DNA of 64,000 nucleotides from Bacteroidota bacterium. GTDB lineage: Bacteria; Bacteroidota; Ignavibacteria; UBA10030; UBA6906. The notes beneath the pieces were generated by a model, which was not told where the DNA came from, made no database searches, and saw only the letters and a program-made list of their open reading frames with translations. Below are positions 1 to 64,000 of this stretch, one piece after another. The stretch covers positions 1 through 64,000 of the forward strand of contig JAUQWO010000081.1 in the NCBI GenBank assembly GCA_030835135.1, written 5' to 3'. A program made the position numbers and the translations under genes. The number at the start of each line of letters is the position of its first letter. The stretch's first letter is position 1.

Positions 1-159
1 GATCCCGGGGCCGCTGCATTCTTCACCCCTCTCTCTGCATCGCGTCGCGTCCGATCCGGTTCTCCAGTATCCCCCACCCCGCGCCATCCTGCCCGCGGAC
101 CCACGAAACACAGCCAATTTCGCCCCCCCATCCGCCCTAAGCTGTTTTCTCCGTTCATG

Positions 160-204
160 TTGCACTCTTCACTGTACCAGTGCAAATACCATATTTGTGG
201 TATT
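160..204. promoter_or_regulatory. Two adjacent operator-like dyads upstream of the first gene
   Basis: Two perfect 7-bp dyads lie back to back: TTGCACT-N12-AGTGCAA (160-185) and AATACCA-N6-TGGTATT (185-204). The second overlaps the -35 box at 203-208, a position suited to a repressor. The 7+6+7 geometry resembles sites of dimeric helix-turn-helix factors, but I recognise no family consensus. The remainder of 1-297 holds no gene or other element I can support. Confidence 0.45.
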
Positions 205-231
205 GTCGTTCCCCACCCACGCGCCTATATT
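203..231 (+). promoter_or_regulatory. Sigma-70-like promoter for the 298 gene
   Basis: TTGTCG (203-208), a 17-bp spacer and TATATT (226-231) match the promoter layout seen at several other genes here. Transcription would begin near 238, leaving a leader of about 60 nt that contains the strong ribosome site GAGGAGGG just before the ATG at 298. Confidence 0.5.
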
Positions 232-297
232 GTTCCCACGCTGACGGGCAACGGCCCGCGAACGTTCGTTCAGACAGGCAATCATGAGGAGGGTACG

Positions 298-2622
298 ATG
301 ACGTCTCGCACACTGTATGTCGCAGTGCTGGTACTCGCGATGGTCGCTGCTGGCGTCAGCCAGACAGCCACACCGCCAGTGCCGATCAACCTCACTGCTA
401 CACTGACCCCGGATGTGAGCCCGGCGGTGAAGCTCGCCTGGGGAGTCCCGTCCGGCAGCTGGGGCTTCATGGTGTATCGCTCCGTCGATGACTCCATCCA
501 TTTCCAGAAGCTCGCGATGGTCAATGCAACGATCTATGTCGACCATGCCGTGCGCGGTGGACATGTGTATTACTACTACGTGACGTCGCTCGGGATGAGC
601 AACACCACCAACCCCGTGCAGAGCGCACCGAGCAACATCGCCATGATCAGGATCGGGGGCACGATCGACCGCCCGGTCGGCGCGATCGCGGGCAAAGTAA
701 CGGATGACTCGACCGGTGCACCGATCCGGGGCGCGCGCGTTCTCTTCACACCCCTGTTCCCCACGATCGCCGCACAGATCGCCCTGCCGTATGCCGTGAC
801 CGACTCACTGGGCGTCTATAGCGCGAAACTCGACACGGGTGCCTACAAGCTCCGCGTGGAACCCGCTCCCTGGATGCCCCCGTCCCCACCTCCGTACCTC
901 GGTGAATGGTACGACAACAAGAAGGACTTCGGCACCGCCGATCCCGTCCGGGTGATACCGAACGCCACCGTCGAAGCGAACTTCGGCTTGAGCCGGGTGC
1001 TCATCCCGACGGTACCCAAAGGTATCATCACGGGTAAGGTCACGGATGCCGGGACCGGTGCGCCGCTCGCGGGAATGATGGTCCGCTCCTTTCGCCGGAG
1101 CGCCAACAGCACGAAGCTGATGCCCGTCGCTGTCACAGACTCCCTCGGCGTCTACACGATGAAGGTGGACACGGGAACGTATCTCCTGCGGACCGAATCG
1201 CTCCGGATGTCTCCCATCGACTACATCATGGAGTGGTATGACAACGTCACGGACATCACAAAAGCCACGCCGGTGCCTGTCGCCGAAGGTGCGACCGTGG
1301 AGGCGAGCTTCCAGCTCTCCCGGCCCGTTCCACCGGTCTTCGCGAACGTTGAGGGCACCGTGACGGATACACTCGGCAATCCGCTGCGCCGCGCCACGGT
1401 CGTGATCATGCGTTCACTGCCAGCGCTTGCTTCTGCGTCGGCACTTGAACTCGTCCCGACGGAAAAGGACGGCATGAGCGGTGATGTGGAAGGTATCGGA
1501 TTCTGCCGCGGGATCGTGTGGAAGGGGACCACGGATTCCACCGGCCATTTCAAAGCACGGGTGATCGCGGACTCGACGTATATCGCCCTCGCCGCACGGT
1601 GGGGATATGTCAGCGAGTACTACAAGGACCAGCCCACGCCGCTCCTCGCCGATATCATCAAGGTCCCTGCCGATGTGAGCGGGATCGACTTCACCCTCGC
1701 CCCGAACCCGGTCGTGCAGAACAGCGTGAGTGGCGTGGTCCGCGACTCCGCCGCGAACGGTGTCCCGTCGATCATCGTGCTCTTCCCGGCGCTCCGGAAT
1801 GCCGCATTCGCCCAGGCCCGGGTCGGTCATACGGATTCCATGGGCGCCTACACCATCGGCACCGTGCGCGCTGGAAAGTACTTCGTCCTGGCGGTCCCCT
1901 TCAGGAAGTATGCACCCGCATTCTTCAAGGCCGGCGTGTATGGCGTGATGCATATGGCGAACGCCGACACCGTAACGGTCAGCGGTGATGTGTCCGGGAT
2001 CGACATCGGCGTCGTTCCGGTGCATTCCACCGGACTCATCCGTATCCGTGGCCATATCTTTGCCGGCACCAGACGGCTCCCCGGTGCGCGCATTCTTGCG
2101 ACGATGGCCGGACTTGTGGTGGGCAGCACGGTGACCGACAACATGGGCTCGTACACGATCGAAGGCGTCCCCTCCGGTGCGACGGTGCTGACGGTGGATG
2201 CCCCCGGGTATGTCGGCACGGACAAGAGCGTGGACCTCCCGGTGAGTTCGTTCGAGGTGAACAACGTGGACTTCACGATGCAGTCCGAGACTGCGACGGA
2301 CGTCAACGCATCCGCGACGATGCCATCGGCCTTCGCCCTGCATCAGAACTATCCGAACCCGTTCAACCCCAGCACGACGATCGCATTCGACATGCCGGCG
2401 GCGGGACAGGTGAAGCTGTCCGTGTTCAACATGCTCGGACAGGAGGTCGCCACGCTGATCAACGGCACGATGTCCTCCGGCCGCGCATCGGTGGTCTGGA
2501 ATGCCACCGACCGTGCAGGCCTCCCTGTTGCCAGCGGCGTGTATTTCTACCAGCTCACCGCGAATGCGTCTGACGGCAGGACATCATTCCGGTCGGTGCA
2601 CAAGATGCTGCTGGTGCGGTAA
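298..2622 (+). CDS. Secreted FnIII/carboxypeptidase-regulatory-like protein with T9SS sorting domain
   Basis: The ATG at 298 was chosen because GAGGAGGG precedes it and a typical signal peptide follows; the frame is open upstream to 157 but that part looks non-coding. The 774-residue product has a fibronectin III-like domain (about residues 25-115), then about five carboxypeptidase-regulatory-like beta modules. The first two share a G-x-V-T-D opening and an 'EWYDN' motif. The last ~95 residues form a type A C-terminal sorting domain with the core QNYPNPFNPSTT and a closing SGVYFYQL. It is probably exported by Sec and passed through the outer membrane by the type IX system, ending on the surface or outside. 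No catalytic residues are visible, so an adhesive or structural role is inferred. The next gene is its paralogue. Confidence 0.85.
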   Translation: MTSRTLYVAVLVLAMVAAGVSQTATPPVPINLTATLTPDVSPAVKLAWGVPSGSWGFMVYRSVDDSIHFQKLAMVNATIYVDHAVRGGHVYYYYVTSLGMSNTTNPVQSAPSNIAMIRIGGTIDRPVGAIAGKVTDDSTGAPIRGARVLFTPLFPTIAAQIALPYAVTDSLGVYSAKLDTGAYKLRVEPAPWMPPSPPPYLGEWYDNKKDFGTADPVRVIPNATVEANFGLSRVLIPTVPKGIITGKVTDAGTGAPLAGMMVRSFRRSANSTKLMPVAVTDSLGVYTMKVDTGTYLLRTESLRMSPIDYIMEWYDNVTDITKATPVPVAEGATVEASFQLSRPVPPVFANVEGTVTDTLGNPLRRATVVIMRSLPALASASALELVPTEKDGMSGDVEGIGFCRGIVWKGTTDSTGHFKARVIADSTYIALAARWGYVSEYYKDQPTPLLADIIKVPADVSGIDFTLAPNPVVQNSVSGVVRDSAANGVPSIIVLFPALRNAAFAQARVGHTDSMGAYTIGTVRAGKYFVLAVPFRKYAPAFFKAGVYGVMHMANADTVTVSGDVSGIDIGVVPVHSTGLIRIRGHIFAGTRRLPGARILATMAGLVVGSTVTDNMGSYTIEGVPSGATVLTVDAPGYVGTDKSVDLPVSSFEVNNVDFTMQSETATDVNASATMPSAFALHQNYPNPFNPSTTIAFDMPAAGQVKLSVFNMLGQEVATLINGTMSSGRASVVWNATDRAGLPVASGVYFYQLTANASDGRTSFRSVHKMLLVR

Positions 2623-2703
2623 GGCACGCGGTCATGCGGTGAGGCATCACCCGACACACACGATGGTGTGACACCGGAAGAGGAGAAGGCGTCGTGCAGG
2701 AGA

Positions 2704-2742
2704 GACGCAAAGGGTGGTCAACCACCCTTTGCGTCATTGTTT
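2704..2742 (+). terminator. Intrinsic terminator after the 298 gene
   Basis: A perfect hairpin with arms 2704-2718 (GACGCAAAGGGTGGT) and 2721-2735 is followed by a T-rich tract, ATTGTTTT. It closes the first secreted-protein gene and separates it from its paralogue. Confidence 0.8.
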
Positions 2743-2832
2743 TCCGTACATTGGTGCATCCGTTGCACCCTGTCTCTCTCTGCATCCCTGACACGTGCTG
2801 CGGGGGGTTGTATCCGACCAGGAGATCGTACC

Positions 2833-4794
2833 ATGCGAAGATCACTTGCGCTCCTTCTGCTGACCACCGCGGCGTGCACCATGTCCATGGCACAGAATCC
2901 CGTCGCTCCCGCAAATCTCGTGGCACAGTCCCCCGCGGAGATCCCGAGCCGCATCCTGCTCTCCTGGAACGCCTCCACCACTTCTACCCCGGGGTTCTTC
3001 CGGGTGTATCGCTCGACTGTCGACACGCTCTCGTTCCAGTGGATAGGAGTGACCCAGGGGAGCAAATTCGAGGACCGGGCGGTGACCCCGGGTCTCCAGT
3101 ACCATTACGTCGTCACGGCAACGGTCTTCATTGACAGCACCCTCCGCGAAAGCGGACGGAGCAATGTGGCGTCGGTCCGTGCGTACGCCCTCCCCACCGT
3201 CGCGCGGGGTGTGATCGCCGGTAAGGTGGTGGATCAGACTACAGGGACGCCGATCCCGAAGGTGCGCATCCGGTTTTTCAGGGTCCTTCTAGGGACCACC
3301 AGGCTGTTGGAGACCGGGACCGATCCGGGGGGACAGTATACGGCGCCGCTCGACACCGGCACGTACTTGATCCGCGCCGAGGAAGCAGCGAGCAACATTG
3401 CCGGACCGCAGCACCAACCGGAGTGGTATGACAATGCCGCGCTGCCGGAGAACGCCACACCGGTGACCCTGGTCGCCGGCGATACGGTGCGCGTGAATTT
3501 CAGTCTTGCGTCATTCGGAGGGCAGTCGTTCGCCTATGTGAGCGGGATCGTGACCGATGCGAGCGGGAGTCCGCTTGCCGGCGCCGCCGTAGCCCTGGTG
3601 CGCCCCATCCAGGAAATGAACGCCGCCGGTGCGATCACCGGCGCGACGCCCGGCATTGGCGATGAAGCCCGTGTCATCCCCGGCATCGGGTACGCGCGGG
3701 GTGTGGTGTGGCTGGGGTATACCAATCTCCAGGGAAAATACTTCGCCCAGGTCCTGAGTGGACGTCCATACATGGCCATGGCGGCGAAGGACGGGTACAT
3801 CCCGGAGGTGTTTGAGAATAGCACCGACCCGACACAGGCCACGATCCTGAATGTTCAGGGCGATACCACCGGCATCAACTTCAGCCTCTCCCCGCGTGGG
3901 AACAGCACCGGTAGCGTTCAGGGAACGGTCATCGACGAAAGTGGGAGCCAGGTCCCCGCCCGGATCATCCTGTTCCCCCGGCCAAAATCCGGCAACGAGG
4001 TTGCGCCGGTGTTCGTGTACTCCGACTCTGTCGGTGGATTCATGTACAGCTATGTGCCAGCCGATACCTACACGGTCCTCGCAGTGCCCTATAGCGATTA
4101 CAGCTCGGCATACTACAAGGCGAACGCAACTGGCACTGTCTCCTGGATGGAGGCCGACACGGTCATCGTGAACGGCACGCCGGTGAACCTCCGTGTCACT
4201 CTGCCGCCATTGCGTGGTGAGGGACTCACACGCATCAGCGGACGCGTCGTGAATGCCAGTCAGGTCCCGTTGGCCGGTGTACGGATCACGGCGCGCATGG
4301 GTGATGGACATATTGCGGGATACGGCTTGAGCGACCCTTCCGGTCACTATGCCATCGACGCGTTGTCCGCCGGAGCACTGACACTGTTCGTCGACAGGTT
4401 CCGTTTCAACCTCGTACAATCGCCCGTCACGGTGCCGGGGTCCACGTATGCGATCGACAACGTGGACTTCATCCTCACCGGATCGTTCCCCACACGAGTG
4501 GGGGAAGGATCGGAACTGCCGCGCAGCTCAAAGCTCTTTGCGAACTTCCCCAACCCGTTCAATCCGACGACGACCATCCGCTTCGATCTCGCCGCACAGT
4601 CCGACATCATGCTGTCGGTCCATGATGTGCTCGGCCGTGAGGTCGCCCGGCTTGCACAGGGACCACATCCCGCGGGCTCATACAACGTGCAGTTCGATGC
4701 GGCGGGGTTGTCGAGCGGTGTGTACTACTATGTGCTCCGTGCCCGGGGCGGGAGCAACTACACGAGCACAGGCAGGATGCTCCTGCTTCGCTAA
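2833..4794 (+). CDS. Secreted FnIII/carboxypeptidase-regulatory-like protein with T9SS sorting domain (paralogue)
   Basis: The start at 2833 gives a signal peptide (MRRSLALLLLTTAACTMSMA) and follows CAGGAG. The 653-residue product repeats the plan of its upstream neighbour: one FnIII-like domain, regulatory-like beta modules, and a C-terminal sorting domain with FANFPNPFNPTTTI and SGVYYYVLRA. It has about four beta modules rather than five; only one copy of the 'EWYDN' module is present where the neighbour has two. A recent tandem duplication followed by loss or gain of one module is the simplest reading. The function is probably extracellular or surface-associated. No enzyme motif is seen. 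Confidence 0.84.
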   Translation: MRRSLALLLLTTAACTMSMAQNPVAPANLVAQSPAEIPSRILLSWNASTTSTPGFFRVYRSTVDTLSFQWIGVTQGSKFEDRAVTPGLQYHYVVTATVFIDSTLRESGRSNVASVRAYALPTVARGVIAGKVVDQTTGTPIPKVRIRFFRVLLGTTRLLETGTDPGGQYTAPLDTGTYLIRAEEAASNIAGPQHQPEWYDNAALPENATPVTLVAGDTVRVNFSLASFGGQSFAYVSGIVTDASGSPLAGAAVALVRPIQEMNAAGAITGATPGIGDEARVIPGIGYARGVVWLGYTNLQGKYFAQVLSGRPYMAMAAKDGYIPEVFENSTDPTQATILNVQGDTTGINFSLSPRGNSTGSVQGTVIDESGSQVPARIILFPRPKSGNEVAPVFVYSDSVGGFMYSYVPADTYTVLAVPYSDYSSAYYKANATGTVSWMEADTVIVNGTPVNLRVTLPPLRGEGLTRISGRVVNASQVPLAGVRITARMGDGHIAGYGLSDPSGHYAIDALSAGALTLFVDRFRFNLVQSPVTVPGSTYAIDNVDFILTGSFPTRVGEGSELPRSSKLFANFPNPFNPTTTIRFDLAAQSDIMLSVHDVLGREVARLAQGPHPAGSYNVQFDAAGLSSGVYYYVLRARGGSNYTSTGRMLLLR

Positions 4795-4802
4795 GTGAGA
4801 AG

Positions 4803-4828
4803 TAAGAACTAAGGATTCTTAGTTCTTA
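4803..4828. terminator. AT-rich bidirectional terminator hairpin
   Basis: A perfect 11-bp inverted repeat, TAAGAACTAAG and CTTAGTTCTTA with a 4-nt loop, lies at the convergent junction. It overlaps the stop codon of the minus-strand gene. It probably ends transcription from both sides. Confidence 0.6.
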
Positions 4829-6077
4829 ATTCATCCTTCTGATCAAGGGCGGCGGACTCTCCGGCGACGTAGCCGGTGGAGAACGCCGCCTGAAGGTTAT
4901 AGCCACCGATCGGCCCGGCGATATCGAGCACCTCGCCGCACGGATACAATCCCGCAACAACACGCGACCGCATCGTGCGTGGATCCACTTCGTTCAGCGC
5001 GATCCCCCCCGCCGTGACCTCTCCCCTCTCGATGGGAACATGGGCAACCTGCCCCAACGGCCACTCCTTCAATCGCCGCACGATCGCCCTCCGCGCCTCC
5101 CGCGTGAGAACGTGACCCCGCGTCTGAGGGTCCACATGCACCGCCTCCAGGAACATCTCCACGATCCGGTTCGGAAGCAGGGCATCCAGCACCGTGCCGA
5201 TGACCCGCTGCCGGTGCTCCTGCACCATGCGGCCGAGCGTCTGATCCAGATGGTCGAATTCGCGGTCCGGGAACAGGTCTGCAACGATCGCGACCGGTGC
5301 CTTTTCGTGCGCCAGCGCAGCAGCGCGGCTGATCTCCAGTGCGCATGGTCCGGAGAGCCCCTCATGCGAGAAGAGGACGTCGCCATCCCACGCCGCAAGA
5401 CGTTTGCCATTCTGCACTGCCGCAAGCCGGCAACCGCGCAATGCGATACCCTGCCAGGCTCGCGGGATCGCGGGGTGCACCTGGATCGGCGCCAGCGCCG
5501 CGCGGAGCGGCACGATCGTGTGGCCAACGGACGCGGCCCATCGGTAACCATCTCCCGTGGTGCCCGTTTTCGGATACGACGACCCTCCCGTCGCCAGGAC
5601 CACACGGGTGGCCGGAATGACACCCTCTTCACAGATCACACCCGTGACCGCGCCATCGGCAACCTGAATGCCGTTGACACGCGTATGGAGCCTGATGCGG
5701 ATGCGCTCGTTCTCGAGCAGTCCATTGAAGACGCGCATGACATCCTTGGCAATGCCATACAGGGGGAACACTCGACCGTTTTCTCTGATCTCCGTGCTAA
5801 TCCCCTTATCGTTCATGAGTTTGACAACATCGTCGTTGCTGAAGCGGTGCATCGATGGCTTCAGGAAGCGCGATTCGGCTGGGGCAAAGGCACGAAGCAG
5901 ATCGTCAACAGTACCAGCATGCGTGATATTGCATTTTCCACCCCCGGAGATGAGGATCTTTGTCCCGGTGCGTCCGTTGCGTTCAATGAGGAGCACAGAT
6001 GCTCCACACAACGAAGCTTTCCATGCAGCTATAATGCCCGCGCCACCGGCGCCGATAATGACTATGGGGGTCGTCAT
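4809..6077 (-). CDS. HI0933/BaiN-family FAD-dependent oxidoreductase
   Basis: The 422-residue product starts with a dinucleotide-binding loop (VIIGAGGAGIIAA, residues 5-17) and continues with an ERN acidic tail and the family's GTKILISGGGKCNIT signature. The C-terminus carries GLYPCGEVLDIAGPIGGYNLQ, the second FAD-contact motif. Length and motif order match the HI0933-like flavoprotein family (TIGR00275 type). The substrate is unknown; the family includes BaiN of bile-acid metabolism, but nothing here supports that role. The ATG lies only 6 nt after a good -10 box, so the mRNA is probably leaderless. It is transcribed divergently from the 6191 gene. Confidence 0.88.
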   Translation of the reverse strand: MTTPIVIIGAGGAGIIAAWKASLCGASVLLIERNGRTGTKILISGGGKCNITHAGTVDDLLRAFAPAESRFLKPSMHRFSNDDVVKLMNDKGISTEIRENGRVFPLYGIAKDVMRVFNGLLENERIRIRLHTRVNGIQVADGAVTGVICEEGVIPATRVVLATGGSSYPKTGTTGDGYRWAASVGHTIVPLRAALAPIQVHPAIPRAWQGIALRGCRLAAVQNGKRLAAWDGDVLFSHEGLSGPCALEISRAAALAHEKAPVAIVADLFPDREFDHLDQTLGRMVQEHRQRVIGTVLDALLPNRIVEMFLEAVHVDPQTRGHVLTREARRAIVRRLKEWPLGQVAHVPIERGEVTAGGIALNEVDPRTMRSRVVAGLYPCGEVLDIAGPIGGYNLQAAFSTGYVAGESAALDQKDELRTKNP

Positions 6078-6083
6078 GGTATC

Positions 6084-6112
6084 AAGGTACTCAACTCTGC
6101 CCTGATGTCCAA
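6084..6112 (-). promoter_or_regulatory. Promoter of the flavoprotein gene (predicted leaderless start)
   Basis: On the minus strand TTGGAC (6112-6107), a 17-bp spacer and TACCTT (6089-6084) are followed by 6 nt and then the ATG. Transcription should start on or next to the start codon. Confidence 0.55.
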
Positions 6113-6130
6113 GAAGGGTGATCTCTGCCC

Positions 6131-6159
6131 TTGACTTCCCATGGGTTCAAGCGTATCTT
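6131..6159 (+). promoter_or_regulatory. Sigma-70-like promoter for the 6191 operon
   Basis: TTGACT (6131-6136), exactly 17 bp, then TATCTT (6154-6159). The predicted start near 6166 gives a 25-nt leader containing AGGGAGA ahead of the ATG at 6191. Confidence 0.65.
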
Positions 6160-6190
6160 AGTGTAGAGTACATCCGCAGGGAGAATACGT

Positions 6191-6649
6191 ATGAAGAGCA
6201 GAGACGGATCACTGAACAAGAGGCCGCTGGGTGTCACCATCGGACCGAATTTCGCGCCGCCACCGACCGCAAAGGTTGGATCGCCGTTCTATGGCGACCA
6301 GGGTGCACAGATCGCCAAGCTCACCAACGCCGCACAGCAGTACCTGACCAACGGACAGAGTGCTCTCGCCTTCGACTCCCTCATGGAGGCGTATCTCATC
6401 GATCCCCTCGACCCTCGCGTCATCTCGTGCGAACAGGCGGTCCTCCCCGCATGGGAGAAGTATCGCACCGATGGCATCGCGGCCGTCGCCAAAGCACCGC
6501 AACGGATGAGCGACGAGGACCGGCTTGCGCGTCTGAAGGCGGAACGCGACGCAAAGCGTTCGGCCATCGAACGGCGCATGTGGGACCAGGCCTCCGGAAC
6601 GACACGCATGTCGAATCCACCCGGTCCCTCACCGCTCGGAAAGAAATGA
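6191..6649 (+). CDS. Hypothetical protein (one TPR-like helical segment)
   Basis: The 152-residue soluble protein follows AGGGAGA at a good distance. I do not recognise a family. Residues 38-80 (AKLTNAAQQYLTNGQSALAFDSLMEAYLIDP) read like one TPR-type helix pair. The C-terminal third is strongly charged and ends in a Pro-rich tail. No signal peptide or membrane segment is visible. It lies 13 nt upstream of the DUF5686 gene and is probably co-transcribed with it. Confidence 0.65.
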   Translation: MKSRDGSLNKRPLGVTIGPNFAPPPTAKVGSPFYGDQGAQIAKLTNAAQQYLTNGQSALAFDSLMEAYLIDPLDPRVISCEQAVLPAWEKYRTDGIAAVAKAPQRMSDEDRLARLKAERDAKRSAIERRMWDQASGTTRMSNPPGPSPLGKK

Positions 6650-6662
6650 CGGCTGACGCGTG

Positions 6663-8975
6663 ATGTGGCGGATCACCCTTCTTCTCCTCGGTGTCAGCCT
6701 CTCCGCCACCGCTCAGGTGCGGTACGATCTCCACGGCCGCATTGCCGACCGTGTAACGGGTGAACCCCTTCCCGCGGCACATGTCCGCATCCTGCATTCC
6801 TCCCGTGGCACCATCACCGGCACCGCCGGCGGCTACACTCTCCAACTCGAACCGGGCACCCACACGGTCGTGGTTCGCATGCTGGGATACCGCCCCGATA
6901 CAACAGTGGTCTCCGTCCACGCTGATACCCGGCACGATGTTTCGCTCGACCCTTCGGATATCGTTCTCCCCGAGGTGCTGGTCACTTCGGAGGACCCCGC
7001 AGTCGAGATCATCCGCAGGGCCATCGCCGCAAAGCACGGATGGATCGACCGCCTCACGTCCTTCCAGGCCAATGGCTTCACCCGACAGGTACTCCACCGC
7101 GATACCAGCATCGCAAGCATCACGGAGTCATTCACCACCGTCTACTGGCAACAGGGCGACACCCTGCGGGAAGTGGTGACGCAACGGCGGCAAACCGAGA
7201 ACGTGAAGGGCGCGTTCAATTTCGCGTCCGTGGGCAGGATCATCAACTTCAACGACGACGAGGTGCGGTTCATCGGGTACACGTTCGTCGGCCCGACCGC
7301 GGACGATGCCCTGGATGAGTACCGGTACAAACTCCTGCACACCGAAAAGAACCGGGGTCACGATGTCTACGTCATCCAGATGACCCCGCGCAGCCGTACG
7401 ACACCCCTCTTCAACGGCACGATCCGTATCGCCGATATTTCCTATGCACTTGTCGGCGTGGATGTCGTGCCCAATGAGGTCTTCACCATCCCGTTCGTCA
7501 AGTCGCTCCGGGTACGGTATCGCCAGCAATTCTCGCTCTATCAGGACGATTTCTGGATGCCGGTGGACATCCGGATCGACGGGCATGCCGAGATCGGTGC
7601 CGCGGGATTTTCACTTCCGGCCATCGGCTTCGAGCAGACGTCGATCCTCTCGGACTACTTCATCAATCCCGTCCTTCCCGATAGTCTCTTCCGGCGGCCG
7701 CGCCTCATCGTGGACTCGTCTGCGGTCCGGTACGACTCGACGTTCTGGAAGACCAACGACGTTCTTCCCCTCTCCCCGGAAGAGAAGGTCGCCTACGCCT
7801 CTCTGGATAGCACCAGGACCCTGGAGGTTCAGTTCCGCCCGGGTGGCATCTCCGCAACCCTCGGTGGCGGCGGCGCCGCGGGATCCCTGCTCTCCCTCCT
7901 CGATGTGTCCTTCAATCGCGTAGAAGGCTTCCACCTCGGGGTGGACTATCATGACGACCGGGTCATGCCTCTGCTCGGCATCAACGCCGGACTTGCCTAC
8001 GGATTCTCGGACATGCGCACGAAATACCGCCTGGGTGCTACGGTGTTCACCTCGGATGCGCACCATTTCGGCATCGGCGCGGAGGTCTATCGGACCATGG
8101 ACCACCGTCCCGGTGGCGACGACTACGGGCCGCTCGCGAACTCGGTTACGTGCCTGCTCGCACGCAACGATTACCATGACTACCATGAAGCCGAAGGATG
8201 GCGGGGGTTTGCCAAGGTTGCATCAGGACGCCGGCTGACCGCTCAATTCTCTCTCGTCAGTGAGGACCATCGCGCGGTGCCGAACCGGACATCGTTCTCG
8301 CTCTTTGCGCGCTCGCGCTCCTACCGGGAGAATCCCCTGGTACCGGAAGGTACGCTCCGCGGATTCCAGGTCCGCGCTCGCATCGGCGATCCGCCAGTGC
8401 CGCTCGGGATGGTCCGCACGAATGCGCTGGAGCTCTCCATCGAGCACTCAACACCATCGCTGCTCTCAAGTAGTTACGATTTCACCCGGTACGAAGGTCA
8501 TGGGACACTCGTGATCCCGACGTTCGCACCCGGACTCCTTTTCCGTCCGGACCTCACCGTGATGGTCTCGGCCGGCGATCTTCGCGGGACACATGTCCCC
8601 ATCCAGCGACTGTTCAACGTCGAATCGGCGTCGAGCGGGTACGGTCCGTCGGGGGTCATGCGCAGCATGGATGTGAAAGAATACGGAGGGACCGGCTATC
8701 TCGCATTCCATGCCGAACACAATTTCCGGTCGCTGCCCTTCCTTGCACTGGGTATCCCGTTCCTGTATGAGAACAATTGGGAATTCCTGATCCATGGCGG
8801 CGCTGCGCGGACCTGGTCCTCCGGCCGCACCGTGAACCCGTACCGCACCGGATGGTATTCGGAACTCGGATTCGGCGTGAACAGGATCTTCGATATTCTC
8901 CGCGCCGATTGCACCTGGCGCCTCAGCGAACCACGTCCCGTCCGCTTCACCCTGGGTGTTGTCCGCATCCTCTGA
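6663..8975 (+). CDS. DUF5686 / carboxypeptidase-regulatory-like outer-membrane-type protein
   Basis: I took the ATG at 6663; an in-frame GTG just before it at 6660 is possible. The 770-residue product has a signal peptide ending near SATAQ, then a carboxypeptidase-regulatory-like plug-type domain (about residues 20-105: DLHGRIADRVTGEPLPAAHVRI). A long DUF5686 region follows, starting at the EVLVTSEDPAVEIIRRAI segment. The C-terminal half is rich in alternating, aromatic-bounded strands, which suggests an outer-membrane beta-barrel. DUF5686 proteins are typical of Bacteroidota-type envelopes; their function is unknown. It shares an operon with the 6191 gene. Confidence 0.82.
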   Translation: MWRITLLLLGVSLSATAQVRYDLHGRIADRVTGEPLPAAHVRILHSSRGTITGTAGGYTLQLEPGTHTVVVRMLGYRPDTTVVSVHADTRHDVSLDPSDIVLPEVLVTSEDPAVEIIRRAIAAKHGWIDRLTSFQANGFTRQVLHRDTSIASITESFTTVYWQQGDTLREVVTQRRQTENVKGAFNFASVGRIINFNDDEVRFIGYTFVGPTADDALDEYRYKLLHTEKNRGHDVYVIQMTPRSRTTPLFNGTIRIADISYALVGVDVVPNEVFTIPFVKSLRVRYRQQFSLYQDDFWMPVDIRIDGHAEIGAAGFSLPAIGFEQTSILSDYFINPVLPDSLFRRPRLIVDSSAVRYDSTFWKTNDVLPLSPEEKVAYASLDSTRTLEVQFRPGGISATLGGGGAAGSLLSLLDVSFNRVEGFHLGVDYHDDRVMPLLGINAGLAYGFSDMRTKYRLGATVFTSDAHHFGIGAEVYRTMDHRPGGDDYGPLANSVTCLLARNDYHDYHEAEGWRGFAKVASGRRLTAQFSLVSEDHRAVPNRTSFSLFARSRSYRENPLVPEGTLRGFQVRARIGDPPVPLGMVRTNALELSIEHSTPSLLSSSYDFTRYEGHGTLVIPTFAPGLLFRPDLTVMVSAGDLRGTHVPIQRLFNVESASSGYGPSGVMRSMDVKEYGGTGYLAFHAEHNFRSLPFLALGIPFLYENNWEFLIHGGAARTWSSGRTVNPYRTGWYSELGFGVNRIFDILRADCTWRLSEPRPVRFTLGVVRIL

Positions 8976-9332
8976 CACCTCGTTCACCGTACCATCACCA
9001 CACACGTCTGTGCTCGCGGCGGAATGGGAGTCGCGGAGTGATACCCCCGGAGTGATACGCACGAAGTGACACGCGCGGAGTGATACGCGCGGAGTGACAC
9101 GCACCGGCGTTCTGCATAGTCGCATCGCGCCACCGTGCATTCTGCAATCCCGTGTATCCTCTCAACAGACCACCACTTGCGTCGGTTTAGCCGTTCGTCC
9201 GCTTCCGGTGCCGTGTATTGTGCATGATACCCGCCTGACGAACCTTCATTCTGCGTGGCAATGCCGCACGTCGGCATGGCATGTCGTTTGTACGCTGCAT
9301 GGGTGAGTGTCCCACATACCCAGGAGGCGATC
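8976..9332. other. 357-bp intergenic region with a 14-bp repeat array
   Basis: Between the DUF5686 gene and tonB there is no gene I can support. The region contains the 14-bp tandem array (9034-9103) and a perfect dyad ATGCCG-N5-CGGCAT at 9261-9277. I found no convincing sigma-70-type promoter for tonB here. Confidence 0.6.
9034..9103. repeat. Tandem 14-bp repeat, five copies
   Basis: Five head-to-tail copies of a 14-bp unit, consensus CGGAGTGAYACGCR, begin at 9034, 9048, 9062, 9076 and 9090. A degenerate sixth copy may occupy 9020-9033. The period is exact and is not a multiple of three, so this is not a coding repeat. It lies about 230 bp upstream of the tonB start. Confidence 0.85.
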
Positions 9333-10052
9333 ATGGTTGCCACGACTGTCCGGTACGGAGCGATGGAACTGAAGGAGTCGGCCCAGCGGTTCTGGTTCAT
9401 CGGGTTCATCATCTCGCTCACGATACACTCGCTGGTCCTGAGTGCATTCCACCTGGACCTTTTCCACGTCGGTACCGATCCGAGGACGATCGTCATGCGT
9501 CCCTTCCCTCTCGATCCACGGATCCATCTCGACCCATGGATTCCCGGGATCACGACACCCCCACCGGCATCGGGAAGTGCGCCGCGCGTTCAGAGCGAGC
9601 GTGCGATCCCTGTCCCTGTGGCGGATGACAAGGCCGACCCCGACAGGGTCACTGCAACACAGGAACAGATGGCTCGTCAGGTGGATCCTCTGGCCAACGG
9701 TGCCGGTGAGGGGGCAGGAACCGGCAACGGGACGATCACGATCCCCGGGCCTGCGGACGACGCCCCGGTACGGTTTGAGGCCGTTGAGAAACTGCCGGAG
9801 ATCATCACGCGCGTAACACCTGTGTACCCGCCGCTTGCCATCAAGGCCGGGATCGAGGGACGTGTCGTGGTGAACATGCTTGTCGGCAAGGATGGTCACG
9901 TGCAGGAAGTGTCGCTGATGCACTCGACCGCCGATTGCCTGAATGATGCCGCACTCGACGCAGCACGCGGTTTTCTGTTCACCCCTGCGTACATGAACAA
10001 CGGACCGGTCAGGGTGTGGATCACCGTGCCGTTCAGTTTCAGACTTCGCTGA
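9333..10052 (+). CDS. tonB: Energy transducer TonB
   Basis: The ATG at 9333 is preceded by a consensus AGGAGG; the longer open frame from 9255 lacks one. The 239-residue protein has a charged cytoplasmic N-terminus, one membrane anchor (about residues 23-42, FIGFIISLTIHSLVLSAF) and a Pro-rich periplasmic linker. It ends in a TonB C-terminal domain with TPVYPPLAIKAGIEGRVVV and the late FTPAYMNNGPVRVWITVPFSF. It should couple the proton-motive force to outer-membrane receptors. No exbB/exbD or receptor lies nearby. The linker is shorter than in enteric TonB. Confidence 0.86.
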   Translation: MVATTVRYGAMELKESAQRFWFIGFIISLTIHSLVLSAFHLDLFHVGTDPRTIVMRPFPLDPRIHLDPWIPGITTPPPASGSAPRVQSERAIPVPVADDKADPDRVTATQEQMARQVDPLANGAGEGAGTGNGTITIPGPADDAPVRFEAVEKLPEIITRVTPVYPPLAIKAGIEGRVVVNMLVGKDGHVQEVSLMHSTADCLNDAALDAARGFLFTPAYMNNGPVRVWITVPFSFRLR

Positions 10053-10071
10053 CACCACATGGGGGGTGCTG

Positions 10072-10162
10072 TGAGCGGGTTGCCCGGGAGGTAGGGGAAC
10101 GGAAAAGGAGACCGCCTCCCGGGTTTACCTTTCGTGGAATCGCTTCCATTGTGACCCGCTCA
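10072..10162 (+). terminator. Nested hairpins after tonB (weak terminator)
   Basis: An inner perfect 9-bp stem CCCGGGAGG/CCTCCCGGG (10083-10091 and 10115-10123) is followed by TTTACCTTTC. It is enclosed by an outer perfect stem TGAGCGGGT/ACCCGCTCA (10072-10080 and 10154-10162). It may terminate tonB transcription, but the T-tract is poor. Confidence 0.4.
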
Positions 10163-10359
10163 GACATCACCCCTCTCTCCCACCGTGCGGCATACCCTTT
10201 GCTCCAATTCATCTGAGTCCGATACCCTGCTCCGAGGTTGGAGTCAGAGATCTTTGAAATGAGTGCAAATTAGCCACATTTTCCGGAGTTCCGGACAGCG
10301 AAGCTTGTCTCGTCGTGGCTATTATTGTGCAACGTTACGGTTATGCTCATATTTGCCGA

Positions 10360-10377
10360 ATGTCACCCGGGTGTCAT
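10360..10377. promoter_or_regulatory. 18-bp palindrome abutting the glgP -35 box
   Basis: ATG-T-CACCCGGGTG-T-CAT is palindromic except for one symmetric T:T pair. It ends two bases before the -35 box at 10380, so its centre lies about 46 bp upstream of the predicted start. That is a typical place for an activator site. Confidence 0.45.
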
Positions 10378-10379
10378 CG

Positions 10380-10408
10380 TTGAATTTTCTGGGCCAAATC
10401 GCTATATT
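10380..10408 (+). promoter_or_regulatory. Sigma-70-like promoter for glgP
   Basis: TTGAAT (10380-10385), a 17-bp spacer and TATATT (10403-10408). The predicted start near 10415 gives a leader of about 28 nt with GAGGAG before the GTG start at 10443. Confidence 0.65.
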
Positions 10409-10442
10409 TTTCCTTGTTCACAACTGAGGAGTCAGACAGCCC

Positions 10443-12590
10443 GTGGCACTCAAAAAGGTATCCGATAAGCAGATCGATCAAGCGATCCAGGATCTTCATG
10501 AACTCGCCTACAATCTCTGGCATTCATGGAATCCTGCCGCACAGCGGATATTCCAGGAACTCTCCCCCTTCTTCTGGGAAGACACCAACCACAATGCCGT
10601 GGAGGTGATGAACTGGATCTCCGGCCCGGAACTCAAAGGTCGACTGCAGAATCCGGATTTCTATACCCGGGTCGCGGCCGTCTGCAAAAGTTACCGTGAT
10701 TACATGAAGCCCAAAGGAACATGGGCCGACAAACATGCGGCACCATTGAAGCACGCCCCGGTAGCGTATTTCAGCGCTGAATTCGGTTTGCACGAGAGCC
10801 TCCGCATCTACTCCGGTGGCCTCGGCATCCTCGCCGGCGACCATGCGAAATCCGCCAGCGACCTCGGCCTTCCCCTCTATGGCCTCAGCATCTTCTACCG
10901 GCAGGGATACTTCCGTCAGCAGACCAGCAATGAAGGGTGGCAGCAGGAGTTCTATCCCACCTTCGATCCGGCCCGTCTCCCGCTCCGTCCGGTCAACGAC
11001 AAGAAGGGGAACCGGGTCATCTGCAGCGTGCCGATCGGCAACACGAACGTCGAGTTCCAGGCCTGGGCCGTCGGCGTGGGCCGCGTCACGCTCTTCCTGC
11101 TCGATACCAATCTGCCGCAGAACAGTCAGTTCTACCGCGACCTGTCCGCACATGTCTACGGCGGCGATCAGACGAACCGCATCGGACAGGAGATCCTGCT
11201 CGGCATCGGTGGTGTGCGATTGATGCGCAAACTGGGCATCAACCCCTCGATCTTCCACATGAATGAGGGTCACTCCGCATTCCTCACGTTGGAACTCCTC
11301 CGCGAACAGCTGCAGGCGAAGAAGCCGCTCGCTGAGGCCCAGGCCTTCGTGAAGAAGCATTGCGTGTTCACGACCCACACCCCCGTGCCTGCCGGCCACG
11401 ACAAGTTCGATCGCGGTTTGATGGAAGCCAACCTCGGTCCGTTCGCATCGGCCATGGGGATGTCCATCGACGATATGATGGCGTACGGCCGCGTCCACCA
11501 GGAACACCCGGGCGAAGGTTTCACGATGACCGTGCTCGCGCTCAAGATGTGCCGCGCCGCGAACGGCGTGAGTGAACTGCACGGACGCGTGAGCCAGGAG
11601 ATGTGGAAAGAGCTGTACCCCGATATCCAGGTCAGCAAGGTGCCGATCGGCGCGGTCACGAATGGCGTGCATGTCACCGGCTGGACCTCGCCGACCGCCT
11701 CGCAATTCTGGTCCACCCAGCTCGGCCCAAAATGGATCGACAAATTCCGCGATGCGAAATACTGGAAGGAAACGCTCGAATCCAAGAAGGTCTCCGACGC
11801 CGAACTGTGGGGACTCCGGACAGCGTTGCGCCGCGAGCTCGTGGAATTCGCGCGCCGGCGTCTGCGGGAGCAGAACCTCCGTCACAATACGAACGACGTG
11901 GCGATGTACGACAACATCCTGTCGCCGGATGTCTTTACGATCGGTTTCGCGCGACGCTTCGCCACATACAAACGTGCCCCCCTGTTGTTCAGAGACCTGG
12001 GCTGGGCGATCAAGGTGCTGACGGACAAGGAAAAGCCGGTCCAGATCATCTTTGCCGGCAAGGCACATCCCCGGGACGATGCCGGCAAGCACTTCATTCA
12101 GGAGATCATCAACATCACCAAACGCGTGGATCTCTTCGGCCGTGTAGTGTTCGTGGAAGACTATGACATCAACGTGGCACGGTACCTCGTGTCCGGCGCC
12201 GACGTCTGGCTCAACACCCCGCGCCGGCCGATGGAGGCCTGCGGCACCAGCGGCATGAAGGTCATGATGCACGGCGGCTTGAACCTGAGCACCATGGACG
12301 GCTGGTGGCGTGAGGCGTACGACGGCGAGAATGGCTGGAAGATCGGCGAGGACACGACGGCAAGTTCGGACCAGCTCCAGGACGATCTCGATGCAGCATC
12401 GCTGCGTGCCGTGCTCGAGAACCAGGTCATTCCGCTCTACTACGACCGCGGAAAGGATGGTATTCCGCACAACTGGTTGAAGCGGGTGCGCCACGCGATG
12501 GCCTCCCTGGTCCCGGTCTTCAACACGGACCGGATGGTGGTGGATTATACGCACAAGCTGTATCTCCCGGACAGCGCGAAGCGCAAATAG
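10443..12590 (+). CDS. glgP: Alpha-glucan (glycogen/maltodextrin) phosphorylase
   Basis: The 715-residue protein starts at a GTG preceded by GAGGAG. It releases glucose-1-phosphate from alpha-1,4-glucans using pyridoxal phosphate. Its size and motifs fit the short, archaeal/thermophile-type phosphorylases (TIGR02094) rather than the ~800-residue enteric enzyme. Visible markers are the N-terminal DUF3417-like segment ([20 protein letters not shown]), [20 protein letters not shown], the [10 protein letters not shown] segment and the PLP-lysine region [14 protein letters not shown] at about residues 598-611. It is a single-gene unit between its own promoter and a strong terminator. No other glycogen gene is nearby. 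Confidence 0.93.
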
Positions 12591-12618
12591 CCGCGACTTC
12601 TCACCGGGGTTGTCTCTG

Positions 12619-12648
12619 AAACCGGGGCCACGGCCCCGGTTTTTTTGT
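12619..12648 (+). terminator. Strong intrinsic terminator after glgP
   Basis: A perfect GC-rich hairpin (AAACCGGGGC / GCCCCGGTTT, loop CACG) runs directly into a run of T residues. It ends glgP transcription. Confidence 0.92.
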
Positions 12649-12656
12649 TCCCGCCA

Positions 12657-12686
12657 GCAACTTTCGCGCAGCATGTGCATCTTAAC
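12657..12686 (+). promoter_or_regulatory. ECF-like promoter candidate for the sigma factor operon
   Basis: GCAACTTTCGC at 12657-12667 is identical over 11 nt to the sequence upstream of the tricorn gene and resembles an ECF -35 box. The -10 side (GCATCTTAA) fits less well than at the other two sites. Self-activation by the encoded sigma factor is an inference. Confidence 0.35.
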
Positions 12687-12713
12687 AGAAAGCACGGGAC
12701 TCCTCCACCACAC

Positions 12714-13268
12714 ATGGCCATGGCAATGGCAACAGACGCACAGCTTCTGGACCGGCTCCTCCGGGGTGACACCCGGTCGCTGGGCGAGATCTACGAACGC
12801 TACCGCGTGCCCCTGTTCCGATTCTGCCTCCGGATGGTGAAGGATACGGCTCTCGCCGAGGATGCAGTGCACGACACCTTCGTCAAGCTCGCACGTCAGC
12901 ACAGCGGCATCCTGCATCCGGGAGCACTGAAGTCCTGGCTGTTCCGGGTGGCCCGCAATGAGGTGTACATGATACTGCGGCGTGCAGCACCCATGCCTCT
13001 GGAAGACGCCGATGGCGTTCTGGACCCTTCCACCCCGCACGATCTCCTCGAACAAACCGAACGCGCATCGCTTGTGCACGCGATGCTGGCGGCGCTCCGG
13101 CCGGCATATCGCGAGGTCCTCATGCTGCGGGAGTTCGAAGAGATGCCGTACGCCGAGATCGCCGCGATCACGGGATCCACGGAGGGCGCAGTGAAGTCAC
13201 GATTATTCAAGGCACGGCTGGCCCTTGCGGGATCGATGGCCGGCATGCAGAAGGAGAGGATGCGATGA
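12714..13268 (+). CDS. RNA polymerase ECF-type sigma-70 factor
   Basis: I took the first of three clustered ATG codons (12714, 12720, 12726); all give nearly the same ~180-184-residue protein. Region 2 is seen as LGEIYERYRVPLFRFCLRMV followed by AEDAVHDTFVKLA. Region 4 is LRPAYREVLMLREFEEMPYAEIAAITGSTEGAVKS, a clear helix-turn-helix. It has the two-domain architecture of group 4 sigma factors. Its stop overlaps the start of the anti-sigma gene (ATGA), so the two are translationally coupled. Which genes it controls is unknown; candidates are the two other loci with the GCAACT-type motif. Confidence 0.9.
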   Translation: MAMAMATDAQLLDRLLRGDTRSLGEIYERYRVPLFRFCLRMVKDTALAEDAVHDTFVKLARQHSGILHPGALKSWLFRVARNEVYMILRRAAPMPLEDADGVLDPSTPHDLLEQTERASLVHAMLAALRPAYREVLMLREFEEMPYAEIAAITGSTEGAVKSRLFKARLALAGSMAGMQKERMR

Positions 13269-13714
13269 ATACCTGTGAGCGCTGTGAAGAGATGATGAGT
13301 GCGTATATCGACGGCGTCCTGGATGACGCGGGGGGCGCGGAGCTGTTCGCGCACATGGGCACGTGCACACAGTGCCGGCAGACGTACGCGGGGATGTCCG
13401 CCATCCGGACGTATTGTGCCGTCGCACCGGCTCCCGAGGTGCCGGAACGACTGGACCGCCGCATTCACCGGCTTCATGCCGCGCCGGCGGCACGGGTATC
13501 GCGGTTGAGGAAGGTCTGGACGCAACGGCTCACCATACCGGCACCGGCGTTCGCGCTGGCGTTACTGGTCGTTTCGGTAACGGTTCTTGCCACCGTGGTT
13601 TGGCTGAGAACGACACCCGCGCCCGCGGAAGAACAGCAGGTCATGTATATCATGAGCATGCCGGCCGTCGAAGTGGAAGGTGTTCCCGGCCGGAACGGAT
13701 CACACATACACTAG
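13265..13714 (+). CDS. Membrane-anchored zinc-finger anti-sigma factor
   Basis: The 149-residue protein begins in the overlap with the sigma gene. Its N-terminus carries the ZAS/zf-HC2 pattern H30-x3-C34-x2-C37, preceded by C4-x2-C7. One membrane segment follows at about residues 93-113, and the C-terminal tail of ~35 residues lies outside the cytoplasm. It should hold the sigma factor inactive at the inner membrane until released. The tail is very short, so any sensing may depend on the neighbouring TonB-C protein. Confidence 0.86.
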   Translation: MNTCERCEEMMSAYIDGVLDDAGGAELFAHMGTCTQCRQTYAGMSAIRTYCAVAPAPEVPERLDRRIHRLHAAPAARVSRLRKVWTQRLTIPAPAFALALLVVSVTVLATVVWLRTTPAPAEEQQVMYIMSMPAVEVEGVPGRNGSHIH

Positions 13715-13727
13715 GAGAAGACCACCC

Positions 13728-14528
13728 ATGAAGAAGCGCATCATGATCATCACCGCGGGCATCATTGCCTGCGCAGCGGTCAGCGTTGCCCAGGAGGCGA
13801 CTCAGGATGTCGCACAGGTCGTCGCGCCGGCCGCGAAAGGCACCGGTCAACAGCAGGTGCCGGAGAACCTCCTGGTCGACGTGCAACCCTCGGTGATCAA
13901 GCGTGTGGAACCCGTCTATCCGGGCGAGGCCTTGGCGAAGGGCTCCGAAGGGAAGGTCTGGCTCAAGATCCTGGTGGATACCGGGGGCAAGCCCGCGCAG
14001 GTCGAGGTCCTGAAATCCGAGAATGAGTACTTCGACCAGGCGAGCATCACCGCCGCACGCCAGTGGGTCTTCTCTCCCGCGATGAAGGACAATAAACCCG
14101 TCGCAGTCTGGATCACGCTGCCATTCAAGTTCAAACTGGCGGACAAGGAGGGTGGATCCAACGCACGTGGAGCGTCCCCGCAGGGCTCGCACCAGGCAGA
14201 AGAACTGATGAAGAAGATAGACATGTTCTTTTCCGGCGACCGGTCAGCACGGGGGTCCATCCAACCCGAAGCCTATCTCGTGGATGGCACACGGTTCGTG
14301 AGCTTGCAGGACGCGGTCTTTGGGAAAGAGAACGGGAAGTGCTTCGCAGGGGAGTCGAAGCGCCAGAAGGCGTTCACGAAGCTGACGATGGCGGATGATG
14401 GGTCGTCAGCAATGCTGGTACTGAGGACGGAGAATGCAAAGAAGGGAGATCCGCGCTGGCATACGATCGCGTGGAGCAGGGAGAAAGGCGGTGAGTGGAA
14501 GGTCACCCACTGGCATGCATCCCGGTAA
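13728..14528 (+). CDS. Secreted TonB C-terminal-domain protein fused to an NTF2/DUF4440-like domain
   Basis: The ATG at 13728 follows CTAGGAGA. The 266-residue product has a cleavable signal peptide (MKKRIMIITAGIIACAAVSVAQ) and no other membrane segment. Residues ~48-140 form a TonB C-terminal domain (VEPVYPGEALAKGSEGKVWLK to VAVWITLPFKFKL). The last ~100 residues end in GEWKVTHWHAS, a pattern typical of SnoaL/DUF4440 NTF2-like folds. A TonB-C domain free in the periplasm cannot transduce energy itself. As third gene of the sigma/anti-sigma operon it may work in envelope sensing. That role is inferred. Confidence 0.75.
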   Translation: MKKRIMIITAGIIACAAVSVAQEATQDVAQVVAPAAKGTGQQQVPENLLVDVQPSVIKRVEPVYPGEALAKGSEGKVWLKILVDTGGKPAQVEVLKSENEYFDQASITAARQWVFSPAMKDNKPVAVWITLPFKFKLADKEGGSNARGASPQGSHQAEELMKKIDMFFSGDRSARGSIQPEAYLVDGTRFVSLQDAVFGKENGKCFAGESKRQKAFTKLTMADDGSSAMLVLRTENAKKGDPRWHTIAWSREKGGEWKVTHWHASR

Positions 14529-14530
14529 GA

Positions 14531-14830
14531 TCAGGGATTGCCGTTCTTCTTTTCGTCTTTGGCGATCTTGTTCATGATGGACTTCTTCAGGGCGGAGCGC
14601 TTCCGGGGTGATACCGGGGGCGCTTCTTTTGTCGTATCGGGTGTTCCACCATCCACGATGAACAATTTTGAACACATCGTGCCTTTGAACCGGCCTTCGC
14701 GCTGGCATTCAAGATGGTGCTTCAGGATATCCTCGTAATTGGTCGATCCTGGCGAAAGCCAGAAATCGTCGAGGTCCGACCCACATTCCGTACAGAACGT
14801 TTTTTGACGTCGTTGTAGCTGTTTTGCCAT
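14531..14830 (-). CDS. Small zinc-ribbon-like hypothetical protein
   Basis: The frame is open further upstream, but ATG 14830 follows GGAGAG and a promoter, and gives a compact 99-residue protein. An N-terminal CTEC and later cysteines (LEC, GTMC) could bind zinc; the C-terminus is Lys-rich. I do not recognise a family. It converges on the TonB-C gene with only 2 nt between stops. Confidence 0.6.
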   Translation of the reverse strand: MAKQLQRRQKTFCTECGSDLDDFWLSPGSTNYEDILKHHLECQREGRFKGTMCSKLFIVDGGTPDTTKEAPPVSPRKRSALKKSIMNKIAKDEKKNGNP

Positions 14831-14852
14831 ACGCGCTCTCCAGAACATCAGC

Positions 14853-14880
14853 AATATACCGAAATCGTCACACTTATCAA
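14853..14880 (-). promoter_or_regulatory. Promoter of the small zinc-ribbon gene
   Basis: On the minus strand TTGATA (14880-14875), a 16-bp spacer and TATATT (14858-14853). Start near 14846, leader of about 16 nt. Confidence 0.5.
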
Positions 14881-14914
14881 ACCGCCGCCGGGCCCTCCGG
14901 GTTCCTGTCTTTGC

Positions 14915-14943
14915 TTGCCCAAGAGCAGTTTTTTTTGTACCAT
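14915..14943 (+). promoter_or_regulatory. Promoter of the transhydrogenase alpha-1 gene
   Basis: TTGCCC (14915-14920), a 17-bp spacer containing eight consecutive T, then TACCAT (14938-14943). The leader is about 54 nt. Confidence 0.5.
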
Positions 14944-15003
14944 GCCCCACTCTCTCCATGCGATCCAACACACCGTTTCATATCCGGAAAGGCAGCGAGG
15001 CGC

Positions 15004-16218
15004 ATGAAAATCGGTATCCTGAAGGAAACCCGCCCTGGTGAAACACGGGTGGCTCTCATCCCCGCCCTCCTCCCCCCCCTTGTCCGGGAGAAGCATGACG
15101 TGATCATCGAAGCGGGTGCCGGCAGTGCGTCCGGATTGGCCGACGAGCTGTATGCAAAAGCCGGGGCCCGGGTCGTAAAAACAGCGGTCGCGGTGTACAA
15201 AGAGGCGGACATCATCTTCAAGGTTCAACCGCCTGCCACGACCGGCGCGCGTGGGAAGAGTGAGGCCGATCAGCTTCGCGAAGGGACGACATACATCGGT
15301 TACATGGCACCCCTCGCGAATCCGGATCTGGTGAAGGTTCTCGAACGGAAGAAGATCACCGGTTTCGCCATGGAGTATGTTCCGCGTATCACCCGCGCCC
15401 AGAGCATGGACGCACTCAGCTCGATGGCCACGATCGCCGGATACAAAGCAGTGCTCCTTGCAACCCAACATCTCGGCAAGATGTTCCCGCTGCTGATGAC
15501 CGCCGCCGGTACGATCCCGCCGGCAACGGTGCTCATCCTCGGCGCCGGTGTTGCCGGACTTCAGGCGATCGCCACGGCGAAGCGTCTCGGTGCGAAGGTG
15601 GAAGCGTTCGATCCCCGTCCCGCCGTGAAGGACCAGGTGAAGAGTCTCGGTGCGACCTTCGTGGAGATGGAAATGCCCGCGGATGCGGAGACCAAGGGCG
15701 GCTACGCGAAAGAGATGTCAGCGGAGTTCCTCAGGAAGGAACAGGAGGCGATCGCCGCACGACTGCCGAAAGTGGATGTGGTGATCTGCACGGCCCAGGT
15801 GTTCGGCAAGCGCGCTCCGCTGCTCATTACCAAAGCCATGCTCGGTGCCATGCGCCCCGGAACGGTGATCGTGGACCTCGCGGCAGAGCAGGGTGGCAAC
15901 TGTGAACTGACACGTGCCGGCGAAACCGTCCGTCATCAGGGCGTTGCGATCGTTGGTGCCGTCAACCTCCCGGCCACCATCCCGTCCGATGCGAGCCTGA
16001 TGTACTCAAAGAATATCACGAACCTCTTCGCCACGCTCTTCCCGAAGGGAGCAACCACCCCGAACTTCGAGGACGAGGTCACCGTCGGCGCGTGCATCAC
16101 GCGCGATGGTGCGATCGCGAACGAAGGCGTGCGCGCGGCACTGCGTCCGGCAAAGCCCGCGAAGACCGCACGGCCAGCAAAGGCCCCGAAGACCGTGAAG
16201 GCCCCGAAAAAGAAATAG
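15004..16218 (+). CDS. pntAA: NAD(P) transhydrogenase subunit alpha part 1 (PntAA-like), orphan
   Basis: The start at 15004 gives the family's MKIGILKETRPGETRVAL opening; 404 residues. The NAD-binding Rossmann loop GAGVAGLQAIATAKRLGA lies near residues 180-197. It is followed by the transhydrogenase-type segments GGYAKEMSAEF and DLAAEQGGNCELT. These fit the soluble NAD(H)-binding domain I of proton-pumping transhydrogenase better than alanine dehydrogenase, its relative. The partner genes pntAB and pntB are not next to it; a protease gene follows. The last ~25 residues are an unusual Lys/Ala/Pro tail (AKPAKTARPAKAPK...), resembling histone H1-like extensions. Confidence 0.82.
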   Translation: MKIGILKETRPGETRVALIPALLPPLVREKHDVIIEAGAGSASGLADELYAKAGARVVKTAVAVYKEADIIFKVQPPATTGARGKSEADQLREGTTYIGYMAPLANPDLVKVLERKKITGFAMEYVPRITRAQSMDALSSMATIAGYKAVLLATQHLGKMFPLLMTAAGTIPPATVLILGAGVAGLQAIATAKRLGAKVEAFDPRPAVKDQVKSLGATFVEMEMPADAETKGGYAKEMSAEFLRKEQEAIAARLPKVDVVICTAQVFGKRAPLLITKAMLGAMRPGTVIVDLAAEQGGNCELTRAGETVRHQGVAIVGAVNLPATIPSDASLMYSKNITNLFATLFPKGATTPNFEDEVTVGACITRDGAIANEGVRAALRPAKPAKTARPAKAPKTVKAPKKK

Positions 16219-16245
16219 CGCCCCACACGTACGCCTTATAATAGA

Positions 16246-16278
16246 GCGCCGTGCCGGCCCCTCCGGGTCCCACGGCGC
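16246..16278 (+). terminator. GC hairpin after pntAA (weak terminator)
   Basis: Perfect 8-bp arms GCGCCGTG and CACGGCGC enclose 17 nt. No clear T-run follows, so termination is uncertain. Confidence 0.35.
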
Positions 16279-16288
16279 CGCTGTTCCT

Positions 16289-16314
16289 GCAACTTTCGCC
16301 CCCTTCTCCCCGTA
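16289..16314 (+). promoter_or_regulatory. ECF-like promoter candidate for the tricorn-type protease
   Basis: GCAACT (16289-16294) is followed 16 nt later by CGTA (16311-16314), close to the GGAAC-N16/17-CGTC layout of ECF sigma promoters. It shares 11 nt with the site before the sigma factor gene. Confidence 0.4.
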
Positions 16315-16402
16315 CATATATGTTGCCTCATGCGACGCAACCGGTTCCGGGGGGACCGCAGCACACCACACTCTGTCGTATTCACGCGAAAAGGACCACC
16401 GT

Positions 16403-19400
16403 ATGTCCCGTATGCGTTTCCTCTTTGCGGGCGTCCTCACACTGTGCGCGACCATGGCGTTCGCACAGGATGAGACCCGCTTGCTCCGCTTCCCGGCGAT
16501 CCACAACGACCGCATCGTCTTCACTTACGCCGGCGATCTGTACACCGTGCAATCGACCGGTGGCGTCGCCCGCCGGCTGACATCGGATATCGGGTATGAA
16601 ATGTTCCCCCGATTCTCCCCGGACGGGCAGGATATCGCCTTCACCGGACAGTACGACGGCAACACCGAAGTGTACATCATGCCCGCTGACGGCGGCGTGC
16701 CACGGCGACTCACCGTGACCGCGACCCTCGGCCGCGATGATGTCTCGGACCGCATGGGACCGAATAATATCGTGATGACCTGGCGCGACAACACCACGAT
16801 CATCTACCGCTCACGCATGATCGAGCCCAACGACTTCATCGGCCAGCTCTTCGGCGTCAGCCGCACCGGTGGCCCGTCCACCCAACTCCCCCTCCCCCGC
16901 GGAGGATTCTGCTCGTTCTCTCCCGACGGCAAGAGCATGGCATACAACCGCGTCTTCCGCGAATTCCGCACATGGAAGCGGTACCGTGGCGGACAGGCGG
17001 ACGACATCTGGGTGCACGACTTCGCGACGAAGACCACCACGAACATCACCAATGATCCGGCCCAGGACATCATCCCCATATGGTCCGGCACGAAGATCTA
17101 CTTCGCCTCCGACCGCGATGAACGCAAGCGGATGAACCTGTATGCGTACGACACCGCCACCCGCGAGACGAAGAAGCTGACCCAGTTCACCGAGTTCGAT
17201 GTGAAGTTCCCTTCCCTGGGGACGACCGCGATCGTGTTCGAGAATGGCGGATACCTCTACACACTCGATCTCGCCACGGAAGCCGTCAAGCGCGTTCCGA
17301 TCACGATCAAAGAGGACTTTGACAGCGGACGCGGCGGGCTGCGTGATGTCAGTAAAGAGGTCACGAACTTCGAGATCGCGCCGGATGGCAGCCGCGGACT
17401 CTTCGGCGCACGCGGCGATGTCTTCACCGTTCCCGCGGAACACGGCCCAACCCGCAACCTGACCGCGACGCCGGGTATCCATGAGCGCAACGCGAAGTGG
17501 TCGCCCGATGGCCGGTGGATCGCGTATGTGGGCGACGCAACGGGGGAAGATGAGGTCTACATCGTCCCGCAGGACGGCAGCGGGCCGGCGGTCCAGCTCA
17601 CCAAAGGCGGCGATACCTACAAGTACCAGATCGCATGGTCCCCCGACAGTAAGAAGCTCCTCTGGGCGGACAAGAAGCAGCGGTTGCAGTACGTGGACAT
17701 CGACAGCAAGACCGTGAGGCTCGTCGCGCAATCGAAGGAATGGGAATTCACCGACTACTCCTGGTCGCCGGACAGCAAATGGATCGCGTTCGCCCGCCCC
17801 GAAGAAAAACGGATGACGACGATCCAGCTGTATTCCCTGGAGAAGGGAACGACGCACGAGGTCACGGACGGATGGTTCAGCTCCGGCGACCCGGTCTTCA
17901 GCGCCGACGGCAAGTACCTCTTCTTCGTGTCGGCACGCACGTTCAACCCCACCTACGGACAGACCGAGTTCAATCATGTGTATCTCGACATGTCCCAGAT
18001 CTATCTCGTGACGCTCGCCGCCGACACCCCGTCGCCGTTCGCCCCCAGAAGCGACGAGGTGAAGATCAAGGAGGAGAAGAAGGATCCGGCAAAGAAGGAT
18101 GAGCCGGAGAAGAAAAAGAAGGACGCCGGCGTGGTCGTGAAGGTCGATCCGGAGGGTATCGCCACACGCATCGCTGTCCTTCCAGCAAAGGCCGCCAACT
18201 ACCGGAACCTCCAGTCCGTCGGGGACAAGCTGTTCTATGTGCGCGCCGGACGCCGTGATGAACGGCCGCTCCTCCTGATGTACAACTTCGAGAAGCAGAA
18301 GGAGACCGAACTCGGCACCATCGGAGGCTACGAGATCTCGGCGGATGGGAAGAAGATGATCGTCGGGGCCGATGGCGGCTACGCGATCATCGACCTCCCC
18401 TCGTCCAAGATCGATATGAAGGAACGCCTGAACCTCAGCGATATGAAGGTGCGCCTCGACCGGCGCGCCGAATGGAATCAGATCTTCGCCGAAAGCTGGC
18501 GGCAGATGCGCGACTTCCTCTTCGCGCCCAACCTTCACGGCGTGGACTGGGACGGCATCCGCAAGACCTACGAACAGCTGCTCCCCTCTGTGAACCATCG
18601 GACGGACCTCACCTACATCATCGGCGAGATGATCGGTGAACTGAACATCGGTCACGCCTATGTGGGCGGCGGCGACTACCCGAAGCCCGAACGCATCCCG
18701 ACCGGCCTGCTCGGCGCGACACTCGAACGGGACGGCGCAACCGGGTACGCGAAGATCGTGCGCATCCTGAAAGGCCAGAATTGGGACCGTGCCCTGCGCT
18801 CACCACTCACGGAGATCGGTGTCCGCGCGCATGAAGGTGACTATGTCATCGCGGTGAACGGACGCCCCACGCGCGAAGCGAAAGATGTGTACGAATCGCT
18901 CATCGGGCTGGCCGACAAGCAGGTGACGCTGACCCTCAACACGAAGCCGTCCACGGAAGGCAGCTGGACCACGGTGGTCGTGCCCACCGCCAATGAACAG
19001 CAGCTCTATTATTACAACTGGGTCCAGAAGAACATCGAGAAGGTCACGGCGGCAACGGATGGGAAGGTCGGTTACGTGCACATTCCCGATATGGGCGTGC
19101 CCGGATTGAATGAATTCGCGAAGTACTTCTATCCGCAGTTCGGTAAGGAAGGACTTATCGTGGACGCGCGCGGCAATGGCGGCGGCAATGTATCGCCGCA
19201 GATCATCGAGCGGCTCCGCCGCGAGATCGCGATGATCGATATCGCCCGCAACGGCAGCCCGTCCTTCGATCCGGGTGGCATCGTGCCGGGTCCGAAGGTG
19301 CTGCTGCTGAACGAATTCTCCGCTTCGGACGGGGACATCGTGGCCTACCGGTTCAAGACGCACAAGCTCGGTCCGGTGATCGGCAAGCGGTCGTGGGGTG

Positions 19401-19669
19401 GCGTGGTCGGCATCCGGGGCTCGTTGCCGCTGTTGGACGGAGGCTCGCTCAACAGGCCCGAGTTCTCACGCTACGACGTGGCCGGCAAGGAATGGATCAT
19501 GGAAGGGCACGGCGTGGATCCGGATATCGTCGTGGAGAATGACCCGGCGAAGGAGTTTGCCGGCCAGGACGAACAGCTCGACCGTGCGATCGCGGTGGTG
19601 AAAGAAGAGATGAAGAAGCATCCGGTGCTGATGCCGCCACCGCCGCCTTACCCCGATAAGAGCAGATAG
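16403..19669 (+). CDS. Tricorn-type S41 serine protease
   Basis: A signal peptide (to about residue 23, MAFAQ) sends this 1088-residue protein to the periplasm or outside. A WD40/PD40-type propeller region fills roughly residues 25-545, with repeated 'FSPDG' and 'WSPDSK' blades. A low-complexity Lys/Glu stretch lies near residues 552-575. The tricorn C1 core, a PDZ domain and the S41 catalytic C2 core follow. The nucleophile is S975-D976 in NEFSASDGD. His751 of the relay is present in ELNIGHAYV, but the residue before it is Gly750, where archaeal tricorn has a serine. It probably trims peptides. An ECF-type promoter motif precedes it. Confidence 0.9.
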   Translation: MSRMRFLFAGVLTLCATMAFAQDETRLLRFPAIHNDRIVFTYAGDLYTVQSTGGVARRLTSDIGYEMFPRFSPDGQDIAFTGQYDGNTEVYIMPADGGVPRRLTVTATLGRDDVSDRMGPNNIVMTWRDNTTIIYRSRMIEPNDFIGQLFGVSRTGGPSTQLPLPRGGFCSFSPDGKSMAYNRVFREFRTWKRYRGGQADDIWVHDFATKTTTNITNDPAQDIIPIWSGTKIYFASDRDERKRMNLYAYDTATRETKKLTQFTEFDVKFPSLGTTAIVFENGGYLYTLDLATEAVKRVPITIKEDFDSGRGGLRDVSKEVTNFEIAPDGSRGLFGARGDVFTVPAEHGPTRNLTATPGIHERNAKWSPDGRWIAYVGDATGEDEVYIVPQDGSGPAVQLTKGGDTYKYQIAWSPDSKKLLWADKKQRLQYVDIDSKTVRLVAQSKEWEFTDYSWSPDSKWIAFARPEEKRMTTIQLYSLEKGTTHEVTDGWFSSGDPVFSADGKYLFFVSARTFNPTYGQTEFNHVYLDMSQIYLVTLAADTPSPFAPRSDEVKIKEEKKDPAKKDEPEKKKKDAGVVVKVDPEGIATRIAVLPAKAANYRNLQSVGDKLFYVRAGRRDERPLLLMYNFEKQKETELGTIGGYEISADGKKMIVGADGGYAIIDLPSSKIDMKERLNLSDMKVRLDRRAEWNQIFAESWRQMRDFLFAPNLHGVDWDGIRKTYEQLLPSVNHRTDLTYIIGEMIGELNIGHAYVGGGDYPKPERIPTGLLGATLERDGATGYAKIVRILKGQNWDRALRSPLTEIGVRAHEGDYVIAVNGRPTREAKDVYESLIGLADKQVTLTLNTKPSTEGSWTTVVVPTANEQQLYYYNWVQKNIEKVTAATDGKVGYVHIPDMGVPGLNEFAKYFYPQFGKEGLIVDARGNGGGNVSPQIIERLRREIAMIDIARNGSPSFDPGGIVPGPKVLLLNEFSASDGDIVAYRFKTHKLGPVIGKRSWGGVVGIRGSLPLLDGGSLNRPEFSRYDVAGKEWIMEGHGVDPDIVVENDPAKEFAGQDEQLDRAIAVVKEEMKKHPVLMPPPPPYPDKSR

Positions 19670-19686
19670 CCTCTCAGGGCAACGCC

Positions 19687-19752
19687 AAAAGGAAAAGGGA
19701 AAGAAGGCAGAGCGAGATTTCGATCTTCTGCCTTTTTTCCCTTTGCCCTTTT
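19687..19752. terminator. Bidirectional terminator between the tricorn gene and folA
   Basis: A long imperfect palindrome with a perfect core (GAAGGCAGA / TCTGCCTT) and purine/pyrimidine flanks gives a T-run on each strand. It sits exactly at the convergent junction. Confidence 0.8.
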
Positions 19753-19817
19753 CCGCTCAGCCTCGTGCTGCTCTTCCCGCGCCCTCTTCTCTTGCCGTTC
19801 TTCGCTGCGCCTTCTCT

Positions 19818-20282
19818 TCACCCTCTCACGTAGTCCTCGAACCTGTACCCCTCATGCTGCTCGCTGGCCGCAAGGGTGTAGACGGTGCCCAGCAGATGGG
19901 CATAGGGAGGAAAGAACGTGTCGGCATCCGGTTCCTGATCCACCACCGTCAGATAGAGCAGGTCCGCCTTCGGCAGGAGCTGCGCATAGGTCTCCCCCCC
20001 GCCGATCACAAACACCACATCCTCCCCCTCCAACGCCTCCAGAGCCCTATCGATCGATGCATAGGTCTCGACCCCGGCGATAGCGCGGCGCGTAATGACG
20101 ACATTTCGCCGGTCCACCAGGGGCTTGCCGAGCGAATCCCAGGTCTTCCGACCCATGAGCACGGTATGCCCCTTCGTGATGCGCTTGAACCGCTTGAGGT
20201 CGGCGGAGATATGCCATGGCATCGTACCGTTCTTGCCGATGGCCCGGTTGTGCCCGACGGCCGCGATGAGCGCGAGTTTCAC
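19818..20282 (-). CDS. folA: Dihydrofolate reductase
   Basis: The frame is open well upstream, but the first codon giving the family start (V/M-KLALIAAVGHNRAIGKNGTMPW) is GTG at 20282, which overlaps the thyA stop (GTGA). The 154-residue product shows the folate/NADPH motifs MPWHISADLKRFK, VLMGRKTWDSLGKPL and FVIGGGETYAQLLP. It reduces dihydrofolate to tetrahydrofolate, recycling the product of thymidylate synthase, with which it is translationally coupled. Confidence 0.95.
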   Translation of the reverse strand: MKLALIAAVGHNRAIGKNGTMPWHISADLKRFKRITKGHTVLMGRKTWDSLGKPLVDRRNVVITRRAIAGVETYASIDRALEALEGEDVVFVIGGGETYAQLLPKADLLYLTVVDQEPDADTFFPPYAHLLGTVYTLAASEQHEGYRFEDYVRG

Positions 20283-21091
20283 ACCGCCACCGCGAACTTG
20301 ATGGCAGGGTGCGGGTCGTATCCCGAGAGCGTGAAGTCCTCGAATGTCAGGTCCTTCATCGGCTTCGCGGCGATCTGTATCGATGGCAGCGGGCGGGGGG
20401 CGCGCTTCAACTGCTCGCGCAGTCCATCCACGTGGTTCACATACACGTGGGCATCCACGATCGTGTGGCTGAACAACCCGACCGCCAATCCTGCTTCCCG
20501 CGCGAGGATGTGCGTGATCAGGGAGTACGCCGCGAGATTGAACGGGATCCCGAGAGCGATATCGCCGGACCGCTGGGTCAGGTGACAGTTCACCTTCCCC
20601 TCGGACACATTGAAGACGAACGAATAATGGCAGGGAGGAAGCTTGCTGCCGAAGGCGTTGCCGGGCTCCCACGCCGTGACGACCATGCGGCGGGAATGGG
20701 GATCGGTCTTCATCAGCTCCACCACCTTCCCGATCTGATCGACCTCCTCCACCTCATACGCCTTCGTCTCCGGATTCCAGCGGGCACTCGGGAACCGCCG
20801 CCAGTAGCGGCCATAGGCGGTGTCCAGGTTCCCATTCTCATCCGCCCAGGCATCCCAGATCTTCGTGTGCTGGCGCAGATTCCGGATATGGTCCTCGCCG
20901 GAAAGATACCACAACACCTCGTACAACATCGAAGCAAAGTTCACCTTCTTGGTGGTCAGCAGCGGATAGCCCGCGGACAGGTCCACGGTGTAGTGTTCAG
21001 CAAAGCTGGAGACCGTGTCGACGCCGGTGCGGTTGGTCTTACGCACGCCGTTGGTGAGCACGCGTTCCACGAGGTCAAGATACACTTGCAT
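20279..21091 (-). CDS. thyA: Thymidylate synthase (folate/ThyA type)
   Basis: The 270-residue enzyme converts dUMP to dTMP using methylene-tetrahydrofolate. It carries RTGVDT near the N-terminus, the catalytic cysteine C154 in LPPCHYSF and the dUMP-binding RSGDIALGIPFN. Length matches the ~264-residue family norm. It is the first gene of a thyA-folA pair with a 4-nt overlap. Confidence 0.97.
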   Translation of the reverse strand: MQVYLDLVERVLTNGVRKTNRTGVDTVSSFAEHYTVDLSAGYPLLTTKKVNFASMLYEVLWYLSGEDHIRNLRQHTKIWDAWADENGNLDTAYGRYWRRFPSARWNPETKAYEVEEVDQIGKVVELMKTDPHSRRMVVTAWEPGNAFGSKLPPCHYSFVFNVSEGKVNCHLTQRSGDIALGIPFNLAAYSLITHILAREAGLAVGLFSHTIVDAHVYVNHVDGLREQLKRAPRPLPSIQIAAKPMKDLTFEDFTLSGYDPHPAIKFAVAV

Positions 21092-21165
21092 AAGAAAGTC
21101 TGCCGTTCAGTGTCAGTGTGACGGAAAGAGTACCAAAAAGGGGGCCGAAATGCAACCGGCGTCCC

Positions 21166-21933
21166 TCAGGCACGCAACGGGTTGCGGATGGTCTGTACAG
21201 CCATGGCGAATGACGCACCGAGGAATACCAGGAAAGCGCCGGCCTCCAGCAGGATCGTGCCGGGTGCCCCGGCGCCTACCGTGGCGAACCGCAGGACGTC
21301 CGTGTGCCATGTCAGCGGATTGGCATACGAGAAGTAGCGGAGCCATTCGGGCAGGCCATCCACCGGATAGAACATGGAGCTGCCGAACATCAGCAGGAAG
21401 TACGCGACATTCAGAAAGGTGTTGAACATGTCGTTCCTGCGGATCCGGATCGCGAACGTGGTCAGGAAGAAGAACCACCCCGCGGTGCCGAGCACCTGGG
21501 CGACAGCGACAAGCAGCAATCCCGTCCATACGATCGGCGCGCCAAGCAGAAGCGCTGCGGCAACGATCGTGAGCGCGGCCTGCACGAGCGACAGCATCGT
21601 ATTGAACAAGATCTTCCCGATAAGGAACTCCGCTCTGGACATCGGATAGGTCAGGAACTCATAGAAGATGCCGTTGTCACGGTCGACGAAGAATCCATAC
21701 GAGGTATTGATCGCGATGCCGAAGCTCGCCATGGACAGCACGCCGGCGAGGAAGAACGCATTGTACGGCACCCGCATCCCGTCGACATCGACACCCGATG
21801 ACAACGCACTGTTCAGCCCGATCCCGAAGATGAGCAGATAGGCCAGGGGCATCAGGAGGTCATAGAATCCCCACGTCATGCTCGTCATGCGGATCCGGAA
21901 TTCGCGGTACATCACAGCGAGGATCATCCTCAT
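21166..21933 (-). CDS. ABC-2 type exporter permease
   Basis: The 255-residue protein has about six membrane segments in ABC-2 arrangement, including a first helix around residues 23-42 and a family-typical PMSRAEFLIGKILFNTMLS loop. Its start overlaps the ATPase stop by 4 nt (ATGA). The cargo is unknown; a drug, lipid or polysaccharide is possible. Confidence 0.87.
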   Translation of the reverse strand: MRMILAVMYREFRIRMTSMTWGFYDLLMPLAYLLIFGIGLNSALSSGVDVDGMRVPYNAFFLAGVLSMASFGIAINTSYGFFVDRDNGIFYEFLTYPMSRAEFLIGKILFNTMLSLVQAALTIVAAALLLGAPIVWTGLLLVAVAQVLGTAGWFFFLTTFAIRIRRNDMFNTFLNVAYFLLMFGSSMFYPVDGLPEWLRYFSYANPLTWHTDVLRFATVGAGAPGTILLEAGAFLVFLGASFAMAVQTIRNPLRA

Positions 21934-22907
21934 GGCTGCGGCCCTTCTTCCCTGGCACCGGGCCCCCCGAGCAATTCGAGGAAGACATCCTCGAGCGATG
22001 CGCTGTTCACCTCGAAGTGCACGATCGGCTCACACCGCGACAACGCGTCGAGCAACGCGAAGGTGGCCCCATTCGTCCCCTGGATGCTCATGGCAAGCGT
22101 CGTGTGGGTCGCGGTGAGTTTCAGCAGCGGGAAGGAACGGGCGACCTCCAGGATCTCGGGCCGCATCGAAGTGAACGTGACATTCACATCGTAGACCTCT
22201 CCCGCCATCGCCTTGATCTTTTGCAGATCACCGCTTGCGATCGTCCGCCCATGATCGATGATCGCGATCCGGTCGCAGAGCTCCTCCGCCTCCTGCAGGA
22301 TATGCGTCGTGAGCAGGATGGTCCGGCCCTGGCGGGCATGGTCGCGTATGGCATCCAGGGTCGCCCGTTTGTTCACCGGATCCATCCCGGTGGTGGCCTC
22401 ATCGAGGAAAACGATCGGCTTGTCAACCATGAAGACCTTGGCAACCTGGACCCTGCGCTTGAGCCCGCCGCTCAGGTCGATCACTTTCTGGTTCCGGTGC
22501 TCCGTGAGTCCGAATTGCTCCATCACCGCCTCGGCCTTCGACCTGATCTGATGCGAGGGTATCGAATGGAACCGCGCGTAGGTGGCCAGGTTGTCTGCTA
22601 CGGAAAGAAAGACTTCGACGGCATTTTCCTGAAGGACCGCACAGATCGATTCGCGGACACGGAGCGGGTGGTGTGTGACATCGAAGCCACATACCTCGGC
22701 AAGGCCGCTGGTGGGCCTGACAAGGGTCGTCAGGATCCTGAGGAGGGTGGTCTTCCCCGCTCCATTTCGGCCCAAAAGGCCAAAAATCTCACCTTTTTCA
22801 ATCTCAAGGCTCAGTCCGTCGAGGGCCCGGACGGCCTGGTCGGACCCCGGGTGGTAGATCTTGACCAGATCCCTGGCCCGGACCGCTATGGGGTTACCTG
22901 AAGGCAT
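21930..22907 (-). CDS. ABC transporter ATP-binding protein
   Basis: The 325-residue ATPase has Walker A GRNGAGKTT, a signature LSGGLKRRVQVAK and Walker B IVFLDEATTGMD. The C-terminal ~90 residues form the extension seen in DrrA/NatA-type exporter ATPases. The ATG has no Shine-Dalgarno and lies 5 nt after a -10 box, so the transcript is probably leaderless. The permease follows in the same operon. Confidence 0.92.
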   Translation of the reverse strand: MPSGNPIAVRARDLVKIYHPGSDQAVRALDGLSLEIEKGEIFGLLGRNGAGKTTLLRILTTLVRPTSGLAEVCGFDVTHHPLRVRESICAVLQENAVEVFLSVADNLATYARFHSIPSHQIRSKAEAVMEQFGLTEHRNQKVIDLSGGLKRRVQVAKVFMVDKPIVFLDEATTGMDPVNKRATLDAIRDHARQGRTILLTTHILQEAEELCDRIAIIDHGRTIASGDLQKIKAMAGEVYDVNVTFTSMRPEILEVARSFPLLKLTATHTTLAMSIQGTNGATFALLDALSRCEPIVHFEVNSASLEDVFLELLGGPGAREEGPQP

Positions 22908-22912
22908 GGGTC

Positions 22913-22942
22913 AATGTACGGAAGAACCCCGTGGAGTGTCAA
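22913..22942 (-). promoter_or_regulatory. Promoter of the ABC exporter operon (predicted leaderless start)
   Basis: On the minus strand TTGACA (22942-22937), an 18-bp spacer and TACATT (22918-22913), then 5 nt and the ATG. Confidence 0.55.
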
Positions 22943-23033
22943 GGGCATGAAACCGCCAACCCCATTTTTTCGTATAGGTTACAGGGAGGATCCCGAAGCC
23001 AGCAATGGCAGGCACCAGACTTGGAGAGGCATC

Positions 23034-24905
23034 ATGAACTTTCGTACCATCATCGGGATCACCGCCGTTGTCGGCGGGATCGCAGCCGGCGTGGCAGGCG
23101 AGAAGACGTTCGTGTCCTTGCGCAACTTCAAGGACCAGGAGCTCAAATCCGCCGGCTTCGAGCTCCGCCGGCCGGCAACGATCCATATCACCGGTCTGGG
23201 CGGCGGCGGCAATCAGGGATGGTCCTACAAGAGCGACAGGATGTACGCCTATGGATGGATCATCGATGCCACCACGCGCCGTCCGGTGTGGGAGATGTCT
23301 GTCCGTAACACACAGAGGTCCCGCAACGACCGCTCCTTCGACGGCGACGTCTCCCTGGAACCGGGCAGGTACGAAGCGTACTTCGCCGCGACCACGTTCG
23401 CCTATCATACCACGTTCACGCACTTCAACGTCAACGTCGATCACCGCCAGAAGCCACTCTTCGGCCCGGCAAAGGGGAACAACGGACGGCATTTCTTCTC
23501 CTGGATCACCGATTGGTGGAGTGATGACATCACGGACGAGTGGAATGTCCGTGCCGGGGGATGGGGCATGGACCTGTCGGCCGACGAATCGACCGCCCGC
23601 TCCATCAGTTCGTTCCGCCCCCCGTTCACGGATCCGGCGATCGTCTTCGCTGCAACGAAACTCGGCGACGATGCCTATGTCCAACAGGAATTCTCTCTCT
23701 CTGCACCCACGACCGTCATCGTCCGCGCCATTGGCGAGGGGATGCAGGGTGCGGAGTGCGTGGACTGCGGTTGGATCGTGAACACGCAGACCCGCGAACG
23801 GGTCTGGTCGGCCTCCTGGGACGATGCCGAACCCGCCGGTGGCGGACGGAAGAACCTGACGACCGAATCCGATGTGCGTCTGGACCCCGGGACGTATGCC
23901 GTCTATGCGATCACCGACGACAGCCACTCCAACGCGGACTGGAACGACGCGCCCCCCTTCGATCCCTACAACTGGGGGATCACCATCGCGATCCCTGATG
24001 AGAAAGAACGCCGCGCCTTTTCCCTTGCCGCCCCCAAGGCCGAAGAACCGGTCATCGTCCGCATTACCCGCGTGAAGGACAACGAGAGCCGCTCGGAAGG
24101 ATTCACCCTCAAGCAGGATGCGAAGGTGCACATCTATGCCTTCGGCGAACGCGACAATACCAGCCGCTCCATGGCGGATTACGCGACGATCATCGATGCC
24201 AAGACCCGTGACCGGGTCTGGACCATGGATGTGGACCGGACCAGCCATGCAGGCGGCGCAGCCAAGAACAGGTATGTGGATGAGGTGATCGCACTCCCGC
24301 GCGGCAACTACATCGTGAACTATGTCACGGACGACTCGCACGCGTACGAGGACTGGAACGACAATCCGCCGTTCGACAAGGAAAACTACGGGATCACGAT
24401 CACCGCATCCGGTGGGTGGAACACCGCAGGCCTCGTCAGCAAGTACGTCGAGGAAAAGGACAAGAGCATCATCGCGCAGCTCATCCGCATGAGGGATGAT
24501 GAGGACCGGTCCAACCGTTTCACGCTGGACCGCACGACGCGGATCAGGGTCTACGCGATCGGTGAAGGACAGGGGCGCGATATGTACGACTACGGATGGA
24601 TCGAAGACGCGCGCACCAGAACGGTGGTCTGGGAGATGACCTACGGCATGACGTTCCATGCAGGCGGCGGCCGGAAGAACAGGATGGTCAATACGTCCAT
24701 CGTCCTGGACAAAGGGGACTATGTGCTTCGCTTCCGGTCCGACGATTCGCATTCGTATGCGGATTGGAATGTCGACCCACCGGACGACCGCGAGTATTGG
24801 GGCATCACCCTGTACAGAGACGTCACGCCGGAGCCGCCACAGCCTCCCACCCCGCCGGAAGCCGGGGTGCCGGTCCCCCCTCAACCGGGGAAGAGACCAC
24901 ACTGA
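23034..24905 (+). CDS. Secreted protein with four copies of an unrecognised ~120-residue module
   Basis: The ATG at 23034 follows GGAGAGG and begins a signal peptide (MNFRTIIGITAVVGGIAAGVAG). The 623-residue product consists of four related modules, at about residues 25-140, 205-325, 340-460 and 470-590. Modules 2-4 share, in order, a YAIGEG-like strand, a 'GWIxDAxTRxxVW' turn, an AGGGxKNR loop and the strongly conserved DDSHxxxDWNxxPPxDxxxWGIT block. Module 1 lacks that block. The C-terminal ~35 residues are Pro-rich and there is no T9SS sorting domain. I do not recognise the module as a named family. Acidic residues and the repeated DDSH/DWN suggest metal or carbohydrate binding, which is a guess. 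Confidence 0.72.
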   Translation: MNFRTIIGITAVVGGIAAGVAGEKTFVSLRNFKDQELKSAGFELRRPATIHITGLGGGGNQGWSYKSDRMYAYGWIIDATTRRPVWEMSVRNTQRSRNDRSFDGDVSLEPGRYEAYFAATTFAYHTTFTHFNVNVDHRQKPLFGPAKGNNGRHFFSWITDWWSDDITDEWNVRAGGWGMDLSADESTARSISSFRPPFTDPAIVFAATKLGDDAYVQQEFSLSAPTTVIVRAIGEGMQGAECVDCGWIVNTQTRERVWSASWDDAEPAGGGRKNLTTESDVRLDPGTYAVYAITDDSHSNADWNDAPPFDPYNWGITIAIPDEKERRAFSLAAPKAEEPVIVRITRVKDNESRSEGFTLKQDAKVHIYAFGERDNTSRSMADYATIIDAKTRDRVWTMDVDRTSHAGGAAKNRYVDEVIALPRGNYIVNYVTDDSHAYEDWNDNPPFDKENYGITITASGGWNTAGLVSKYVEEKDKSIIAQLIRMRDDEDRSNRFTLDRTTRIRVYAIGEGQGRDMYDYGWIEDARTRTVVWEMTYGMTFHAGGGRKNRMVNTSIVLDKGDYVLRFRSDDSHSYADWNVDPPDDREYWGITLYRDVTPEPPQPPTPPEAGVPVPPQPGKRPH

Positions 24906-24915
24906 GAACGGCATG

Positions 24916-24952
24916 ATGCCGGGCCTCTGCAACGGGGCCCGGCATTCTTCTA
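24916..24952 (+). terminator. Terminator after the four-module gene
   Basis: A perfect 10-bp GC stem ATGCCGGGCC/GGCCCGGCAT (24916-24925 and 24936-24945) is followed by TCTTCTATT. Confidence 0.75.
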
Positions 24953-24959
24953 TTGGAAG

Positions 24960-25562
24960 CTACCGCGCGCCCCCGGCCCATGTGCGCAGCCGCGCATATT
25001 CAGTACCCGTGAGTTCCCTGCTCTGCCCCGGTTCCAGCCCGTCGAGCGTGAAGTCACCGATGCGGGTACGAACGAGCCGAAGGGTGGGATGACCGACGGC
25101 AGCGGTCATTTTGCGGACCTGGCGGTTGCGCCCCTCGCGCAGAACGAGCTCGATCCAGGCGGTGGGAACATTCTTGCGGAAGCGCACGGGTACCGGGCGT
25201 GGTGGAAAGGACGGCTCTCCGGAAAGGAGCCTCGCTTCAGCCGGCCGGGTCATTCTTCCCTCGATCAGAACCCCCTCCCGCAGCTTCTTCAGGGCTTCTT
25301 CATCGGGGATCCGGTCGACCTGGACGACGTAGGTCTTGGGATGCTCGAATGCGGGATCGGTGAGGCGATGGGTCAGGAACCGGTCGTCGGTCAGGAAGAG
25401 CAACCCCTCACTGTCCGCATCCAACCGGCCGACCGGGTACACCCCCTCCTTGAACGGGCCGAACGGCTTGAGCGACAGCCAGGCAGCTTCGGGGGTGAAA
25501 CGTGAGACGACACCATAGGGCTTGTACAGGAGATAACACGTTTTCGAGGTCGCGGAAGGCAT
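24960..25562 (-). CDS. rRNA pseudouridine synthase, RluE/RsuA family
   Basis: The 200-residue enzyme contains the catalytic-aspartate motif GRLDADSEGLLFLTDD (Asp near residue 48). It also has the KTYVVQV strand and the late REGRNRQVRKMTAAVGHPTLRLVR, typical of the RsuA/RluB/E/F group. It lacks an N-terminal S4 domain, as RluE does, so U2457-type 23S modification is the best guess. The ATG is 6 nt after a -10 box, suggesting a leaderless transcript. Confidence 0.92.
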   Translation of the reverse strand: MPSATSKTCYLLYKPYGVVSRFTPEAAWLSLKPFGPFKEGVYPVGRLDADSEGLLFLTDDRFLTHRLTDPAFEHPKTYVVQVDRIPDEEALKKLREGVLIEGRMTRPAEARLLSGEPSFPPRPVPVRFRKNVPTAWIELVLREGRNRQVRKMTAAVGHPTLRLVRTRIGDFTLDGLEPGQSRELTGTEYARLRTWAGGAR

Positions 25563-25568
25563 GACACG

Positions 25569-25597
25569 AATATACTGAGAGGGTACCTGCCGGTCAA
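25569..25597 (-). promoter_or_regulatory. Promoter of the pseudouridine synthase gene (predicted leaderless start)
   Basis: On the minus strand TTGACC (25597-25592), exactly 17 bp, TATATT (25574-25569), then 6 nt and the ATG at 25562. This is the clearest example of the leaderless layout. Confidence 0.65.
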
Positions 25598-25607
25598 GGC
25601 CGGAACG

Positions 25608-25636
25608 TTGCGGGTCTCACTCTGAATTGCTACTTT
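25608..25636 (+). promoter_or_regulatory. Promoter of the sugar-dehydrogenase-like gene
   Basis: TTGCGG (25608-25613), a 17-bp spacer and TACTTT (25631-25636). It is divergent from the pseudouridine synthase promoter. Predicted start near 25643. Confidence 0.5.
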
Positions 25637-25670
25637 ACATGAGTTTCCTGACCCCCCCGGGAACCGGGAA

Positions 25671-27665
25671 ATGTCAACCCACGATCTTGTCAGTCGCGAA
25701 AGGAATGTATTGATCGGTTTGCTACGACGTTCGATCTATGTCTTTCTTCTCTTCGCCCTCACTCTGCCGTCGGCCGCACAGCAGCAGTATCGCATCGATA
25801 CGCTTGCCCGCGCACCCGAGGCCCAATATCCGTCGGGGATCGCAGTGGACCCGCATGGGGGTGCCCGGTTCTTCTTCACTGAGAAGAACAGCGGACGGGT
25901 ACGCCTGTTCGACGGGAAGTTGCGCCGTGAACCCTTCCTCACCGTCCCTGTCGAAAGTGATGGCGAGGAAGGATTGCTCGGCATCGCGCTCCATCCCGCC
26001 TATCCCGACACCCCGTACGTTTTCATCTATTATGTCCGCGCGATGGACCGTCTGGGTATCGTGGAACGGTATACCGATTCCTCCGGCTACGGCATCCACC
26101 CTACCCTGATCATGGTGATCCCTCGCATGAACGATGCCACGGAACACAATGGCGGCGTTCTCGCATGCGGGCCGGATGGCAAATTGTACATCGGCGTCGG
26201 CGATCATCGCACCCAGCGTGCATGGACACAGGACACCACGAACCGCTCGGCGGTGTGGGGGAAGATCCTGCGCATCGGATCGGATGGCAGCATGCCATCG
26301 GACAATCCCGACCCGCGCCGGCCATTCTGGGCATGGGGGCTGCGCAACCCGCAAGGACTGACATTCGACCCCGCAACAGGCGACCTGTACTGCACGGACG
26401 GCGGGACGGACGGGATCAATGCCGTGTTCCGGGTGCGCAAGGGAGACAACCTCGGATGGCCGGCATCCGACCGTTCCCACTCGCCCGTCACGACATATGC
26501 GCTGTATCAATTCCCTGAAGGCAAGCAACCTGCCCTGACGGGCATCGCCGTGTACACCAGGGACGCATTCCCCAACCTCACGGGTCACATCCTCTTCTGC
26601 TCGAACGCACAACCCGCGGTCTGGGAAGGCGTGCTGTCCGAACGCGGCGACTCCCTGCTCGCGCAACAGCTTCTCACCTATCCGTCCGGCTTCGCCGATA
26701 TGCAGATCGGCGGCGATGGCTGCATTTACCTGACGAACGGTCCCTATATCTCAAGCAAGATCCTCCGGATCGCGCCGGTCGCGCCGGTCTTCACGTCACG
26801 CCCGCCGGACTCTGCAACGCAGGGCAGCCCCTGGTCCTACACACCCGTGACCACCGGCACTCCGCCGGTGGTCCGGCTGCTCTCTGGCCCCGACGGGATG
26901 ACCTGCGATGGTCAGACAGGGACACTCCACTGGATCCCGACGAACGAGCAAGCGATGGAAGGCACGGCGACGGTGGTCCTCGAAGCACGGAATGGTGGCG
27001 GGACCGCCGAACAGCGCGCCCGGATCAGGATCTTCAATACGAACGATCCGCCCGGCCCGTTCTCTCCCCTGCCTCCCGCCGACCGCGAGGTCCTGAGTTT
27101 CTCCGGGAGCGATCCCGAGATCACGCTGCACTGGGAGCGTTCCATCGATCCCGACAACGATTCACTGCAGTACATCGTGGAAGTCGACACGGTGCCGGGA
27201 TTTCAGACGCGCGCGTATCTGTTCCTCGCCGAGGGCGCCGATTCGATCCACATCCGGCTGCCGCGTCCGGCATCCGTCTATTACTGGCGCGTCATCGCCA
27301 GCGACGGGAGCCTCTCCACCACCGCGGTGCCATCGTCAGGACGCATCTCGGTCTCATATATCACACCACCGCAGGAACGGCCCCAGCGAACGGTCGTGGT
27401 CGAACCGGCGGCAGTGGAGCAACGCGACCCGAATCCGTTCCCACCTTCCGCGGGGATCACCTATACCGTGCGCCACGCGGGACATGTACGGCTGGCCGTG
27501 TTCAATCTGCTGGGGCAGGAGATCACCAGGGTGGTCGAGGGGAATCAACAGGAAGGTGTGTATGAAGTGCCGTTCACGCGGCTCAACCTCCCGAGCGGCG
27601 TGTATTTCTACCGCCTCCAGGGGCCGGGAGTGTTCGAGACCAAGAAGATCGTCATCGCGCGATGA
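25671..27665 (+). CDS. PQQ-type glucose/sorbosone dehydrogenase-like protein with T9SS-type C-terminus
   Basis: ATG 25671 gives 664 residues; an in-frame TTG at 25710 with a better ribosome site (AAGGA) is a plausible alternative and keeps the signal peptide. Residues ~45-370 form a six-bladed propeller of the GSDH family, seen in SDGEEGLLGIALHPAY, NDATEHNGGVLACGPDGKLYIGVGD and WAWGLRNPQGLTFDP. A cadherin/Ig-like segment (~375-465) and an FnIII-like domain (~470-565) follow. The last ~85 residues are a sorting domain with DPNPFPPS in place of the usual NYPNPFNP and a clear LPSGVYFYRL. The enzyme probably oxidises sugars outside the cell; the natural substrate and electron acceptor are unknown. 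Confidence 0.85.
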   Translation: MSTHDLVSRERNVLIGLLRRSIYVFLLFALTLPSAAQQQYRIDTLARAPEAQYPSGIAVDPHGGARFFFTEKNSGRVRLFDGKLRREPFLTVPVESDGEEGLLGIALHPAYPDTPYVFIYYVRAMDRLGIVERYTDSSGYGIHPTLIMVIPRMNDATEHNGGVLACGPDGKLYIGVGDHRTQRAWTQDTTNRSAVWGKILRIGSDGSMPSDNPDPRRPFWAWGLRNPQGLTFDPATGDLYCTDGGTDGINAVFRVRKGDNLGWPASDRSHSPVTTYALYQFPEGKQPALTGIAVYTRDAFPNLTGHILFCSNAQPAVWEGVLSERGDSLLAQQLLTYPSGFADMQIGGDGCIYLTNGPYISSKILRIAPVAPVFTSRPPDSATQGSPWSYTPVTTGTPPVVRLLSGPDGMTCDGQTGTLHWIPTNEQAMEGTATVVLEARNGGGTAEQRARIRIFNTNDPPGPFSPLPPADREVLSFSGSDPEITLHWERSIDPDNDSLQYIVEVDTVPGFQTRAYLFLAEGADSIHIRLPRPASVYYWRVIASDGSLSTTAVPSSGRISVSYITPPQERPQRTVVVEPAAVEQRDPNPFPPSAGITYTVRHAGHVRLAVFNLLGQEITRVVEGNQQEGVYEVPFTRLNLPSGVYFYRLQGPGVFETKKIVIAR

Positions 27666-27674
27666 CGGCGGACC

Positions 27675-28907
27675 TCATCGCGAACGCTTGATCACGACAA
27701 TGGTCTTGTCGTCGGAGTAGTCCGTCATCCGGCTGAAGACCTGGACCTCCTCGAGCAGGAGTGCGCAGATCTCCTTCGCTGTCCGCTTCCGGTGCTGCCG
27801 CAATGCATGCGTCAACCGCCCCTCGCCGTACATCTCACCCCGCTCGTTCGACGCTTCTACCATGCCATCCGTATAGAGCAGCATGATGTCGCCCCGGTTC
27901 AGGATCGTGAAGTCCGAGTGATACACCTCCCGCGGGAACGGTCCGATGATCTGGCCGGTGGCCGGCAACTTCTCCATATCGTTTGAATTCGCACGCAGGA
28001 CCACCGGGTTGGAATGCCCGGCGTTCACATAGATGACCAGTCCGCGGTCGGAGGAGTTCAGCTCCGCATACACCATCGAGATGAAGCGTTCCGCGCTGAA
28101 CGCCTTATTGACGAGGCTGTTCAGCCGCGTGACAAGAGACCCGATCTTCGTCTGATACTCCACAGCCATGCGCAACGCGCCGGACACATACAATGCTTGT
28201 GAGGCAGCCGACAGCCCCTTGCTCGCGGCATCCCCGATCACCACGCCGAGGCGCTCCTTGTCACCGGCCGCCTGCAGGTAATCGAAGAAATCTCCCCCCA
28301 CCACCCGGTCGGGCATGGAGATGCCGTACAGGTCATAGTTGTGGAATTTCAGCTCGTGCGCGGGCAGGATGCTCTTCTGGATGTCCCGCGCCTTGTCCAG
28401 ATCGGCCTCCAGCAGATGCGCCTTCTTTTCCGCCTTCCGGTTCTTCAGCACGGAGGTCAGGGCCGTACTGATGATGTTGAGCGCGAAGGTCATCTCCTGC
28501 TTCACATACGCCGCGGTGATCCCGATGACGTACTGGTACAGCGTGAAGGTCTTCCAGGTCAGCTTCTCGCCCACACCGGTGGCCGAGAAGACCTTGATCC
28601 CCTTCTTGAGCAGATACGGATTCGTTTCGCGCCCGATCACCGTCGCCTTCTTGGGCAACTGCTGGAAGAGCGGATACTCCTGGACGCGGATGCGGAAGTT
28701 CTTGTCGATCGCTTCCATCTCGCCGCTCTGGTGGATCAACCGGTACGTGCCGGTGCTGACCTCCAGTTTCCAGATCCGCCCGCCGCGGATGGGGATGTGC
28801 TCGCTCTGAATGATGCTCTCGAGAACGTGACTGAGCAGCTGTTCCTCGGTACGGAACTCCGCTTCGGCCAGGGTCTGAATGGTGCGATAAAGTTTGTGCT
28901 GGTCCAT
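27675..28907 (-). CDS. SpoIIE/PP2C-type serine phosphatase (RsbU-like)
   Basis: The 410-residue protein has an N-terminal ~165-residue sensor-like region with no clear family, a coiled-coil-like linker (LEADLDKARDIQKSILP) and a C-terminal SpoIIE phosphatase. Metal-binding aspartates are visible in VVGGDFFDYL, IGDAASKG, LYTDGMVEA and the final DDKTIVV. Such enzymes dephosphorylate anti-anti-sigma proteins, but no STAS or RsbW-type gene is in this window. It is last in a tightly packed operon (1-nt gap to the DUF1684 gene). Confidence 0.9.
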   Translation of the reverse strand: MDQHKLYRTIQTLAEAEFRTEEQLLSHVLESIIQSEHIPIRGGRIWKLEVSTGTYRLIHQSGEMEAIDKNFRIRVQEYPLFQQLPKKATVIGRETNPYLLKKGIKVFSATGVGEKLTWKTFTLYQYVIGITAAYVKQEMTFALNIISTALTSVLKNRKAEKKAHLLEADLDKARDIQKSILPAHELKFHNYDLYGISMPDRVVGGDFFDYLQAAGDKERLGVVIGDAASKGLSAASQALYVSGALRMAVEYQTKIGSLVTRLNSLVNKAFSAERFISMVYAELNSSDRGLVIYVNAGHSNPVVLRANSNDMEKLPATGQIIGPFPREVYHSDFTILNRGDIMLLYTDGMVEASNERGEMYGEGRLTHALRQHRKRTAKEICALLLEEVQVFSRMTDYSDDKTIVVIKRSR

Positions 28908-28908
28908 A

Positions 28909-29586
28909 TCACTCGTGGTACTTCATTTCCCCGACGCGGAGCGCGATGGGCACGCGGTCCTCGTCCGTGGGGATGGCACATGAGTACAGCGCACTGTAGG
29001 CGCAGTACGGATTGAATGCTGTGTTCAGATCGACGACGTACTCCGCATCGGGATCCTTCTGTTCCTCGCCCAGCTCGATGTACCGCCCGACATGATACGT
29101 TTCCTTGCCGGTGGTCAGGTCCGTGAACCACATGCTCAGATGATCGCGGTACCGCGCGTAGCGCAGGGAATCAGAGGGTGTGAACTTGTACACATTGAGC
29201 CGCACCCGCACGGGTGCGCCGGCGCTGTCGGGCAGGATCAGATCGAAATACCCGTATCGCAACTGCTCGCGGGGTTCACCCTTCGTTCCCATCACGCGCA
29301 CGATCTCGGGATCGGGATACCGGTGCAGGCGGACCGAGGCACGGAATCGCACGTCCACCGGAAACCAGTGCAGTCCGGTAAAGCTGACCGAGGTGTCGCG
29401 CCGGAAAGGGGAGCCAGGATCTTGCCGGAGTTCCTCATCGACCCTGGCCCGGTGCGCCAGATTCTCCTGCACACAGGCGATGCTGTCCGCCGCGGAGACC
29501 ACCGGCAGCCGGAGCGGACCGTGGTTCTGACCGCAGCCTCCAACGACGCCGAGCGTGACAAGCACGATCATGCCGGAACGCATCAT
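28909..29586 (-). CDS. DUF1684 lipoprotein
   Basis: The 225-residue protein has a lipoprotein signal (lipobox VGG-C18). The C-terminal part matches the DUF1684 signature: TGKETYHVGRYIEL, then DLNTAFNPYCAYS and CAIPTDEDRVPIALRVGEM. Function of the family is unknown. It overlaps the aminotransferase stop by 4 nt and is probably in the envelope. Confidence 0.85.
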   Translation of the reverse strand: MMRSGMIVLVTLGVVGGCGQNHGPLRLPVVSAADSIACVQENLAHRARVDEELRQDPGSPFRRDTSVSFTGLHWFPVDVRFRASVRLHRYPDPEIVRVMGTKGEPREQLRYGYFDLILPDSAGAPVRVRLNVYKFTPSDSLRYARYRDHLSMWFTDLTTGKETYHVGRYIELGEEQKDPDAEYVVDLNTAFNPYCAYSALYSCAIPTDEDRVPIALRVGEMKYHE

Positions 29587-30713
29587 GGAAAGAACTCCTT
29601 CATCGCGCCGATCACCCGCTCCTGCTCCGCTTCCGTGAGAGACGGATAGATCGGCAGACGCAGCAGACGCCCACTGGCCGATTCCGTGACCGGGAAGTCG
29701 CCCTCCGCATGACCCAACGCCCGGCCCATGGGCGAGAGATGCAAGGGAAGATAATGGAACGTTGTGCCGATCTCCCTCTCCCGGAAGAAGGCCAGAGCCC
29801 GGTTCCTGGTGGGCTCGTCCTGCATCAGGACGTGATAGATATGGTGGTTCGAGGCGGCATACGGTGGGATCACCGGCAACGCAAGGCGGCCATCCCGGGC
29901 GAGGGGCGCGAATGCGTCCGAGTACCGCTCGAAGATCGCCTGTCGGCGTGCCTGGATCCGTTCCCGCTTCGCCATCTGGCTCTCCAAAAGTGCCGCCATC
30001 GAATCGGGCGGGAGAAAACTGCTGCCCACATCCACCCAGGTGTATTTATCGACGAGGCCGAGCATGAATTGCTTCCGGTTCGTGCCCTTCTCCCGCATGA
30101 TCTCCGCGCGCTGGATGAAGGCATCATCATTCGTCACAAATGCCCCGCCTTCGCCCGTGGAAAAGTTCTTGGTCTCATGAAAACTGAAACATCCCATATG
30201 ACCGGTGGTTCCCGCCGGCCGGCCACGGTACCGGGCGGCGATACCCTGTGCCGCATCCTCGATGACCACGATGGAGCGCGACGCGGCCAGTGCCCTGATG
30301 GGATCGATGTCAGGCGAGACCCCGGCGTACACCACCGGCATGATCGCCCTCGTCCGCGGGGTGATGCGTGCGCGGACCTCATCCGCCGTCAGCGTCAATG
30401 TCGCGGGATCGACATCAGCGAAGACCACGCGTGCCCCGCGGCGGAGGATGGCGTTGGTGCTCGAGACGAACGTGAAGCTCGGCACGATCACGTCATCACC
30501 GGGCTCCAGGTCCAGTGTCATCATCGCGAGTTCGAGCGCATGCGTACATGACGGTGTCAGCAGGGCATGCCGTACGCCGAGATCGCGCGCCAGCGCGGCC
30601 GTGACGCGCCTTGTCGCCGGGCCATCCCCGACCAGGCTGCCGGAGGCGATGCTCTGCGCAAGGGCTGCGGCATCGGTGTCATCATAAACCGGTACGTGAA
30701 ATGGGATCTTCAT
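29583..30713 (-). CDS. wecE: dTDP-4-amino-4,6-dideoxygalactose transaminase (DegT/DnrJ/EryC1 family)
   Basis: The start at 30713 gives MKIPFHVPVYDD, the usual N-terminus; the upstream open frame to 30893 is inside the glycosyltransferase gene. The 376-residue protein closely follows enterobacterial RffA/WecE. It shows LLTPSCTHALELA, VPSFTFVSSTNAILRRGA, IEDAAQGIAARYRGRPAGT and the PLP lysine K182 in FSFHETKNFS. It should aminate a dTDP-4-keto-6-deoxyhexose for a surface glycan. The other nucleotide-sugar genes are absent here; the adjacent glycosyltransferase is the only partner. Confidence 0.9.
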   Translation of the reverse strand: MKIPFHVPVYDDTDAAALAQSIASGSLVGDGPATRRVTAALARDLGVRHALLTPSCTHALELAMMTLDLEPGDDVIVPSFTFVSSTNAILRRGARVVFADVDPATLTLTADEVRARITPRTRAIMPVVYAGVSPDIDPIRALAASRSIVVIEDAAQGIAARYRGRPAGTTGHMGCFSFHETKNFSTGEGGAFVTNDDAFIQRAEIMREKGTNRKQFMLGLVDKYTWVDVGSSFLPPDSMAALLESQMAKRERIQARRQAIFERYSDAFAPLARDGRLALPVIPPYAASNHHIYHVLMQDEPTRNRALAFFREREIGTTFHYLPLHLSPMGRALGHAEGDFPVTESASGRLLRLPIYPSLTEAEQERVIGAMKEFFP

Positions 30714-30714
30714 C

Positions 30715-31824
30715 TCATCTGTCCTGCAACGCGCGGAGATACACCTGCTCGACCTTCGCAGCCATCGCCGCGGCATGGAACTTGTCCTTGAATCGTATCC
30801 CGGCGGCCACGCCCATGGTGTGCCGCAGTGCGGGATCGCGCACGACACGGCCCAGGGCCGCGGCAAGCGCCGGGGGATCATCGGGCGCGACAAGGTGCCC
30901 GGTCACCCCTTCTTCGAGCATGAGTGCGATGCCACCAACACGCGTGCACACCACCGGCAACGCGGCCGCAAGCGCCCGCAGGATGGCGATCGGGAACATC
31001 TCGGCGGCCATCTCCAGTGAGGAATGCGTGTAGATGTCGAAGGCCGGATACCACTCTTCGAGATGGTCCTGGAACCCGAGGAACCGGACCTGTGCCTCGA
31101 TGCCCAGTGTCCGCGCCTGAGCACGCAGCTCGTCCTGCAACTCACCGTCGCCAATGATGGGAAACAACACGCGCGGATGCTCACGCGCCACGATGGCGAT
31201 GGCATCCAGCAGGACACGGTGACCCTTGAACGGCACAAGGCGTGCGACATTCCCGATGACGACGACGTCGTCGGCCACGCCGAGGTGCTGACGGGTCTTC
31301 GCGCGCATCGCCGCCCTGACCTCCGGCGGATCTTCTTCGATGCCGATCGGCACCGTGGTGATGCGTGAGGCCGGGATACGGTCCTCGGTGATCAGGACCT
31401 CGCGACCGGCGTCAGCATCGGTGATGAATTGCGCGGTACCGTACCTGTTCCGCAGCAGGTGTGTGATGTTGTGCTGGATCGAATGGGTGCTGTGGATGCC
31501 TGCCACATGCCGCGCCGGGGTCCAGGCGGCAGCGATCGCCGCACAGGTCCGGTCATAGTTCGCATTGCTGTGCACGATGTCGATCCCGAGGGAACGGACG
31601 GGCCCGCGCAGCATACGGGAGACCTGGAAGACCTTGTGCATATCACCGTAGGGGATCGGCACCACGGGGATGCCGGCGTCCGTGGCTTTGTTCAGAAGAA
31701 GGTGCCCGGGGATCGCGGAGATGTGCACGCCGTGTCCGCGCGCGCGCAGGTATTTCGCCAGGATGAGGACGTAATCCTCTCCCCCGGCAAAGATCGTGGT
31801 GCTATTGGTCAGGAGGATGCGCAT
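30715..31824 (-). CDS. Glycosyltransferase family 4 (GT-B fold)
   Basis: The 369-residue protein starts MRILLTNSTTIFAGGEDYVL, a GT-B N-terminal nucleotide fold. It has the C-terminal donor-site pattern EMFPIAILRALAAALPVVCTRVGGIALMLEEG, where the E-x7-E of GT4 enzymes is visible. It transfers a sugar from a nucleotide donor. It sits 1 nt upstream of wecE, so a shared role in a polysaccharide or glycolipid is likely. Confidence 0.9.
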   Translation of the reverse strand: MRILLTNSTTIFAGGEDYVLILAKYLRARGHGVHISAIPGHLLLNKATDAGIPVVPIPYGDMHKVFQVSRMLRGPVRSLGIDIVHSNANYDRTCAAIAAAWTPARHVAGIHSTHSIQHNITHLLRNRYGTAQFITDADAGREVLITEDRIPASRITTVPIGIEEDPPEVRAAMRAKTRQHLGVADDVVVIGNVARLVPFKGHRVLLDAIAIVAREHPRVLFPIIGDGELQDELRAQARTLGIEAQVRFLGFQDHLEEWYPAFDIYTHSSLEMAAEMFPIAILRALAAALPVVCTRVGGIALMLEEGVTGHLVAPDDPPALAAALGRVVRDPALRHTMGVAAGIRFKDKFHAAAMAAKVEQVYLRALQDR

Positions 31825-31903
31825 GATCGGATACCCGGCCCCGGGTGTTCTGCCCGCATGCCGAATGTCTCAAGGTACGGATTGCGGGAGGGAAATCCAA
31901 AGG

Positions 31904-32458
31904 TCAGCGGAGGGTGAGCGGCACGGGGGCTTCCCCTGCTTCCCGGAACGCCATGACGCCCCACACCAGGAATGCGACCACGGCACCGGTACAGAGGAGG
32001 AATCCCGTCCCATACACGGCCCAGGACAGCGGTTCGGCGATGCCGGCATCCCCGTCCAGCAGCCACCACCAATCGTGGATCAACCCCGATGCGATGAGCT
32101 TGAGCTTACGGTACGGCGCATCGGCGATATACACGCTCACGTTGATCATGCTCTCGCCGACCCAGAACGCCACCGGCGGGATCTGACGGACATCCTTCCG
32201 CCAGGTCACAATGAGGAGTGCCAGCGGGAGAAGGACCTGAACGAGAGAACCACCGAGAACACAGATGAAGCGCCCGAACGGGCGCGTGAAGAGATGCCCC
32301 GCTTCATGGATGAAGAGATTGATCGTGTCCATGACAAAGAGGAGGAACGGCGGGTCATAGGGACGATCACCCGGAGCATACCGCATCGCGAGGACATACA
32401 GCACATGGATGAAATATGCCGCGACCACACACCGGACCGTGAGGGTGAGAGTGCGCAT
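31904..32458 (-). CDS. Integral membrane protein with HEAGH metalloprotease-like motif
   Basis: The 184-residue protein has about four membrane segments. The second, residues ~45-75, contains FIHEAGHLFTRPFG followed by LGGSLVQVLLPL. An HExxH motif at a membrane edge resembles M50-type intramembrane proteases. However, the protein is short and I cannot point to the usual third metal ligand (an LDG or NxxPxxxLDG motif). It follows mutS by 8 nt. Function is unassigned. Confidence 0.6.
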   Translation of the reverse strand: MRTLTLTVRCVVAAYFIHVLYVLAMRYAPGDRPYDPPFLLFVMDTINLFIHEAGHLFTRPFGRFICVLGGSLVQVLLPLALLIVTWRKDVRQIPPVAFWVGESMINVSVYIADAPYRKLKLIASGLIHDWWWLLDGDAGIAEPLSWAVYGTGFLLCTGAVVAFLVWGVMAFREAGEAPVPLTLR

Positions 32459-32466
32459 GGGAGGGA

Positions 32467-35082
32467 TCAGGACACCTGGTCCTTCAATGCGGCGAGGACC
32501 TTCAGGGCCTCGATCGGAGTCATGGAGTTCACATCCAGTTTCCGGATCCTGTCACGGAGTTCCTCATCCTTGACCTCGAACAGCGTGAGCTGGAGATCGG
32601 TCGATATGCCGCGCGGGTTCGCAGCGCGCACGCTCTCGCGGACCTGATCGTTGATCGTCAGTCCCGTACCCTCGAGATTCTTCAGGAGCACCTTGGCCCG
32701 GTCCGTCAGCTCTTCCGGGAGTCCGGCCATCTGCGCCACCTGAATGCCATACGAATGGTCCGCGAACCCTTCCGTGACCTTGTGCAGGAAGACGATCTTG
32801 TCGCCATATTCCCGGACATCCACCTTGTAATTGCGGATGCGGGGGAAGAGATCGGCCAGCTCGTTCAGCTCATGGTAATGCGTGGCAAAGAGCGTGCGCG
32901 CGCCCACCCGCTCGTGCAGGTATTCGGTGAGTGCCCAGGCAATGCTGATGCCATCGAACGTGCTCGTTCCCCGCCCCACCTCATCCAGCAGGATGAGACT
33001 GCGGTCGGTGGCCGTGTTCACGATGTGCGCGGCTTCGTGCATCTCCACGAGGAACGTGCTCTCGCCCGAAGAGATATTGTCGCTGGCACCGACCCGCGTG
33101 AAGATCTTATCGACGATACCGATCACCGCCGTGCGGGCCGGGACATGGCATCCGATCTGCGCAAGCAGGACGATCAGGCCGGTCTGACGCAGAAAACTCG
33201 ACTTGCCACTCATGTTCGGACCGGTGATGATCAGGATCTGCTCGGCGGCGGTATCGAGTCGGACCGAGTTCGGCTCGAAGTGCTCGCCGGCCGGGAGCAA
33301 CCGTTCGATCACCGGATGGCGGCCATCGATGATCTCCAGCAACGTACCGTTGTTCACCTCCGGACACACGTAGCCGCATTCCTCGGCCACATCGGCGAGC
33401 GACGTATAGCAGTCGAGGTGCGCCACCGCCGTGGCATTCGCCTGGATCGCGTCGGCTTCGGCCGACACCTTCAGGCGGATCTCCGTGAACAACTCCGTTT
33501 CCAGCGCAAGGATGCGCTCTTCCGCATGCAGGATCTTTTCTTCATACTCCTTCAATGCGGGGGTGATATACCGTTCCGCGTTCGTCAGGGTCTGTTTGCG
33601 GATGTACTCCTGGGGGACGCGATCCTTGTGGGTATTGGTGATCTCGATGTAATACCCGAAGACATTGTTGAACCCGACCTTCAGCGAGGAGATCCCGGTC
33701 CGCTCACGCTCCTTCGCCTGGAGTTCCGCGATCCACTGCTTGCCGTTCGTGGTCAATGCGCGCAACTCGTCGAGCGGTGGACTGAATCCCCTGCGGATGA
33801 CCCCCCCTTCGGCCAGCGTGGCCGGCGGATCGTGTTCGATCGACGCCGCGATCAGGGTCACGACATCCGGGAGCGGCTGAAGCCCACCATGCAACGCCGC
33901 GAGCGCCGGGGTCTTCATATGCGCGGTGGTCGCCCGCATGCGTTCAATTTCTGACAGGATGCGCATGAGCGCGTTCAGATCGCGGGGGCCGGAACGTCCC
34001 GTGCAGATGCGTCCGGACAAACGCTCGAGGTCCCCGATCTTCCCGAGGTGATCGGCAATGTCCTTGCGCATCTCGCCGCCGGCCCGCAGCTCCGTAACGG
34101 CATTCAGGCGGGCCTGGATCGCCTCCAACCGGTTGAGGGGCTGGTGGATCCACCGCTGCAGCAGCCGGCCACCCATCGCCGTGCGGGCCCTGTCCAGCAC
34201 CGCAAAGAGGGTCACGGAATGGTCCCCGGCGATCGCAGAGGTGATCTCCAGGTTCCGCTTCGTTGCCGGGTCGAGCACGATGTGATCGCCGATATCGAAC
34301 GGGGCGATCTTTCGGATGTGCAGGAGGTTGGCCTTCTGGGTCTCCTGCAGATAGTGCAGGATCACCCCGGCGGCATTCACCCCGATGGTGTAGTCCTGCA
34401 GGCCGAAACCCTTCAGGGACTGGGTGTGGAAATGGCCGGTGAGCAGATCGCGTGCATAGTCATCGTTGAAGATCCAGTCATCGATCTTCGTAGAGAGACC
34501 GCGGAAGGTGCCGCGGAGCAGATGCTCCACGGTCTGTGCATCCCGCCGCTGAACGAGGATCTCCGCGGGTTCCAGCGCTCCGATATGTTCGGCGAGCTGG
34601 CGGAACGGCAATTCCGCGACACGGAATTCGGCCGTCGACACGTCCACGAACGCCAGTCCGCAGGTATCCATGCCCGTGGCGAGAGGCCCGGGGAGCGCAA
34701 TGGCAGTAAGGAAGTTGTTCCGCTTCTGATCGAGGACCTTGTCGGAGAAGGCAACGCCGGGTGTGACCACTTCGATCACATCCCGTTTGACGATCCCCTT
34801 CGCCTGCTTCGGATCTTCGAGCTGTTCGCAGATCGCAACGCGGTGCCCAGCCTTGAGGAGCTTCGGAAGATAGGCGTCGAGCGCGTGATGGGGAAAACCC
34901 GCAAGGGGGGTCTCACCCGCGGTCCCGTTCCCCCGGCGGGTCAGGGTGATGCCGAGAACCCGCGCGGTGACCTTCGCGTCCTCATCAAAGGTCTCGAAAA
35001 AGTCGCCCATGCGGAACAACAGGATCGTGTCCGGATAGCGGGACTTGACCTGGGCGTACTGTTGCATCAAGGGAGTGGACAT
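32467..35082 (-). CDS. mutS: DNA mismatch repair protein MutS
   Basis: The 871-residue protein has the mismatch-recognition N-terminus (TPLMQQYAQVKSRYPDTILL, then RMGDFFETF with the Phe-x-Glu wedge). Core and lever domains follow, then the ATPase with Walker A GPNMSGKSS near residue 621 and the DEVGRGTSTFDG motif. Length and order are canonical. No mutL is present nearby. A 17-bp inverted repeat lies directly before the ATG and no Shine-Dalgarno is visible. Confidence 0.97.
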   Translation of the reverse strand: MSTPLMQQYAQVKSRYPDTILLFRMGDFFETFDEDAKVTARVLGITLTRRGNGTAGETPLAGFPHHALDAYLPKLLKAGHRVAICEQLEDPKQAKGIVKRDVIEVVTPGVAFSDKVLDQKRNNFLTAIALPGPLATGMDTCGLAFVDVSTAEFRVAELPFRQLAEHIGALEPAEILVQRRDAQTVEHLLRGTFRGLSTKIDDWIFNDDYARDLLTGHFHTQSLKGFGLQDYTIGVNAAGVILHYLQETQKANLLHIRKIAPFDIGDHIVLDPATKRNLEITSAIAGDHSVTLFAVLDRARTAMGGRLLQRWIHQPLNRLEAIQARLNAVTELRAGGEMRKDIADHLGKIGDLERLSGRICTGRSGPRDLNALMRILSEIERMRATTAHMKTPALAALHGGLQPLPDVVTLIAASIEHDPPATLAEGGVIRRGFSPPLDELRALTTNGKQWIAELQAKERERTGISSLKVGFNNVFGYYIEITNTHKDRVPQEYIRKQTLTNAERYITPALKEYEEKILHAEERILALETELFTEIRLKVSAEADAIQANATAVAHLDCYTSLADVAEECGYVCPEVNNGTLLEIIDGRHPVIERLLPAGEHFEPNSVRLDTAAEQILIITGPNMSGKSSFLRQTGLIVLLAQIGCHVPARTAVIGIVDKIFTRVGASDNISSGESTFLVEMHEAAHIVNTATDRSLILLDEVGRGTSTFDGISIAWALTEYLHERVGARTLFATHYHELNELADLFPRIRNYKVDVREYGDKIVFLHKVTEGFADHSYGIQVAQMAGLPEELTDRAKVLLKNLEGTGLTINDQVRESVRAANPRGISTDLQLTLFEVKDEELRDRIRKLDVNSMTPIEALKVLAALKDQVS

Positions 35083-35087
35083 GAGAA

Positions 35088-35147
35088 CGCGCGTTGGTTT
35101 TCGGTTGCCTTAAAGAACGCTAAAACAGGGCCGAAAAGCAACGCGCG
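35088..35147 (-). repeat. 17-bp inverted repeat in front of mutS
   Basis: Arms CGCGCGTTGGTTTTCGG (35088-35104) and its near-complement (35131-35147) pair with one mismatch around a 26-nt loop. The arm nearest mutS ends 5 nt from the start codon. It may end the upstream pilin-like operon, or act as an operator or translational switch for mutS. Confidence 0.65.
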
Positions 35148-35162
35148 CCGCGCGGATGTGGA

Positions 35163-36446
35163 TCACTGAAACTCCATCACCCGGTAACTTTCCCACCAGT
35201 TCGTGATCGCATAGGTCGATACGTAATACCCCGGATAGAACGGCGGCCGGAATGCCTGGTCGCCCAACCGGTCGTCGTACCGGTAGCGCTTCGAGAACCC
35301 CGACGTGATCGTGGAGCCGGAGAACTGACCGATGGCACCGCGGACTTGCTGCACGATCGAACCCAGGACGCGCAGTTCGCCGCTCACGGGACGGGAATTG
35401 TAGTTCTCCGCGGTGAAGGAACCGTCCCTGCAGAAAATGCTCCCATGGATCTCACAGTTCGAGTTGTTCGCCGCATTGTTCTTCACGACCACATTGTCCT
35501 CGGCAACAAGGCCCAGGACGTCATCGCTTGTCGTAAAACGGGGATTGCGCTCGTACAGGACGTCGTTGTGGATGTACATAGAGTTCTCTGACGTCAACGT
35601 CAGCTTGCCATCCAGCGTGCCTTCGACGCCGACGGTATTCGTCCCGAGGATCACCCCGTTGAAGCCGGGATCGTTGAGGTCGACCGAATCGATGATCGGA
35701 CTGGTCGGCAACGTGCCACCACGGATGTACGCCTTCCCGTCATTGTTCGCGGTCGTGCCGGGAGAAAGCGTCACGAAGATGTCGGTGGTGTACCGCCGCC
35801 CGCCACCAACACTGGCCGACACGATCTCGGCAAGACTGTTCGGGAATTCGATCGGAGCGATGCCCGTCTCATAGCCATCCTTGAAGATCGCCTTGTTCGT
35901 GCCGCTGCCGACCTTGGGCGGATCGAATCCCTTCGCGGTCGTCGCCTTCTGCATGAACACCGGGCTGCCGCTGATATGCAGGTTCCCGTTCGAATGCACG
36001 CGGCCCCACACGGTGTCCTTCGTGATCCAGAAGACGTTCCCCTCGAAATCGGTCATCCAGGCGAACAGCGTGAAGCTGTTCTTCTTGTTCCGGTCGAAGA
36101 AGACCTCGACCGTATCATGCAGGGAGCCGCTGCCCAGGGGGTACGTCGAGACACACCGCATCCGGAGGCGACTGCTGCTGACCGCTTCGATCCCGGCGGT
36201 GTACGACCCGACGAAATTGTCCCCGGTGAAGGTCTTGCTCACCGTCGACCAATCCGTCGAGTCCTGGTAGAACTTCGCCAGCCGGGCATTTGCCCCGGCA
36301 AGGGCGATGTTATGGGACGACGTCATGGACGTGTACATCGACATGTTCGTCACTGCCTGCGTCGACACGTTCGCGACGTTCATGGCGATATACCCCAGGA
36401 TCGTCGAAAAGCCGATGACAAGAATGAGTCCTGCTTTGCCGCCCAT
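35163..36446 (-). CDS. DUF4900/PilX-like membrane-anchored protein
   Basis: The 427-residue protein starts after a strong GGAGGTAAGG. An N-terminal hydrophobic helix (GLILVIGFSTILGYIAMNVA) resembles pilin/PilX N-termini but lacks the prepilin cleavage site and the Glu at +5. The middle carries GRVHSNGNLHISGSPVF, which I associate with DUF4900. A long beta-rich region follows, with an IHGSIFCRDGSF-type repeat of the same pattern near residue 345. It is the last of three pilin-like genes. Confidence 0.65.
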   Translation of the reverse strand: MGGKAGLILVIGFSTILGYIAMNVANVSTQAVTNMSMYTSMTSSHNIALAGANARLAKFYQDSTDWSTVSKTFTGDNFVGSYTAGIEAVSSSRLRMRCVSTYPLGSGSLHDTVEVFFDRNKKNSFTLFAWMTDFEGNVFWITKDTVWGRVHSNGNLHISGSPVFMQKATTAKGFDPPKVGSGTNKAIFKDGYETGIAPIEFPNSLAEIVSASVGGGRRYTTDIFVTLSPGTTANNDGKAYIRGGTLPTSPIIDSVDLNDPGFNGVILGTNTVGVEGTLDGKLTLTSENSMYIHNDVLYERNPRFTTSDDVLGLVAEDNVVVKNNAANNSNCEIHGSIFCRDGSFTAENYNSRPVSGELRVLGSIVQQVRGAIGQFSGSTITSGFSKRYRYDDRLGDQAFRPPFYPGYYVSTYAITNWWESYRVMEFQ

Positions 36447-36451
36447 CGTCC

Positions 36452-37066
36452 TTACCTCCGGGAATTCTGCGATGCGAGCCGCGTCTGCTGCCAGTACGAG
36501 CTCGAATGCAGTGAATTGGTCGGACCGACGCCGCTGGTGCCGGCGGAATGGATGGCGTACGGGTTCTGCACCTCAAGGGTGATCTCGACTTCGTGGATCT
36601 CGGACAACCGGTCCGTCTGCACCGGGACCGTGAGTTGCTCACCCGACATCGCCAGGTAGCGCAGCCGGAACATGGTCACCACACCCACCTTCAAGCCGTT
36701 CGTGCCATTCACGGTGCGGTAGACGAACCGGTCGCGCTGGTTGTCCGTGTAGTTCAGCTCGGTGGAGTCTCCGGCGAAGTACCGCACCGTATCCAGCCCT
36801 GATCCGTCACGATCGAGATCGATCAGGAACGTGATGCTGGAACTGTCAGCTGCGAGCACCGTCCGTTCGTTCTCCGGAACGCCGAAGCCCATGTTCCGGA
36901 ATTCGCCTTCCAGCACCTGCACGGTCGTCACGAGGATCTCCTGGACGCTCATGTCTCCTTCGTACACGGAGTACGTTTCGGCGGCGATGTCATTCACCGT
37001 CAAAACGTTGATCATGAGCATACTGCCCAGGACGATCGAACAGATCATATCAATTGAGTCGGCCAT
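36452..37066 (-). CDS. Pilin-like membrane-anchored protein (unknown family)
   Basis: The 204-residue protein has one N-terminal hydrophobic helix (MICSIVLGSMLMINVLTV) followed by an extended extracytoplasmic domain. The pattern LVTTVQVLEGEFRNMGFGVP resembles the helix after the anchor in minor pseudopilins of the PilW type. No prepilin peptidase site is visible. It lies 5 nt upstream of the DUF4900 gene and 12 nt after its partner. Confidence 0.6.
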   Translation of the reverse strand: MADSIDMICSIVLGSMLMINVLTVNDIAAETYSVYEGDMSVQEILVTTVQVLEGEFRNMGFGVPENERTVLAADSSSITFLIDLDRDGSGLDTVRYFAGDSTELNYTDNQRDRFVYRTVNGTNGLKVGVVTMFRLRYLAMSGEQLTVPVQTDRLSEIHEVEITLEVQNPYAIHSAGTSGVGPTNSLHSSSYWQQTRLASQNSRR

Positions 37067-37078
37067 GGCTCCATCCCA

Positions 37079-37600
37079 TCAGTCAAAGTGAAAGTAACCC
37101 ATCACGAACGAGGCCCGCAGCGTATCCACCGGATCCTGACTCGCCGGGAACGTGCGGTAGATCTTCATATCCAGGCGCTTGACGAAGGTCCGGGAGTTCA
37201 TCTCTCTCTCGAGATCATTCACGTCCACATAGAACACCTTGAATTCCGCGCGATACCGGCGGTTCGATGTTCCGGCCTCTTTGTTGAGCGTGAGACCGTT
37301 GAAATCGTCAAAGTCGTTGAATGCTGCCAGCGAATCCTCCCCATACTCCGGACCCAGACAGGTCGGAGAGGTGAGAGAATACGCGTTGGCCAGACCCACA
37401 TGCGACGTGTCGGTGATATTGTCGAAAGCCATCCCTTGCGCCATCTCGATGTAGGACGTGGTCATCGTGGAAAGGAAGATGCCATCCTGGCCACTGCTGA
37501 TGGCATCACCTGCGTTGCCCGTCAGCTCGTAGAAGTTCACGATGACCGACGACAGCAGCATGAATGCCGCGAGTGTCAACAGTGTATGATTTATGCCCAT
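37079..37600 (-). CDS. Pilin-like membrane-anchored protein (unknown family)
   Basis: The open frame extends to 37792, but the start at 37600 follows GAGG and gives a compact 173-residue protein with an N-terminal membrane helix (HTLLTLAAFMLLSSVIVNFY). The remainder is hydrophilic with a beta-rich end (RYRAEFKVFYVDVND). It has the same layout as the next gene and is the first of the three-gene operon. I do not recognise the family. Confidence 0.6.
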   Translation of the reverse strand: MGINHTLLTLAAFMLLSSVIVNFYELTGNAGDAISSGQDGIFLSTMTTSYIEMAQGMAFDNITDTSHVGLANAYSLTSPTCLGPEYGEDSLAAFNDFDDFNGLTLNKEAGTSNRRYRAEFKVFYVDVNDLEREMNSRTFVKRLDMKIYRTFPASQDPVDTLRASFVMGYFHFD

Positions 37601-37662
37601 TGCTGCCTCTTCCCGTTGTCTTTGCTTCCACGGGGAAAGCTTCAAAGAGCATGCCGGGGTGG

Positions 37663-37704
37663 AGGTGGCTAACGCGGGAGAAAATCGGCTCAAAAGGTGG
37701 CTAA
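37663..37704. promoter_or_regulatory. Two direct copies of AGGTGGCTAA before the pilin-like operon
   Basis: Copies at 37663-37672 and 37695-37704 are exactly 32 bp apart, about three helical turns, and flank the putative promoter start. They could be paired binding sites for one regulator. Confidence 0.45.
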
Positions 37705-37731
37705 AAACGGAGGGGGGATTGTAGGAGTTGC
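37703..37731 (-). promoter_or_regulatory. ECF-like promoter candidate for the pilin-like operon
   Basis: On the minus strand GCAACT (37731-37726) is followed 16 nt later by CGTTTTT (37709-37703). Spacing is identical to that of the tricorn site. Confidence 0.4.
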
Positions 37732-37741
37732 AAAGGTAAGT

Positions 37742-37779
37742 AAAAAATGACCGCCTCCTATGTGTGGTAGGAGGCGGTC
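37742..37779 (-). terminator. Terminator of the methyltransferase/MTHFR gene
   Basis: A perfect 12-bp stem, GACCGCCTCCTA with its complement around a 7-nt loop, is followed on the minus strand by a six-T run. Confidence 0.92.
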
Positions 37780-37791
37780 CGGATGCCACCA

Positions 37792-39621
37792 TTACTCAAG
37801 CATCATGAAGATCCCCTCGATGCGCCCCATGGGCGCCGAGAGCTGCACCCCGGCCACGGACGTTCGGACGTACTGGTACGTCTCGCGCGCGATCGCGACG
37901 CCCTCGTGGAACCCCTCTTCCTTCGTCGTCGTCTTCCGCATGCGGTCCAGGATCTCCGCGGGCACCGATGCACCGGGCACTTCATTGTTCATGAATTCTG
38001 CGTTCCGGTACGACACCAATGGCCAGATGCCGCAGATGAGCGGGATCTTGACGTGCTCGATCTTCCTGATGAAGTTGTCCAGGATGCGCAGATCGAACAC
38101 CGGCTGCGTGATCATGTACTCCGCCCCCGCTTCGATCTTCCAGTCCAGCCGCCGCAACTCTTCATCCAGATTGATCGCACCGGGATTCACGCCCACCCCA
38201 ACGCTGAACCCGGTCGGGTCCCCGATCGGGTTCCCCGCCAGGTCCAACCCGTGGTTCAACCGCGTGATGATGTTCGTCAGGCCGATCGCATCCACATCGA
38301 ACACCGCCGTGGCCTGCGGATAATTGCCCAGTTTCGGCGGGTCGCCGGTGATGGCAAGGACATTCCGCAAACCCAGGGCCCACGCACCCAGCAGGTCAGA
38401 CTGCATGCCGATCACATTCCTGTCACGGCATGCGAAATGCAGGACGGTCTCGATCCCCACCTCCCGCTGCAGAATGGCGGCCAGGGCAAGCGCCGACATG
38501 CGCGCCGACGCCCGCGGACCATCCGGGATATTGATCGCATCGATCCCGAAATGATGCAGCTTCCGCGCCCGGTCCACCTGGGCGGAGGGCGTGACACCCT
38601 TGGGTGACACCAGTTCCACCAGCGTGACGAACTGCTTCTTCACGATCTTGTTGCTGAGCCGCGATTTCTCCTTCTGCGGAACGACCTTCACGGCCTCGGG
38701 CGCAACGATCTTCATTTCGACCGTCGGCTTGTCCATCCGCTTGGCCGGCTGGAGCGCCTGCACCGCCCGGCGGATCGCCCGGATATGGTCCGGGTTGGTG
38801 CCGCAGCACCCGCCCACGATCGTTGCGCCGGTCTGGATGAACCGCTTCGCGTACTCCGCGATGTATTCAGGCGAGGTCATATAGATGTTGCGTCCGCCCA
38901 CATTCTGCGGGACACCGGCATTCGGCTGCACGGAGATCGGCAGCTTCGTCATCGCCTTCAGATCTTCCAGCGCATCCAGCATCGCCTTCGGACCGACCGA
39001 GCAGTTCAACCCGACGATGTCGATCGCGGCATCCGCCGTCTCCAGGATGAAGGACGCCAGCGGCGCACCACTGAGCAGCACGCCATCATCATTCACGGTC
39101 ATCTGGGCCATGAGCGGGATCGTGGCGTCGAGCTCCCGCACGGCCTTCACCGCCTGAAGCAATTCGCTGACCAGACTGAACGTCTCGAGCACGATCAGGT
39201 CCACGCCACCGTCCAGCAACCCCTTGATCTGCTCTCTGAAGATCTCCCGCACCTCGTCGAACGACAGCTTCCCGATCGGCTCGATCTGCACACCTATCGG
39301 ACCAACGGAACCGGCCACGTACGTCGAATCGCCGGCGACCTTCCGCGCGATCTCCGCACCCTTCTTATTGATGTCGTAGACCCTGGTCTCCAATCCGTGC
39401 GGGGCGAGTTTGATCCGGTTCGCGCCGAACGTGTTGGTCTCGATCACATCCGCCCCTGCCTGGATGTAGTCCTTGTGGATCTCTGCCACGAGGTCCGCAT
39501 TGGTGAGGTTCAGCTCATCGAAGCACGTGTTGATGTAGACGCCCTTTTCGTACAGATAGGTGCCAACACCACCGTCGAACACGATCACTTCGTTGTGCAG
39601 CCGCTCCCTGAAGGGCTTCAT
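37792..39621 (-). CDS. Bifunctional homocysteine S-methyltransferase / methylenetetrahydrofolate reductase
   Basis: The 609-residue fusion has an N-terminal homocysteine methyltransferase barrel (residues ~1-290). Zinc cysteines are in GLNCSVGP and IVGGCCGTNPDH. A C-terminal MTHFR barrel (~315-600) shows FACRDRN and VLAITGDPPK. The layout matches YitJ-type enzymes; there is no cobalamin-binding module. It supplies methionine from methyl-folate made in the same chain. I looked for a SAM riboswitch in the short leader and found none. A strong terminator follows. Confidence 0.93.
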   Translation of the reverse strand: MKPFRERLHNEVIVFDGGVGTYLYEKGVYINTCFDELNLTNADLVAEIHKDYIQAGADVIETNTFGANRIKLAPHGLETRVYDINKKGAEIARKVAGDSTYVAGSVGPIGVQIEPIGKLSFDEVREIFREQIKGLLDGGVDLIVLETFSLVSELLQAVKAVRELDATIPLMAQMTVNDDGVLLSGAPLASFILETADAAIDIVGLNCSVGPKAMLDALEDLKAMTKLPISVQPNAGVPQNVGGRNIYMTSPEYIAEYAKRFIQTGATIVGGCCGTNPDHIRAIRRAVQALQPAKRMDKPTVEMKIVAPEAVKVVPQKEKSRLSNKIVKKQFVTLVELVSPKGVTPSAQVDRARKLHHFGIDAINIPDGPRASARMSALALAAILQREVGIETVLHFACRDRNVIGMQSDLLGAWALGLRNVLAITGDPPKLGNYPQATAVFDVDAIGLTNIITRLNHGLDLAGNPIGDPTGFSVGVGVNPGAINLDEELRRLDWKIEAGAEYMITQPVFDLRILDNFIRKIEHVKIPLICGIWPLVSYRNAEFMNNEVPGASVPAEILDRMRKTTTKEEGFHEGVAIARETYQYVRTSVAGVQLSAPMGRIEGIFMMLE

Positions 39622-39659
39622 GTCAATTCCATGCTGTGTGTGTGCCGTTCATGCACCCC

Positions 39660-39690
39660 ATTATACGAACTTTTCTGAACAAATTGGCAA
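39660..39690 (-). promoter_or_regulatory. Promoter of the methyltransferase/MTHFR gene
   Basis: On the minus strand TTGCCA (39690-39685) and a perfect TATAAT (39665-39660) are 19 bp apart, slightly long. Its -35 lies back to back with that of the divergent esterase promoter. Confidence 0.45.
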
Positions 39691-39693
39691 ATC

Positions 39694-39722
39694 TTGACTC
39701 TCGGAGGGGATTTCCCTATCAT
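39694..39722 (+). promoter_or_regulatory. Promoter of the esterase gene (predicted leaderless start)
   Basis: TTGACT (39694-39699), exactly 17 bp, TATCAT (39717-39722), then 6 nt and the ATG at 39729. Transcription should begin on the start codon. Confidence 0.6.
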
Positions 39723-39728
39723 TTCCGC

Positions 39729-40448
39729 ATGGAGAGAGAATATCTTCGGACGCACAGCGCTGTCCTCGGTACGGAGATGGAGATGCTGGTGTTCGGGCAC
39801 GCAGGGACCCCGGTCCTGGTGTTCCCGACGGCGAAGGGAAGGTATTCCGAGTACGAGGACCGCGGGATGATCGGGGCCATCGGCGAACTCCTGCACGACG
39901 GCACCATTCAGGTGTTCTGCGTGGATGGCATCGACACGGAGTCGTGGTACAACGAGTCCCTGCCGCCCCGCGAGCGGGTCCTCCGCCATGTCGCCTATGA
40001 GCGGTACGTCATCGAGGAGGTCCTCCCGCTCATGCGCACACGCAACCCGATCGAAAAACTGACCGTGACGGGGTGCGGGTTCGGCGCCTATCATGCGGTG
40101 AACTTTTCTCTCCGTCATCCCGACCTCGTGGACACGTGCATCGCGCTGAGCGGACACTATGATATCCGGCCGCTCCTCGATGGCTACTTCGACAACGACT
40201 GCTACTACAATAATCCTGTTGAATACCTCCCCCGCCTCACGGATCCCTGGTTCCTTAACCTCTTCCGCACGAAGGTCAGGTTCATCATCGCCGCGGGGGA
40301 ATCAGATATCCACCTCGAATCCAGCCTCCAGCTCTCCCGGCTGCTCGACGCCAAACACGTCCGCCACTGGCTCGACATCTGGGGGGACCATACGCAGCAC
40401 GACTGGCGCTGGTGGAAGATGATGATCAGAAAATTCCTCGACGACTAA
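39729..40448 (+). CDS. Esterase-like alpha/beta-hydrolase
   Basis: The 239-residue protein begins MEREYLRTHSAVLGTEMEML; a longer open frame to 39636 covers the promoter and is not used. The nucleophile elbow of the esterase-D-like fold should be TVTGCGFGAYHAV (about residue 116). It reads G-C-G-F-G, so a cysteine stands where most members have serine. FIIAAGESDIHLESS and WGDHTQHDWRWW supply plausible acid and histidine residues. The substrate is unknown. It probably forms an operon with the oligopeptidase 9 nt downstream. Confidence 0.75.
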   Translation: MEREYLRTHSAVLGTEMEMLVFGHAGTPVLVFPTAKGRYSEYEDRGMIGAIGELLHDGTIQVFCVDGIDTESWYNESLPPRERVLRHVAYERYVIEEVLPLMRTRNPIEKLTVTGCGFGAYHAVNFSLRHPDLVDTCIALSGHYDIRPLLDGYFDNDCYYNNPVEYLPRLTDPWFLNLFRTKVRFIIAAGESDIHLESSLQLSRLLDAKHVRHWLDIWGDHTQHDWRWWKMMIRKFLDD

Positions 40449-40457
40449 GGAGTCACC

Positions 40458-42287
40458 GTGTCCGACGCACCCCTCGCCACCGAACGGGACCGTTCCAGGA
40501 TCCCGGCGGCCTATACGTGGGATCTCAGCCCCGTCTATCCATCCCTCGATGCCTGGCGCACCGCCAAAGATGCGTTCGTTGCACGCCTTCCGGCGATCGA
40601 TGGGTTCCGCGGGACCCTCGGGTCGTCCGCGCAACGGCTGCGTGCCTGCCTCGACCTGACCAGCGACATCGGCAAGGAATTCTCGAGACTCTATACGTTC
40701 GTCTCAGCGCAGGCCGACATCGATACACGCGATTCGAACTTCCTCGCTCTCCAGCAGGAGATCGGTCAGATCGGCACAGACCTCGGCACACGGACGGCGT
40801 TCATCGAGCCGGAGATCCTGACGATCGATCGCACGGTGATCGACCGCTTCTTCACCGAGGAGCCGGGCCTGGCGATCCACCGTATGGCGATCGACGATGT
40901 GCTCCGGCGGAAGGAGCACACCGGTACCGAGGCCGAGGAGCGCATCATCGCCGAGGCAGGACTCATGGCCGAAACGCCGGGGGCGATCTATACTGTCTTC
41001 TCGAACGCGGATTTCCCGTTCGCCGAGGTGACCCTCAGCGATGGGAAGACCGTGAAACTGGACCGGGCCGCATTTCCGCTGTTCCGGACGTTGCCCGACC
41101 GCGAGGACCGCAGGAAGGTGTTCGAAGGGTACTTTGGACGGATGCACGACTACCGGCGCACGATCGGCACGCAGCTCTATAGTGAAGTGAAGAAGAATCT
41201 CTTCTATCAGCGTGCCCGGAAGTATCCGTCGTGCCTGCATGCTGCCCTGCACGGGAACAACATTCCTGTCGAGGTCTATCACGCGCTCATCGCCAACGTC
41301 CATGGCGCGTTCCCCGTCTTCCACCGGTATCTGGACCTGCGCCGGAGACTTCTCGGGGTCGACAAGCTTCACTACCACGATCTGTATGCCCACGTCGTTC
41401 CGGGCGTCACACTCGCATACACGTTCTGGGAAGCGCGCGATGTCATCCTGGCATCGGTGGCCCCGTTGGGAGAGGAGTATCAGCACGTGGCGTCGCGGGC
41501 GTTCGCGGAGCGGTGGATGGATGTGTTCCCGAGCGAGGGGAAGATCGGCGGGGCCTACTCCAACGGCGCGGTATATGACGTCCACCCGTACATCCTGCTC
41601 AACTACAATGGCCGGTACGACGATGTCAGCACCGTGACGCACGAGCTCGGACACACGATGCACAGCTATCGTTCGAACGCCGCCCAGCCGTATGCCACGT
41701 CCCGGTATTCGATCTTCGTTGCCGAGGTCGCATCCACGTTCAATGAGGCACTCCTCCTGGAGCACGTCCTGAAGAACGTCACCGACCGGGATATCCGGCT
41801 GTCGCTCCTCATGGATTATCTGGATGGTATCCGTGCGACGATGTTCCGCCAGACCACATTCGCGGAGTTCGAACTGCGCATCCATGAACATGCGGAGAAG
41901 GGGGAATCGCTCACCGGTGATTCGTTGAACGCGCTCTACGGTGAATTGACGAGGACATATTACGGCCATGATGCGGGGGTGTGCACTGTGGACGCGTACG
42001 TCGATGCGGAATGGGCGGGGATCCCGCACTTCTTCTACAACTTCTATGTGTTCCAGTACGCCACGTCGCTCACGGCCTCCGCGGCGCTCTCCGAACAGGT
42101 GCTGTCCGGCGACAAGGATGCGACGAAGCGCTATCTGGAACTCCTGTCGGCGGGAGGATCGGACTATCCGATCGAGCTCCTCCGGAAGGCAGGGGTGGAC
42201 ATGACCACGGCGGAGCCGTTCAACGCACTGATCAGGAAGATGGAACGGGCGATCCTGGAAGTAGAGAAGATCATGAAAAGTAAATAA
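40458..42287 (+). CDS. pepF: Oligoendopeptidase F (M3 family metallopeptidase)
   Basis: The 609-residue protein starts at a GTG after AAGGAG. The zinc site THELGHTMHSY lies near residue 395, with the third ligand in VAEVASTFNEALL about 30 residues on. The N-terminal helical half (AAYTWDLSPVYPSLDAWRTAK) and length match the PepF/M3B group. It degrades oligopeptides in the cytoplasm. Confidence 0.94.
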   Translation: MSDAPLATERDRSRIPAAYTWDLSPVYPSLDAWRTAKDAFVARLPAIDGFRGTLGSSAQRLRACLDLTSDIGKEFSRLYTFVSAQADIDTRDSNFLALQQEIGQIGTDLGTRTAFIEPEILTIDRTVIDRFFTEEPGLAIHRMAIDDVLRRKEHTGTEAEERIIAEAGLMAETPGAIYTVFSNADFPFAEVTLSDGKTVKLDRAAFPLFRTLPDREDRRKVFEGYFGRMHDYRRTIGTQLYSEVKKNLFYQRARKYPSCLHAALHGNNIPVEVYHALIANVHGAFPVFHRYLDLRRRLLGVDKLHYHDLYAHVVPGVTLAYTFWEARDVILASVAPLGEEYQHVASRAFAERWMDVFPSEGKIGGAYSNGAVYDVHPYILLNYNGRYDDVSTVTHELGHTMHSYRSNAAQPYATSRYSIFVAEVASTFNEALLLEHVLKNVTDRDIRLSLLMDYLDGIRATMFRQTTFAEFELRIHEHAEKGESLTGDSLNALYGELTRTYYGHDAGVCTVDAYVDAEWAGIPHFFYNFYVFQYATSLTASAALSEQVLSGDKDATKRYLELLSAGGSDYPIELLRKAGVDMTTAEPFNALIRKMERAILEVEKIMKSK

Positions 42288-42289
42288 TG

Positions 42290-42371
42290 AGGAGTGAAGA
42301 GAGGGGGAGGGATCGGCACGCGGCCGGATCTGGCCTGCTTTTTCACTCTGAACTCTTGACTCTTCACTCCT
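42290..42371. terminator. Inverted repeat at the convergent pepF/CoA-binding junction
   Basis: Perfect 12-bp arms AGGAGTGAAGAG (42290-42301) and CTCTTCACTCCT (42360-42371) enclose about 58 nt. The right arm is part of a run of imperfect CTCTTGACTCTTCACTCC-like repeats. It may stop transcription from both sides. Confidence 0.4.
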
Positions 42372-42386
42372 GACGCTTCACTGCCT

Positions 42387-42839
42387 CTACTTCGGCATTT
42401 TGCCGAAGATCTTGTTCACGAACCTGTGCACTTTGTGCACCGACCCCACCGGTTCGAGGAACATCAGGATGCACTCGCCATCCACCACCGAGGCACCGGC
42501 CTTGCGGGCGGCTTCCGCCGCAACGGAGGAATTGGAACCGGGTTGCATCCACACGTGCTTCATACCCCGCGTCAGCGCATCCTCGACGACAAGTTGCGTT
42601 ATGGCAGGCGGCACCACCGTCACGATCGACGCCACGTCGGGAGGCAATGACCGCACATCCCTGTAACACTTCTCCCCCTCGACGGTCTCGTGCGACGGAT
42701 GGACGGGGTACACCGTCAACCCCTTCTCCTTCATCGTCCGGAACACCGTGTTGCCGAACTTCTTCCGGTCGGCCGACACGCCGATGACCGCATAGGCCGG
42801 CGATTCGAAAAATGCATCAACGTCTGCTTTGCTGGACAT
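42387..42839 (-). CDS. CoA-binding domain protein (YccU-like)
   Basis: ATG 42839, after AGAGGTG, gives 150 residues. The Rossmann-like CoA-binding fold shows YAVIGVSADRKKFGNTV, GLTVYPVHPSHETVEG and VWMQPGSNSS. It resembles small stand-alone CoA-binding proteins related to the succinyl-CoA ligase alpha domain. Its role is unknown. It is monocistronic. Confidence 0.85.
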   Translation of the reverse strand: MSSKADVDAFFESPAYAVIGVSADRKKFGNTVFRTMKEKGLTVYPVHPSHETVEGEKCYRDVRSLPPDVASIVTVVPPAITQLVVEDALTRGMKHVWMQPGSNSSVAAEAARKAGASVVDGECILMFLEPVGSVHKVHRFVNKIFGKMPK

Positions 42840-42892
42840 GATCACCTCTCTGTGCTGGTGTTCGTTCATGGAAAGCATGAAGTGATATGACT

Positions 42893-42978
42893 CCGGGGGA
42901 GGGGCCCCTGTCCCGCGAAACCGCCGGGGGAAGCGCATTCATCAGACAGGTTTCGTGGAACAGGGGCCTCTCCCCCGG
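42893..42978. repeat. 29-bp inverted repeat
   Basis: Arms at 42893-42921 and 42950-42978 match at 26 of 29 positions around a 28-nt loop. It lies between the CoA-binding gene and the PyrD-like gene. No T-run is present, so it is not a classic terminator. Confidence 0.75.
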
Positions 42979-43025
42979 GCCGGGACACGTGAAGAGTGTG
43001 TTCCTCCCCACGGTACGAGACCTGG

Positions 43026-43073
43026 AGCACAAAGGCCGTCCTCCCGCGGAGCGGGACGGAACGGCCTTGTGCT
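43026..43073 (-). terminator. Hairpin after the PyrD-like gene
   Basis: Arms around AGCACAAAGGCCGT and ACGGCCTTGTGCT pair with one bulged base; the loop region can extend the stem. No T-run follows on either strand. It probably marks the end of the PFOR/PyrD-like operon. Confidence 0.45.
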
Positions 43074-43094
43074 ACGGTGATACGGTACCGCAGA

Positions 43095-44084
43095 TCACTT
43101 GAAGCGGTTGAGCGCCTTCATGTAATTGGCGCGCTCGAATGCGGACGGGTCGGCCACCGACTTCTGGCTCATGCTCCCGCGCATCTGCTTCACCGACGTG
43201 TATTCGTGCTCGAGCAGCCAACGGTCGAGTTCCTGAAGGATCTCACCGATGCGGCCGGGCCCGTGCAGCAGCAGCGACGAGCAGATCTGCGTCACGTCTG
43301 CGCCCGCCATCAGCAGCTTCACGACGTCCTGCGCACTGTGCACGCCGCTGGTCGCCGCAAGGCTCGCCTTCACACGGCCATACAGCACCGCGACCCAGCG
43401 CAGCGGCAGACGGATCGCCTGCGATGTGCTGAGCGTGACGTTCGGCACCACCTCGAGCCCCTCGATGTCCAGGTCCGGCTGATAGAACCGGTTGAACATC
43501 ACCAGGCCATCCGCACCGGCCTGGTCGAGCTGCGCCGCCATGTGCGCCATCGAGCTGAAGAACGGGCTCAGTTTCATGGCCACGGGGATCGTGACCGTGC
43601 TCTTGACCGCCTTCAGGACATCGAGGTAGCGCTGTTCCACCGCCGCACCACTCAGCTTCGGGTCCGTCGGGATGTAATACACGTTCAGTTCGAGGGCATT
43701 CGCGCCGGCATCCTGGATCTTCTTTGCATACTGGATCCAGCCGCCAGTGGAGATGCCGTTCAGACTGCCGATGATGGGGATATCGACGGCTTCCTTGGCC
43801 TTCCGGATGTGTTCGATGTACTCATCGGGACCGAGATTGTATTCGCCGGTCTCCGGGAAGTACGAGAGCGCTTCCGCAAAGCTCTGGGTGCCGTACGACA
43901 GATAGTGCTCGAGTTCCGCTGCCTCGTGATGGATCTGCTCTTCGAACAGAGAGTACATCACGATCGCTGCCGCACCGGCATCCTCCATCCGCTTGATCCC
44001 GTCGAGAGTACGGGAGAGCGGACTGGCGGACGGCACGAGCGGATTCTTCAGCTTCAGGCCGAGATATGAGGTTGAAAGATCCAT
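43095..44084 (-). CDS. Dihydroorotate dehydrogenase-like flavoprotein
   Basis: The 329-residue TIM-barrel protein begins [23 protein letters not shown], typical of class 1 PyrD relatives. The FMN-site segments [18 protein letters not shown] and VAMKLSPFF are present. The catalytic loop that should carry Cys/Ser in true PyrD is not obvious, so annotation as a PyrD-like protein is safer. It lies 38 nt downstream of PFOR in the same direction, suggesting a redox link to ferredoxin rather than pyrimidine synthesis. Confidence 0.82.
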
Positions 44085-44122
44085 GGTTCGCTATTCCTGT
44101 CAGGTATTTAATTCACGTAGAC

Positions 44123-47100
44123 TTAGTTCGATCCGGTCTTTGCACCGGTCTCCCACTCCCTGGCGGCCTCTTCGAACCACTTCCAGCGCGCCTTCGCATC
44201 CTCATCGGCGATCGCCATGAGACGCTTCGCCTCTTCCGGATTGCTCTTCGTGAGCATCTTATACCGGGTCTCCATGTACGCGTATTCATCGAACCGCATC
44301 TTCGGCGGCTTGGAGTCCAGCTTCAACGGATTCTTCCCTTCCGCCAGCGTCAACGGGTTGAACCGGTACAGCGGCCAGTGTCCGCTTTCCACCGCGGCCT
44401 TCTGGTTCACCATACCCCGGCCCATATCGATGCCGTGCGCGATGCAATGGCTGTACGCGATGATGATCGCGGGGCCATCGTAGGCGTCGGCCTCGAGGAA
44501 GGCACGGATGGTCTGGAGATCGTTCTGACCCATCGCCACCTGCGCAACGTACACGCCGCCGTAGGTCATCGCGATACGCCCGAGGTCCTTCTTGGCAAGC
44601 GGCTTCCCGCCGGCAGCGAACTTCGCCACCGCGGAGCGCGGGGTCGACTTGGACATCTGACCGCCGGTGTTGGAGTACACTTCGGTGTCCAGCACCAGGA
44701 TGTTGACGTTCTTGCCGGACGCCAGCACGTGATCCAGGCCGCCGAACCCGATGTCGTATGCCCAGCCGTCACCACCGATGATCCAGATGCTGCGCTTCAC
44801 CAGCGTGTCGGCCAGCGTCGTGAGGCTTTTCGCTTCCGGCGTGGTGATGCCGGCCAGCTTCTGCTTCAACACCGCAACGCGGTCGCGCTGCGCCTTGATA
44901 CCCGCTTCATCCGTCTGCTTCGCTTCGAGGATGCCCTTCGCCAGATCGTCGCCGACCTGCGCCGCGAGGCCCTGCAGAAGCTCCTGCGCCATCACCTGGT
45001 GCTTGTCCACCGTCAGCCGCATGCCCAGACCGAACTCGGCATTGTCCTCGAACAGCGAGTTGGACCACGCCGGGCCGCGCCCGTCCTTGTTCTTCGACCA
45101 CGGGGTTGTCGGCAGGTTGCCGCCGTAGATCGAGGAGCACCCCGTGGCATTCGCCACGATGGTACGGTCGCCGAAGAGCTGCGACACGAGCTTCACGTAC
45201 GGCGTCTCGCCGCACCCGGAGCACGCACCGGAGAACTCGAACAACGGTTGGAGGAACTGCGCACCCTTCACCGAGTCCACCTTCACCGTCGTGCGGTCGG
45301 CCTCGGGGAGACCCAGGAAGAAGTTGAAGTTCGCATGCTCGGTCTCGCGGATCGGCGGCTGCGCGGCCATGTTGATCGCCTTCAGCCGCACCTCGCTCTT
45401 GTTCTTCGCCGGACACACGTCCACGCACAGCTCGCAGCCGGTGCAATCTTCCGGCGCCACCTGCACGGTGTACTTCATGCCCTTGTACTCCGGTCCCTTG
45501 TAGTCCACACCCTTGAACGTGGCCGGGGCCTTGGGCAGCAATGCCGCATCATACACCTTCGTGCGGATCGCGGCGTGCGGACAGACCATCGCGCACTTGT
45601 TGCACTGGATGCACGTGACCGGATCCCACACCGGGATCTCGAGCGCGATGTTGCGCTTTTCCCACTGCGTGGTGCCCGTCGGGAACGTGCCGTCCACCGG
45701 CATCTTGCTCACCGGCAGGTCGTCGCCGAAGCCCGCGATGATCTGTGCCGTGACGCTCTTGATGAATTCCGGCGCGGTATTGGGAACGACCGGCGGCATC
45801 GTGATCGTGCTGCTCGCGGTCGCAGGGACCTTCACTTCATGCAGGTTGGCGATGGTCGCATCCACGGCCTGATAGTTCTGCTGGACGATCTGATCGCCCT
45901 TCTTGCCGTAGGTCTTCTTGATCGACTTCTTGATGGACTCGATGGCCACGTCCTTCGGCAGGACGCCGGAGATGGCGAAGAAGCAGGTCTGCATGATCGT
46001 GTTCACGCGGCCGCCCATGCCGGTGGCGGTGCCGACCTTGTACGCATCGATCACATAGAACTTGATCTTCTTGCTGATCAGCTGTTCCTGGATGTGGCGC
46101 GGCAGATGCTGCCACACCTCGTCCGGACCGTACATCGAGTTCAACAGGAATGTGCTGCCCGGCAACGCGGCCTTCAGCACATCGAACTTCTCGAGGAAGA
46201 ACCACTGGTGGCAGGCGATGAACTTCGCCGTCGTGATCAGATACGTGGAACGGATCGGACGCGGACCGAACCGCAGGTGCGACGTGGTGGTCGAACCGGA
46301 CTTCTTCGAGTCGTACACGAAGTAGCCCTGTGCGTAGAAATCGGTGTCCTCGCCGATGATCTTGATGGAGTTCTTGTTCGCACCCACCGTGCCGTCGGCG
46401 CCCAGACCGTAGAACATCCCGCGGAACACATCATCGGGCTCGGTCGAGAAGTTCGCGTCGTACGTGAGGCTGGAGTTCGTGACGTCGTCGATGATGCCGA
46501 TCGTGAAGTGGTTCTTCGGCTTCGGTTTCCCGAGTTCGTCGAATACGGCCTTCACCATGGCCGGCGTGAATTCCTTGGACGACAGGCCGTAGCGGCCGCC
46601 GATGACGCGCGGCATGGTCTTCACCGGTGCCGTGCCCTCCATCAGACCTTCGCTCAGGGCGCTGAGGACGTCCATGTACAGCGGTTCGCCGAGCGCACCG
46701 GGTTCCTTGGTGCGGTCGAGCACGGCGATCGACTTCACCGTTGCCGGGAGCGCGCCGAGGAAATGCTTCACGGAGAACGGACGGAAGAGATGGACCTTCA
46801 GAAGGCCGAGGTTCGCGCCCTTCGCGTTCAGATACTCGAGGGCTTCCTGTGCCGCTTCGGCGCCGGAGCCCATGATGATGATGACGCGTTCCGCCGTCGG
46901 CGAGCCGACGTAGTCGAACAGCTTGTACGAACGCCCGACGACCTTCGCGAACGCGTCCATCGCCTTCTGGACGATGTCCGGGCAGGCATCGTAGTACGGA
47001 TTGCAGCTCTCACGGCCCTGGAAGTAGACGTCCGGGTTCTGGGCGGTGCCGCGCATCACCGGATTGTCCGGCGTCAGGCCGCGGAGGCGGTGCGCCTGCA

Positions 47101-47698
47101 CGAGATCGTCGCTGATCAGCGCGCGCAGATCCTCATCGGTGAGCTGTTCGATCTTCTGCACTTCGTGCGAGGTGCGGAAACCATCGAAGAAATGAATGAA
47201 CGGGACGCGCGCTTCGAGCGTGGCCGCCTGGGAGATCAGGGCGAAGTCCATCACTTCCTGCACGCTGTTGGAAGCGAGCATGCCCCAACCCGCTGCACGC
47301 GTGGACATCACATCGCTATGGTCGCCGAAGATCGACAGTGCGTTGTGGGCAAGAGCACGGGCCGACACGTGGAACACGGTCGATGTCAATTCACCGGCGA
47401 TCTTGAACATGTTCGGGATCATCAGGAGCAGACCCTGCGACGCGGTGAAGGTCGTCGAGAGCGCACCCGTCTGCAGCGCGCCGTGCACGGCACCCGCCGC
47501 GCCACCTTCGCTCTGCATTTCCGTGACGGACGGAACGGTTCCCCAGAGATTCTTCCGGCCCTGGGAGGACCATTCATCAGCCCACTCGCCCATGTTCGAG
47601 GAGGGCGTGATGGGGTAGATGGCAATGACCTCGTTCAGCTTATGAGCTACATACGCTGCCGCTTCATTGCCGTCAATCGTGACCATTTGTCGTTTCAT
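44123..47698 (-). CDS. nifJ: Pyruvate:ferredoxin (flavodoxin) oxidoreductase
   Basis: The 1191-residue single-chain enzyme interconverts pyruvate + CoA and acetyl-CoA + CO2 with ferredoxin or flavodoxin. Domains in order: alpha domain (IAIYPITPSSNMGE), alpha-beta region, gamma domain, two 4Fe-4S clusters in CIQCNKCAMVCPHAAI and CTGCELCVDVCP near residues 700-770, then the TPP domain (SGACSGCGETPYV, GDGWAYDIGFGG). Length and order match the classic homodimeric PFOR. It marks anaerobic or microaerobic carbon metabolism. The start follows GGAAGAG. Confidence 0.97.
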   Translation of the reverse strand: MKRQMVTIDGNEAAAYVAHKLNEVIAIYPITPSSNMGEWADEWSSQGRKNLWGTVPSVTEMQSEGGAAGAVHGALQTGALSTTFTASQGLLLMIPNMFKIAGELTSTVFHVSARALAHNALSIFGDHSDVMSTRAAGWGMLASNSVQEVMDFALISQAATLEARVPFIHFFDGFRTSHEVQKIEQLTDEDLRALISDDLVQAHRLRGLTPDNPVMRGTAQNPDVYFQGRESCNPYYDACPDIVQKAMDAFAKVVGRSYKLFDYVGSPTAERVIIIMGSGAEAAQEALEYLNAKGANLGLLKVHLFRPFSVKHFLGALPATVKSIAVLDRTKEPGALGEPLYMDVLSALSEGLMEGTAPVKTMPRVIGGRYGLSSKEFTPAMVKAVFDELGKPKPKNHFTIGIIDDVTNSSLTYDANFSTEPDDVFRGMFYGLGADGTVGANKNSIKIIGEDTDFYAQGYFVYDSKKSGSTTTSHLRFGPRPIRSTYLITTAKFIACHQWFFLEKFDVLKAALPGSTFLLNSMYGPDEVWQHLPRHIQEQLISKKIKFYVIDAYKVGTATGMGGRVNTIMQTCFFAISGVLPKDVAIESIKKSIKKTYGKKGDQIVQQNYQAVDATIANLHEVKVPATASSTITMPPVVPNTAPEFIKSVTAQIIAGFGDDLPVSKMPVDGTFPTGTTQWEKRNIALEIPVWDPVTCIQCNKCAMVCPHAAIRTKVYDAALLPKAPATFKGVDYKGPEYKGMKYTVQVAPEDCTGCELCVDVCPAKNKSEVRLKAINMAAQPPIRETEHANFNFFLGLPEADRTTVKVDSVKGAQFLQPLFEFSGACSGCGETPYVKLVSQLFGDRTIVANATGCSSIYGGNLPTTPWSKNKDGRGPAWSNSLFEDNAEFGLGMRLTVDKHQVMAQELLQGLAAQVGDDLAKGILEAKQTDEAGIKAQRDRVAVLKQKLAGITTPEAKSLTTLADTLVKRSIWIIGGDGWAYDIGFGGLDHVLASGKNVNILVLDTEVYSNTGGQMSKSTPRSAVAKFAAGGKPLAKKDLGRIAMTYGGVYVAQVAMGQNDLQTIRAFLEADAYDGPAIIIAYSHCIAHGIDMGRGMVNQKAAVESGHWPLYRFNPLTLAEGKNPLKLDSKPPKMRFDEYAYMETRYKMLTKSNPEEAKRLMAIADEDAKARWKWFEEAAREWETGAKTGSN

Positions 47699-47888
47699 TG
47701 CTCTTCCTTGACAGTTACAGGGGACACATCATTGGCATCCAAACGTAGTAAACCATAAGAGGACTTGCGAATAGCATGCCAGAAATTCCGGCAAAATACG
47801 CCAAAAAGTGGCAACGGAAGGGGTAGAATTCCGAGAAATGGGAAAAACGGGGGAGAAAGTAGGAATCGGGAATCGTCCAAAACGGACG

Positions 47889-50129
47889 CTAGCCGCCGCC
47901 CAGCATATGCCAGATCTGCGCGACGACAAAGCAGGCCGCAAACCCCATCCCCAACGGGAGAAGGGTCGCCACCGCTGTCCACTTCGCGCTCCGGGTCTCT
48001 TTGTAGATCGTGAATATCGTCGTTGAACACGGGTTGTGCAACAGACTGAACAGCATCAAACAGATCCCGGTCAATGACGTCCACCCGCCCGCCTGCAGGA
48101 TCACCGCCGTGGCCGTCGCGGAATCCGTATCGAACATCACCCCGGCCCCCGCCCCCACACTGTTCAAGGTGGTCGTCAACACCGTCAGCATCAGAACGGT
48201 GGGGATCACGATCTCATTCGCCGGAATGGCGATGATGTAGGCAAGCAGGATCACACCGTTCAATCCCAGCAGGATCCCGAACGGATCGGCCCAGTGAATG
48301 AAGTGCTCGGCAACCGTCACCCCACCGACGGTCACATTCGCCACGACCCAGATCACGACACCCGCCGGAACGGCGAAGACGATCGCGCGCCACAGAACGA
48401 ACACGGTCCGGTCGATGAGCGACGTATACAACGTCTGGAGAATGCGCGGTGGACGGTAGGGTGGCAACTCCAGACTGAACGCCGACGCTTCGCCGCGCAG
48501 CACGCTACGCGAGAGCGACCACGACACCGCGAGACTGAGGACGACGCCGAGCAGAGCAACGCCCACCACGGCGCCGGCCGCAGCGATGCCCGCCAGATGC
48601 GGCGGCGCAAGGATGCCGACGAAGATCGAGGCGATCAGGATCTGCGTGGGCCAGCGGCCGTTGCACAACGAGAAGTTGTTCGTGATGATGGCGATCAGAC
48701 GCTCGCGCGGACTGTCGATGATGCGCGTCGCCACCACGCCGGCCGCATTGCACCCGAACCCCATGGTCATCGTGAGTGCCTGCTTCCCATGGGCACCCGC
48801 CGAACGGTACAACGCGTCCATGTTGAACGCCACCCGCGGCAGATACCCGAAGTCCTCCAGCAGCGTGAACACCGGGAAGAAGATCATCATCGGCGGCAAC
48901 ATCACGCTCACCACCCAGGCACCCGCCAGATACGCGCCATCGATGAGGACTCCCGTGAGCCACGCCGGCGACCCCAGTGCGGCCATCCCGGCCTTCAGCA
49001 TCGGATGCACATTGTCCACAAGCAGATACGAAAGAAGCGCCGACGGGACGTTCGCACCTTCCACGGTCAGCCAGAACACGGCGGCCAGCAGCAGGAGCAT
49101 GATCGGAAAGCCCGTCCACTTGCTCGTGACCAGGCGGTCGATGGTGCGATCCAGCGAGAACCTGCTCCGCGCACCCTGGCGCGTGACCGCCCGGTCCGCG
49201 ATGCGCGCGGCATCCTCATAGATCCCCTCCATCAGGGCATCATGATATCCCTCGCCCATCTCGAGACGGAGCGCATTGGCTTCACGGAGCAACGCGGCAC
49301 GCTGCTCCCCATCCGTGGCCTCACCATCGCGCGGACGGCCGGGCAGCTCGAGCAGTTCGCCGTTGCGTACGGCATCGATCATGCGCTGATCGCCTTCGAG
49401 CAGACGGAGCGCGACCCACCGGGCATTCGGCAGGCCGGGGATCGCCGCACGCACGCTCGCGGTCATCCGCTCCACAATGCCAAGAACGGAAGCGGGAATG
49501 CTGCCGACGCGGTGGGGCGTGCAGACGAATGTGCCGGAGGCAACGTCCGCGACCGCCTGGAGAAGCGCATCGATCCCCTCCCGCTGCCGCGCCGCAGTGA
49601 GCACCACCGGGATGCCGAGATCACGCGCGAGCATCCGGTCGTCGATGGTCAGGTTGTGCCGCCGCGCTTCATCCATCAGGTTCACGCACAGCACGGCACG
49701 GTCCGTGATCTCCAGCACCTGGAGCACCAGGTTCAGGTTCCGTTCGAGCCGCGTGGCGTCCACGACGATGATGGTGACATCCGGCCTGCCGAAGAGGATG
49801 AAATCACGGGCAACCTCTTCGTCCGCACTGGTGGAGAGCAACGAATACGTGCCCGGCAGATCCACGATGCGATAGCGCTTGTCCGCCAGCGCGAACGCCC
49901 CTTCCGCACGCGTCACGGTTTTTCCCGGCCAGTTGCCGGTATGCTGCCGCAGTCCCGTCAGGGAGTTGAAGACGGTGCTCTTGCCGGTGTTCGGATTCCC
50001 GGCGAGCGCCAGGATGTGATCCACATTCCCGGTGTCGATGCCGAGACGGGTCAGATGTCCGGCATTGAATGCCGGACAGGTCGCGCAGTTCTCCGGTACC
50101 GCGGGTGTGTGCACGGTCTGTTCGTTCAT
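47889..50129 (-). CDS. feoB: Ferrous iron transporter FeoB
   Basis: The 746-residue protein has an N-terminal C15-x2-C18, then a G domain: G1 [10 protein letters not shown]3 DLPGT and G4 NLMD. The helical spacer is followed by about ten membrane segments with two Gate-type regions, the first around [17 protein letters not shown]. It imports Fe(II) across the inner membrane. FeoA is not a separate gene: its domains are fused to the regulator just upstream, whose stop overlaps this start by 4 nt. Confidence 0.95.
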
Positions 50130-51154
50130 GCGCCGCTCCGCACCGGTGTCACGTAGATCTGATCCGCCTGTTCGCGACGGAGCGCGACGAGCGTGCCGCG
50201 TACCAGATAGGCGCGCGGGTTGCCGGTAAGACTGTCAAGTTCGGGGGTGATGCGCGTGCCGGGTACGATGCCGAGGTCCATGAGCCGGCGCCGCTGCTGC
50301 CCGCGGCACAACCGCGAGATGGAAGTCACCTGCGCCTCGTCGCCGGGTCCTACCGCGGAGAGCGCCAGGAACGATCCCGGCCGGGGCTGGTCCGCCGGCG
50401 CCCGCACGGCTGTGATGAGCCGCGCAAGCGCGGGTTCGATGACATGCTCCTCGCCCTGCGCTTCGATGCGGACACGCGCAGGAGAGTTTTCAAGCACTTC
50501 GAGGAACAGTCCATGATGCATCCCGATCGCAACGAGCCGGTCATACATCGCCGGGGGCTCATCCTCGACATGGACGATCCGCACGTAGGAGCCGGCGGGG
50601 AATGCCGTGAGGACCTCTCCCGGGATCGCGGGCATTTCGCCGGACGCCGACGGGATGGGATCGCCATGGGGGTCGAACTGGGGGTTGGAAAGCCGGGCGG
50701 CAAGGGCATCGGCATCGGCCGCGGTCATCCGGTGCTCTTCGAATTCCGCTACCCGGTGCCAGTCGGCCTCGCGCACGCTCGTCTCGTCGGCGAGATAGCG
50801 CTCCCACAAACGGTGGATACGGATGACGCGCAGTGCGTACGCCGTGCCCTCTTCCGTGAGCCGGAATCCGTGTTCTTCGGGGAGCACCAGCCCCATCGCC
50901 TCGAGCCGCATCACGAGCCGGGTGGCGAGCGCCGTGGTGGTCTGCAGTGCACCGGCAATGCTTTCGATCGTGCATGCCACGCCGCGGGTTCGGCAGTCGA
51001 ACGCATGCTTGAGGGCATCTTCCAGGGCGGTACGTGCGGTCTCGCTTCTCGCCCGCGTGAAGCGGGCAACAAAGCGTCGCCGCCATGCCGGGACGAACAA
51101 CGCCGGCGCGGCGAGCAACAATCCCGTCAGAATGAAGAAAACTGTGTAGTCCAT
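50126..51154 (-). CDS. Membrane-anchored DtxR/MntR-type regulator fused to two FeoA-like domains
   Basis: The 342-residue protein has an N-terminal membrane segment (residues ~4-22), a winged helix (about 40-100), and a DtxR-type dimerisation/metal domain (about 105-165, [12 protein letters not shown] to [14 protein letters not shown]). Two FeoA/SH3-like domains follow (about 180-255 and 260-335). The metal site reads E-x2-E-H in AEFEEHRM, with Glu where DtxR has Cys, as in MntR-type sensors. It is probably both the metal sensor and the FeoA partner for FeoB. A transmembrane anchor on a DNA-binding protein is unusual. It starts an operon with feoB and has its own promoter and dyad. Confidence 0.82.
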
Positions 51155-51155
51155 G

Positions 51156-51210
51156 GCTATCTAGTACAACACATGCAGGGTCAGGAGGTTCCGTCTCCCT
51201 GTATGATAGC
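51156..51210. promoter_or_regulatory. Operator-like double dyad over the DtxR/FeoA promoter
   Basis: An inner dyad CATGCAGGG (51172-51180) / CCCTGTATG (51197-51205) is flanked by GCTATC (51156-51161) and GATAGC (51205-51210). It overlaps the -10 box and the predicted start, as expected for a repressor. I do not recognise the DtxR or MntR consensus in it. Confidence 0.5.
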
Positions 51211-51231
51211 GGTTCGGCGGGAGGAAGTCAA
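51203..51231 (-). promoter_or_regulatory. Promoter of the DtxR/FeoA-feoB operon
   Basis: On the minus strand TTGACT (51231-51226), a 17-bp spacer and TATCAT (51208-51203). The leader is about 45 nt and includes the dyad. Confidence 0.6.
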
Positions 51232-51238
51232 AGCACCA

Positions 51239-51853
51239 TCAATCGTCGCATTTGCTGTAGCCGCAGTCGACGTTCACGCACGACATGCACCCGTTCTCGA
51301 TCTTCACGGAACGGTCGCCGCATTTCGGACAGATCTTCAGGGTGGCCATGGCATCCCCGACGGACGATGCCTGTTCCTCCACCTGCACACGGGGCGCAGA
51401 CGCCTTGGGTGCGGTCACGCCGATATCGTCAAAGAACTGCTCGATGACCTTCGCGATCTCGGCGTAGAACGAATGGATGTACTTCCCATCCTTGAAATAC
51501 CCCCCGTTCGGATCGTAGATGCCGCGGAGCTCTTCAAGGATGAAGGTCGGGTCGGTGGACTTCCGGAAGATCGCCGAGATCAGGCGCGTGAGCACGGCAT
51601 ACTCCGCCGCGCGCGTGAGGTCCTTACTATTGATGAAGATCTCGATCGGCCGGTTCCGGCCATCCTCATGGATGTAGCCGAGCGTGATGAACACGCTGTT
51701 GTTCACGAACCCGGAACGCAGCCGGTATACCCGCGCCTCGGTGACATCCGGCCTGCTGCCGATCACCGTCTCGCCAGGGTCCTGGCGCGGGATCAACGCT
51801 TTCTCCCGTTTGATCTCTTCAACATCGTACGTGCCGGATGGCAACGTGATCAT
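51239..51853 (-). CDS. B12-dependent ribonucleotide reductase, C-terminal subunit (NrdJb-like)
   Basis: The 204-residue protein carries the TSCPD-type C-terminal domain of NrdJ (VFITLGYIHEDGRNRPIEIFINSK to FDDIG). It ends in a cysteine-rich zinc-ribbon-like tail, CPKCGDRSVKIENGCMSC followed by CGYSKC. In single-chain NrdJ this tail re-reduces the active-site disulfide; here it is supplied by a separate polypeptide. It follows the large subunit by 167 nt in the same direction and belongs with it. Confidence 0.85.
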   Translation of the reverse strand: MITLPSGTYDVEEIKREKALIPRQDPGETVIGSRPDVTEARVYRLRSGFVNNSVFITLGYIHEDGRNRPIEIFINSKDLTRAAEYAVLTRLISAIFRKSTDPTFILEELRGIYDPNGGYFKDGKYIHSFYAEIAKVIEQFFDDIGVTAPKASAPRVQVEEQASSVGDAMATLKICPKCGDRSVKIENGCMSCVNVDCGYSKCDD

Positions 51854-52020
51854 GGTGTCCTCACTGTGCTCTGGTGATGCTGCCCGTCCCCTTGCCGGGA
51901 ACGGTCAGCCGATACATATCCAATGGTATGGTCTGTGTCCCGCCACACACTGCGTGGCGCATGCTCACTCCTACAGCGATTCTGCCCGCACGTCATCCGG
52001 CAGCATCGGGTGGCGTGGCA

Positions 52021-54552
52021 TTAGTTCTTGTTCACAAGCGTTTCGGAGACCCGCGGCGCGTCCGCCGGCGTATGCTCCTTGCGCCTGATCAGATGATAGA
52101 CGGTCGTGAGTCGGCCGTCGGGCATCCGGATGACCTCGTCGCCCGCCACCTCCTGCACATGCGCCTTCTCCGGGTCCCCATCGGCATGCGGGATGCGGAG
52201 CGAGAATTTCCTGTTCTTCATCTCCTGGAACGGCGTGCTCTTGCCGTCCACGCTCAGGATCGGATACCGGCTCCCATCACGATAGATGGTGATGCCCTTC
52301 AACCCCTTCTTCCATGCCTGCAGATAGATCCGCGAGATCACTTCGGGTTCAATGTCCTCGGCAAGATTCACCGTGGAGGAGATGGAATGGTCCACGTACT
52401 TCTGGCAGGTCGCCTGCACCTGCACGCGCATATCCGGACCGATGACGTGCGCCGTACGGAAGAAGTGCGCCGGAAGAAGTTCTTCCAGCGGCTTCTTCTG
52501 CGCATCCTCGGCCAGACCGTGCATGTCCAGATACGCATACACGGTGCTGTGGAACACGCGGAAGATCTGATTGCCGAACGACTCCGACCGGCGGGAATAG
52601 AACAACGCGAACACCGGTTCCACGCCTCCCGACACGCCGATGTAGTTCTTGCCATTGTACTGGAAGCCCAGCACGATGTTCGAGATGCTGCCGGTCGGCG
52701 CAATGGACATGATGGCGATGTTCCGGAGGCCGTTCTTCCTGATGAGTGCCCGGGTATCGTCACTCAGCGCCTCCTGGAAGAACGGACACCGCGCATAGTT
52801 CTCGTACGTGAAGATGGGCGACGCGCCCTTCTCCGCCGCGATGAGCGACGACGACTGATACGCTGCGTTGGTGAGGGTCTCCATGACCTTCTCCATCAGC
52901 GCCACGGCTTCCTCACTATCATACATCTTGCCGAGCTGGTTGAGCATGTCGGCGATGCCCATCACGCCCAGCCCGAGCCGCCGCGTCTCCGACGCCGCCC
53001 GCCGCTGCTTCTCGAGCGGATTCAGCTTCTCATTCCAGTACACGACGTTGTCCAGGAAGCGGACCGCGTGCTGCGTCACTTCCCACAGCGCATCCCAGTC
53101 CACGCGTGCCCGGCCGGTATACCCATCGATGACGAACCGGCTGAGGTTGATGGAGCCCAGATTGCAGGCCCCGCCGTCCTCCAGGGGCACTTCGGCGCAG
53201 GGGTTCGTGCAGGCGATCGGCCGCCCGACGTAATTGGACGGGCTGTACTTGCTCATGGCGGTCCAGAGGATCAGGCCCGGTTCGGCCGCATGATAGTTGC
53301 TCTCCACGAACGTGTCCCAGATCTCGCGCGCCTTCGTGAGACGGCGGATCTCACCCGTCTGCTCGGACGCGAAATACAGCATGAAATCGCCAGCGGAGCG
53401 CACGGCCAGATCGAAGTTCTGCGAACCGAGCTCGACGACGACATCGCCATACACATCGCGCGCCGATGCATCGGCAAGCTGCCCCGCGGTCACCGGATCT
53501 CCGCCCTGCTTCACCACCCAGGCGTTGAGGTCGTCCAGCGTCGCGAAGTCGCCGGCGAATTCATACGTCCCGATGTCCTTGGATGGGATGCCGTAGGAAT
53601 AATGATGGTCGGCATCCTGGAAGCCCGTGCGCACCGTCGGACGCGAGAACTTCCGGTACGCCAGCAGTGTGGACGGACCGTAGTGCGTCTGCTCGTCCAC
53701 CGCCTGCATGAATTCGTCCGTGGCTTTGATGCTGATGTTGGCGAAGCGGACCTGCGTGTTCTCGCGCACCTGGCGCTCGATCTCGCGGAGCTGGTTCTCG
53801 TCGAACATGCCGGACCACTGGCACTGCTCCACGATCTGGTGCGTGACCCAGTTCGGGGCCTTCTTCACGCGGATGAAGTCGAGGACATCCGGATGCTTGA
53901 TGTCGATGGTGAGCATGAGCGCGCCGCGGCGCCCGCTCTGGCCGATGAGCCCGGTGGTCATCGAGAACAGGTCCATGAACGACACCGAACCGGTGGACCG
54001 GTCGGCGGCGTTGTGCACGACGGAATCCTTCGGACGCAGACCGCTGATATCCACCCCGATGCCGCCGCCGTACGAATACGTGCGCGCACATTCATACGCG
54101 GCCTGATAGATCGATTCGATATTGTCGTCTTTGATCGTCGTGACGAAGCAGTTCGCGAGGGTCTTCATCCGGTAGAGGTCGCCGGCGCCGGCAAGCACGC
54201 GGCCGCCAGAGATGAACCGCCCGTCATACAACATCTGGTAGAACCGTTCGCTCCAGCGCGCGCGGAGTTCCGTGCTCTCTTCCGTGGACGCAAGAAAAGA
54301 CGCGAGGCGGATGAACACATCTTCGGGGCGCTGTTCCACGGTGCGCCCGTTGAGGTCCTTCACGAAATACTTCTTCCGGTAGATGTTCGACGCGAGCTCG
54401 TTGCCGCCGAGATAGTCCGGATGGCTCGGCAGGGTCCCGTTGGTGACCTTGGTGCTCAGGTCACGGTACACCTGTTCATAGATCGCCGTACGGTCTTCGC
54501 CAATGCGGCGGGCCGTCTTACCCCGGAGGGCGAACATCTCCTGTAGGACCAT
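52021..54552 (-). CDS. nrdJ: Adenosylcobalamin-dependent ribonucleotide reductase, catalytic subunit (class II, NrdJa)
   Basis: ATG 54552, after GGAGTG, gives 843 residues; the longer open frame lies in the riboswitch leader. The catalytic loop CTNPCAEVPLEDGGACNLGS contains the radical-site cysteine and glutamate. LANCFVTTI supplies another active-site cysteine, and RRGALMLTIDIKHPDVLDFI is family-typical. The enzyme makes deoxyribonucleotides using coenzyme B12 and needs no oxygen. The C-terminal redox cysteines are absent from this chain and lie in the neighbouring subunit. Expression is under a cobalamin riboswitch. Confidence 0.95.
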   Translation of the reverse strand: MVLQEMFALRGKTARRIGEDRTAIYEQVYRDLSTKVTNGTLPSHPDYLGGNELASNIYRKKYFVKDLNGRTVEQRPEDVFIRLASFLASTEESTELRARWSERFYQMLYDGRFISGGRVLAGAGDLYRMKTLANCFVTTIKDDNIESIYQAAYECARTYSYGGGIGVDISGLRPKDSVVHNAADRSTGSVSFMDLFSMTTGLIGQSGRRGALMLTIDIKHPDVLDFIRVKKAPNWVTHQIVEQCQWSGMFDENQLREIERQVRENTQVRFANISIKATDEFMQAVDEQTHYGPSTLLAYRKFSRPTVRTGFQDADHHYSYGIPSKDIGTYEFAGDFATLDDLNAWVVKQGGDPVTAGQLADASARDVYGDVVVELGSQNFDLAVRSAGDFMLYFASEQTGEIRRLTKAREIWDTFVESNYHAAEPGLILWTAMSKYSPSNYVGRPIACTNPCAEVPLEDGGACNLGSINLSRFVIDGYTGRARVDWDALWEVTQHAVRFLDNVVYWNEKLNPLEKQRRAASETRRLGLGVMGIADMLNQLGKMYDSEEAVALMEKVMETLTNAAYQSSSLIAAEKGASPIFTYENYARCPFFQEALSDDTRALIRKNGLRNIAIMSIAPTGSISNIVLGFQYNGKNYIGVSGGVEPVFALFYSRRSESFGNQIFRVFHSTVYAYLDMHGLAEDAQKKPLEELLPAHFFRTAHVIGPDMRVQVQATCQKYVDHSISSTVNLAEDIEPEVISRIYLQAWKKGLKGITIYRDGSRYPILSVDGKSTPFQEMKNRKFSLRIPHADGDPEKAHVQEVAGDEVIRMPDGRLTTVYHLIRRKEHTPADAPRVSETLVNKN

Positions 54553-54572
54553 GGTGTGACACTCCTGAAATG

Positions 54573-54643
54573 AAAAACCCCACTTGTTCGGGAACACAGG
54601 GGGCGGATACGGGTGCGATGGGGGGACGACCGCTCACCCGTAT
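54573..54643 (-). promoter_or_regulatory. Expression platform: terminator and second hairpin in the nrdJ leader
   Basis: Just before the start codon, CCCC...GGGG forms a hairpin (about 54578-54604) ending in TTTTT on the minus strand, an intrinsic terminator. Upstream of it ATACGGGTG and CACCCGTAT (54635-54643 and 54607-54615) form a strong 9-bp stem. B12 binding probably shifts the balance towards termination. Confidence 0.6.
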
Positions 54644-54680
54644 GGATCCGTTACCTTCCCGCGAAGGTGATCGTGATACC

Positions 54681-54821
54681 GGTGCCGGCAAGGTTTCCTG
54701 GCTTGTGACGCGTACCGCTCGCACATCCTTCCCGACCGTTACCGATCAGTGGATGGACAACGCCTGTCACGCACAGTTGCGGGGCAGCTTCCGATTCGAC
54801 GGAATTCCCTTTTCCAGCACC
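54681..54821 (-). promoter_or_regulatory. Cobalamin (B12) riboswitch aptamer
   Basis: Reading the minus strand, conserved blocks occur in order: AAGGGAA; a shortened GTCGAATCGG; the core GCTGCCCCGCAACTGT (about 54788-54773); CCACTG; GGGAAGG; and the B12 box GCCAGGAAACCTTGCC (about 54703-54684). The first and last segments, GGTGC and GCACC, close the basal stem. This matches the cobalamin aptamer well. It should repress the nrdJ genes when B12 is plentiful, although a B12-dependent enzyme under such control is uncommon. Confidence 0.92.
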
Positions 54822-54844
54822 ATTCTTGAAAAGAACTGGGTCCC

Positions 54845-54873
54845 AATATAACGGTCCCCCCCGCCATAGTCAA
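54845..54873 (-). promoter_or_regulatory. Promoter of the riboswitch-nrdJ transcript
   Basis: On the minus strand TTGACT (54873-54868), exactly 17 bp, TATATT (54850-54845). Transcription from about 54838 places the aptamer some 17 nt into a 286-nt leader. Confidence 0.7.
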
Positions 54874-54888
54874 GCAACGCAGCAGCCG

Positions 54889-55605
54889 TTATTTTGGTTC
54901 TCCGGGCTCAACAAATACTTCATCCCCGAGCCCGGTGTTCACGCGGTACTCCGTGTACTTCACTGTGATCGTGCCGCTGCGTCCGCCACCGCGCGCGGCC
55001 GTCCGCCCACCCGGCCCGCCACCGAACGGGTTCGCCGGCACCGCGGCCGTCGTGTCCGCCGCCGGCGCAACGAAGGTCACGGTGAGTTGCGACGGCATCC
55101 AGAAGCCGTGTACCTGCTGATACACGAATGCCGCCTTCATCACCGCACCGGCCGGCTGCGGGATCTCGATGCGCTCCGGTGTCCAGCGCTCTCCATGCAC
55201 GTACAGCAGGATCCGGCGGATCGTGGAGCGTTCGTCACGCGGGTGCATCACAAGCCGGTGCATGACGGACGATGCTGTTCTGTCCGTCACGACACTGTCC
55301 ACCGCATACCGCTCGGTGAGTTTGCTGAACTGCATCCCCATGCTCTCGCGCGGCAGCATGGCGAAGCCCTTCGAGGCGATGTGCACTTTGTCCGGTTGCT
55401 TGTAGTACAGCGTCGCATGCATCGGCGGCACCTTCAGGTGCTCGATGTCGGCAACCACATCCAGCGTGACGGTGTAGTCCTTCACACCGGCAACCTGGTG
55501 CTCGACGCGGCGGAGAATGTCCGCACCCGGCGGATCGCCGGCGGCGAACCCGCCCGCCACGGAGGCGACGATCAGCAGGCAGAGCAGAGGAACGGTGCGC
55601 GTCAT
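54889..55605 (-). CDS. LolA-like outer-membrane lipoprotein-sorting/periplasmic protein
   Basis: ATG 55605 gives a signal peptide (MTRTVPLLCLLIVASVAGG) and 238 residues. The pattern ADILRRVEHQVAGVKDYTVTLDVVADIEHL, then LYYKQPDKVHIAS, is typical of the LolA/LolB/YdgH-type half-barrel. A Gly-rich insert (FGGGPGGRTAARGGGRSG) interrupts the C-terminal part. The transporter stop lies 11 bases upstream, so the two are probably one operon. Confidence 0.75.
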   Translation of the reverse strand: MTRTVPLLCLLIVASVAGGFAAGDPPGADILRRVEHQVAGVKDYTVTLDVVADIEHLKVPPMHATLYYKQPDKVHIASKGFAMLPRESMGMQFSKLTERYAVDSVVTDRTASSVMHRLVMHPRDERSTIRRILLYVHGERWTPERIEIPQPAGAVMKAAFVYQQVHGFWMPSQLTVTFVAPAADTTAAVPANPFGGGPGGRTAARGGGRSGTITVKYTEYRVNTGLGDEVFVEPGEPK

Positions 55606-55615
55606 GGCGCGGCCT

Positions 55616-56911
55616 TTATGCGTGTGCAGAGGTCTTCGGCTGTGATGCCGGGAGCAGAAACTTGTTGTACAATGCCATGAGCAGCGTGGCAAGCGCACCG
55701 ATGGCGATCAGGGAGATCCAGATCATCTCCGGTGTGTTGTTCGCCTTCGCGGTCTGATACACCCAGCCGCCGATGGGGTCGCCGGTGAAACGCGCGATCG
55801 CGATGGGCAGGAAGCCATAGCCCTGGAACAGACCCTGCTGTCCGGCCGGCGCGATCTCGGAGATGTACTCGTAGTAGCGCGGCGCCTGGATCATCTCACC
55901 GATGGCGAACGCGATGATGCCCGCGGCGATGGTGGGCAGACTGGGGTTGATGCCGATGATCACCCAGATAAGCGACGACAGCGCGAAACCGATGAGGATC
56001 GCCTTGTGGGTGGGCAGCTTCTTCGTCAGGTAGTTCAGCGGGATCTGGAACAGCACGATCGCGCCGGCGCCGGACCACGACTGCACGATCTCATAGGGCG
56101 CGTCCTTCCCGATGTAGTCGGTGACGTAGTACGGCACCGCGATGAACTCCTGCCAGAAGATGATCCAGTACAGGGAATAGATGAGCAGGAAGATCATGAA
56201 CCGGAAATTCTTGAGGACAACGACCAGATTCACGAACTTCCGGGCGAGAGATTCGACCGGGGCGGCGGTCTCGGGTTTCACCTCTTTGTACATGAAGAAG
56301 TTCACCACCACCATGGCGGCACAGGCCACGGCCGACACCAGGTACACGAACTCGTACCCCATGCTGTCGCGCACGAAGTACGCGATGGTCGGTCCGATCA
56401 TGGCGCCGGCATTCACCAGCCAGTAATAGATCGCGAACCCCAGCGACCGGCCTTCCTCGGTGCTGGTGACGGCCACCGTACCGAGCACGGAGGGTTTGAT
56501 GAAGGACCCGCCCACGGCAGTGAAGAGGAGGAACAGCATGAGCAGGACCGGATGCTGCTCCGTGCCGTAGATGCCCGCGAACATCGCCATGCCGAGCGAG
56601 CCGATCAGGAAGTACCCGAAGGCGAGCATCGTGAACGCGATCATGAACGCGCGCCGGAAGCCCCATTTGTCCGCCAGCGTCCCCGCCACGATCGGAAAGA
56701 GCCACATCACACCGCCGAACACGCTGGAGAACCCGCCGGCCTGCGACTCCGAATACCCGAGCACATCGCGCAGATACACCATGAACACGATCTGCTGTCC
56801 GTAGTACGCGAGCCGCTCGAACAGCTCCATGATATTGGCCACCCAGAAGGTCGGATGGAATTCCTTGCGGAGCGTTGCCAGGCTGAATGCTGCTGCCATG
56901 CGGTGTCCCAT
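55616..56911 (-). CDS. POT-type (proton-dependent) peptide/MFS transporter
   Basis: The 431-residue protein has about 12 membrane helices. The N-terminal NIMELFERLAYYGQQIVF resembles the ExxER motif region of POT transporters. An in-frame ATG at 56899 (MAAAFS) is an alternative start. It probably imports peptides or a related solute with protons. Together with the M24 peptidase upstream, peptide use is a reasonable theme. Confidence 0.8.
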   Translation of the reverse strand: MGHRMAAAFSLATLRKEFHPTFWVANIMELFERLAYYGQQIVFMVYLRDVLGYSESQAGGFSSVFGGVMWLFPIVAGTLADKWGFRRAFMIAFTMLAFGYFLIGSLGMAMFAGIYGTEQHPVLLMLFLLFTAVGGSFIKPSVLGTVAVTSTEEGRSLGFAIYYWLVNAGAMIGPTIAYFVRDSMGYEFVYLVSAVACAAMVVVNFFMYKEVKPETAAPVESLARKFVNLVVVLKNFRFMIFLLIYSLYWIIFWQEFIAVPYYVTDYIGKDAPYEIVQSWSGAGAIVLFQIPLNYLTKKLPTHKAILIGFALSSLIWVIIGINPSLPTIAAGIIAFAIGEMIQAPRYYEYISEIAPAGQQGLFQGYGFLPIAIARFTGDPIGGWVYQTAKANNTPEMIWISLIAIGALATLLMALYNKFLLPASQPKTSAHA

Positions 56912-56974
56912 TGGTGATTGGTGAGAGAAACGTTCGGCTACGACGTCGGCCCGGTGATACGGCCCGCAACCGCT

Positions 56975-58153
56975 TTACAGCAGCACCAGCTCCCGCTGGA
57001 CCTCGCCCGTCACTTCGGGCACACCGTCATGACGGATGAACACATTGATCTCCGTGCGCACCGCCATCTTCTTCTCTTCGAGATAGATCCCGGGCTCGAT
57101 CGAGAAGCAGCACCCCGGCATCAGTTGACGGTCGTCGCGCGTTTCGAGGTTGTCGATGTTCCCCCCGTTCCCGTGCACCTCCTCGCCGATCGAATGCCCC
57201 GTGCGGTGCACGAAGTACTTGCCGTAGCCCGCCTTCTTCACGACGGAGCGGCACACCTCGTCCACTTCCCATCCGGCCACCGGCTTCTTCTTCCCGAACC
57301 GTTCCTTGACGAACGCGACCGCGGCGTCGCGGGCTTTCATCACCGTGTCGAACATCTTGACGTATTCCGCCGGTGGCTGCGTGCCGATGAAGCCGGACCA
57401 GGTGATATCATAGTAGATGGCGCCGGGCTCGTTCTTCTTTGCCCAGAGATCGATCAGCACGGTATCGCCGGGCTTGAATGGACGGTTGTTCGCCGGCGTG
57501 GATTCGAAATGCGGGTCGGCGGGATGCTCGTTCGACCCGACGATCGGTGCATCGCCGGTGGTGAGGCCGAGTTCCGTGAAGCGCCGCAGGATGAATTGCG
57601 TCACGTCCAGTTCCGACACGCCGTTCCCCTGCCGTATGCCATCGGCGATCCGCTGGTACGCCTCAGCGCGCACGCGGTCCACAAGCACCCCGGCTTCCTT
57701 GTGCGAGACATACCCCTTCTCGTCGATCACCGCTTCGAACAGCTGCACCAAGTCGGCGGACGACACGACCTTGTGGCCGAAGCTCTTCACGAGTTCGATC
57801 GTCCCGGCATCCACCATCGAGACCGCGGGGATGTTGTTCATCGGGGAGTACTGCATCGCGATCTTCTTCTTCGGACCGAGCATCTTCTTCAGCGATGCAT
57901 GCAGCTGTTCCCACGGCAGGTACACCGTCTTGCTCCCGGGCAACGCATCCAGCTTCCCCTTCTCCACGCTGTGCACCAGCCGTTTCGGTTCGCCCTTCGC
58001 CGGAATGAAATAGAACCACCGGCGCGTGGTCATCCGGTTCGGGTCCAGACCGAGGATGCGGATGGCGAGATGATCGCGGTTGTGGAAGTCGCAGAACAGC
58101 CAGCCGTCGATCGTACGGTCTCTGAGTGCTTTCTGTATACGCTGCAGATCCAT
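56975..58153 (-). CDS. M24 family metallopeptidase (Xaa-Pro aminopeptidase-like)
   Basis: The 392-residue protein has an N-terminal creatinase-type domain and a pita-bread catalytic domain. Metal ligands appear in DTVLIDLWAKKNEPGAIYYD, VHRTGHSIGEEVHG, SIEPGIYL and VRTEINVFI. It cleaves N-terminal residues before proline or a related substrate. It follows the ABC exporter genes by 33 nt and precedes the peptide transporter. Confidence 0.9.
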   Translation of the reverse strand: MDLQRIQKALRDRTIDGWLFCDFHNRDHLAIRILGLDPNRMTTRRWFYFIPAKGEPKRLVHSVEKGKLDALPGSKTVYLPWEQLHASLKKMLGPKKKIAMQYSPMNNIPAVSMVDAGTIELVKSFGHKVVSSADLVQLFEAVIDEKGYVSHKEAGVLVDRVRAEAYQRIADGIRQGNGVSELDVTQFILRRFTELGLTTGDAPIVGSNEHPADPHFESTPANNRPFKPGDTVLIDLWAKKNEPGAIYYDITWSGFIGTQPPAEYVKMFDTVMKARDAAVAFVKERFGKKKPVAGWEVDEVCRSVVKKAGYGKYFVHRTGHSIGEEVHGNGGNIDNLETRDDRQLMPGCCFSIEPGIYLEEKKMAVRTEINVFIRHDGVPEVTGEVQRELVLL

Positions 58154-58186
58154 GGCGGGAACCCTGGAGTGATGGAGGAAGGACGA

Positions 58187-59023
58187 TCAGCTCAGGACAT
58201 CTTTCTTCTGAAAAATATACCACGTAACAGCATAAAAACCAACACTGAATCCGCCCAGCACCAGCATGGAATGGCGTATCGTCTCCCACGGCACCGGGTC
58301 TTCGAACACCTTCGCCCAGAGATCCAGGTACGTCGTGAAGAGGTACGGTTTCATGGCCGTGAACAGCTCCACCGGCAGGTTCCCGATGATATAGGAGACG
58401 ATGATCACCGCCATGGTGCCGATGATCGGACCGATGCCGTTCTCGACGAGCGATGAGAACAGGAACGCCAGCGACGCCACGGTGCACATCCCCCAGGTGG
58501 CGAGCGCTATCCCCGCCGCCATCCGCCACAGCACATCGCTCTCCGCCAGGATCGTCAGATCGCGCCCCGGCACGAGCAGATCACCCGTCCCGAAGAGCGC
58601 CGTGCCCAGGGCCAGGGAGAGAACCCCCATGAACACCACCAGCGCACCGGCATACACGAGCGTGGTCACATACTTGGCGAACAGGATATACGAGCGCGAG
58701 ACCGGCCGCGTGAGCAGCAACCGGAACGTGCCGCCGGTCGCCTCCCCGGCGAGCTGATCGCCCGCACCCAGGGTGATGAGGAACGGGACATGGATCCAGA
58801 GCGCGTTCAGGATGAAGTACGTGATGAAGAATCCGTTCTTGATGTTCCCGACGATCAGAAAATCGGACGCCAACCCGCGCGTCATCCCCCGTGCCCAGCC
58901 GCCCTTTTCGAACAGGAGCCCGACGTCGATGAGGGGGATGATGATCGCGATCGTGAGGAACGAAATGTAGGAGCGCCACTTGAGCGCGGTCTTGACGATC
59001 TCGTTGCCAAGGATGCTTTTCAT
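58187..59023 (-). CDS. ABC-2 type exporter permease
   Basis: The 278-residue protein has about six membrane helices. The region ATGGTFRLLLTRPVSRSYILFAKYV is the classic ABC-2 (Gliding/NatB-type) loop. Its start overlaps the ATPase stop by 4 nt. The cargo is unknown. Confidence 0.88.
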   Translation of the reverse strand: MKSILGNEIVKTALKWRSYISFLTIAIIIPLIDVGLLFEKGGWARGMTRGLASDFLIVGNIKNGFFITYFILNALWIHVPFLITLGAGDQLAGEATGGTFRLLLTRPVSRSYILFAKYVTTLVYAGALVVFMGVLSLALGTALFGTGDLLVPGRDLTILAESDVLWRMAAGIALATWGMCTVASLAFLFSSLVENGIGPIIGTMAVIIVSYIIGNLPVELFTAMKPYLFTTYLDLWAKVFEDPVPWETIRHSMLVLGGFSVGFYAVTWYIFQKKDVLS

Positions 59024-59982
59024 GGCCGGTCCTCCTTCCGTGCGCCGGATTCACCCGGAACATGCACATCCGATGCGCCTTCCGTGATGGCAAGGAAATA
59101 TTCCTCGAGCGAACGGCGCGGGATCACTGCATGGACAGCCATCCCGCCTTCCAGCAATTGCCGCGTGAGCAGCGGCGTACTGTCCGGATGTGCCGCACAC
59201 TCGATCCACGCATCGACGATCTCCGCGCGTTCCACGCCGGGCACGGCCCGCAGAAGATCGACCGCCCGGTCGAGCGGACGCGCATCGATCCGCACCAGGT
59301 GCGGCCCCGCGGCAAGGAGATCCGCAACGCGTCCCTGCACGGCAAGCGTCCCCTTGTTGATGATGGCCATGTGTGTGGCGGTCTGTTCGATCTCCGCAAG
59401 GAGATGCGAGGAGAGGAAGATGGTGACGGTGCCGGACTGCGACAATTGCCGGATGAGTTCGCGCACTTCCTTGATCCCCTGCGGGTCGAGCCCCGTGGTC
59501 GGCTCGTCCAGCACAACGAACTCCGGCCCGCCCAGCAGCGCCTGCGCGATCCCGAGCCGCTGCTTCATGCCGTGCGAATACGCCTTCACCCTGTCGGCCG
59601 CCCGGGCCGTGAGCCCGACGATATCCAGCACACGGTCGATGTCTGTGTGCGAGTCGTCTCCCCGGAGCGACGCAACGATCTCCAGATTCCTGCGCGCGGA
59701 GAGATACGAATAGAAGTCGGCCCGTTCGACGAGCCCTCCCACGCGCCGGAGTGCCGCCGACCGATGCTTCTGGAGCGAGCGCCCGAACAGGTCAACATGC
59801 CCGGCCGTCGGCTTGATCAGCGACAGGAGCATGCGGATGGTGGTGCTCTTCCCGGCCCCGTTGGGCCCAAGAAAGCCGAACACGTCGCCGCGGCGCACCG
59901 TAAGGTCCAGGTCGCGGACGGCCCAGCGCTTCCCATACCGCTTTCCGAGACCGAAAGTCTGCAAAATGACGTCAGAAGACAT
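59020..59982 (-). CDS. ABC transporter ATP-binding protein
   Basis: The start at 59982 (MSSDVILQTFGLGKRYG) is favoured; 60012 is possible. The ~320-residue protein has Walker A GPNGAGKSTT, Walker B FVVLDEPTTGLDP and a diverged signature YSHGMKQRLGIA, as in CcmA/NatA-type exporters. The C-terminal 100 residues form the usual extension. It powers the downstream permease. Confidence 0.92.
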   Translation of the reverse strand: MSSDVILQTFGLGKRYGKRWAVRDLDLTVRRGDVFGFLGPNGAGKSTTIRMLLSLIKPTAGHVDLFGRSLQKHRSAALRRVGGLVERADFYSYLSARRNLEIVASLRGDDSHTDIDRVLDIVGLTARAADRVKAYSHGMKQRLGIAQALLGGPEFVVLDEPTTGLDPQGIKEVRELIRQLSQSGTVTIFLSSHLLAEIEQTATHMAIINKGTLAVQGRVADLLAAGPHLVRIDARPLDRAVDLLRAVPGVERAEIVDAWIECAAHPDSTPLLTRQLLEGGMAVHAVIPRRSLEEYFLAITEGASDVHVPGESGARKEDRP

Positions 59983-60013
59983 GTGGCGATCCCCGGTAGC
60001 TGAGGAGGACATC

Positions 60014-60042
60014 TTGACTCTGGGAGAGGTTTTGGCTACTTT
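60014..60042 (+). promoter_or_regulatory. Promoter of the sensor kinase gene
   Basis: TTGACT (60014-60019), a 17-bp spacer and TACTTT (60037-60042). The predicted leader to the ATG at 60091 is about 42 nt. Confidence 0.6.
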
Positions 60043-60090
60043 TGACCACTGAAGCGACAGGGATCCCCACCCCTATCAGCCGGCCGTTCA

Positions 60091-61788
60091 ATGAAAAAAA
60101 CTCGCACGTCCCGTACCGTAAAAGCGAAAACGACCCGTCGCGCACCCGCGCGCCGTACGGGAGAGCAGACCGACCAGATCATGGCGGCGCTCGAACGGAA
60201 CATCCTGTTCCGCGATGTGCAACCGCGCGTCATCAAGAAGAGCCTCAGCCATTTCACGCGCCTGACGATCCCCGCTGGGGATCTGATCTTCGATGAATAT
60301 TCGAAGGGGCGCGAACTCTATCTGCTGTGTTCCGGGCGGGTGCGGATAAAGAAATATACGAAATTTGGTGTTGAATCGTTGCTTGCGGTACTGCACCCCG
60401 GCGACTTTTTCGGCGAACTCTCCCTCATCGACGGTCTCCCCCGTTCCGCGCGTGCCGATGCCATGGACGAATGCATCGTCCTCACCATCACGGCGGATGC
60501 CTTCCGCGAACTCGTCGCGAAGAACCAGCAGATCGCCCTGAACCTGCTCCACAACCTGGGCGTGCGCCTCCGCACCATGGACCAGACGTTCGTCATGGAG
60601 CTGGGCCGGAATGCGCTGGCCTCCAAGAATAAGCTGGACAAGCTCAGCCTGCTCATCGAGGCGACGAAGATCGTCAACTCGGCCCTCACCATCGATACGC
60701 TGCTGGGCCTGATCATGGATGTGGCCACGAGGAGCATCAGCGCGGACCGCGGCACGTTGTATCTCATCGACCGCACGACCGACGAGCTGTGGTCGAAGGT
60801 GGCGCAGGGCGTGGACATGGTCGAGATCCGCCTGCCCGTCGGCAAGGGTCTTGCCGGCTACGTCGCACGCACCGGCGAGATCGTGAACATCACCAATGCG
60901 TATCAGGACCCCCGGTTCAATCCCGAGATCGACAAGAAGAGCGGCTACTCGACGCAAACGGTGCTCTGCATGCCGATGCGCAACCGCGAAGGGGTGATCA
61001 TCGGCGTCTTCCAGCTGCTGAACAAGCGCACGGGACATTTCGGTCCGGAGGACGAGGCCTTCATCGACGCGCTCTCGGTGCACGCGGCCATCGCACTGGA
61101 GAACGCGCAACTCGCACGGCAGATGGTGGAAAGCGAACGGCTGAGCGCCGTGGGTCGCATGGCATCATCGATCCTCCACGACATCAAGAACCCGCTCTCG
61201 ACGCTCCGGCTGTATGCGGATATCATCCGGCGCGGCAGCCAGACGCAGGACCCCGCGCAGATCGCCGATCAGATGATACGGCAGATCGACCGGTTCAACG
61301 ACATGGCGCAGGAGATCCTGGACTTCGCCCATGGCGTGAGCGAGATCTCGATCGAGCAGGTGGAGCTGGGCCAGGTCCTCGATCCCCTCGTCCGCTTCAT
61401 CGAGGCCGACCTTGCATCGCACAAGGTCACGCTGGTCCGCGACATTCAGTACACCGGTCCATGCCAGCTCGACATGGACAAACTGGCGCGCGCGGTCTAT
61501 AACCTCACCAGCAACGCAGTGGATGCGATGGCGGAGGGCGGGACACTGACGCTCAGCACGGCGGCAGCGAACGGCCACATGGTGATCGGGATCGGCGACA
61601 CCGGCCCCGGGATCCCGGAGGAGGTTCGCGCCAGGATGTTCGAACCGTTCTTCACGCATGGCAAGCGGCACGGCACCGGTCTGGGGCTCTCGATCGTCAA
61701 GAAGATCATGGACGAGCACCGCGGGCGCGTCGAGGTCGAGTCGGCCGTGGGCAAAGGCACCACCTTCCGCCTGTTCTTCCCCCTCTAG
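60091..61788 (+). CDS. Soluble sensor histidine kinase with cNMP-binding and GAF domains
   Basis: The 565-residue protein starts with a Lys/Arg/Thr-rich tail, then a CRP-type cyclic-nucleotide domain (residues ~35-155; phosphate-binding motif GELSLIDGLPRSARADA). A GAF domain follows (~185-345), then the dimerisation/phospho-acceptor helix with His in SSILHDIKNPLSTLRL and an HATPase domain (NLTSNAVDAM, DTGPGIP, GTGLGLSIVKKIM). No membrane segment and no receiver or DNA-binding domain are present. No response regulator gene is adjacent, so its partner is elsewhere. It may sense a cyclic nucleotide and a second small ligand. Confidence 0.93.
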   Translation: MKKTRTSRTVKAKTTRRAPARRTGEQTDQIMAALERNILFRDVQPRVIKKSLSHFTRLTIPAGDLIFDEYSKGRELYLLCSGRVRIKKYTKFGVESLLAVLHPGDFFGELSLIDGLPRSARADAMDECIVLTITADAFRELVAKNQQIALNLLHNLGVRLRTMDQTFVMELGRNALASKNKLDKLSLLIEATKIVNSALTIDTLLGLIMDVATRSISADRGTLYLIDRTTDELWSKVAQGVDMVEIRLPVGKGLAGYVARTGEIVNITNAYQDPRFNPEIDKKSGYSTQTVLCMPMRNREGVIIGVFQLLNKRTGHFGPEDEAFIDALSVHAAIALENAQLARQMVESERLSAVGRMASSILHDIKNPLSTLRLYADIIRRGSQTQDPAQIADQMIRQIDRFNDMAQEILDFAHGVSEISIEQVELGQVLDPLVRFIEADLASHKVTLVRDIQYTGPCQLDMDKLARAVYNLTSNAVDAMAEGGTLTLSTAAANGHMVIGIGDTGPGIPEEVRARMFEPFFTHGKRHGTGLGLSIVKKIMDEHRGRVEVESAVGKGTTFRLFFPL

Positions 61789-61850
61789 CATACCCCCGCC
61801 GGTATCGCCCTGCCGTTGAGGCGTCCGATCCATGCGCAAAGACAGCGGAA

Positions 61851-61873
61851 CGCCCGATTCCGGGCGATTTCTT
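61851..61873 (+). terminator. Short terminator after the sensor kinase
   Basis: CGCCCG-ATTC-CGGGCG is followed by ATTTCTT. The stem is short and termination is likely partial. Confidence 0.5.
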
Positions 61874-61886
61874 GAGATTTCGCGGC

Positions 61887-61915
61887 TTGGAAGTGGTAGC
61901 GCTTTTCCGTACATT
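61887..61915 (+). promoter_or_regulatory. Promoter of tRNA-Leu and probably tig-clpP
   Basis: TTGGAA (61887-61892), a 17-bp spacer and TACATT (61910-61915). It is about 65 bp upstream of the tRNA. No second promoter is obvious in the 52 nt between the tRNA and tig. Confidence 0.5.
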
Positions 61916-61982
61916 ACTGTATTAAGGAGGAACTGCCCGCCGCGGGAATTCGACGTGGCCGGGAGGTGTTCCGTTGGTGTAC

Positions 61983-62064
61983 GGGCACATGGCGGAATTG
62001 GTAGACGCGCCAGACTTAGGATCTGGTGGAGCAATCCATGAGGGTTCGAGTCCCCCTGTGCCCA
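61983..62064 (+). tRNA. tRNA-Leu (anticodon TAG)
   Basis: The acceptor stem GGGCACA pairs with TGTGCCC, followed by discriminator A. The anticodon arm CCAGA-CTTAGGA-TCTGG has TAG at its centre, and the long variable arm (about 62029-62041) marks a class II tRNA. The T arm GGGTTCGAGTCCC is intact. CCA is not encoded, so it must be added after transcription. Confidence 0.96.
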
Positions 62065-62116
62065 CTCGCAATCAACAGACGTCACTTCTCCGTTCATAAC
62101 GTTACGAGGTTGTCCG

Positions 62117-63388
62117 TTGCAGGTCTCGATCAACACACTCTCCGATGTCAAGCAGGAAGCCACCATCGAGCTCACGAGCGCTGAGCTCCAGCCCCACTTC
62201 GACGCCGCGTACGCCAAGTACCGCACCAAGGTGGAACTGAAGGGGTTCCGCAAGGGCAAAGCGCCCCTTGAGATGATCAAGAAGATCTATGGCGAAGCGA
62301 TCGAACATGAGTCGCTCGACGACGTCGCCAACACGTTCTTCCACCAGGCGATGGATGAGAAGAACATCCACCCCATCGGCCGCCCGTCGATGGTGGACAT
62401 GGACTACAAGCGGGGCGAGAAGTTGCAGTTCCGCGTCGAATACGAACTGAAGCCGCCCGTCGCACTCAAGACCTACAAGGGCATCGCGGTCGAACGCCCC
62501 GTCCACACGGTCACGGATGAGGAAGTGAACGAGGAAGTGCAGCAGATCCTGAAGGCGAACAGCACATCGGTGCCGGCAGAGACGGCCGCCGACGACGAGC
62601 ATGTCATCACCGCGGATGTGCAGGAGCTGGACGAGGCCGGCACACCGCTCGTCGGCCGGAAGTCCAATGGCGTCCGGTTCTACCTGGGCGACCATACGAT
62701 CGCCCCCGAGCTGCGCGAGGCGCTCCGCGGCGCGAAGGTCGGCACACCGCTCGACGCCGCGTACCAGAACCAGCACGGCGACCACAGCCACACGGTGCGG
62801 CTGGCCATCACCCCGAAGAGCATCGAGAAGCTGCAGCTCCCGGCGTTCGATGAGACGCTGGTGAAGAAGATCACGCGCGACAAGGTGAGTTCGCCGGACG
62901 AGTTCAAGGCGTCCATGCGGGCCGACATCGAGCGCTACTGGAACGAACGGTCGGAAGCGAAGGTCGCGGACGACATCGCCTCCGAGATCGTGCGCGGCCA
63001 CGACGTCACGGTCCCCGATGCGTTCACGGAAGCGCTGCTGGATTCCTATGTGGACGAGGTCCGCGAGCGGTCGCGCGACAAGGCGCTCCCGCGCGGGTTC
63101 GACGAGAAGAAGTATCGTGAGGAACGCCGCACGCAGGCCATCTGGCAGGCAAAGTGGATGATGGTCAAGGAGGCGATCGCGGACGCAGAGAAGATCACGG
63201 TGACCGACGAGGACATCGAGAAGGTTGCCGCCGAGGAAGCCGTGCGCATCGGCCTCGAGAAGGAGAAGCTCCTCCCGCACTACAAGAAGTCGGAAGCGGT
63301 GAAGGACCGGATCCTCTCGGAGAAGATCATGGTGTTCCTCAAGCAGAACGCAACGATCACGGACAAGATCCTTACCGAAGGGGCATGA
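62117..63388 (+). CDS. tig: Trigger factor (ribosome-associated chaperone)
   Basis: The 423-residue protein starts at a TTG after GAGG. It has the ribosome-binding N-terminal domain ([21 protein letters not shown], a variant of the family G-F-R-x-G-K-x-P signature), a diverged central PPIase-like domain (residues ~155-235) and the helical chaperone C-terminus. It acts on nascent chains. The gene is followed, with a 4-nt overlap, by clpP, the classical tig-clpP arrangement. Confidence 0.96.
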
Positions 63389-64000
63389 GTATGATCCGCA
63401 ACGACATCAGCACGAAGCCGTACGAACTGTACAACCAGCTGGTCCCGATGGTGGTCGAGCAGACCGGGCGCGGCGAGCGGGCCTATGACATCTTCTCCCG
63501 CCTGCTGAAGGAGCGCATCGTCTTCATCGGCACGGCGATCGACGACACCGTCGCCAGCCTGGTCATCGCCCAGCTCCTGTTCCTCGAATCCGAGGACCCG
63601 GACAAGGATGTGAACATCTACATCAACAGCCCGGGCGGCAGCGTCTCCTCCGGTCTCGCGATCTATGACACCATGCAGTATATCCGTCCGGACGTCGCCA
63701 CGATCTGCATCGGCATGGCGGCGAGCATGGGCGCGGTGTTGCTGGCCGGCGGCACGAAGGGCAAGCGTTCCGCCCTCCCGAATTCGCGCATCATGATCCA
63801 CCAGCCCTGGGGCGGCGTGCAGGGTACGGCATCGGATATCAGTATCCAGGCCGAGGAGATCCTGCGCACGAAGAAGAAGCTCAACGAGATCCTGGCCATG
63901 CATTGCGGTCAGCCGATCGACACCATCGAACGGGACACCGACCGCGACCGCTACATGTCGTCGGAGGAATCCAAGACCTACGGACTCATTGACAATGTGT
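63385..64000 (+). CDS. clpP: ATP-dependent Clp protease proteolytic subunit (partial, cut by window end)
   Basis: The start overlaps the tig stop (ATGA); an in-frame ATG at 63391 is an alternative. About 205 residues are visible. The catalytic Ser114 lies in [11 protein letters not shown], the His139 in [10 protein letters not shown], and the aspartate should be in the [10 protein letters not shown] segment. It forms the 14-subunit Clp chamber and works with ClpX, whose gene would be expected beyond 64000. Confidence 0.97.

Follow-up and report, generated by a model that had tools for sequence, protein, structure and literature searches.

What kind of protein is encoded by the four-repeat gene in this DNA, and what might its repeats do? 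In the window (the whole stretch of 64,000 nucleotides that was analysed), an earlier note described this gene as encoding a secreted protein built from four copies of an unrecognised module. The start of the open reading frame agrees with the start positions of its orthologues in their alignment, and the encoded 623-residue protein begins with a signal-peptide-like sequence, in keeping with the claimed secretion; from this N-terminus we infer that the stand-alone protein is exported. Module proteins from other Bacteroidota families (L224-L234) carry an apparent membrane anchor and no cleavable signal at this position.

Table 1 Features of the module gene and of one nearby gene in the window.
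Feature	Position	Strand	Basis
Gene for a probably exported four-module protein, 623 aa, stop included	23034..24905	+	open reading frame and orthologue starts
Putative signal peptide, residues 1-22	23034..23099	+	hydrophobic stretch, then AGE; N-terminus aligned in 26 orthologues
Module 1, degenerate (fold core retained, site residues gone)	23100..23435	+	module comparison, predicted structure, conservation
Trp-rich helix, residues 156-176, in the linker after module 1	23499..23561	+	predicted helix; conserved in orthologues
Module 2	23634..23999	+	module comparison and module search
Acidic pair E235...D244, module 2	23736..23765	+	residue conservation
AGGxxKN loop, module 2	23835..23855	+	residue conservation
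DDSH...WN..PP.D...WGIT block, module 2, DDSHSNADWNDAPPFDPYNWGIT	23916..23984	+	translation, motif, conservation
Module 3	24039..24413	+	module comparison and module search
Acidic pair E372...D382, module 3	24147..24179	+	residue conservation
AGGxxKN loop, module 3	24249..24269	+	residue conservation
DDSH...WN..PP.D...YGIT block, module 3, DDSHAYEDWNDNPPFDKENYGIT	24330..24398	+	translation, motif, conservation
Module 4	24453..24824	+	module comparison, module search, single-module structure prediction
Acidic pair E511...D519, module 4	24564..24590	+	residue conservation
AGGxxKN loop, module 4	24660..24680	+	residue conservation
DDSH...WN..PP.D...WGIT block, module 4, DDSHSYADWNVDPPDDREYWGIT	24741..24809	+	translation, motif, conservation
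Pro-rich C-terminal tail, mainly in the window protein's own family	24828..24902	+	orthologue alignment
SpoIIE-type phosphatase gene, 2.8 kb downstream of the module gene, opposite strand	27675..28907	-	

The three pairs formed by modules 2, 3 and 4 have 43 of 117, 49 of 117 and 53 of 120 residues identical (35–45%) over about 118 residues, with pairwise scores 33–40 standard deviations above those of shuffled copies. Module 1 scores 15–18 standard deviations above shuffles when compared with the other modules, across its first ~95 residues. The four-fold repeat is thus confirmed; module spacing is ~178, 137 and 139 residues, and the linker after module 1 is ~65 residues long. The motifs assigned to copies 2–4 hold in part. 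The DDSH...WGIT block is present in all three, but module 3 has YGIT in place of WGIT, and the GWI.DA.TR..VW turn is found in modules 1 and 4 but reads GWIVNTQTRERVW in module 2 and ATIIDAKTRDRVW in module 3. Copy 1, said to have lost the block, indeed lacks it entirely, as does module 1 of the orthologues.

Tandem copies within one gene could also be artefactual or have arisen by recent duplication at this locus, but the copies group by position and not by genome: in a module tree of moderate support, built from a short alignment, 74 of 76 module 2, 64 of 65 module 4 and 52 of 53 module 3 sequences cluster by position across phyla. In addition, orthologues are found in 74 of 100 related genomes, mostly as one gene with 42–74% identity. 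This explanation is therefore exceedingly improbable, and the repeat is neither local nor accidental. The position-wise clustering across phyla points to an old origin of the four-module arrangement.

When one genome per species was scanned, 348 encoding stretches were found, mostly in Ignavibacteria, Calditrichota and KSB1. The best 80 of these 348 lie on contigs titled, by the depositors themselves and mostly for metagenome bins, as Ignavibacteria or Bacteroidetes, Calditrichota, KSB1, Rhodothermales, Krumholzibacteria, Zixibacteria, Gemmatimonadota, Acidobacteriota and others. At the sensitivity used, phage and plasmid collections gave no match and viral contigs no relative. The gene shown here is the sole module gene of the window genome.

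The window protein has no match in Pfam or NCBIfam up to E=10, no PDB chain is matched by the module profile up to E=10, and no credible chain was found in PDB by a profile of 26 orthologues. Matches of the relatives to Pfam are weak, cover short stretches and are nearly all sub-threshold. Together, these results support the claim that the module is unrecognised. DUF5013, DUF4458, DUF6786, CopC and AMPK1_CBM, each weakly and briefly matched by some relatives and below curated cut-offs where these are shown, were set aside as generic beta-hairpin similarity. The sources searched contain no description of the module, of its site or of its use with four different outputs; the fold type and the host systems are of known kinds.

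Structure prediction gave a pLDDT of 83.7 for the full protein. For module 4 alone, a check named in the earlier note, it gave a high-confidence jelly-roll sandwich of eight strands (pLDDT 93.0, pTM 0.86). Foldseek returned no match for the single module at E < 0.001. With VIA-align, the module 4 model aligned with Kremen CUB (Z 8.4, 3.0 A, 97 aligned), PPC domain 5sv5 (Z 8.1, 2.8 A, 91 aligned), the ColG collagen-binding domain (Z 7.6, 3.3 A, 90 aligned), C1s CUB1 (Z 7.3, 3.3 A, 96 aligned) and a porphyran-binding CBM (Z 6.4, 4.0 A, 98 aligned), values at a level common for sandwiches, which therefore indicate fold type and not kinship. Influenza haemagglutinin heads and enterotoxin C-terminal domains, also among the fold matches, share only this common sandwich likeness.

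Profile comparisons did not extend the resemblance in shape. The CUB profile (PF00431) matched none of 23 modules to E=10, and its hhalign score with the deep alignment, 14.3, falls within the shuffled range (null 11.2, SD 1.9, max 15.9). For PPC (PF04151), no Pfam match was found for the window protein or its modules; a shallow alignment of nine sequences gave 21.3 against a null maximum of 19.5, a signal that faded with the deeper alignment (12.3 against a null of 10.4, SD 2.1). CUB and PPC were therefore both rejected by profile, and a single module is predicted to be an eight-strand jelly-roll sandwich whose shape, but not whose sequence profile, is CUB/PPC-like. CUB domains of the calcium-binding C1s/MASP type are likewise extracellular and often in tandem, with Z values of 6–8 to the predicted module. 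The module differs from them in having no conserved cysteines; bacterial CUB matches likewise lack most of the conserved disulphide cysteines usual in animal CUBs. PPC and the ColG domain share with it the predicted sandwich, secretion and a G.Y ahead of a late strand, but have another conserved set and are joined to peptidases, whereas no peptidase domain was present in the module host proteins scanned.

Across 237 copies of modules 2–4, the conserved set exceeds that of the earlier note, as E-x(7-9)-D and AGGxxKN are also members. In module 4 numbering, E511, D519, G544, G545, K548, N549, D570 and H573 are about 98% conserved, and W578, N579 and P583 about 97%. In nearly all of 77 copies of module 1 these site residues are lost or replaced, while the core residues W522, I523, W533, L558, G561 and Y563 are kept at 96–100%. 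Modules within sensor proteins (n=22; see below) retain E in 90%, D in 90%, N in 100%, D in 90% and H in 90%. Because the site residues are lost jointly in module 1 and the core is kept, one functional site is suggested rather than stability alone. E, D, GG, K, N, D, H, WN and PP probably form this site, and a structural role is possible for the invariant Gly, Trp and Pro. The suggestion of a binding site thus finds support in near-invariance across phyla, joint loss in module 1 and retention in unrelated host proteins, and a separate role for copy 1 would be consistent with a fold core that has no site residues.

The module search, covering 245 genomes of the class and 395 of the phylum, revealed a second architecture, in which a single module sits within proteins of ~1250–1580 residues. 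The sensor hosts scanned combine Reg_prop propeller repeats, the module, Y_Y_Y and an output domain, the latter being a SpoIIE phosphatase (L166, L168), HisKA/HATPase (L172, L218), HisKA_3/HATPase (L217, L219) or HisKA/HATPase/REC/AraC (L111). All 21 sensor modules in the tree form one clade (support 0.81). In one Calditrichia genome the stand-alone form, the six-module form and several of the sensors occur together. These hosts are of the Reg_prop/Y_Y_Y periplasmic type known from hybrid two-component and related systems; relatives of the window module sit inside them, but the window protein itself has no propeller repeats, Y_Y_Y, membrane or cytoplasmic output (by Pfam) or kinase, and the inserted module is without a Pfam model. 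No module-bearing sensor is encoded in the window's own genome. We know of no description of this module inserted in Reg_prop/Y_Y_Y sensors. At L166 (G234:C38:169500-186500), four module-bearing SpoIIE sensors of ~1250 residues each follow one another, and at L173:541-2100 (+) the module is C-terminal to a beta-lactamase-family hydrolase (PF00144).

Neighbour counts for the stand-alone genes are descriptive, as the profiles were built from the loci themselves without a random-gene background. An Omp85-superfamily gene is the next same-strand gene in 18 of 78 loci, within ~160 bp, and lies downstream in Ignavibacteria and upstream in Calditrichota. A DUF4097 gene is adjacent in 10 loci; DUF4097 belongs to the Toastrack class, which is tied to envelope-stress systems (PMC11237479). 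A six-module variant of 852 aa (L216:3896-6451, +) is flanked by an Omp85-type gene on one side and a DUF4097 gene on the other. A Trp/Phe-rich stretch of FFSWI type occurs in the linker helix region of the window protein and in the neighbouring DUF4097 proteins at L079 and L095, which may be coincidence. In the window, the Omp85-like match proved to be a DUF5686 protein with a CarboxypepD_reg-like domain (6660-8975, +), 14 kb away, a distant relative of the Omp85-type neighbours and not their counterpart. Most Ignavibacterial loci have no single fixed partner gene, so gene linkage is lineage-dependent.

Signalling genes are a further kind of neighbour. ECF sigma and anti-sigma-like genes diverge from a DUF6249-module pair at L083, L089 (titled KSB1) and L103 (titled Caldithrix). 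In other Bacteroidota families, a divergent SpoIIE phosphatase gene lies at 5–411 bp in 7 of 11 genomes, and 7 of the 11, six of them at these SpoIIE loci, have STAS and RsbW-type genes nearby; at L098 a divergent SpoIIE gene lies at 87 bp. SpoIIE-type phosphatases target STAS anti-anti-sigma factors (PMC11418112). The resemblance to SpoIIE/RsbU-STAS-RsbW partner switching thus consists in module-bearing proteins fused to, or divergent from, SpoIIE phosphatases and in STAS and RsbW-type genes near the module gene in seven loci; it differs in that the tie to the window gene is drawn from relatives, in which all three kinds of gene occur together with the module gene. The window's own SpoIIE gene is separated from the module gene by intervening genes, in a ~2.8-kb linkage also seen at five other loci, and no STAS or RsbW gene lies within 6 kb of the module gene. 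This SpoIIE gene is a possible signalling link, weak by itself. At five loci (L046, L048, L049, L052, L056), a histidine kinase gene is directly upstream on the opposite strand, and the two scanned, at L048 and L052, have cNMP-binding and GAF domains.

Taken together, we favour, at a probability of roughly 60%, an undescribed extracytoplasmic domain that binds a ligand or ion and is probably sensory, the stand-alone protein being a multivalent binder in envelope signalling. In the predicted eight-strand jelly roll of an intact copy, the invariant residues fall in loops 3-4 (E...D), 5-6 (AGGxxKN) and 7-8 (D.SH...WN..PP). Because of the strand order in such a fold, strand parity would place these loops at one end, where they could make up a single acidic pocket that includes His and Asn and would most likely accommodate a cation together with a ligand group. 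The exported protein would offer three such pockets (modules 2–4), with copy 1 and the Trp-rich helix probably serving as a docking part. A role in envelope sensing is suggested by the presence of the module in SpoIIE and histidine-kinase sensors and by stand-alone genes beside signalling genes or beside Omp85 and DUF4097 genes.

A narrower form of this reading, which is possible but tentative, is a CUB-like calcium site, in which a Ca2+ ion coordinated by Glu/Asp/Asp would enable the site to bind a Lys or Arg on a partner protein. The C1s CUB1 site comprises Glu45, Tyr52, Asp53, Asp98 and Ser100; Glu45, Asp98 and Ser100 hold the partner lysine, Asp53 binds calcium and Tyr52 matters (PMC4222235). 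Kremen CUB and C1s CUB1 are among the best VIA matches, E511, Y518, D519, D570 and S572 of module 4 match the local C1s spacings (E+7 Y, E+8 D; D+2 S), and hhalign places DYGWI on the CUB YD and TDDS on the CUB SD.S. Such spacing is a hypothesis by analogy, a lead rather than a test: the hhalign score lies in the shuffled range, Z values near 8 are common for unrelated sandwiches, the E–D spacing is 9 in module 2 and 10 in module 3, and the hosts here are bacterial sensors. The invariant His, KN of AGGxxKN, and WN..PP are extra to CUB, and to our knowledge have no counterpart there.

The same pocket, with the conserved Trp, might instead bind a cell-wall or exopolysaccharide glycan, a somewhat more doubtful option. 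Sugar binding is frequent among jelly-roll folds, the fold matches include a porphyran-binding CBM, and the site is rich in Asp, His, Trp and Asn; but the AMPK1_CBM matches of relatives are below cut-off and span ~40 residues, and among the neighbours identified in the neighbourhoods read, neither a fusion to a glycoside hydrolase nor an obvious polysaccharide-utilisation locus was noticed. A structural or adhesive role, in which the repeat has no specific ligand and its conserved residues stabilise the fold, perhaps by forming a Lys-Asn isopeptide bond, is unlikely. Such a bond would suit the K, N and acidic residues that are invariant within this beta sandwich, and tandem domain copies are usual among adhesins. 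However, copy 1 keeps the fold core without the site residues, ~18% of sensor modules have D or R in place of the site K, and single copies inserted in signalling propellers would be odd for a spacer.

Returning to the ligand-binding sensory domain, a more speculative extension is a new sensory family present in several FCB phyla, in which the secreted multi-pocket protein and the propeller sensors detect the same extracellular ligand, and the secreted form might serve as a co-receptor in the periplasm or at the surface, acting upstream of both SpoIIE partner switching and the regulation of envelope stress. With the present analysis, a widely conserved, unannotated protein of largely uncultured phyla gains a defined domain, together with a candidate site and a role that can be tested. 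Since the fusions link one module to four signalling outputs, its ligand would tell what these sensors detect, and the present alignments could serve to build a Pfam-type model.

Two other features of the window were noted. A large secreted protein is encoded at 25671-27665 (+), judged by eye to have a propeller of sugar-dehydrogenase type and a T9SS-like C-terminus, and a cobalamin riboswitch (Rfam RF00174, 72 bits) lies at 54670-54856 (-).
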